Of a stretch of DNA of 30,736 nucleotides, positions 1 to 30,736 are shown piece after piece (within the stretch, counting starts at the first letter, position 1; each line of letters opens with the position of its first letter). Both the position numbers and the translations under genes were made by a program. Under the pieces are notes generated by a model. The model was not told the DNA's origin. It made no database searches and saw only the letters and a program-made list of their open reading frames with translations. Location of the stretch: IMG/VR virus record IMGVR_UViG_3300017769_000075, positions 1 through 30,736 of that record, one strand, 5' to 3'. This DNA is from a virus.

Positions 1-280
1 CCTTCTTTTTCAAACCGACCCAGGACGGAATGGACCGTCCAAAGACCGAACTTGCCTACCGTGTCCCCGCAACCAAGTACACCCGTCGTAAACTTACCGC
101 CGCCCCCACCGCAGCCGATGAAACCCTGGAGGATCTCAAGGGACTTGACACGACCATCGATTGGAAGAACACCGGTGACAACGCCTATGATGGGGAGAAA
201 CTCAAACTCCTCGTACATGATGAATCGGGGAAGTGGGAAAAGCCCAACAACATCCTCAATAACTGGAGGGTCACGAAAAC
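1..280. other. Segment of higher G+C and foreign codon use at the 5' end of terL
   Basis: A hand count gives 131 G or C in positions 1-240 (about 55%), against roughly 35% by 361-480 and about 22-35% in most later genes. Arg is CGT and Leu is CTC, CTT or CTG in this part. From about 279 onward Arg becomes AGA and Leu becomes TTA or TTG. The reading frame and protein homology pass through the junction without a break (KWEKPNNILNNW then RVTKTTLRLGS). Either homologous recombination with a higher-G+C relative or an assembly chimera would fit. Confidence 0.7.
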
Positions 281-767
281 CACATTAAGATTAGGAAGTA
301 GAATAATCGGAAAATGCATGATGGGCTCAACAAGCAACTCATCAGATAAGGGAGGCGAAAACTTTAAAAAATTATACCATGACTCAGATGTTACCAAAAG
401 AAACCGCAATGGACAGACTCGCTCAGGACTCTATTCTTTGTTCATTCCTATGGAATGGAATTTCGAAGGATTCATTGATTCTTATGGAATACCTGTATTC
501 GAAACACCGAAAAAAGAAATTAAGGATTTCCACGGATCAATTATTGATGTTGGAGTTATTAGCCACTGGGAAAATGAAGTTGAAGGGTTAAAAGGCGACC
601 AAGATGCTTTAAATGAATTTTATAGACAGTTTCCAAGAACTGAAGAACATGCCTTTAGAGACGAAACAAAAAATAGTATATTTAATTTAGCAAAAATTTA
701 CGAGCAAATTGATTACAATGATGAAGTCGCAAATCTGTCACAAGTTACCGTCGGCAGCTTTACGTAG
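3..767 (+). CDS. terL: Large terminase subunit, 5'-truncated and ended early by an in-frame TAG
   Basis: ATPase/nuclease motor that packages DNA into the prohead through the portal. The frame is open from the left edge of the window, before the ATG at 30, so the true start and Walker A motif lie outside. A Walker B-like stretch (KLKLLVHDE, about 174-200) is followed by the coupling-motif-like MGSTSN and by conserved blocks such as SGLYSLFIPMEWNFEG and EFYRQFPRTEEHAFRDE, which I recognise from crAss-like and marine podovirus terminases. The frame ends at TAG (765-767), but the same frame stays open on the far side and encodes the rest of the nuclease domain to 1550. This is therefore one gene split by a single nonsense codon. 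Codon use changes sharply near 280. The family call is secure; whether a full-length product is made is not known. Confidence 0.9.
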   Translation, partial: FFFKPTQDGMDRPKTELAYRVPATKYTRRKLTAAPTAADETLEDLKGLDTTIDWKNTGDNAYDGEKLKLLVHDESGKWEKPNNILNNWRVTKTTLRLGSRIIGKCMMGSTSNSSDKGGENFKKLYHDSDVTKRNRNGQTRSGLYSLFIPMEWNFEGFIDSYGIPVFETPKKEIKDFHGSIIDVGVISHWENEVEGLKGDQDALNEFYRQFPRTEEHAFRDETKNSIFNLAKIYEQIDYNDEVANLSQVTVGSFT

Positions 768-905
768 AAAAATGGAATTAAAGACACAAAAGTCCAGTTT
801 ACGCCAAATCCTAACGGAAGGTTTAAAGTCAGCTGGGTTCCGAGTGTAAAATTACAAAATAATATTATAATTAAAAATGGTATAAAATATCCAGGCAACG
901 AGCAT
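765..905 (+). other. In-frame amber codon and ATG-less coding stretch within terL
   Basis: TAG at 765-767 is followed in the same frame by 138 bases with no stop and no ATG. They encode KNGIKDTKVQFTPNPNGRF and then a segment ending PGNEH just before the ATG at 906. The protein text runs smoothly across the stop as GSFT-stop-KNGIKD. A Trp codon (TGG) at this place would suit the WKNG pattern I expect in relatives, so a single G-to-A change explains the stop. Alternatives are a sequencing error or translational readthrough. Confidence 0.75.
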
Positions 906-1550
906 ATGGGTGCTTTTGGATGTGATAGTTATGATATATCAGGAACAACCGATGGTCAAGGCTCTAAAGGAGCTTTACATGGGTTAACTAAATTTAGTAT
1001 GGAAAATGCACCTGCTAATATGTTTTTTCTTGAATATATAGCTAGGCCACAAACGGCAGAAATGTTTTTTGAAGATGTATTAATGTCTTTAATATTTTAT
1101 GGTATGCCAATATTGGCGGAAAATAATAAACCAAGATTATTATATTATTTAAAAAGAAGAGGTTATAGAGGCTATTCAATGAATAGACCAGACAAAGCAA
1201 GAAATAAATTATCAGTAACAGAAAAAGAAATAGGTGGTATACCAAACTCAAGTGAGGATATAAGACAAGCCCACGCTGCTGCTATTGAAACATATATTAA
1301 TGATTATGTTGGTATTTTATCAGATGGCGAATATGGTGATTTATATTTTAACAGAACACTTAACGACTGGGCAAAGTTTGACATAAATAAAAGAACAGCG
1401 TTCGATGCTGCAATTAGTTCTGGTTTAGCTATTATGGCTTGTAATAAAAATAAATATAAACCACACGCTGAAAGAATAAAACAAAAAGTAAATATTAATT
1501 TTTCAAAATACGAAAATAAAGGAAGTTTATCAAAAATAATAAAACAATAA
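906..1550 (+). CDS. terL: Large terminase subunit, C-terminal nuclease part (after internal TAG)
   Basis: This holds the C-terminal RNase H-fold nuclease domain of the terminase, which cuts concatemeric DNA during packaging. It lies in the same frame as the upstream fragment and is separated from it only by the TAG at 765-767. ATG 906 is the first possible ATG after that stop, but the homology begins further upstream at 768, so 906 is unlikely to be a natural start. No ribosome-binding site is visible before it. Motifs seen include GAFGCDSYDISG with a candidate metal-binding Asp, SKGALHGLTKF, LEYIARPQTAEMFFED, ENNKPRLLYYLKRRGYRGYS and SSEDIRQAHAAAIETYI. The gene ends in TAA one base before the portal ATG. 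If it is not joined to the upstream part by readthrough, the phage would lack a complete terminase. Confidence 0.85.
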   Translation: MGAFGCDSYDISGTTDGQGSKGALHGLTKFSMENAPANMFFLEYIARPQTAEMFFEDVLMSLIFYGMPILAENNKPRLLYYLKRRGYRGYSMNRPDKARNKLSVTEKEIGGIPNSSEDIRQAHAAAIETYINDYVGILSDGEYGDLYFNRTLNDWAKFDINKRTAFDAAISSGLAIMACNKNKYKPHAERIKQKVNINFSKYENKGSLSKIIKQ

Positions 1551-1551
1551 T

Positions 1552-3975
1552 ATGGCTGAATCAGTTATGAAATCACATTTTCCAAGTCAAACCGTAGGAG
1601 ACGACGTAAAGTTAAGTATGGATTACGGCTTAGAAGTTGCAAGAGCTATAGAAAATGAATGGTTTAAAAAATCTCATGGAGTAAATAGATTTTTCCAAAA
1701 CCAAAATAATTTTCATAAATTAAGATTGTATGCTAGAGGAGAACAGTCTATTCAAAAATATAAAGATGAATTATCTATTAATGGTGATTTATCATATTTA
1801 AATTTAGACTGGAAGCCAGTCCCTATTATACCTAAGTTTGTTGACATAGTTGTAAATGGTATTGCGGAAAGAACTTATGACATAAAAGCATATTCACAAG
1901 ACCCATTTGGAGTTAATAAAAGAACTCAATATATGGAGGGTATACTTATGGATATGAAAACTAAAGAGTTATCCGATTATGCTCAAAAAGAATTTGGTAT
2001 TAACATGTACAATACCCCTGCGGACCAACTTCCTGAAAATAATGAAGAGTTGGAATTACACATGCAACTAAGTTATAAACAAGGAATTGAAATTGCAGAA
2101 GAGCAGGCTATATCAACTATATTTAATCAAAACAATTACGAGTTAACAAAGAAAAGATTTTATTATGATTTAGCTGTTCTTGGAATGGCTTGTGTTAAAA
2201 ACAATTTCACACAATCTGAAGGAATAAAAATTGAATATGTTGATCCTGCAAATATTGTTTACTCTTATACTGAATCCCCGTATTTTGATGACATATATTA
2301 TGTAGGCGAAATTAAAAACGTTAATATATCAGAAGTTAAAAAAGAATTTCCAAATTTAACAGATGAAGATTTAAAGAAAATACAAAGCCAGGGTAACGGG
2401 GACTACAATAGCTATAACAAATATAATTCCCAAGTTAATAATACAGATAATAATTCTATTCAATTAATGTACTTTAGTTATAAAACGTACATGAATGAAG
2501 TTTATAAAGTAAAAGAAACGGCAACTGGGGCGGAAAAAATTATTAAAAAATCTGACGCTTTTAATCCACCAATGGCTGAAGGATTAAAATTTGAGCGTAT
2601 TGCTAAAAATATTGAAGTTGTTTATGAAGGTGTGTATTTACCAGGAGCTAAACAATTACTTAAATGGAATCTTTGCGAAAATATGTTGCGTGAAAAAAGC
2701 GATGTAAATAAAGTTAAACTTAATTATTCTATAGTAGCACCAAGATTGTATAACGGCAAGGTTGAGTCTTTAGTTAGTAGGGTTACTGGTTTTGCAGATA
2801 TGATTCAGTTAACTCATTTAAAAATTCAACAAATACTTGCAAGAATGGTTCCGGATGGAGTATATGTAGATGCGGATGGATTAGCGGAAGTTGATTTAGG
2901 AAACGGCAGTAATTACAATCCACAAGAAGCATTAAATATGTTTTTCCAAACAGGTAGTATTATAGGTAGATCATTTACATCTGATGGCGATATGAACCCA
3001 GGGAAAGTTCCAATACAAGAAATAAGTAATAATTCTGGTACAGGAAAACTATCTGCTTTAATTAGCACTTATAATTATTATTTACAAATGATGAGAGATG
3101 CTACAGGGTTGAACGAAGCAAGAGATGGTAGTACTCCGGATAAGAATGCCTTAGTAGGTGTGCAAAAGCTTGCAGCGGCAAATAGCAATACAGCTACGAG
3201 ACATATATTACAAAGCGGATTGTTCTTAACAGCTGAAATGGCTGAAAAAATATCATTAAGAATTTCTGATGTTTTGGAATATTCTCCAACAGCAAACGCT
3301 TTTATACAAAGCATAGGATCACATAATGTTGGAACTTTAAAAGAACTAGCAGAGTTGCATTTACATGATTTTGGTATTTTCTTAGAATTAGAACCAGATG
3401 AAGAGGAAAAACAATTATTAGAAAATAATATTCAAGTAGCAATAGCACAAAATAATATTGAATTAGAAGATGCTATTGATATAAGAATGATTAAGAATGT
3501 TAAACTTGCTAATCAACTTTTAAAATTAAGAAGAAAAAAGAAGCAAGAAAGAGACCAACAAATGCAACAACAAAATATACAGGCTCAGGCACAAGCAAAC
3601 GCCCAAGCACAACAAGTTGCGGCACAAGCAGAAATACAAAAACAACAAGCGTTAACTCAAAGTAAAATACAATTAGAACAGGCTAAAAGTCAGTTAGATA
3701 CTAATAAACTTTACAGAGAGGCTGAATTAAAGAAACAATTAATGCAAATGGAATTCCAAATGAACATGGCTTTAGCAAAAGTTAAAACCGAGGCGGAGTC
3801 CGGTGCAATGAACAAAAAAGAAGATCGTAAAGATGAACGTACAAAAATACAAGCATCTCAACAATCTGAATTAATCGACCAGAGAAAAACTGGTAGACCG
3901 CCTAAAAATTTCGAATCGGCAGGAAACGATATAATAAGCGGTAATTTTAACTTAGGTGCATTTGAACCTAAGTAA
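1552..3975 (+). CDS. Portal protein
   Basis: Forms the dodecameric ring at one capsid vertex that docks the terminase and later the tail. It is recognised by size (807 residues), by position directly after the terminase and before scaffold and capsid genes, and by N-terminal patterns such as NFHKLRLYARGEQSIQKYKDEL and LNLDWKPVPIIPKFVDIVVNG, typical of portals in large marine and crAss-like podoviruses. Residues about 656-750 are a Gln/Ala-rich, charged coiled coil (QQMQQQNIQAQAQANAQAQQ), probably the barrel or internal crown. The ATG starts one base after the terminase stop, implying translational coupling. No Shine-Dalgarno is seen. Product call is firm; the exact family is from memory. Confidence 0.85.
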   Translation: MAESVMKSHFPSQTVGDDVKLSMDYGLEVARAIENEWFKKSHGVNRFFQNQNNFHKLRLYARGEQSIQKYKDELSINGDLSYLNLDWKPVPIIPKFVDIVVNGIAERTYDIKAYSQDPFGVNKRTQYMEGILMDMKTKELSDYAQKEFGINMYNTPADQLPENNEELELHMQLSYKQGIEIAEEQAISTIFNQNNYELTKKRFYYDLAVLGMACVKNNFTQSEGIKIEYVDPANIVYSYTESPYFDDIYYVGEIKNVNISEVKKEFPNLTDEDLKKIQSQGNGDYNSYNKYNSQVNNTDNNSIQLMYFSYKTYMNEVYKVKETATGAEKIIKKSDAFNPPMAEGLKFERIAKNIEVVYEGVYLPGAKQLLKWNLCENMLREKSDVNKVKLNYSIVAPRLYNGKVESLVSRVTGFADMIQLTHLKIQQILARMVPDGVYVDADGLAEVDLGNGSNYNPQEALNMFFQTGSIIGRSFTSDGDMNPGKVPIQEISNNSGTGKLSALISTYNYYLQMMRDATGLNEARDGSTPDKNALVGVQKLAAANSNTATRHILQSGLFLTAEMAEKISLRISDVLEYSPTANAFIQSIGSHNVGTLKELAELHLHDFGIFLELEPDEEEKQLLENNIQVAIAQNNIELEDAIDIRMIKNVKLANQLLKLRRKKKQERDQQMQQQNIQAQAQANAQAQQVAAQAEIQKQQALTQSKIQLEQAKSQLDTNKLYREAELKKQLMQMEFQMNMALAKVKTEAESGAMNKKEDRKDERTKIQASQQSELIDQRKTGRPPKNFESAGNDIISGNFNLGAFEPK

Positions 3976-4008
3976 TATATAAATTGTATAATCATATAAT
4001 ATTTTATT

Positions 4009-5262
4009 ATGGCAAAAGAAATTAAAGCTAAAGTGTTAGACACAGGTGAGGAATTATCTGTGCAAGAAAAAGAAGAAGTAGTACAAAAAAATGCTGGATT
4101 CGATGAAGAGGCTGGTGTATATAAAGTTGACTACAGTAAAATTAATAATCAAGAAGATGCCGTTCAAGAACAAGAAACAGAAGATAGCGTGCCTAGCGGA
4201 AGCGTCGAGGTTGAGGAAACTGGGGAAGAAGTCGAAGTGGGATTGCAAGAAGTACGAGAAGAAGAAGAAGAAGTAAAGCAAGAGGAACCGGCAGAAGAAG
4301 AATCGGTATTACAAGAAATTACAGATGAAGAGGATTCAACTGACAATACGGGAGTGGAAGCAGGCACTGAAATTACCCAGCCCACACCGCAACAAGAAGA
4401 AGTATTACCGGAAGTTGAAGCACAAGAATCAATAGACTATCCAGAAAATATTCAAGACTTAGTTAAGTTTATGAATGAAACTGGTGGGGATTTAGAGGAT
4501 TATGTTGCTTTAAATAAGGATTACGAAAAGTTCGAACAAATGGATTTACTACAGGAATATTATTCTCAAAGTAAACCTCATTTAACGCAGGAAGAAATAA
4601 CATTTTTAATTGATGATAGTTTTTCTTACGATGAAGAAGTTGACGAACCTAAAGATATAAAAAGAAAAAAATTAGCTTTTAAAGAAGCTGTTGCTGAGGC
4701 TAAGTATAAATTAGAAGACGCTAAAGCAACATATTATAAAGAAATTAAAGCTGGGAATAAGCTAACGCCTGAAGCCCAGAAAGCTATGGATTTTTTCAAT
4801 AGATATAATGAAGAAACCGAAGCTAATCAAAAAATAGCACAATCTCAAAGAGATGTGTTTAACAATAAAACCACTTCGCTTTTTAACGATAAGTTCAAAG
4901 GTTTTGAATACAATGTCGGGGATAAGAGATTTAGGTTTAATGTGAAGAATGTAAATGAGGTTAGAGAAACCCAGAGCGACATCAATAACTTTACTAAGAA
5001 GTTCTTAGATAAAGAAAATAAGATGGCTGATGCTCCTGGCTATCATAAAGCTTTATTTACCGCGATGAATTCCGATGCTATCGCTCAACACTTTTATGAA
5101 CAAGGCAAGGCAGATGCTATTAAGCAATCTGTTAAGTCTGCTAAGAATATCAACATGAGTCCTAGATCAGGACATCAAAATGTTGAAGCTGGCGGAATGA
5201 AAGCAAGAGTTGTTAGCGGAGATGATTTGTCAGGAATTAAACTAAAATTAAAAAACTATTAA
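4009..5262 (+). CDS. Acidic scaffold-like / capsid assembly protein
   Basis: Sits between portal and major capsid genes, the usual place of the scaffolding protein that guides shell assembly and then leaves the prohead. Of its 417 residues, roughly 30-135 are extremely rich in Glu, Gln and Asp with almost no hydrophobic residues and are probably disordered. The middle (about 150-300) is helical and charged, with coiled-coil character (KLAFKEAVAEAKYKLEDAKA). The C-terminus is basic (KIKLKLKNY), as in many scaffolds that touch the capsid through a basic tail. The ATG follows ATTTTATT, 33 bases after the portal stop. No enzymatic motif is seen. Function is inferred from composition and gene order rather than sequence identity. 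Confidence 0.7.
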   Translation: MAKEIKAKVLDTGEELSVQEKEEVVQKNAGFDEEAGVYKVDYSKINNQEDAVQEQETEDSVPSGSVEVEETGEEVEVGLQEVREEEEEVKQEEPAEEESVLQEITDEEDSTDNTGVEAGTEITQPTPQQEEVLPEVEAQESIDYPENIQDLVKFMNETGGDLEDYVALNKDYEKFEQMDLLQEYYSQSKPHLTQEEITFLIDDSFSYDEEVDEPKDIKRKKLAFKEAVAEAKYKLEDAKATYYKEIKAGNKLTPEAQKAMDFFNRYNEETEANQKIAQSQRDVFNNKTTSLFNDKFKGFEYNVGDKRFRFNVKNVNEVRETQSDINNFTKKFLDKENKMADAPGYHKALFTAMNSDAIAQHFYEQGKADAIKQSVKSAKNINMSPRSGHQNVEAGGMKARVVSGDDLSGIKLKLKNY

Positions 5263-5275
5263 AAACTTTTGAAAA

Positions 5276-6727
5276 ATGGCAAACGATAATACGTTTACTG
5301 GCCCATTAGCCAGTAGTTTAGTTAGCCCAGCGTCGCAAAAAGTAACGCTGTCATCTAACTATTTAAATTTTCATGGTACAGATGGTAAGAATTGGTCACA
5401 ACAATTTCTACCTGAATTGTACGCCCAAGAAGTTGAAAGATACGGAAACCGTTCTGTTTCTTCATTCTTGAGAATGGTAGGTGCTGAAATGCCTATGGCT
5501 TCTGATCAAGTTATTTGGTCTGAGCAGGGTAGATTACACTTGGCATATAAAGGAACTATTAACTGTACAAACGGTTTAGTTAATGCAATTAAAGACGTTG
5601 ACAACGAATCAGGTTCTTCAATAGCTCACTCTGTAAGAGTTGGTGCTACTGTAGTAGCTTCTATCGTTGGAGCCGCTGGAACTGTAGTAGTTAAAGCTAA
5701 ATGTACAGCTGTAGCTTCTGATAACCTTTCTTTAACATTATTACCTTACGGTGCTGAAAACTTTGATGATTTAGCAACATTAGCAGGTGGAGACACAGCT
5801 GTTGTTATTAGATTCTTTGTTTACGGTTCTGAATTTGTAAAAGGTTCTGATTCAATGACTGACGCTGTTGAGCCAAACTTTAAATCATTTACTAACAGAC
5901 CAATTATTATCAAAGATCACTTTGAAGTTTCTGGTTCTGATACAGCTCAAATTGGTTGGGTTGAAGTAAGTGGTGAGTCTGGAATGGCAGGTTACTTATG
6001 GTATATGAAGGCTGAAGGTGATACTAGAGTAAGATTTGAGGACTATTTAGAAATGTCTATGATTGAAGCTGAAAAAGCAGCTACAGGATCTGGAACTGCT
6101 GCTTCTGATGTAGCTGTTCAAGGTACTGAAGGACTTTTATCTGCGATTGGAACTAGAGGTATTGTTGCGACAAACCAATTCAACGCATCAGCTGAATTAT
6201 CAGAATTTGACGATTTATTAAAGGAATTAGATAAGCAAGGTGCTATTGAAGAAAATATGTTATTCTTAAATAGAGATGCAAATCTAGTTATTGACGACTT
6301 GTTAGCGGGATTAAACCCAGGTATTACAGGTGGTGTAAACTTTGGTGTATTTGAAAATTCATCTGACATGGCGCTTAACTTAGGATTCTCTGGATTTAGA
6401 AGAGGTTCTTATGACTTTTACAAAACTGACTGGAAATATCTTAACGATAAATCTACAAGAGGTTTAGTAGGAGGATTAAAAGGACTTTTAGTACCAGCTG
6501 GTACATCTTCAGTGTATGACCAAATGTTAGGTAAAAACGTTAGAAGACCTTTCTTACACGTAAGATATAGAGCTTCTGAAACTGATGATAGAAGAATGAA
6601 ATCATGGATTACTGGTTCTGTAGGTGGAGCATCTACAACTGGTAAAGACATTATGGAGGTTCACTATCTTTCAGAAAGATGTTTAGTAGTACAAGCTGCT
6701 AACAACTTTATCAGATTTGACTCTTAA
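5276..6727 (+). CDS. Major capsid protein
   Basis: Main shell protein, 483 residues, following the scaffold gene by 13 bases. The start MANDNTFTGPLASSLVSP, the block NWSQQFLPELYAQEVERYGNRSV and the C-terminal part with KSWITGSVGG and EVHYLSERCLVVQAANNF fit an HK97-fold capsid protein of the crAss-like/marine podovirus kind. Codon use looks more selective (GCT, GGT, TCT, AAC more frequent, G+C locally about 37%) than in neighbouring genes, as expected for the most highly translated gene. A strong hairpin terminator directly follows the stop, which would isolate or adjust capsid transcript levels. No separate head maturation protease gene is seen between portal and capsid. Confidence 0.85.
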   Translation: MANDNTFTGPLASSLVSPASQKVTLSSNYLNFHGTDGKNWSQQFLPELYAQEVERYGNRSVSSFLRMVGAEMPMASDQVIWSEQGRLHLAYKGTINCTNGLVNAIKDVDNESGSSIAHSVRVGATVVASIVGAAGTVVVKAKCTAVASDNLSLTLLPYGAENFDDLATLAGGDTAVVIRFFVYGSEFVKGSDSMTDAVEPNFKSFTNRPIIIKDHFEVSGSDTAQIGWVEVSGESGMAGYLWYMKAEGDTRVRFEDYLEMSMIEAEKAATGSGTAASDVAVQGTEGLLSAIGTRGIVATNQFNASAELSEFDDLLKELDKQGAIEENMLFLNRDANLVIDDLLAGLNPGITGGVNFGVFENSSDMALNLGFSGFRRGSYDFYKTDWKYLNDKSTRGLVGGLKGLLVPAGTSSVYDQMLGKNVRRPFLHVRYRASETDDRRMKSWITGSVGGASTTGKDIMEVHYLSERCLVVQAANNFIRFDS

Positions 6728-6737
6728 TACTTAATTT

Positions 6738-6776
6738 AAAAGGAACGGGTGCTTCGGCACCCTGCCCTTTTTATTT
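6738..6776 (+). terminator. Rho-independent terminator after the capsid gene
   Basis: A perfect 6-bp stem GGGTGC/GCACCC (6747-6752 with 6757-6762) is closed by a TTCG tetraloop. An outer AAAAGG/CCTTTT stem (6738-6743 with 6766-6771) lies beyond a small internal loop, followed by a T run (6768-6776, one A). It lies 10 bases after the capsid stop. The UUCG loop is unusually stable, so it may also protect the capsid mRNA 3' end. Confidence 0.85.
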
Positions 6777-6798
6777 TTAACTTTTATTATATTATATC

Positions 6799-7584
6799 AT
6801 GGAAAAAACAAAAAAGACTAAGGTTGTAGAACCTATAGTAAAAAAGGCTGTGGAGCCTGTAGTAAAAAAACCACAATTTGTAGATAAATTATATGAACTT
6901 TCAATAGGTGAATCTCCTATAGTTTATATAATAAAAAGTAGAGGATGTTTATGGTTTGACAAAGAATTAGGCTATGAAAGAGAAATTAAATATTGTGAAA
7001 ATCAAAAAACAATATTTGTAGATGAAATGAAAGGACCTCAAAAATTAAGCCATATTATGTTTAAAGATGGAAAATTATTTGTTCCAAAAGAAAAACAAAC
7101 TTTACAAAAATATTTAGCACACCACCCAGATTTAAATAAAAAATTTAAAGAACATAATCCAGTGCAAATAGCTGAAAATGATATAGACTATTTAGAAATG
7201 GAAATTAAAGCTTTAAATCTAGCTCAAACTTTAGAATTGGATCATATTGAAGCAATTTTAAGAGCTGAGATTGGAAATGGAGTGTCTAAGATGACTTCTA
7301 AGGAACTTAAAAGAGATTGCTTACTATTTGCTAGAAGGAATCCTTTCTTATTCTTAGAATTAGCTAATGATGAAAATCTAAATATTAGAAATGTAGGTAT
7401 AAAAGCAACAGAACAAGGTATTATTAAACTATCTAATGACCAAAGAACATTTATGTGGGGGTCAACTGATAGAAAATTAATTAAAGTTCCATTTGATGAA
7501 AACCCATATTCAGCATTAGCAGCTTACTTTAAAACCGATGACGGAATTGAAGTATTTCAAAATATTGAAAAAAAATTAAAGTAA
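6799..7584 (+). CDS. Conserved hypothetical protein of the phage head region
   Basis: 261 residues. The first 27 are Lys, Val and Pro rich with a repeated VVEPIVKKAVEPVVKK pattern and are probably a flexible linker. The rest is globular, with YELSIGESPIVYIIKSRG, FVDEMKGPQKLSHIMFKDG and DENPYSALAAYFKTDDGIEV. I recall similar proteins next to capsid genes in uncultured marine phages, always without a known function. The stretch MTSKELKRDCLLFARRNP could be a short helical DNA- or protein-binding element, but this is a guess. It is bracketed by a terminator upstream and a hairpin downstream, so it may form its own transcription unit. No signal peptide or membrane segment is seen. Confidence 0.6.
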   Translation: MEKTKKTKVVEPIVKKAVEPVVKKPQFVDKLYELSIGESPIVYIIKSRGCLWFDKELGYEREIKYCENQKTIFVDEMKGPQKLSHIMFKDGKLFVPKEKQTLQKYLAHHPDLNKKFKEHNPVQIAENDIDYLEMEIKALNLAQTLELDHIEAILRAEIGNGVSKMTSKELKRDCLLFARRNPFLFLELANDENLNIRNVGIKATEQGIIKLSNDQRTFMWGSTDRKLIKVPFDENPYSALAAYFKTDDGIEVFQNIEKKLK

Positions 7585-7597
7585 AGCAATTGTAGGA

Positions 7598-7621
7598 AAA
7601 GGCCTGCGATTGTGGGCCTTT
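7598..7621 (+). terminator. Hairpin between the head protein and connector genes
   Basis: Stem AAAGGCCTGC/GTGGGCCTTT (7598-7607 with 7612-7621, two G-T wobbles) closed by a GATT loop, 13 bases after the preceding stop. The T run is only three bases and is followed by AACC, so termination would be partial. An RNA-processing or mRNA-stability role is equally possible. Confidence 0.55.
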
Positions 7622-7640
7622 AACCTATAACAATAATATA

Positions 7641-8348
7641 ATGGCAGTAAACGTAAACACAGTATACCAAAGAGTGTTAGCTATAACTAACAAAGAACAA
7701 CGAGGATATATTACTCCTCAGGAATTTAACACAATGGCCAATCAAGCTCAGTTAGATATATTTGAGCAATACTTTTATGATTTAAATCAATTTAGTAGAA
7801 TACCTGGAAATCAAACAGAATATTCTGATATAATGGAAATCTTAGAAGAAAAAATAAGTATATTTGAAAAAGTATTAATATCAGTTTCTGGAGGCACTAC
7901 CTTGCCAGCTGATTTATACAGATTAGGTTCTATATTAACGAACTGTCCTACATGTAGAGAAGCAGAGCAAGTATCTCAAAAAGAATGGCTATATCTTCAA
8001 AAATCACCTATTGCTCAACCATCAAATGAATTTCCTATATTTATAAGAGACAACGCTGGCATAAAAGTATATGGTGATGTTAATACAACTACAAATTTAG
8101 CAACACAAATAACTAGTGGTGTTCATGCTAATTATATAAAAGTACCAGCAACAGTATCATGGGCTGCTAACAGCGGAACAGGATTATATAACTCAGCAAA
8201 TTCTGTAAATTTTGAGCTGCATGAATCTGAGGAAACAGAATTAGTTAATAAAATATTAGCATTGTCTGGTATATTATTAAAGGACGGTAATCTTTACCAA
8301 ACAGGCTCAGCCGAAGAAATGAAGGATATTCAACAAGAAAAAGCATAA
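7641..8348 (+). CDS. Putative head-tail connector / adaptor protein
   Basis: 235 residues. The N-terminal part is helical (MAVNVNTVYQRVLAITNKEQ, then TPQEFNTMANQAQLDIFEQYF), a pattern I associate with connector or adaptor proteins that form the first ring below the portal in short-tailed phages (T7 gp11/P22 gp4 position). A Cys pair, CPTCREAEQ, lies near residue 100. The C-terminal region ends in a helix (NKILALSGILLKDGNLYQTG). It is followed after three bases by another probable ring protein and then the stabilisation protein, so the context points to head completion. Function is mainly inferred from gene order. Confidence 0.55.
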   Translation: MAVNVNTVYQRVLAITNKEQRGYITPQEFNTMANQAQLDIFEQYFYDLNQFSRIPGNQTEYSDIMEILEEKISIFEKVLISVSGGTTLPADLYRLGSILTNCPTCREAEQVSQKEWLYLQKSPIAQPSNEFPIFIRDNAGIKVYGDVNTTTNLATQITSGVHANYIKVPATVSWAANSGTGLYNSANSVNFELHESEETELVNKILALSGILLKDGNLYQTGSAEEMKDIQQEKA

Positions 8349-8351
8349 TAA

Positions 8352-9458
8352 ATGGGATTTATAAATCAAACACATTATCAGTATTATACACCAGGGCAAA
8401 AATTTACTGCAACAGCAAATCAAACTGAGTTTCTATTAACATTAGATCCTTTGCCGTCAAACAAATCATTTATTATTGTTTTTATAAATGGATCTGAGGT
8501 AGACGACAATATATATAACTATGCATCATCTGGGAGTAATGCAGGTAAAGTAATATTTACATCTGGAAGAACTGTTGGGGATTTTATAGAGGTTAAGTTA
8601 ACAACGCCTTCTGGAGGTTATAGATATATATCTTTATCGGATATAGTTAATAATTTTATGATTTCTTATGTTGGTAAAGATAAAATAATACCTAGAGTTA
8701 AAAGAACAGATGTTTTGTTTCACGCAAAAAGAGGGCTACAAGAGTTTAGTTATGATTTAACTAAAGTTGAAAAAATACAAGAAGTTGAAGTTGGTAGTTC
8801 TTTATCAATATTAATGCCACAAGATTATGTAGATTATGTTCAAATATCTAGAGTTGATAAGGCTGGTGTAGAAAGACCTTTATATCCTATAAGATTTACA
8901 TCTATACCAACAGAATCTATATTACAAGATTCAGAAGCTGCATATTTATTTGATGATGACGATAGTTTGTTAACTCAAACACCAACTACCCAAACAAGAT
9001 TCAAAGATAATAACAGTGGTAATTTTACAGGACTATTTGATAACGATGTAAACAACGACCTAGAAAGAGCACATGAAAGAATATCTGAGTATGGTGGAAG
9101 ATTTGGGTTGGACCCAGAAATTGCTCAAAAAAATGGTAATTTCATGATAGATGAATTAAATGGTAAATTTCATTTTACATCTGATTTAGCTAATGCTATA
9201 ATAACAATAAAATATATTTCAGATAGTATGGGTACTGATTCTGAAATGAAAGTACATAAATTTGCTGAAGAAGCGTTATATAAGCATATTGTATATTCTA
9301 TAGTAAGTGCTAGAACAAATTTTCCAGAATATGTAATCCAAAGATATAAAAGAGATAGATTTGCATCAATAAGAAATGCAAAGTTAAGGTTAGCAAACTT
9401 GAACCCTAAAGAGCTTGTTCAAGTAATGAGAAATAAATCTAAAGTAATAAAACACTAA
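8352..9458 (+). CDS. Putative tail ring / tubular protein with fibre-like N-terminal beta domain
   Basis: 368 residues. About residues 8-80 (YQYYTPGQKFTATANQTEFL, then IIVFINGSEVDD) match the small beta domain common at the start of podovirus fibre and tail proteins (QTEF...VFVNG type). The remainder resembles connector or tail tubular proteins: VLFHAKRGLQEFSYD, LPMQ-like LMPQDYVDYVQISRV, and a C-terminal helical half ending in basic residues (MRNKSKVIKH). It starts 3 bases after the preceding gene and stops 3 bases before the stabilisation protein, clearly one operon. It probably forms part of the ring or hub between portal and nozzle. The combination of both domains in one chain is the notable point. 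Role is inferred. Confidence 0.6.
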   Translation: MGFINQTHYQYYTPGQKFTATANQTEFLLTLDPLPSNKSFIIVFINGSEVDDNIYNYASSGSNAGKVIFTSGRTVGDFIEVKLTTPSGGYRYISLSDIVNNFMISYVGKDKIIPRVKRTDVLFHAKRGLQEFSYDLTKVEKIQEVEVGSSLSILMPQDYVDYVQISRVDKAGVERPLYPIRFTSIPTESILQDSEAAYLFDDDDSLLTQTPTTQTRFKDNNSGNFTGLFDNDVNNDLERAHERISEYGGRFGLDPEIAQKNGNFMIDELNGKFHFTSDLANAIITIKYISDSMGTDSEMKVHKFAEEALYKHIVYSIVSARTNFPEYVIQRYKRDRFASIRNAKLRLANLNPKELVQVMRNKSKVIKH

Positions 9459-9461
9459 AGT

Positions 9462-12400
9462 ATGCCAGAAATTAAAAATGCTTTTATACAAGGTAAAATG
9501 AATAAAGACCTTGATGAAAGATTGATTCCTAATGGTGAATATAGAGACGCTGTAAATGTTGATGTTGACTTTTCAGAAGGTAGCGACGTTGGAGCGTTAA
9601 AAAGTATTTTAGGCAATACGCAAAGAGATACAATAAGTTTATCTAATGCAAAATGTATTGGTACCGTAAAAGATATTGAAAATAATAAAATATATTGGTT
9701 TATTACATCATCAGCAAAAGATTTAATAGCAGAGTGGGATTATCAAGCAAACACATACGATACAATAATAGTTGACCAAAGTAATATATTAAATTTTAAT
9801 ACTGCTAATTTTATAACTGGTGCAAATGTTATTGATGGTATTTTATTTTTTACAGATAATTTAAATGAACCAAGACAAATAGATATTGAATATTGGAGAG
9901 GCCAAACTTCTGGGTCAGCTGGAACCAGCTCAGGATTAAGTGCGGAAAGAATTACTGTTATTAAAAAATCTCCATTAGCTGCGCCAACTTTAGAAATGAA
10001 TAGCTCGGCAAGAGGTGGAAATGGAACAGCAGGTAATACAGCTATATTTGTAGATGCTAATTTAAGTACTGAAACCACTAGTGCTGGTAATTTAGGAACA
10101 CCTAGGGATTCTGGATATACAATTTCTTCATCACAAGCGGGAGTTAGTAAGTTTAAAGTAGCTGGTGGTACAGCTACAAACCCTAATTATCAAGCAAATG
10201 ATGTTGTTGTATTAACACATAAATATACAGAATCTGATGATACTGTAAAAACAATTAAAGTTAGAATAAAACTAGCAAGTAATTATACCCAAGGCAGCGG
10301 TACTAATGTTGGCGCTTTTTCAAATGCTGAAATACTGACTATATCTGAAAGGGTTCCTCGGGAAGCTGCTTTATGGACATGTATATTAGAAGAAGAGGAA
10401 CCATTGTTTCAAGAAAAATTTCCTAGATTTGCTTATAGATATAAATATAATAATGGACAATATTCTTGTTTTTCTCCATTTTCTAATGCCGCGTTTTTAC
10501 CAGACCCAACAGTAGGGGCAGGTACTGGGATAGAGTATGACGTAAAAGCGGGATCTAATTTAGCAATGGTTAATAGTCTAAGGTCGCTAAAAATAAAAGA
10601 TTTAAATCACAATACACATGCTGATGTTGAAGAGATAGATATACTTTATAAAGACTCTGTAGGTACAAATTGTTATTTAGTTGACACTATTAAAAAAAAT
10701 TCTAGCAATGCTTTTCCAAGTCCTTTGGAATTTGAAGTAAAAGATGATCAAATATTTAAAACGTTGCCATCAAATCAATTATTAAGATTATTTGATAGTG
10801 TGCCTAGGAAAGCTAAAGCACAAGAAATTACAGCAAATAGATTAATATATGGTAATTATACTGAAAACTTTAATTTAAAAGATTCTAGCAATAACAATGT
10901 AGAGCCTGTATTTTCAGTAGGTATACATAATAGATATAACCCTACTGATTCAAATTATGATGATGTTAAAAAAGAAAGACAATCTATAAAGTCAAAAAGA
11001 ACATATCAATTTGGTGTTGTTTATATGGATGAGTTTGGTAGACAAACACCTGTGTTAACAAGCAAAACAGGTATTGTAAAAGTTGGTCAAGAAGGAGCTT
11101 CTTTTTCAACTAGATTTAAGGCAGCTATAACTTCCAACCCACCTTCATTTGCAAAAACTTATAAATATTTTATAAAAGAAATATCATCTAAAACACATAA
11201 CTTTATAGGTGATAGTTTTTATCAAGATAAAGAAGGGTTTATATATGTTGCAATACCATCTGCCGATGTTAACAAAGTAGATATTGACGATAAAATAGTA
11301 CTCAAAAAGAAAAGAGGTAATGATATTTCAAATATTACAGAAGAATTTAAAGTATTAGATAAATATACTACCCCACCTCCGTTTTTAGCTAAACCTTTAA
11401 AAGAGGTATATGTTCCAGATGTATTTGTATTTAGTAAAAACCTTGAACAGGATAGAGACTTACATGTATTAAAACCCGGCGCCTCACCTGTGCCAGGTAG
11501 AAATAGAATAACTGTTGCTGCAATGTATAAATTACAAGAAACAAATATTGATAGTGGTGATGAAATTGGCAGTGACACTAAAAGAGGTGTAAGTAAAGAA
11601 GCATATGGTTTTTTAAACCCAGGAGCAAAAGTAAAATTTGTTACTGGTTCGGGAGAAACAGATGTGTATACAATAGCAAATAAAGAATTAGATTTAGGAG
11701 ACAATAATGATTTTGAATTGCATTTTACGCAGGAATTTGGAGATGATGTAAAAATTCTTTATGATGATTTTGACAGAGATAAACTGTTAAATCCTAGTGG
11801 TAATATAAATGTTGGAGCCACGTTAGTTGGTGGTGACTCGTCTTTAAACGTAAGTACTACTAGCGGCGGAAAACATTATGGAGGTGGTATAAAAATGGTT
11901 GTTGTTGATACGGTTGATGAAAGCGGTAAAGAAGAATATCAAGGTAAATTTTTTATAAAAATAAGAAATAATACTAACTTATTAGCGGAATTAAAAGGTG
12001 AAGAAGATTTAAATAACCTACAAGTATTAAGTACAATATCTTTAGACGGTAATCAGACTGATGACGACCCAAGACAATTTCATATGTATGGTGGTGGTTT
12101 AGCGAATAGCGACTCATCTATAACAAGAATTGGTGGTTCTAGTCCAAAAACACCAATGCAGGGTGGTTTTAGAGGAGATACTAATCATGGTACTGGTCAA
12201 ACTGCAACTGATGGTCAATCTTTTAATCCTTCAAGAGGATTTATTACTAATACAGAACTAGACCAAGGTTATCATTTTTGCATAAGAACAGATAAGCCAT
12301 ACGCTGATAAAAATTCAAAATATGCAACATTACCTTTAGTTACTGGTTTAGAAAAAGCCCCATCTAATAAAAATAATTACAATACAGACAATCCTGTTTA

Positions 12401-14201
12401 TTTAAAATTTGATAGATCAAGAACACAAATTACAGCAGGCCAAGCAGCAGATAATAATATATATAAAATAACAAGAGTATTTAAATATCTTGAAAGAGGA
12501 GGGAGCCCTTCCCAGTTTAACGATGGAGATGCTGTTTATTTAATAAAGCTAGATAAAAATTTAGCTCAAAATTTGATTTTTAATGGAGATGTAGAGCCTG
12601 CAACAACTGGCACGGAAGCTAATATAATGCAAATATCAGTTCTTGAGTTTAGAAAAGATGACCAGCTAGTAGGTATACCAGAACCACCTATATTTGAAGT
12701 ATTGCCTAAGGATGATGTTGATATTGATATATATTATGAAACACAAGAAGTTTTTACAATAGCATCTGACGGAACAAATAATCATGGTAATGCTAATGTG
12801 TTATCTTATTATAATTGTTTTTGTTTTTTAAATGGAGTTGAGTCTATGTCAATTAGAGATACTTTTAATGGTGCTCCATTAGGAAAAGGTGTTAGGGTAT
12901 CAACTGTTTTTGAAGATAAACCTTATATAGAAGAAAATCATAAAAATAATTTAATATTTTCTCAGATATATAATAATAAAAATGGCTTAAATAGATTAAA
13001 CCAATTTATTATTGCTGAAGCTATTACTAAAGAAATTAATCCAGATTATGGTAGTATACAGTTATTACATACTAGATATAATGATATAATTGCTTATTGT
13101 GAAAATAAAGTTGTAAAAATATTAACTAATAAAGACGCATTATTTAATGCCGACGGTAATGTTAATGTTACATCTAATAAAGCAGTTTTAGGGCAAGCAA
13201 TGCCTTATAATTCTAATTATGGTATAAGTACAAATCCAGAGAGCTTTGCTTTTTATACTCATAGAGCGTATTTTACAGATAGAAAAAATGGAGTAGTAGT
13301 TAGGCATTCTATGGATGGCATGGAAGCTATATCAGATTATGGTATGAAAGATTTCTTTAGAGACGCATTACCTGCAAATACTGGATATATGGTGGGTTCT
13401 TATGATATTAGAAAACATCAGTATAATATTAGCACTCACCCTACAAATGCAAACAGTACTATTTCTTTTTCTGAATCAATAAATGGATGGACTAGTAAAA
13501 AGTCCTTTATACCTGAAGCTGCGGAAAGTATACAAAATAAATATTTTACTTTTAAAAATGGTCATATATATGAACATCATGTTGGGGATGTTTGTAATTT
13601 TTATGGTTCAAAAGTAACACCATATGTGGAGGTTATTTTGAATGAAGCCCCTGCTAATATGAAAAATTTTAGAACATTGAATTATGAAGGAGATTCTGGG
13701 TGGACATGTCCTAATATAACTAGCGATCAACAAGACGGGGCTGTAGATTCATTTGTAAATAAAGAAAATAAATATTTTAACTACATAAGAGGAGGCTCAG
13801 AAACAGCTGCTACAATTGATTTAAAAGCATTAAATGTGCAAGGTATAGGTGACTGGGGCAGTAATGTTAGTGCTGGTACAAATTTAAGAAAATATACTTT
13901 TGCAAATGCAGTTCCTGAGGATTTACAAATAGATGACGATTTGTATTATGTTCACCCAAGCACAGGTGTTAATACTAGAATAGGTCCTGTAACAGCAATC
14001 ACATCAACCGAGGTTACTGCTAATTTTTCAACAACAGCATCCCCGCCATCTTATCCAACTTATTTTATATTTTATGTAAAACAAGCAAAATGGCAAACAA
14101 GTGGGTTATTAGGTTATCATGCAACTGTAAAGATGCAAAATACATCAAGCACGGTTAAAGAAATATATGCTGTTGGAAGTGAAATTAGTATAAGTAGTTA
14201 A
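9462..14201 (+). CDS. Large tail stabilisation protein (nozzle/muzzle candidate)
   Basis: 1579 residues. The N-terminus (KNAFIQGKMNKDLDERLIPN, then GEYRDAVNVDV) is the signature of the phage stabilisation protein family (P22 gp10-type and related crAss-like proteins), which closes the tail channel after packaging and holds DNA in. The rest is long, beta-rich and Asn/Thr/Gly rich, with WD-like and strand-turn patterns (YRYKYNNGQYSCFSPFSNAA, FKAAITSNPPSFAKTYKYF). The region about 1190-1330 (HTRYNDIIAYCENKVVKI to YDIRKHQYNIST) resembles the beta-propeller part of tail nozzle proteins. Its length is far above P22 gp10 (about 470 residues), consistent with the enlarged versions of crAss-like phages. 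No enzymatic motif is seen. Confidence 0.75.
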   Translation: MPEIKNAFIQGKMNKDLDERLIPNGEYRDAVNVDVDFSEGSDVGALKSILGNTQRDTISLSNAKCIGTVKDIENNKIYWFITSSAKDLIAEWDYQANTYDTIIVDQSNILNFNTANFITGANVIDGILFFTDNLNEPRQIDIEYWRGQTSGSAGTSSGLSAERITVIKKSPLAAPTLEMNSSARGGNGTAGNTAIFVDANLSTETTSAGNLGTPRDSGYTISSSQAGVSKFKVAGGTATNPNYQANDVVVLTHKYTESDDTVKTIKVRIKLASNYTQGSGTNVGAFSNAEILTISERVPREAALWTCILEEEEPLFQEKFPRFAYRYKYNNGQYSCFSPFSNAAFLPDPTVGAGTGIEYDVKAGSNLAMVNSLRSLKIKDLNHNTHADVEEIDILYKDSVGTNCYLVDTIKKNSSNAFPSPLEFEVKDDQIFKTLPSNQLLRLFDSVPRKAKAQEITANRLIYGNYTENFNLKDSSNNNVEPVFSVGIHNRYNPTDSNYDDVKKERQSIKSKRTYQFGVVYMDEFGRQTPVLTSKTGIVKVGQEGASFSTRFKAAITSNPPSFAKTYKYFIKEISSKTHNFIGDSFYQDKEGFIYVAIPSADVNKVDIDDKIVLKKKRGNDISNITEEFKVLDKYTTPPPFLAKPLKEVYVPDVFVFSKNLEQDRDLHVLKPGASPVPGRNRITVAAMYKLQETNIDSGDEIGSDTKRGVSKEAYGFLNPGAKVKFVTGSGETDVYTIANKELDLGDNNDFELHFTQEFGDDVKILYDDFDRDKLLNPSGNINVGATLVGGDSSLNVSTTSGGKHYGGGIKMVVVDTVDESGKEEYQGKFFIKIRNNTNLLAELKGEEDLNNLQVLSTISLDGNQTDDDPRQFHMYGGGLANSDSSITRIGGSSPKTPMQGGFRGDTNHGTGQTATDGQSFNPSRGFITNTELDQGYHFCIRTDKPYADKNSKYATLPLVTGLEKAPSNKNNYNTDNPVYLKFDRSRTQITAGQAADNNIYKITRVFKYLERGGSPSQFNDGDAVYLIKLDKNLAQNLIFNGDVEPATTGTEANIMQISVLEFRKDDQLVGIPEPPIFEVLPKDDVDIDIYYETQEVFTIASDGTNNHGNANVLSYYNCFCFLNGVESMSIRDTFNGAPLGKGVRVSTVFEDKPYIEENHKNNLIFSQIYNNKNGLNRLNQFIIAEAITKEINPDYGSIQLLHTRYNDIIAYCENKVVKILTNKDALFNADGNVNVTSNKAVLGQAMPYNSNYGISTNPESFAFYTHRAYFTDRKNGVVVRHSMDGMEAISDYGMKDFFRDALPANTGYMVGSYDIRKHQYNISTHPTNANSTISFSESINGWTSKKSFIPEAAESIQNKYFTFKNGHIYEHHVGDVCNFYGSKVTPYVEVILNEAPANMKNFRTLNYEGDSGWTCPNITSDQQDGAVDSFVNKENKYFNYIRGGSETAATIDLKALNVQGIGDWGSNVSAGTNLRKYTFANAVPEDLQIDDDLYYVHPSTGVNTRIGPVTAITSTEVTANFSTTASPPSYPTYFIFYVKQAKWQTSGLLGYHATVKMQNTSSTVKEIYAVGSEISISS

Positions 14202-14231
14202 TACGTAATAATAAATATATAAAAATATATA

Positions 14232-14954
14232 ATGGAAAGTATAGTAGAAATATCAAAATTAATAATAGAAGCACCTACGGGAGGAGTAAATTGGGCGATT
14301 GCACCAGCAGTAGCCGCTGCGGGTATACAAGCGGCTGGCCAAGCAGTAGGCGGACTTATAAAATTTGGTGCTAGTTTATTTGGAGGTGGTAAAAGAAGAC
14401 GTGAACAAAGAAGAGCTGCTAAAGAACTAAAACAAGAAAAACAAGCATTTAGAGATTTAGATACATCTAATCCATATAAAAACATAACTAATCCTTATAC
14501 AAATTTAACTGTTAATACTCAAGCAGCAGATTTTGCAGCACAACAAAGTGCACAAGGAGCTGCAAATATTATGAGTAGTATGGCTGCTTCAGCAGGAGGT
14601 GGAGGGGTTGCTGCATTAGCACAGGCAATGGCAAATAGTCAAAACCAACAGGCGCAACAGGCATCAGCAAGTATAGCTCAACAAGAACAAAGAAATGCGC
14701 AATTAGGTGCTCAAGGTGAACAGTCAAGACAAATGGCTATTGCAGGTGGAGAAGCACAGTCCCAAAAAATGGCTTATGAAAAACAAAGTACTTTACTTGG
14801 AATGGCTCAGCAAAGAAAAGCAGCAGCAGATCAAGCAAGAAAAGATGCAACAAATCAATTAGTTGGTGGATTAACAGATATGGCCGGTGGTGCAGCAGGT
14901 GTAGCGGCATCAGGAATTGCAAAACCTGGAGCCCTCCAAAACATAACCGGATAA
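14232..14954 (+). CDS. Small internal/ejected virion protein candidate (T7 gp14-like position)
   Basis: 240 residues, rich in Ala, Gln and Gly. An N-terminal hydrophobic, glycine-rich segment (about 20-55, AIAPAVAAAGIQAAGQAVGG then IKFGASLFGGGKRRREQRRA) is followed by long helices with many Gln and Ala. This amphipathic, membrane-compatible make-up and the position before two larger proteins match T7 gp14, the first ejected protein that forms a pore in the outer membrane. The ATG follows an AT-only leader 30 bases after the stabilisation gene. Sequence similarity to T7 itself is not claimed; the role is inferred from composition and order. An alternative is a cargo protein of the crAss-like kind. 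Confidence 0.55.
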   Translation: MESIVEISKLIIEAPTGGVNWAIAPAVAAAGIQAAGQAVGGLIKFGASLFGGGKRRREQRRAAKELKQEKQAFRDLDTSNPYKNITNPYTNLTVNTQAADFAAQQSAQGAANIMSSMAASAGGGGVAALAQAMANSQNQQAQQASASIAQQEQRNAQLGAQGEQSRQMAIAGGEAQSQKMAYEKQSTLLGMAQQRKAAADQARKDATNQLVGGLTDMAGGAAGVAASGIAKPGALQNITG

Positions 14955-14963
14955 CTAAAAATT

Positions 14964-16493
14964 ATGGCAGATAAAAACTTAATATTAGGAGCAAGACTCG
15001 CGGCGGGTGGTTTTAATACTGGTCTAGCAGACACTATAGATAAAAGTATAAAAAGAACTACTGATAACTTGATAAAACAAATTGAAGGAAATAGAAGAGA
15101 GCGAGAAATAGCTGATGCAAGAGCTAAAGGTATACTTGATAAATTTCCAGAAGAAATTAATTTTTCAAAATTAGATGGTATACAAAGAGAAACCTTAACA
15201 CCATGGGCTTTTGAAAAAAAGAGAAGAGCTTTTGAAATAGGCAATATGCTAGCAGAAGTACCCGCAGGTACCCCTGAATATTTAACTTTACAAAATGAAT
15301 TAAATAATATAACTGCCTCATATTCAAATGCAAATGATAACTTACTTTGGGTTCAAGCTAAAAGAAAAGAATATTCTGAAAATCATAACCGAATATCTAA
15401 AGGTTATGATGCTGGTAAGAAAGGTGCGTTAGATAATATACTATTGCCTGATGAATTGGATTATACGATGACATATGATAATTTTGGTAATCCTACATAC
15501 AATACAACACATAATGGTAAAAGTTATTCATTTACTAAAAAAGATTTTGATTGGTTTGAAACTGATGACGAATTTTCACAATATTTAGATAAATTAAACA
15601 AAAGTGTAATTAAAGATGGAATAGAAGGTGTTAATTTAAATGATGATAAATTTAGTGGATTAGTTGAATCTTTAAAAAGAGGATTAATAATTGAGCTGGA
15701 TAAAGGTGGTGACGATAGAATTAAATCAATTTTATATGATGATTTATTTAAAGATGTTTTTAGTGATGAAGAAAGAGCAAAATATGAACAGGATCCTATT
15801 AATTTTAAACCTGTTATAATTGACAAAATAATGACTGGTTTGATAGAACAGAATTCAGTTGGATATGGAACATACAGTCCTGGTGGTGGCGAAAGTGAGT
15901 TTACCGCTAGTATGCAACAAAAAATTAAATTAGCAATGCCTACAATTCAAAATGCAATTAATTTTGCAACGCAACCTTTGAATGCACAAGAAAGAGTTAA
16001 GTCTTTACAAAGGTTAGATATTAAAAATGCTAGCAAATTTATGGATAAGGATCAACTATTTAAAGCTTGGGATTCTGCTCAGCAACAAACAGATACTAAA
16101 ACTGTAGACATGGCAGCAAGTAAATACCGAGAATTGCCTGATGAAGAAAAAATGAAATTATTTAATGAAACATATGGCGGAGATCAGATAGGTGTATTTT
16201 ATGATCAAACATCTATTCCCCAAGGCAATCAAGAAGATTTATTTAGGCTCTACGCAAGAACAGCTGGATTAGATACAGAAGTTATAAATTATTATATAAT
16301 GAACGCGAAAGAAGGTACATTTGGAGATATTGTGTTGCCAGATGGAAAAAAAGTACCACCCGTGTTTAATACTAAAACACAACAATTTGATGGTCAGGAA
16401 ACATTTGATAATTTATTGGAAAATTTAGAGCCAATAAACGTTACACAAGATATAATTAACGGATTGAATAACATCGAAGGAAATAATAAATAG
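14964..16493 (+). CDS. Internal/ejected virion protein candidate (T7 gp15-like position)
   Basis: 509 residues, mostly helical and hydrophilic, with no signal peptide and no membrane segment. It starts with MADKNLILGARLAAGGFNTG and then a charged coiled coil (residues about 27-60). I recognise no catalytic motif. Its place between the small Ala/Gln-rich protein and the giant protein matches the middle member of a three-protein ejection apparatus. It ends in TAG (16491-16493), and the next gene's ATG follows immediately in the same frame. The two genes are thus separated only by one amber codon, and occasional readthrough would give a fusion of about 2,666 residues. The call rests on context only. 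Confidence 0.5.
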   Translation: MADKNLILGARLAAGGFNTGLADTIDKSIKRTTDNLIKQIEGNRREREIADARAKGILDKFPEEINFSKLDGIQRETLTPWAFEKKRRAFEIGNMLAEVPAGTPEYLTLQNELNNITASYSNANDNLLWVQAKRKEYSENHNRISKGYDAGKKGALDNILLPDELDYTMTYDNFGNPTYNTTHNGKSYSFTKKDFDWFETDDEFSQYLDKLNKSVIKDGIEGVNLNDDKFSGLVESLKRGLIIELDKGGDDRIKSILYDDLFKDVFSDEERAKYEQDPINFKPVIIDKIMTGLIEQNSVGYGTYSPGGGESEFTASMQQKIKLAMPTIQNAINFATQPLNAQERVKSLQRLDIKNASKFMDKDQLFKAWDSAQQQTDTKTVDMAASKYRELPDEEKMKLFNETYGGDQIGVFYDQTSIPQGNQEDLFRLYARTAGLDTEVINYYIMNAKEGTFGDIVLPDGKKVPPVFNTKTQQFDGQETFDNLLENLEPINVTQDIINGLNNIEGNNK

Positions 16494-19400
16494 ATGGAAG
16501 AAATATACCAAGCATTACTTCAAAAATTCGATGCTGATATGGGGGAAGAATTGAGAACTAAACAAATTTCTTTTCTACTAACCCAAGAACCCACTAAAGC
16601 AATAGACGCACTATATACAAAATATACTGGGGCGTTACCACCTGAAAATTCAAAAAGATTTCTTTATAATAAAGCCCTTGAACTAACTCCTACAAAAGAA
16701 GAAAAAATTAAACCATCATTAGGTAGAAGATTTGTAAATGCTTTTAAAAAAATTGGCTCAAGCGTCTCTGATGATTTTTTAAGAGACAGCGCCGCTAGAA
16801 GAATTGAAGATAATCAAAAACAGATAAGAAAGATTAAAAATACTCCGGATAGTATAAATAGTTTTCGTGTAGGTGGAGTATATCTTATGAAAGAAGGTAA
16901 TTTTGTAGGTGGTCGAAGTGTAGATAGAGAAAATGCTTTAAAGTATTATGAAGATTTAGTTGAAAAAGATAGTAAAATATTTAGAGAAAATTTTATTGAA
17001 TCTAAAGAAATGCAAGATTATTTAGATAAATATGAAAAAATAAACATATTTGAAGATGATGGGGATAATGAATTATGGGATGATTTTAATTTAACTTTTG
17101 ATAAAACAACCGGTGTAATTGCAGAACAAATACCACAAATGTTTTCTGCGTTAGCTAGTTTCGGATTTACAACGTATACACAAGAAGGTGGAGCGGTAGC
17201 AACAGAATTAATTAACAGAGTCGCTGCTGAAGAAATGGGATTAACATATGAAGCATTTCAAAACTTACCAAAAGAACAACAAGCCAACGCTGTATTAAAT
17301 GCCGTTCAAGACGGTAAAACAGTGGATGCGCTTAATGAAGCTAACAGGGTGGGTATACAGAACGCGGCTATGGATTATGCAAGTAATCTTTTTTTAGTAG
17401 GTAAAGCAACTAAATTTGTGCCTAAAACAGCTCTTAGGGGTATAATAAAAGGCAAAGTTAATCAAGACGCAAAAGATTTTTTAGTTGGTGCTGGATATTC
17501 TCAATTGGCAGAAATTGTTACAGAAAATGGACAAGAAATAAATTCAGCATTGGCATTAGATAATCCTATAACTGCAAAATTAATTGCAGAAACAACAGCT
17601 CAAACAATATTGGGTACTAGTGGTACACAAGTAAGCATAACAGGTACAAGCATGGCTGTTAGAGAGGGAATAGCTGAATTAACAGCATTAAGAGATCCCG
17701 AAAGCTTAAGAGCAATAGCAAACGCATTAAAAGTAGAGGTAAAGAAAAGCAATAGAACTCAAGCTGAAAAAGACCAAATATTAAGAAATATAGATGTTGC
17801 TGAAAATGTAGCAAATAATTCTACTTATAGATATTTATCTTATGAAGGTAGAAAAAAAATGTTTGATTTACAAATTGAAAAAGCAGATGCACAATCTAAT
17901 CTTGCTGGTTTAGAAAAAGAATTTAAAACAAATAATAGCATTTCAATTGAAGCTAAAATTGAAAATGAAAAACAAAGAATTGAAAGTTATGATAATCAAT
18001 TAATTGATACAAAACTTTTGGAATATTTTCATACAACAGGCAAAACTTTATTATCATATATAAATTCAGATAAAACTGGAGTATTTGCGGGTAAACAAGG
18101 TATAATGCGTAAAACTAGAGCTGAGTTGAAAGCGTGGCTTGAAAAAAATAGACCTGACCTTTTAACAGACGAGAATGTCATTGACATGTTAGAAGGTACT
18201 GTAAATGAATCTGGCATGCGTATGTATACATCCGGAGCTATGAAAGGTGATTTAGCCTTATTCGTTGAAGAAAATGTTGACAACAATATATTTAAAACTA
18301 ATAATGGTAGAAGTACTTCTGGTAATGTTGTACACCATGAGGTAATGCACTTTATATTTGAATCATTATCAAGAAGTGAAAAAACTGCTATAATACAAGC
18401 TTTAGATGCAGATTTTTCTAATTCAACAGACCCTAAAATGGCAGCCGCATATAAATTATTAAAACAAAGATTATCTGTGTATGGTAAATTTGATCTTAAA
18501 AATAATGATATTGTAGATGAATATTTATCAGGATTATCTGATGTTTTAGCTAATCAAGCCGCTTTAGAAAATATTGAGCAAGCTAACATGTTCAATAAAT
18601 TTGGTGAAGCGTTTGCAAAAACTTATTCTAAAAATATAAAGAATTTACCATTTGAAATTAGCGGTGAAAATGCTTTAGAATTAATAAAAAGATATAATAG
18701 TTTTACAGGTGTTAAACCTCTATCTGCAAAAACAGTATTAGAAGCAGCTGATGATGTTGCAAAAACTGTAGCAAAGAGCGGTAAGGTTGATATTGAAGAA
18801 AAAACTAAACCGTCTAAAGAAGCTGAGTTAACATCTGAACAAATAAAAGCTAGTCAAAATGCTTTAGACCAGTATATAACTGAAGATATAAAAACACAAG
18901 ATGATTTTAAAACCAGTGATGCCGCTAGAGCAGGTATATATACAGAAATAGAAAGTAATCTTATTATAGATCCAGTTATAAATAGCATAATACAAAGAGA
19001 TGAAAATACTGGCAGTTTAGCACCTGAGGTGCAGGAAGATATTAAAAGAAAGGTAAGAGAAAGAATTACAGAAAGAGTATTTAAAAACTTTAATCCAACA
19101 TTAGAAGGAAATAAAAGAAGTGTATTTAGTTATATTTATGGTAAAAAAGAAAGCAAAGGATTAGGTGGTATTGCATTTAGAGCATTTCAAGATGTTAAAT
19201 TAGAATATGTAAAGAAACCAAAAGCACAATCTATTGAAACAGCTACTGGTACTACAATTGATATTTTAGATGAAACTTCAATGGATGTAGAATCTATGAT
19301 AGATGCTAAAATACTTAGTGAGAACATAGAAAATACTTCTAATCCTAAAATGGAAGACGAAATTGATATACTCACAGAAGATGATATAAAAGATTTACAA

Positions 19401-22400
19401 GATTTTGTTGATGAAATATTTGGTGAAGACCAAGCTTTTGATCCAAGCGATGCTGATTTTAGAAACAATATTAAAAATTTGTTTGAAAATGCAGTAATGC
19501 CTAAAATAAGAAAAGCGGCTGGTAATTTTGAAAAGTTTTTTGATAAATATATAGATAAACTTTTTGACCCTAAGAAAAAGTTATTATCAATACAATATTT
19601 ATATCAAGCAGAAAGAAAATTAGAAAACAAAAATTTTGCTAAGTTAAATAAAAGATTAACAACACAAGAAGAGATTAGAAAAGCAAGAGATGAAAAAAAT
19701 GCTTTTGTTGAAAATGAAGCGCAAGGTGTTGATTTATATGATAGACTAAAACCATCATTAGAAATTTTAAAAGAATATTATAGTTATGGTGAAAAGAAAC
19801 CTAATTCTACTATAAGAGCAAGAAGAAATAAACTTTTTGCGGAATTTGGTAAAGAAATTGCATTCAACTTATCTCCAGCGGCAATAAAGCAATCGCCATT
19901 ATCTACTGAGGACCAAGCTACAGCAGCTAGAAAAATAGAAAGAACTTTGGCTAGTAGACAATTTGCTTTTAAAATGGGATTAGGAAATATTTGGTATAAT
20001 GTTACTGACGATACTCAAAGATATTCTAATGGTATGATTGATTTTTTACCATATCTTGATAAATATCCAGGATTATTAAATATTGGTATTGTTACTAGTG
20101 GGCTGCAAATGGCTGGCTATATTACTAAAGATCAAATTCAAGAAATTAAACAAAAATTATTAGCAGGTTCTAAAAATTGGGTTGGTAGAAAGAATTTTTC
20201 TTATGGTAAATCAGCAACAAAAAAACAAGCACGTGAAGATGCTGAAAAAAATTATTACAAAGGAGCACCTATTAGTCAAAAAAATCTTAAAACTAAAAGT
20301 TTAAAATGGTTAATAGACGCTACTGACAGATATACTAATGCAGGTATACATTTATGGTTAGCTATTAATGAATTTATAAATGAACCTAATATTACACAAG
20401 CACAGAAAAACGAAAGACTCTTAACTATGATACACTTTATGGTTAATTCTTATAAAGATAAATCGCATTTACATAGAAGAATGGCTAAGCTTGCGGGATT
20501 TGACGTAGTAGCGGCTGCAAATAATGAGCAAATGATAATGGAACATGCAATGCAGAGTTTTAGAGCTTGGAAAGAATTGTTAAGTGGAATTAATAAAAAA
20601 GAAATACCGTTTACAAAATTATTAAATAAAGCTTTAGAAAATTATGTATTAATAGGTATGTCTAAAAAAGATGCTGACAAAGTTGATGCGGCTACATATA
20701 TAGACAACGAAGGTGAGACCAGATTTTATAAATTTGGCATGGGTAGAAACTGGAATTTATGGAAAGATAGTTGGACAAGAAGACATTTTAATAGTGCGGT
20801 TGCAAAAATTGATGGCGGTGTTACGTTAAAAAACTATAAAACATTACAAGGAAAATCATTTTCGGTACAATTTAACATAAAAAAAGATGGTACTCCTAGA
20901 ACTTTACCTAGTAAAGAAGCTAATTTGGATTTAGAATTTAATTCAATATTAGAAGATAAATCTGGTGTGTTATCAACTACTAAATATTCTGCAGTAAGAG
21001 CCAGAAGAAGAGGTAAAAATAAAGGTAGATATAATTTATTTATACCACCGGGAGCAGAAGACTTTTTAGGACTAATGTACACATTGTTACCTAAAGGATT
21101 TAAAGGTGACCAAGCTATAGAATGGGTTAGAATTAATTTAATCAGACCTTTTGGTAGAGCTATGGCAAATATTGAAAGAGAAAGATCAGCAATGATGGCT
21201 GACTTTGCAGAATTAAAATCAAGACTACCTAAATTACCAAAAAAAGCTGGTATATTTGCACAATCGCCGTTACAACAAAAAGTATTAGATGGTGATTTCA
21301 CAATGGGTGATGCTGTTAGAGTTTATATATGGAATAAACAAAAAATGCAAATTCCAGGCTTAAGTAAAGAAGAAGAGGCAAGTTTAGTCAACTTAATTAA
21401 AAAAGATAAAACCTTTAAAAATTTCGCAGATAATTTAATATTAATTACTAAAGCTGATGGTTATATAAAGCCTGATAATAATTGGGAATCTGGAACTATA
21501 TCAACAGATTTAAAACAAAGTATAAATACAACAAAAAGAGAAAAATACCTTCAGCAATGGCAAAAAAATGTTGACACGGTATTTTCAGAAGAAAATTTAA
21601 ATAAACTTGAAGCTTTATTTGGTAGAAATTATAGAGAAGCGTTAGAAGATATTCTTCGTAGAATGAAAACTGGTAGAAATAGAAAACCTAGCAACAACAA
21701 ACAAGTTAATATCATGTTAGATTGGCTTAATGATGCAGTTGGTACTATTATGTTCTTAAATAGAAAATCTGCCGTTCTACAAACAATATCAACCATAAAC
21801 TTTATAAATTGGAGTGATAATAATTTATTACAGGCTGGTAAAGCTTTTTCTAATCAAAAACAATTTTGGGGAGATTTTATGAGATTATTTAATTCAGATT
21901 ATTTAGTTCAAAGAAGAGGTGGTTTGAAAATAAATATTAACGAATCTGAACTTGTAGAGCAGGCTGAAAAAGGAGGAGTGCGTGGTGTTATAAGTTTATT
22001 ACTAAGTAAAGGTTTTGTTTTAACAAGATATGCAGATAGTTTTGCAATTGCATTAGGTGGTGCAAGTTTTATTAGAAATAGAACAAATACATATACTAAT
22101 AAAGGATTAGAACAAGATGCTGCTTTTGAAAGAGCTTTTGAAGATTTTAGAGAAATAGCTGAAGAAACACAGCAATCTAGTAGACCTGATAAAATATCTA
22201 TGCAGCAAGCAAGTAATTTAGGTAGAGTTGTTTTAGCTTTTGCTAATACACCTATGCAGTATGCTAGACTTATGAAAAGAGCTGCTCAAGATATACGAGA
22301 CGGGCGTGGTGATCCTAGAACTAATTGGTCAAAACTTATATATTATAGTTTTGTTCAAAACTTTATATTCAACGCAATGCAGCAAGCACTATTTGCAATG

Positions 22401-22964
22401 GGATTTGGAGAAGAAGAAGATGATGAGAAGGAAAGAGATAGAGTTATAAAAACTGCTGAGGGAATGGCTGATTCAGTTATTAGAGGTACAGGTGTATATG
22501 GCAATATAATTTTAATGGCTAAAAATGTTGCAGTCGATTTAGCTAGAAGAGCAGGCAGACCTCGACCTAAATTTGGAGATGCAGCATGGAAATTATTTGA
22601 TTTTATGCCACCCGTAGATAGAAAGGTAACACAAATAAGACAAGCACTTTCTGTATTCGATTATGAAATGGATGAAATAAAAGAATCAGGACTTAGTCTA
22701 GATAACCCTGCAACAATGGCGGCTGCAAGATTTATATCAGCTACAGCTAATATACCTCTTGATCAAGCAATGAGATTGTATGAACAAGGAAAAGGAATTG
22801 TAGATTCAGAAACTGAATTATGGCAAAAATTGGCACTATTGTTAGGTTGGGACGGATGGACTTTAAAAATAGAAGAAGATGATACAAGGTTAATAAAAAA
22901 GAAAAACAAATTACAGCCTACAAAAATTAAAAAATTAAAAATTAAAAAGCTAAAAATAAAATAA
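16494..22964 (+). CDS. Giant internal/ejected virion protein with HExxH zinc-protease motif
   Basis: 2156 residues, the largest gene here and in the position of T7 gp16. Residues about 210-240 and 360-390 are hydrophobic, Ala/Gly-rich stretches that could contact membranes. Residues 614-619 read HHEVMH, an HExxH zincin signature (H615, E616, H619) with E676 (VDEYLSGLSD) a possible third ligand. Such metallopeptidase modules occur in phage 'large polyvalent proteins', injected multidomain chains. The C-terminal third (about 1600-2130) is helical, with conserved-looking blocks such as FANTPMQYARLMKRAAQDIR. The last 20 residues are a repetitive Lys/Ile/Leu tail. No DxDxD RNA-polymerase motif was found. 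Likely delivered with DNA and possibly cleaving itself or host proteins; this is inference. Confidence 0.6.
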   Translation: MEEIYQALLQKFDADMGEELRTKQISFLLTQEPTKAIDALYTKYTGALPPENSKRFLYNKALELTPTKEEKIKPSLGRRFVNAFKKIGSSVSDDFLRDSAARRIEDNQKQIRKIKNTPDSINSFRVGGVYLMKEGNFVGGRSVDRENALKYYEDLVEKDSKIFRENFIESKEMQDYLDKYEKINIFEDDGDNELWDDFNLTFDKTTGVIAEQIPQMFSALASFGFTTYTQEGGAVATELINRVAAEEMGLTYEAFQNLPKEQQANAVLNAVQDGKTVDALNEANRVGIQNAAMDYASNLFLVGKATKFVPKTALRGIIKGKVNQDAKDFLVGAGYSQLAEIVTENGQEINSALALDNPITAKLIAETTAQTILGTSGTQVSITGTSMAVREGIAELTALRDPESLRAIANALKVEVKKSNRTQAEKDQILRNIDVAENVANNSTYRYLSYEGRKKMFDLQIEKADAQSNLAGLEKEFKTNNSISIEAKIENEKQRIESYDNQLIDTKLLEYFHTTGKTLLSYINSDKTGVFAGKQGIMRKTRAELKAWLEKNRPDLLTDENVIDMLEGTVNESGMRMYTSGAMKGDLALFVEENVDNNIFKTNNGRSTSGNVVHHEVMHFIFESLSRSEKTAIIQALDADFSNSTDPKMAAAYKLLKQRLSVYGKFDLKNNDIVDEYLSGLSDVLANQAALENIEQANMFNKFGEAFAKTYSKNIKNLPFEISGENALELIKRYNSFTGVKPLSAKTVLEAADDVAKTVAKSGKVDIEEKTKPSKEAELTSEQIKASQNALDQYITEDIKTQDDFKTSDAARAGIYTEIESNLIIDPVINSIIQRDENTGSLAPEVQEDIKRKVRERITERVFKNFNPTLEGNKRSVFSYIYGKKESKGLGGIAFRAFQDVKLEYVKKPKAQSIETATGTTIDILDETSMDVESMIDAKILSENIENTSNPKMEDEIDILTEDDIKDLQDFVDEIFGEDQAFDPSDADFRNNIKNLFENAVMPKIRKAAGNFEKFFDKYIDKLFDPKKKLLSIQYLYQAERKLENKNFAKLNKRLTTQEEIRKARDEKNAFVENEAQGVDLYDRLKPSLEILKEYYSYGEKKPNSTIRARRNKLFAEFGKEIAFNLSPAAIKQSPLSTEDQATAARKIERTLASRQFAFKMGLGNIWYNVTDDTQRYSNGMIDFLPYLDKYPGLLNIGIVTSGLQMAGYITKDQIQEIKQKLLAGSKNWVGRKNFSYGKSATKKQAREDAEKNYYKGAPISQKNLKTKSLKWLIDATDRYTNAGIHLWLAINEFINEPNITQAQKNERLLTMIHFMVNSYKDKSHLHRRMAKLAGFDVVAAANNEQMIMEHAMQSFRAWKELLSGINKKEIPFTKLLNKALENYVLIGMSKKDADKVDAATYIDNEGETRFYKFGMGRNWNLWKDSWTRRHFNSAVAKIDGGVTLKNYKTLQGKSFSVQFNIKKDGTPRTLPSKEANLDLEFNSILEDKSGVLSTTKYSAVRARRRGKNKGRYNLFIPPGAEDFLGLMYTLLPKGFKGDQAIEWVRINLIRPFGRAMANIERERSAMMADFAELKSRLPKLPKKAGIFAQSPLQQKVLDGDFTMGDAVRVYIWNKQKMQIPGLSKEEEASLVNLIKKDKTFKNFADNLILITKADGYIKPDNNWESGTISTDLKQSINTTKREKYLQQWQKNVDTVFSEENLNKLEALFGRNYREALEDILRRMKTGRNRKPSNNKQVNIMLDWLNDAVGTIMFLNRKSAVLQTISTINFINWSDNNLLQAGKAFSNQKQFWGDFMRLFNSDYLVQRRGGLKININESELVEQAEKGGVRGVISLLLSKGFVLTRYADSFAIALGGASFIRNRTNTYTNKGLEQDAAFERAFEDFREIAEETQQSSRPDKISMQQASNLGRVVLAFANTPMQYARLMKRAAQDIRDGRGDPRTNWSKLIYYSFVQNFIFNAMQQALFAMGFGEEEDDEKERDRVIKTAEGMADSVIRGTGVYGNIILMAKNVAVDLARRAGRPRPKFGDAAWKLFDFMPPVDRKVTQIRQALSVFDYEMDEIKESGLSLDNPATMAAARFISATANIPLDQAMRLYEQGKGIVDSETELWQKLALLLGWDGWTLKIEEDDTRLIKKKNKLQPTKIKKLKIKKLKIK

Positions 22965-22966
22965 TT

Positions 22967-23098
22967 ATGGCAAAAGACGCATGTTATAAAAAAGTAAAGG
23001 CAAGGTATAAAGTGTTTCCTTCCGCATATGCTAGCGGGGCAATCGCTAAGTGTAGAAAAGTTGGAGCAGCAAATTGGGGTAATAAATCTAAAAAATAA
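22967..23098 (+). CDS. Tiny basic protein, 43 residues
   Basis: Starts MAKDACYKKVKARYKVFPSA and continues YASGAIAKCRKVGAANWGNK, with net positive charge and two Cys about 23 residues apart. I recall this YKVFPSAYASG..KCR pattern as a small domain in phages and algal viruses, with no settled function. It starts 2 bases after the giant protein's stop with the ATTATGG start context used by neighbouring genes, and a similar gap separates it from the next gene. The intact frame and codon use support a real gene despite its size. Nucleic-acid binding or packaging inside the virion is a reasonable guess. Confidence 0.75.
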   Translation: MAKDACYKKVKARYKVFPSAYASGAIAKCRKVGAANWGNKSKK

Positions 23099-23101
23099 AT
23101 T

Positions 23102-23377
23102 ATGGCAACAAAAAAATACAAACCACATATGATGTATTGCAAAGATGGTACTGAAAAGAAAGCAATGACATATAAAGAGCATTTAGCATTAAAGAAAAAG
23201 GGTTGTGAACATTCGCCTATGAAAATGGACCCTTATAAAGGTAAGGAACCAAATAAAAAACAACCACCTAAAGATAGAAATATGGGAAAACCAAAGCAAG
23301 ACCGAAAGCTTCCGGAAAAAAGAAAAAGAGGAACAAGAGATAAAGATGGAAATATTATAGGCGGTATAAAGTCATAG
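23102..23377 (+). CDS. Small very basic hypothetical protein
   Basis: 91 residues, about a third Lys or Arg, with an N-terminal segment carrying two Cys (MMYCKDGTEKKAMTYKEHLA, KKKGCEHSP) that could bind a metal. A Pro/Lys-rich, probably disordered tail follows (KEPNKKQPPKDRNMGKPKQD). It ends in TAG one base before the next gene starts in another frame, so this TAG acts as a true stop. High charge suggests DNA or RNA binding or a virion-packaged protein. Function unknown. Confidence 0.65.
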   Translation: MATKKYKPHMMYCKDGTEKKAMTYKEHLALKKKGCEHSPMKMDPYKGKEPNKKQPPKDRNMGKPKQDRKLPEKRKRGTRDKDGNIIGGIKS

Positions 23378-23378
23378 T

Positions 23379-23654
23379 ATGGCAGTAAGAAAAACTAAAA
23401 AAGGAGCGGCTCTTAAACGTTGGTTTAAAGAAGAATGGATTGATGTAAGAACTGGTAAACCCTGCGGAAGACGTAAAGGAGAAAAAAGAGGTGTACCTTA
23501 TTGTAGACCTAAAAAAAGAGTATCAAGTAAAACTGTAAAAACAGCTTCTGAAATGTCTTCAGCTGAAAAAGCGGCAAAAATAAGAGAAAAGAAAAATTTA
23601 GGACAGCCTGCAGGTAAACCAAGAAGAGTTAAAAACGTTAAAAGACGCAAATAA
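23379..23654 (+). CDS. Small basic protein of DUF5872 type
   Basis: 91 residues, strongly basic. The centre, WIDVRTGKPCGRRKGEKRG followed by VPYCRPKKRVSSKT, matches the RTGKPCGR..GE.R..PYCRP pattern I associate with DUF5872, a short domain found in phages and large algal viruses. The paired Cys in this motif may bind metal. The rest is Lys/Arg-rich (KPRRVKNVKRRK at the end). It follows the two other tiny basic genes in a packed run after the ejection protein, suggesting virion-associated, DNA-contacting proteins. The family assignment is from memory; the role is unknown. Confidence 0.65.
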   Translation: MAVRKTKKGAALKRWFKEEWIDVRTGKPCGRRKGEKRGVPYCRPKKRVSSKTVKTASEMSSAEKAAKIREKKNLGQPAGKPRRVKNVKRRK

Positions 23655-23688
23655 CAGGTGATTACATATATTATACAAACTTAACATT

Positions 23689-24879
23689 ATGAAACAAATT
23701 TTAACTATCTTAGCAATATTAATATCATTTAATATTACTGCGCAAGAAGAAAAGAAAAAAAGTAAATTTTTTAAATCTATATATGATGAATTATTTAAAT
23801 ATGGTACATTATATGTAGCTGGTGATATTAAAAATCCTAGAGAAAATCCAAAAGATTATTTTGTAAGAACAAATCCTGATGGTAATTTATATACACCACC
23901 CGTTGTAGTTGATGGTACTGACTATTATGATTTTGATTATCGTTATGGTTTTGGTATTAGAAAGATTGCAAGATTTGATTACGAGAGAAAAGCTAAAGAC
24001 TATTATAACGGCACTGAATCTAACGTAGCTATGACAGCTCCTAACTCATCCATTAAAGGTTTAGAGTATGTATTTCATTATGAAAAAGAAAGGTCCAGAG
24101 ATGAGATATTTAAAAATCATAGGTATTTTCTAAAACATAGTGGTAAACATCACATGGTTAAGCTTGAAAGTAGAGCACAAGGTAAAGTTGATTTTAAATA
24201 TAAATCAGCTGAAGTGAGGGCTAAATTACCTATTGGTAAAAAGTTTAGCTTATCAGCGGGAGCGATGTATCGTACACATGAAAGAGCTTACGGATATAAT
24301 CCAATTGAAATATGGCTAAATGAAACCAACCAAGATGGTTACCCTATAAACTATTGGTATCAATTAGGTTATAATTATGGATTTACTGATCAATTGGTAA
24401 CTATTAATATTGATGGTGAAGATGTATATGATTATTATTGGTATGATCCTGAAGGAAACACGGTGGCTTATACAGATTTACAATTTCGTGACACGATATT
24501 TGAATCATTAATTAATCGTTATAATAATGAGCAGTGGGATTTACTAGACCCATTTGGTGTAGTTTCACCTGTGGTCGGTTTTGATTTTTATCACTACAAG
24601 TCAAATTTCTGGCTTCACGCATATGGTTCTTATTTATTGCCTTATCATAAATATGTAAAAGGTGATGAAGATTTTTCATATTTAAATCGTAATAACTGGG
24701 GCCTCGGAGGATTAAGACAAGATTCAGAACTTGAACAATGGAAAGATTTTCAAGCAGGTATAAATTTTGGATGGAAATTAAACAGATCAATAGGTGTATT
24801 CTTTGAAGGTGAATATACTAAATTCTGGGATAGTAGAATATATAATGGATCTGTAGGATTCAACATAACACTTAGATAA
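23689..24879 (+). CDS. Secreted protein, probable outer-membrane beta-barrel
   Basis: 396 residues with a clear signal peptide (MKQILTILAILISFNITAQE, cleavage near residue 19) of Bacteroidetes style. The mature part alternates polar and aromatic residues in strand-like runs (FDYRYGFGIRKIARFDYERK; FSLSAGAMYRTHERAYGYN; NFWLHAYGSYLLPYHKY) and ends GSVGFNITLR, like the last strand of an outer-membrane barrel. Aromatic content (Tyr, Trp, Phe) is very high. I do not recognise a family. A phage gene for an outer-membrane protein could change the host surface, for example by blocking a receptor; or it could be a virion-tip protein, though the signal peptide argues against that. Thirty-four bases separate it from the upstream gene. 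Membrane location is likely; role open. Confidence 0.6.
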   Translation: MKQILTILAILISFNITAQEEKKKSKFFKSIYDELFKYGTLYVAGDIKNPRENPKDYFVRTNPDGNLYTPPVVVDGTDYYDFDYRYGFGIRKIARFDYERKAKDYYNGTESNVAMTAPNSSIKGLEYVFHYEKERSRDEIFKNHRYFLKHSGKHHMVKLESRAQGKVDFKYKSAEVRAKLPIGKKFSLSAGAMYRTHERAYGYNPIEIWLNETNQDGYPINYWYQLGYNYGFTDQLVTINIDGEDVYDYYWYDPEGNTVAYTDLQFRDTIFESLINRYNNEQWDLLDPFGVVSPVVGFDFYHYKSNFWLHAYGSYLLPYHKYVKGDEDFSYLNRNNWGLGGLRQDSELEQWKDFQAGINFGWKLNRSIGVFFEGEYTKFWDSRIYNGSVGFNITLR

Positions 24880-24880
24880 A

Positions 24881-25234
24881 ATGGCATATATACAAAAACA
24901 TAATTACAAAGGAGTATTTAAAATGGGTCAGGATAAAATGACTCCAAATGCAAGACCGGCAGTAATGCCAAAACCAGTTCCCAAAGGAGGCGCTGCAAAT
25001 AATTTTGCAAAAGAAAGAAAGGCAATGTATGGAGATGTAATGGATAAACAAGGTAAACCTATTTTAAATCCTTTAAAATTATTTACGTCTAACAAATTTA
25101 ATAATTTTAGATGGGAAGGAAGAATGATGGATGGTGTCGTTGAAGGTGTTAAAAATGCTGTAATACCCGGTAGATTTTTTCAAAAAGCAAGAAGAGCTTA
25201 TAAATATAATAAGATAACAAAAAATAAATATTAA
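24881..25234 (+). CDS. Basic hypothetical protein
   Basis: 117 residues, rich in Lys, Arg, Asn and Met, with no signal peptide. The N-terminal half looks disordered (KMTPNARPAVMPKPVPKGGA). The C-terminal half has possible helices (MMDGVVEGVKNAV, FFQKARRAYKYN). It starts one base after the beta-barrel gene's stop and ends one base before the next gene, so it is translated as part of this operon. No known domain recognised. A virion or nucleic-acid-associated role is possible from charge alone. Confidence 0.55.
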   Translation: MAYIQKHNYKGVFKMGQDKMTPNARPAVMPKPVPKGGAANNFAKERKAMYGDVMDKQGKPILNPLKLFTSNKFNNFRWEGRMMDGVVEGVKNAVIPGRFFQKARRAYKYNKITKNKY

Positions 25235-25235
25235 A

Positions 25236-25520
25236 ATGGCAAAGCAGATTGGGGAAGATACTAAAATAACATTAGATTTAAAAACAATAGGGTTGATTAT
25301 TGGGGGTGTAGTTTCGCTTGCTAGCATGTATTTTATAATGCAGGCTGATATAGCTAGAGCAATGGAATTACCCGCGCCAGTTATTGATAGAGTTGAATAT
25401 GATTTGAAAGATGAATTAATTCGCCAAACAATTATGGATACTCAAGATGATGTAGAAGAGATAAAGGAAACTATTGATAAAATAGACGAAAGATTATACG
25501 AAATACAGCAAAGAAGATAG
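25236..25520 (+). CDS. Small protein with one membrane segment and coiled coil
   Basis: 94 residues. A hydrophobic segment at about 17-37 (TIGLIIGGVVSLASMYFIM) is preceded by charged residues. From about 55 an acidic/basic heptad-like coiled coil follows (DTQDDVEEIKETIDKIDERL). This plan, one membrane helix plus coiled coil, is seen in spanin inner-membrane subunits and in small holin-like proteins, and a lipoprotein gene follows 0.9 kb downstream. The gene ends in TAG one base before the next start, which lies in a different frame. Lysis role is plausible but unproven. Confidence 0.55.
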   Translation: MAKQIGEDTKITLDLKTIGLIIGGVVSLASMYFIMQADIARAMELPAPVIDRVEYDLKDELIRQTIMDTQDDVEEIKETIDKIDERLYEIQQRR

Positions 25521-25521
25521 T

Positions 25522-25920
25522 ATGAAATACTTAAATATAATTTTACTATTAATTACATTTAATACTTTTGGACAAGAGTTTATTACTGATAATAATTTTG
25601 ATAGTAAAATAAATGAAAAGCAAGCGTTTGGTGATAATCAAACATTGCCAGTAATAGTTGAATTTTACGCATCATTTAACGATGCTAATAAATTTAGTGA
25701 TTGGGATAAATTAGAAAATGTTATATATTATAGAGCAGATATAGCTAATTGCCCAGCGGCAAAGAAAAAATACAAAGTGCGAATGGCACCAACATTAATT
25801 ATCTTTAAAGAAGGTATAAAAGAAATAGTATTCAAAGCGGGATTAGATTTAATGTTACCTGCAGATTTAGAGGAAATACAAGAATCCATTAACGAAGTCA
25901 GTGCGGCTTCACAATTTTAA
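25522..25920 (+). CDS. Secreted thioredoxin-fold protein without the CxxC active site
   Basis: 132 residues with a Bacteroidetes signal peptide (MKYLNIILLLITFNTFGQEF, cleavage near 18). The mature part follows the thioredoxin plan: strand PVIVEFYASF, then the active-site loop, then KYKVRMAPTLIIFKEG with the conserved cis-Pro (P90) and the ..FK.G turn. Where thioredoxin has W-C-G-P-C-K, this protein has F-N-D-A-N-K (52-57), so both catalytic Cys are Asn. A single Cys (C77) remains in the mature protein. It therefore cannot do normal disulfide exchange and may instead bind a periplasmic partner. It follows the coiled-coil membrane protein by one base. The fold call is fairly sure; the role is unknown. 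Confidence 0.65.
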   Translation: MKYLNIILLLITFNTFGQEFITDNNFDSKINEKQAFGDNQTLPVIVEFYASFNDANKFSDWDKLENVIYYRADIANCPAAKKKYKVRMAPTLIIFKEGIKEIVFKAGLDLMLPADLEEIQESINEVSAASQF

Positions 25921-25924
25921 AATT

Positions 25925-26377
25925 ATGAGCAAAGGTAGAGATACATTAAAGCCGGGAAGAGGAAGGCTTAGCCAATTTATTGGTGAAACAAAAGCAAAAT
26001 TTAAAGATCCTGGTTTTCAAAAAGATTTAGCTGTATACGGAGGCATTGCATCAATAATACCTATAGGTAGAGCAATTAGTGCTGGTAAAAAAATGGTGGG
26101 TGCTTTTACCAACACCTCTAACCAGTATAGAAAACTTGCAAGTAAAGGTTTACCAAAAAGTATGCAAGCTATGTTTGAGGCCCCTGCACAATATGCTAGA
26201 GCATTTACTCCTCAAGCAACAACTACAGCAAAAGTTGTAGCTAAAAAAAATAAAGATTTAGCAAAAAATATAATAAATTCAACACCAAGAACAAAAGCTG
26301 GCGGTGGCCCTCATCCTATTATTAGTGGAGGTAGGGATATGACTAGATTTAATAGCGGTAAGTGGACCGGAAACTAA
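25925..26377 (+). CDS. Hypothetical basic protein with glycine-rich hydrophobic stretch
   Basis: 150 residues from ATG 25925, chosen because it follows the preceding stop by 4 bases and carries the AAATTATG context common here. A GTG at 25901 in the same frame would overlap the upstream gene and is less likely. The protein starts MSKGRDTLKPGRGRLSQFIG, has a short apolar stretch (YGGIASIIPIGRAISAGKK, about 38-56), then basic helices. It ends in a Gly/Pro-rich tail (AGGGPHPIISGGRDMTRFNS). No family recognised. Its content resembles other small basic proteins in this run. Confidence 0.6.
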   Translation: MSKGRDTLKPGRGRLSQFIGETKAKFKDPGFQKDLAVYGGIASIIPIGRAISAGKKMVGAFTNTSNQYRKLASKGLPKSMQAMFEAPAQYARAFTPQATTTAKVVAKKNKDLAKNIINSTPRTKAGGGPHPIISGGRDMTRFNSGKWTGN

Positions 26378-26390
26378 ATTGTAATTATGA

Positions 26391-26735
26391 GTGAAAAAGA
26401 TACTTGTCCTTTTTGTGGCGGTTACTGTGGGCTGTGCTAGCTCACAAGATATAGGTAGAGATAAATATTACCATTTTGCAGCAGGCGCTACAACAGCAGC
26501 GGTTGCAAATGAAATGGAATTACCAAGAGTAGCATCCTCTTTTGCAGCAGGATTTGCTAAAGAAAGTTATGACTATATACGTTATGGCAGTTTTGATGCT
26601 AAAGACTTGGTAGCCACTACATTAGGTGGCATAGTAGTAAATTATATAATTAAATTATTAAAAAAGAAAAAAAATGTGGAAATTAACAAAGAAATACATG
26701 AAGGACGTATGGGTCCTATTATGGAGCAAAACTGA
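26391..26735 (+). CDS. YfiM/DUF2279-like lipoprotein
   Basis: 114 residues from GTG 26391. The N-terminus MKKILVLFVAVTVGCASSQ is a lipoprotein signal with a lipobox-like TVGC (Cys15). The mature part has DKYYHFAAGATTAAVANEME and then FAAGFAKESYDYIRYGSFDAKD, matching the DK.YH...GA....GKE.YD.....D.KD.. plan of YfiM-type lipoproteins (DUF2279). An ATG four bases upstream (26387) has the stronger ATTATG context but encodes only 17 residues in another frame, so this gene either uses GTG or has an altered start. It overlaps the next gene by 62 bases. In phages such lipoproteins often sit near lysis genes; role unproven. Confidence 0.65.
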   Translation: MKKILVLFVAVTVGCASSQDIGRDKYYHFAAGATTAAVANEMELPRVASSFAAGFAKESYDYIRYGSFDAKDLVATTLGGIVVNYIIKLLKKKKNVEINKEIHEGRMGPIMEQN

Positions 26736-26982
26736 AGTAGACGAAAAAGCAATAGCTACTTTAAAAGAAGTGCAAAAAAGATATAAACTTACAGCGCAAG
26801 AAATTGAAGATGTAGCTTCAGCAATGAAAGAAGTTGCAAATCAAATTGATGATATTCCTAATGCTTTAAAAGGCAATGGCAGAAAAGGTCGTAAAGTTGT
26901 TCATAAACAAAAATCTAAAGCTGAGATTGCTAAAGCTAAGGCTAGCAGAAAAGCATGGGAAGAAGCAAACAAGAAGAAATGA
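26674..26982 (+). CDS. Small hypothetical protein, helical and Lys-rich
   Basis: 102 residues. Begins MWKLTKKYMKDVWVLLWSKT, an amphipathic, Trp-containing helix that could touch a membrane. A helical middle follows (YKLTAQEIEDVASAMKEVAN) and then a strongly basic tail rich in Lys and Ala. It overlaps the lipoprotein gene by 62 bases in another frame, an unusually long overlap in this window, and its ATG follows a poly-A run. Its TGA overlaps the ATG of the M15 peptidase gene (ATGA), indicating translational coupling with the lysis enzyme. Function unknown; a lysis accessory is possible. Confidence 0.55.
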   Translation: MWKLTKKYMKDVWVLLWSKTEVDEKAIATLKEVQKRYKLTAQEIEDVASAMKEVANQIDDIPNALKGNGRKGRKVVHKQKSKAEIAKAKASRKAWEEANKKK

Positions 26983-27440
26983 ACAATATAAGTAAAAACG
27001 TAAGTTATAAAGAAGGCGTGTATAGCATAACTGCTAATAGATTAGGTTTAGAAAATAAACCCAATGAAGAACAATTGGCTAATATGAAAACAATAGCTGA
27101 AAAAGTATTTCAACCATTAAGACAATGGGTTGGAGGACCAGTAAAGATTAATTCTTTTTTCCGTTCACCAGAATTAAATAAAGCAATAGGTGGATCAACA
27201 AAATCACAACATTGTCACGGACAAGCAATTGATATTGATGATACTTTTGGCAAAAGAACTAATGCTGAAATGTTTACTTATGTAAAAGAAATGTTAGATT
27301 TTGATCAAATGATATGGGAATTTGGTACAGATAAAAATCCAAACTGGGTTCATATAAGTTATGTATCACCTGAAGATAATAGAAATAGGTGTTTAAAAGC
27401 TTATCGCGAAGACGGTAAAACAAAATATAAAATAATATAA
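26979..27440 (+). CDS. M15-family D-Ala-D-Ala carboxypeptidase-like endolysin
   Basis: Zinc peptidase that cuts peptide cross-links of the cell wall; the probable lysis enzyme. From ATG 26979 it has 153 residues. This start is chosen because the upstream TGA overlaps it (ATGA) and AAGAAGAA precedes it; an in-frame ATG at 26955 lies inside the upstream gene. The M15 signature S-x-H-x-x-G-x-A-x-D appears as SQHCHGQAID (H78, D85), and the second zinc His lies in WVHIS (H125). The FRSPELN motif typical of M15_3 is at 61-67. There is no signal peptide, so release would need a holin; a two-helix candidate lies 370 bases downstream. It overlaps the nuclease gene by one base. Confidence 0.85.
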   Translation: MNNISKNVSYKEGVYSITANRLGLENKPNEEQLANMKTIAEKVFQPLRQWVGGPVKINSFFRSPELNKAIGGSTKSQHCHGQAIDIDDTFGKRTNAEMFTYVKEMLDFDQMIWEFGTDKNPNWVHISYVSPEDNRNRCLKAYREDGKTKYKII

Positions 27441-27805
27441 TGTACGAATATAAAGTAATGATAGATCGCTGGGTTGATGGTGATACTGTAGATGTAGATA
27501 TAGATTTAGGGTTTGATGTCGTATTAAAAAAACAACGTGTAAGATTACATGGTATAAACGCGCCTGAATCTAGAACTAGAGATTTAGAAGAAAAAGAAAA
27601 AGGATTAGCGGCAAAAGAATATTGTAAAAACTTTTGTAAGGAAGGTGAGGCCGCTATTCTTAAAACAAAAACCTATGATGCTAGCGGTAAGTATGGTAGA
27701 ATATTAGGTGAAATATGGTCAGCAGGAGAATTTGCTGATAAATCATTAAACGAATACTTAATTGAAAAAGGACACGCCACTGAATACTTTGGCGGTAAAA
27801 GATAA
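27440..27805 (+). CDS. Staphylococcal nuclease-like (thermonuclease) protein
   Basis: 121 residues of the SNase fold, which in calcium-dependent relatives hydrolyses DNA and RNA. It has VDGDTVDVDID (12-22), RVRLHGINAPES with Arg35 and Glu43, and GKYGRILG with Arg87. These are the equivalents of the three catalytic residues of staphylococcal nuclease, so activity is expected. There is no signal peptide, so it should act in the cytoplasm unless released at lysis. Its A of ATG is the last base of the upstream TAA. Its place among lysis genes is unusual: it might degrade host nucleic acid late in infection or after lysis. Identification is firm; biological role is inferred. Confidence 0.85.
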   Translation: MYEYKVMIDRWVDGDTVDVDIDLGFDVVLKKQRVRLHGINAPESRTRDLEEKEKGLAAKEYCKNFCKEGEAAILKTKTYDASGKYGRILGEIWSAGEFADKSLNEYLIEKGHATEYFGGKR

Positions 27806-27808
27806 ATT

Positions 27809-28033
27809 ATGTGGAGCTTATTTAAAGAAAAAAACGAAATAAACGAAAAAAATATAGTGGGATTTGCGTCATTTGTAGTGATGGTATTATTTGCTATAGC
27901 AGACTTAGTAACTAGTTTTATATTTGTAGACGGTGAACTTGTTATAAATGAAGTAATATATAATTCATTTGTATGGGTAACACTTGGTTGTTTTGGAATA
28001 AGTTCATTCGAAAAAGTAAAGGGAAGCAAATAA
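27809..28033 (+). CDS. Holin-like small membrane protein
   Basis: 74 residues with two predicted membrane helices: about 16-40 (IVGFASFVVMVLFAIADLVT) and 49-66 (IYNSFVWVTLGCFGISS). A short charged N-terminus (KEKNEINEKN) and a basic end (EKVKGSK) flank them. Size, topology and closeness to an M15 peptidase without a signal peptide fit a holin that lets the enzyme reach the wall. I recall similar proteins beside lysis genes in marine phages. It is the last plus-strand gene of the late region and its stop lies inside the terminator hairpin. No direct sequence proof of pore formation. Confidence 0.6.
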   Translation: MWSLFKEKNEINEKNIVGFASFVVMVLFAIADLVTSFIFVDGELVINEVIYNSFVWVTLGCFGISSFEKVKGSK

Positions 28034-28048
28034 GCCTCCCTTTTTTTT
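28020..28048. terminator. Strong terminator between convergent late and nrd operons
   Basis: Stem AGGGAAGC/GCCTCCCT (28020-28027 with 28033-28040, one A-C mismatch) with a six-base loop and eight T's (28041-28048) on the plus strand. The stop codon of the holin-like gene lies in it. On the minus strand the same stem is followed by TTTACTTTTTC, so it may also weakly end nrdA transcription. Confidence 0.85.
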
Positions 28049-28049
28049 A

Positions 28050-29771
28050 TTATCCATCACAAGCTAAACAATTCTCATCCATAGCTTGTTGAGCAATATC
28101 TCCCCTTAGTACAGATTCTGTACGAACGTAATATAGAGTTTTAATACCTTTCTTCCATGCTTCTAAATGAACTTTATTAATCCATTTAGGTGTAGCTACA
28201 GAAGGAAATGCTAAATTTAAACTAACAGATTGGTCAATATATTGTTGACGTATACCTGCTTGATTAACTAATTCTAGCTGATTAATTTCCTTGAAAGTTT
28301 TGAATATTTCTTTGACGGGTATATCGTGACTTCCGTAGGTAATTTTGTCTAATGCTTTGATACCTTGGATTGACCCTCCGTCTTGAAGAATTTTGTTCCA
28401 TATCTTTTCGTTATCTAATTTATGTTTCTTTAATATCTTTTTTAATGTAGGATTTTTTCTTATAAAGGTTCCTTTCGCAGACTGCTCAGTAAAAATATTA
28501 GCGGCCCAAGGCTCAATGCCAGGACTAACGTTCCCACTAAGCTTACTATTAGACACAGTAGGAGCAATAGCCCGCAAATGGGTGTTACGCATGCCAGTAC
28601 CACGACACCATAACGGTTCACCATATGTTTCAGCCAATCCCCTACTCGCTCTTTCACTTTCAATTTTAATTTGTGAAAATATTCTACGAGTTTCAAACTG
28701 TGCGAGTAAACCTTCAAAAGGAATACCTTTGTTTTGTAAATAGGTATGCCAGCCAAGAACACCAAGTCCAAGAGCTCTACCCTTTTCAGCCGACCTAACA
28801 GCGTTTTCAAATCCATACCTATATTTTGCTCTTTGTATAAATTCTTCAAGTACTCCATCCAAGAACCAAATTGCGTCATGAATGATGTTCGTATTTTTCC
28901 ATTCTTCATATTTTGCTAAATTTAATGATGATAAACAACAAACAAAACTATGTGACTCGTCAGTGTGTAAAGTAATCTCACTACATATGTTTGTCATGTG
29001 AACTTTTAAAGCGTTGTCTTTGTAAGCCGCTGGATTTTGTTTGTTAGTGTTCCCCTTAAAAAGCACATAAGGTTCTCCAGTAGCTTTACGCTTTTGAAGT
29101 AATTTGCTCCAACGTTTTCTAGCTTCTGCATCTCCTTGCTCAAGTCGTCGCATGAATTTATCGCCGACGACAGCGCATTGATGTAAGTTAAGCGATTGTC
29201 TGTTAATGTCTCCCTTAGGTTCACGTATTTCAATCCACTCATCGAAATCGGGGTGTTCAATGTTAATATTAACTGATGCAGCTCCTCGTCTGACAGATCC
29301 TTGATTAGTGGCAAGTATTGTCGAATCGTATATTTTACAAAAAGGCACAACTCCGTCGCTTGTTCCATTTCCTGTTATTTTAGCGCCAGCGGGTCTAATC
29401 ATATTAATTCCAATACCAACTCCACCGCCGTGCTTAGCGAGTAGCATCATCTCTAAATTCTTTTGTCCAATATCTTGTATACTATCAGCAACATCAATTC
29501 CAAAACAACTTATTGGCAATCCTCGATCTATACCTGTATTAGACAGCACAGGAGAGGCTAAACATAGCCAACCCTTCCATATATATTCAAAAAAAGTTTC
29601 AGCTAATTCTGGGCGATATAAACGCTTCGCAACAGTTGTAGCAACACGCTCATAAGCATCTCTAGGTGACTCACCATTATATAAATAACCGCCTATTATT
29701 GTTTTTTTATAAACATCTGTATCACCCCACGCAGGGTAGTCAACTCCTTTTTTCCAATCTTTATTCCACAT
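28050..29771 (-). CDS. nrdA: Ribonucleotide reductase large (alpha) subunit, class Ia, lacking the ATP cone
   Basis: Reduces ribonucleoside diphosphates to deoxyribonucleotides with NrdB. 573 residues, against about 760 in E. coli. The protein starts directly in the catalytic region (MWNKDWKKGVDYP), so the N-terminal ATP-cone that switches activity off with dATP is absent. Catalytic features present: redox Cys89 (PISCFG) and Cys278 (CCLSSLNL); the N-C-E triad in NICSEI (Asn261, Cys263, Glu265); the radical-transfer Tyr pair in TLYYVRT (547-548); and the C-terminal Cys pair CLAC (568, 571) that takes electrons from thioredoxin or glutaredoxin. Its start is one base from the end of the small membrane gene. 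Local G+C (about 50% at 28501-28620) exceeds the structural genes. The enzyme should be active. Confidence 0.93.
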   Translation of the reverse strand: MWNKDWKKGVDYPAWGDTDVYKKTIIGGYLYNGESPRDAYERVATTVAKRLYRPELAETFFEYIWKGWLCLASPVLSNTGIDRGLPISCFGIDVADSIQDIGQKNLEMMLLAKHGGGVGIGINMIRPAGAKITGNGTSDGVVPFCKIYDSTILATNQGSVRRGAASVNINIEHPDFDEWIEIREPKGDINRQSLNLHQCAVVGDKFMRRLEQGDAEARKRWSKLLQKRKATGEPYVLFKGNTNKQNPAAYKDNALKVHMTNICSEITLHTDESHSFVCCLSSLNLAKYEEWKNTNIIHDAIWFLDGVLEEFIQRAKYRYGFENAVRSAEKGRALGLGVLGWHTYLQNKGIPFEGLLAQFETRRIFSQIKIESERASRGLAETYGEPLWCRGTGMRNTHLRAIAPTVSNSKLSGNVSPGIEPWAANIFTEQSAKGTFIRKNPTLKKILKKHKLDNEKIWNKILQDGGSIQGIKALDKITYGSHDIPVKEIFKTFKEINQLELVNQAGIRQQYIDQSVSLNLAFPSVATPKWINKVHLEAWKKGIKTLYYVRTESVLRGDIAQQAMDENCLACDG

Positions 29772-29772
29772 A

Positions 29773-30021
29773 TTATTTTAAAAAATGATTAATCCATGCT
29801 GCTAAACCATTAAGATTTAGAGCTACTAAGTTCCATTGTTTACGTGATGATACCTGTACTATCACACATAAAAAACCTATTATAAATAATATAGGTTCTA
29901 ACGTCCATTGACCAGCCATCAAAAAGGCTGCACCCGCATATCCAACACGGGATGCAAACTTTTGATAACTTGTTAATTTATTTGTATAGACTAATAGTCT
30001 AAGAAATTTTCTTTTTACCAT
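29773..30021 (-). CDS. Small membrane protein between nrdB and nrdA
   Basis: 82 residues with a basic N-terminus (MVKRKFLRLLVYTNKL) and probably two membrane segments: about 26-50 (VGYAGAAFLMAGQWTLEPIL continuing FIIGFLCVIVQ) and a weaker one near the end (WNLVALNLNGLAAWINHFL). The plan and the W..EP.LF..G......Q...RKQWN..ALN pattern are vaguely like half-transporter proteins such as PnuC or SemiSWEET types, but I do not claim that family. It overlaps the end of nrdB by 7 bases and stops one base before nrdA, so it is co-translated with the reductase. A link to nucleotide or cofactor supply is possible; it is unproven. Confidence 0.65.
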   Translation of the reverse strand: MVKRKFLRLLVYTNKLTSYQKFASRVGYAGAAFLMAGQWTLEPILFIIGFLCVIVQVSSRKQWNLVALNLNGLAAWINHFLK

Positions 30022-30736
30022 ATGTCTTCAAAATCTTCACCTTCATTAGCTTTGCTATAATCAGTTGGCCTGATTGCAAAAAAGTCGGTATGAGTGTGAC
30101 CACCAGTAAGATGATAAAACCAGTTAAGATTATTTGCACAGCCTTCATCATAAGTAAAAATACTGTTATAACCCAATTCATTAAGTTTTTCATTTAATCT
30201 TTTCTTTATAAAATGTTTTAAGTCTTTTGCTTTAAGGTTTTCAATATCACCCATTTCAAACATCTTGTCAATATATTTCATTTCAGCATCGTGCATTAAA
30301 CTAGCTGCTTCTAATATATCTTTTTCTGCATCTTTTTTAAGTGATGGTATTTCTTCACACATATGTCTATATAATTGACAACCCATTTTACTATGTAATG
30401 ATTCATCTCTTACACTCCATTTCATTTGTTGACCTACGCCTTTAAGTAAATTTCTAAGCTGGAAACTATATAATACAGCAAAAGCGCTGTACAAACTAAC
30501 TCCTTCAGCAAAGGCGGAAAAAATAGCAAGACTACGCCCAATACCCACAGGGTCAGAGCCGTCATAACCAGCCAAATTTTCAAATCGCTCGGCTGTTGCA
30601 GGTTCGTGTAAAAATGCTTCAAAGTCTTCAAGTCCAAGTGTTTCATTTAAATAACTATAAGCTACAGCATGTATTGTTTCTTGTGAGCCGAACATCATAG
30701 CCATTTGCTGTATCTCATGTTTTGGAAACCATGACA
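30015..30736 (-). CDS. nrdB: Ribonucleotide reductase small (beta) subunit, class Ia, 5'-truncated
   Basis: Carries the di-iron tyrosyl radical that drives NrdA. The frame stays open to the window edge, so the N-terminus (including the first Asp ligand) is missing. Visible residues begin near WFPKHEIQQMAMM. Iron ligands and radical Tyr: ETIHAVAY gives Glu, His and the Tyr four residues later equivalent to E. coli Tyr122; FAEGVSL gives a Glu; RDESLHSK gives Glu and His. The C-terminus NEGEDFEDIW is an acidic tail with a final aromatic residue of the sort that docks onto NrdA. The Tyr is present, so this is a classical radical-bearing class I enzyme rather than a Tyr-less class Ic type. First gene of a minus-strand operon with the membrane protein and nrdA; its promoter lies outside. 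Confidence 0.92.
   Translation of the reverse strand, partial: SWFPKHEIQQMAMMFGSQETIHAVAYSYLNETLGLEDFEAFLHEPATAERFENLAGYDGSDPVGIGRSLAIFSAFAEGVSLYSAFAVLYSFQLRNLLKGVGQQMKWSVRDESLHSKMGCQLYRHMCEEIPSLKKDAEKDILEAASLMHDAEMKYIDKMFEMGDIENLKAKDLKHFIKKRLNEKLNELGYNSIFTYDEGCANNLNWFYHLTGGHTHTDFFAIRPTDYSKANEGEDFEDIW

Follow-up and report, generated by a model that had tools for sequence, protein, structure and literature searches.

The stretch of viral DNA analysed here, 30,736 nucleotides of IMG/VR record IMGVR_UViG_3300017769_000075 and hereafter called the window, encodes a predicted outer-membrane β-barrel protein, designated OMP, which is followed on the same strand by a candidate inner-membrane protein (TMcc), a secreted thioredoxin-fold protein (TRX) and putative lysis genes. 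The open reading frame of OMP begins with an ATG at position 23689 and its stop codon ends at 24879, yielding 396 residues with the coordinates and frame correctly assigned. It is a real gene, and is under strong purifying selection, with a dN/dS of 0.05-0.12 against six relatives that are 86-97% identical. In the window it comes after the structural module, preceded by the gene of a 2156-residue probable virion protein and ahead of an M15 endolysin gene, which fits the late phage gene assumed in an earlier note on this DNA. The relevant features of the window are:

23689..24879, plus strand: OMP, with a Sec signal peptide (M1-A18, Q19 at +1), a predicted outer-membrane β-barrel of about 12 strands and a conserved loop domain of about 90 residues (residues 198-288)
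25236..25520, plus strand: TMcc, 94 residues; a single transmembrane helix is predicted at about residues 11-33, and behind it lies a charged stretch that probably forms a coiled coil; candidate partner in the inner membrane, from transmembrane scan and linkage
25522..25920, plus strand: TRX, a signal peptide and a thioredoxin fold lacking the CxxC motif; candidate partner in the periplasm, with its translation coupled to that of TMcc
26391..26735, plus strand: YfiM-like lipoprotein, an optional but frequent neighbour (79/211 loci), with a lipobox and a below-cut-off match to NCBIfam NF008028 (E-value of 3.8e-5)
26955..27440, plus strand: peptidase M15, probable endolysin (Pfam PF08291, E-value of 2.4e-14), found in 124/211 OMP loci
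27809..28033, plus strand: small membrane protein from the transmembrane scan, a holin candidate with homologues immediately upstream of OMP in phages of 112-181 kb

The small membrane protein at 27809-28033 has no family match; its homologues at L352:11491-11757 and L353:13159-13410 gave a weak match to Pfam TssN (E-value of about 0.001) and none in PHROGs. The genes at 24881-25234 and 25901-26377, which lie between members of the module, occur only in a few near relatives and are recent insertions.

The structure of mature OMP was predicted by AlphaFold2 from 82 sequences, with a mean pLDDT of 83.7 and a pTM of 0.73 (model 2); this model, from a deeper alignment, replaced one built on 47 sequences with a pLDDT of 70.8 (model 1). 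It consists of 12 long strands reaching the C-terminus, with the ~90-residue domain inserted between strands 7 and 8. Structural similarity search revealed that solved outer-membrane barrels align with nearly the whole of both models. The highest Z-scores were obtained with KdgM for model 1 (13.8 over 162 residues, 3.8 Å) and with chain I of TOC-TIC for model 2 (11.7 over 164 residues, 3.3 Å). Model 2 also resembles TamA (11.5 over 186 residues, 4.2 Å); OMPLA and NanC/KdgM are among the fold matches as well. These matches support the predicted barrel class of OMP, not a function. Hydropathy analysis of alternating residues over the 12 predicted strands gave a difference of 2.18 units, compared to 1.27 ± 0.27 after shuffling within strands, a value reached by none of 2000 shuffles. 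Both the strand-like alternation and the barrel-like end that the earlier note had noticed are thus borne out, the latter at the level of a model.

In nearly every strand, the polar side that faces the lumen is more conserved than the lipid side. The predicted extracellular loops, assigned on the assumption of periplasmic termini, have a conservation of 2.55 bits, compared to 2.82 bits for the strands. A large number of polar residues are invariant, including R91, E126, R135, K158, E160, R195, D234, D263 and D299; inspected by eye, these include no recognisable catalytic Ser-His pair.

By sequence, OMP gave only chance matches against the PDB. The window protein has no family match in Pfam, PHROGs, NCBIfam or PADLOC, and a Pfam search for known porin and enzyme families produced no significant match for any of the 47 members of one OMP set (A1). 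The nearest viral structure is an unnamed viral protein in BFVD (UniProt A0A516LKJ4), with a Foldseek E-value of 6.7e-26, TM-scores of 0.73/0.80 and 23% identity; it shares the fold of OMP and is probably a distant homologue. Phage-encoded outer-membrane barrels have precedents in Lom of phage lambda and the Lc porin of PA-2, and BFVD contains further ones, namely OmpC-like porins, DUF481 proteins, SusC-like proteins and cyanophage OMP-like proteins. OMP differs from these in lacking a family match and in being linked to partners in the inner membrane and periplasm, close to lysis genes, unlike a stand-alone conversion gene. A barrel in a phage is therefore less unusual than the earlier note had held; what does stand out is its constant association and its location among lysis genes.

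The signal peptide of OMP, MKQILTILAILISFNITA, is followed by QEE at the start of the mature protein, and no lipobox is present. A pattern search placed glutamine at position +1, behind a plausible signal-peptidase-I (Sec) cleavage site, in no fewer than 183 of the 204 proteins of the family, as described by the Bacteroidetes Q rule (PMC10367356). Across the family the signal peptides are variable and the mature part is conserved. The relatives of the window portal and major capsid protein (MCP) infect Flavobacterium, Cellulophaga, Tenacibaculum and Maribacter, which together with the Q rule points to a Bacteroidota host. The Bacteroidetes-type signal peptide and its bearing on the host phylum, both put forward earlier, are in line with these data, which support OMP as a probably exported outer-membrane barrel of a phage that likely infects Bacteroidota.

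Homologues of OMP were found on more than 550 IMG/VR viral contigs, one scan alone confirming at least 557 stretches, and other IMG/VR scans added distant members down to ~35% identity. By contrast, tblastn of four family members and a consensus against 50,697 GenBank phage records found no relatives, the single match being a chance one with an E-value of 4. A host origin of OMP is unsupported: among 395 phylum and 397 family genomes, from the taxa of a Flavobacteriaceae metagenome-assembled genome (MAG), the sole strong match was the MAG contig already known, in addition to one marginal partial match with an E-value of 9.8e-4. The homologue search proposed in the earlier note was thus productive in metagenomic viruses, but not in GenBank phages, and essentially negative in host genomes. 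OMP is also encoded on contigs from MAGs that carry the labels Woesearchaeota, Maricaulis or Bacteroidetes; since those examined adjoin phage genes, these contigs are probably of phage origin and were binned together with the MAGs. One of these MAGs, "Candidatus Woesearchaeota" RS366 (G001, 0.6 Mb), has five contigs with the barrel family and is probably rich in mis-binned phage contigs. An 82-kb IMG/VR contig (G783, of L158) carries two separate OMP copies, at 7959-8978 and 67992-69017. A literature search on phage-encoded barrels and on the combination of OMP, TMcc and TRX found nothing on the OMP family.

OMP, TMcc and TRX form a tightly linked three-gene module. We collected 211 OMP loci, of which 136 extend at least 2.5 kb to each side, and both TMcc and TRX are present in all 136, although these loci were gathered via the barrel and are mutually related, and so do not represent 136 independent events. 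Starting from TMcc, TRX was found in 78/80 loci and OMP in 49 of the 52 loci with room for it. The order is either OMP-TMcc-TRX or TMcc-TRX-OMP, and the genes stay adjacent as a group. With a median gap of -1 nt between TMcc and TRX (within 10 nt in 185/188), the two genes are translationally coupled. Two contigs (G793 and G795, of L326 and L339) have the TMcc-TRX pair without a recognisable OMP, through either divergence or loss of the barrel.

TRX matches Pfam Thioredoxin (PF00085) with an E-value of 2.9e-6, above the gathering score. The CxxC redox motif is missing from 187 of 190 family members, and the cis-proline is kept in 99%; in our best explanation TRX is a thioredoxin fold that would be redox-inactive. 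TMcc has a conserved N-terminal segment ahead of its transmembrane helix. Its PHROGs matches, to holin, holin/antiholin and Rz-like spanin families, are weak, that to the Rz-like spanin family phrog_739 (E-value of 0.05) being not significant.

The module is shared by three or more unrelated phage types. The portal, MCP and muzzle-like proteins of the window are kin to those of Cellulophaga, Flavobacterium, Tenacibaculum and Maribacter podoviruses, and weakly related to the crAss muzzle domain. The triad also occurs in contigs of 105-114 kb whose structural genes show no recognisable homology to those of the window (G780, G781 and G785, the last of which encodes a baseplate wedge protein), in contigs of 164-181 kb (G796-G799), and in 37-kb contigs beside an HK97-type head module (L113/G790). 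One contig close to the window (G791; portal 67%, MCP 52% and RNR 83% identical) has an OMP of only 37% identity, yet the OMPs of G780 and G785 are 60% and 56% identical to that of the window. The identity of the barrel hence does not track that of the structural genes, which speaks for the module having been exchanged horizontally between phage types.

To describe the surroundings, we used the 105 loci flanked by 4 kb in either direction. A recognised endolysin or holin-like gene lies within 4 kb in 93 of them, as a raw proportion. An M15 or amidase endolysin is present in 77 loci and a holin-like gene in 68, with neither in 12; some of the families counted as holin-like are not annotated as holins, and the window gene at 27809-28033 matches no family. 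In the L113 type, the holin-like gene has a match to a PHROGs holin family. A 164-kb phage (G798) encodes, in this order, a holin-like protein, OMP, TMcc, TRX, an endolysin with Amidase_2 and peptidoglycan-binding domains, and a protein matching Phage_holin_4_1. A heuristic lipobox scan of all coding-strand frames within 4 kb found no lipoprotein in 49 of the 77 triad loci with an endolysin; in the window, the YfiM-like protein is the sole lipoprotein found.

We propose, with a probability of about 0.5, that the triad spans the envelope and breaks the outer membrane when the cell lyses, in the manner of spanins. Late in infection, OMP would be exported via the host Sec and outer-membrane assembly pathways, to form a three-part module in which OMP resides in the outer membrane, TRX in the periplasm and TMcc in the inner membrane, with the charged C-terminal segment of TMcc in the periplasm. 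The three proteins might assemble across the envelope while the peptidoglycan is intact. Once the holin and endolysin have acted, the triad could pull together or destabilize both membranes, completing lysis as spanins do, but with a barrel instead of a lipoprotein as the outer-membrane anchor. The physical interaction, the topology and coiled coil of TMcc, and the membrane-disrupting activity are inferred.

The module shares several properties with two-component spanins of the lambda Rz/Rz1 type: TMcc is a short protein with one predicted transmembrane helix near the N-terminus, encoded beside holin and endolysin genes, with an outer-membrane partner and a presumed envelope-spanning complex. 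However, the outer-membrane partner in the Rz/Rz1 type is a small lipoprotein, whereas here it is a barrel of ~378 mature residues with a signal-peptidase-I-type signal; the module also has a constant third protein, the periplasmic thioredoxin fold, and the conserved segment preceding the helix of TMcc is unlike typical i-spanins. Unimolecular spanins, the only ones reported in Bacteroidetes phages (PMC12596118), have the same expected job, host phylum and site near the endolysin. They are single proteins, whereas the module comprises three, and OMP has neither an N-terminal lipobox nor a C-terminal transmembrane domain. Since the lipoprotein feature was tested for and is absent from the module, we place it outside both described spanin classes. 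More tentatively, a barrel, a redox-dead thioredoxin fold and an inner-membrane helix might constitute a third class of outer-membrane disruption by phages, replacing lipoprotein spanins in widespread marine, apparently Bacteroidota-infecting phages and exchanged between them as a module.

Kongari et al. 2018 (PMC6139136) found no spanin in ~13% of the genomes they surveyed, and raised the idea that in spanin-less phages the role of o-spanin could be taken by an OMP. The triad is a concrete and testable candidate for that proposal, with two named partners, and bears on how the outer membrane is opened by phages in which no spanin is recognised. It occurs in hundreds of marine phage contigs, and the protein family libraries searched do not contain it; should the spanin-like reading be confirmed, it would account for lysis in a sizeable group of marine phages, and annotators would gain a marker. 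Counting against this reading are the 12/105 loci with no recognised lysis gene nearby and the two contigs lacking a recognisable OMP (G793 and G795), in addition to the conserved lumen and large loop of OMP, which suggest a specific activity beyond anchoring.

The earlier note had considered that such a protein could block receptors. In this form of surface remodelling or superinfection exclusion, the barrel would mask or inactivate receptors and thereby prevent other phages from adsorbing or injecting, and TMcc and TRX would help to close the DNA entry path. An outer-membrane protein with a large extracellular loop is suited to this role, porin-like proteins are encoded by phages, and receptor-blocking outer-membrane proteins of phages are known, for instance from T5 (PMC9586334). 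However, conservation is almost as high in the loops as in the strands, and higher on the lumen side than on the lipid side, unlike what would be expected of a surface decoy; the inner-membrane and periplasmic partners accompany OMP in every testable locus; and OMP sits with endolysin or holin genes in unrelated phages. Nor did the PADLOC anti-phage defence profiles match OMP, TMcc, TRX or the YfiM-like protein. We therefore favour a lysis function over receptor blocking, which appears rather unlikely. Another rival explanation is a lysis-timing sensor, in which TMcc would correspond to a single-transmembrane class III holin and TRX to a periplasmic antiholin, comparable to T and RI of phage T4, with the barrel reporting superinfection or the state of the envelope. 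The layout of TMcc (a short N-terminus, one transmembrane helix and a presumed periplasmic domain) and its coupled secreted partner do resemble T/RI (PMC12642591), and the weak PHROGs matches to holin and holin/antiholin families agree with this. We consider it unlikely, as separate holin-like genes are present in 68/105 loci, similarity to T or RI was not found in the sequences, and TRX has a thioredoxin fold. The T4 system has no counterpart of the barrel.

The invariant polar residues and the conserved lumen raise another explanation, that the barrel is an outer-membrane enzyme, such as a hydrolase acting on lipids or LPS, or else a channel, which weakens the outer membrane or releases material with TMcc and TRX as accessories. 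OMPLA and NanC/KdgM among the fold matches are compatible with this, but the matches are to generic barrels, the Ser-His pair was not recognised and the constant partners would be left unexplained, which makes this explanation unlikely. The position of OMP behind the 2156-residue protein could instead suggest a virion protein, packaged or ejected as part of a DNA-delivery conduit. This is very improbable: OMP and TRX both have cleavable Q-rule-type Sec signals, the virion-protein neighbour is not common to the other phage types, and phi18:3, whose virion is defined by mass spectrometry, belongs to the record set in which no OMP homologue was found.

The spanin-like reading was also compared with six related isolates that lack the triad, using heuristic screens. 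An HMM scan for OMP was negative in the Panino, elemoF and MW202828 stretches. Five isolates encode a protein of ~181-215 residues with an N-terminal transmembrane helix and a β-rich C-terminus, located close to the endolysin or to terL:

L356:14185-14784, phi38:1 gp084
L355:10342-10989, Gundel gp087
L119:4391-5014, MW202828
L116:392-937, elemoF
L120:1701-2303, Panino

It is possible that these proteins are non-lipoprotein unimolecular spanins with a β-type outer-membrane end. The same screen on triad loci gave extra open reading frames with an N-terminal transmembrane segment in only 15/82, which by eye are lipoproteins, antisense frames or unrelated proteins, none of the isolate type. In the sixth isolate, phi18:3, two small overlapping genes follow a glycosyl-hydrolase gene and encode transmembrane or signal segments:

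L357:15901-16182 and L357:16133-16453, phi18:3 gp094/gp095, one with an N-terminal transmembrane helix, the other with a C-terminal transmembrane helix and a signal resembling the Q-rule type

They possibly form a two-component envelope pair.
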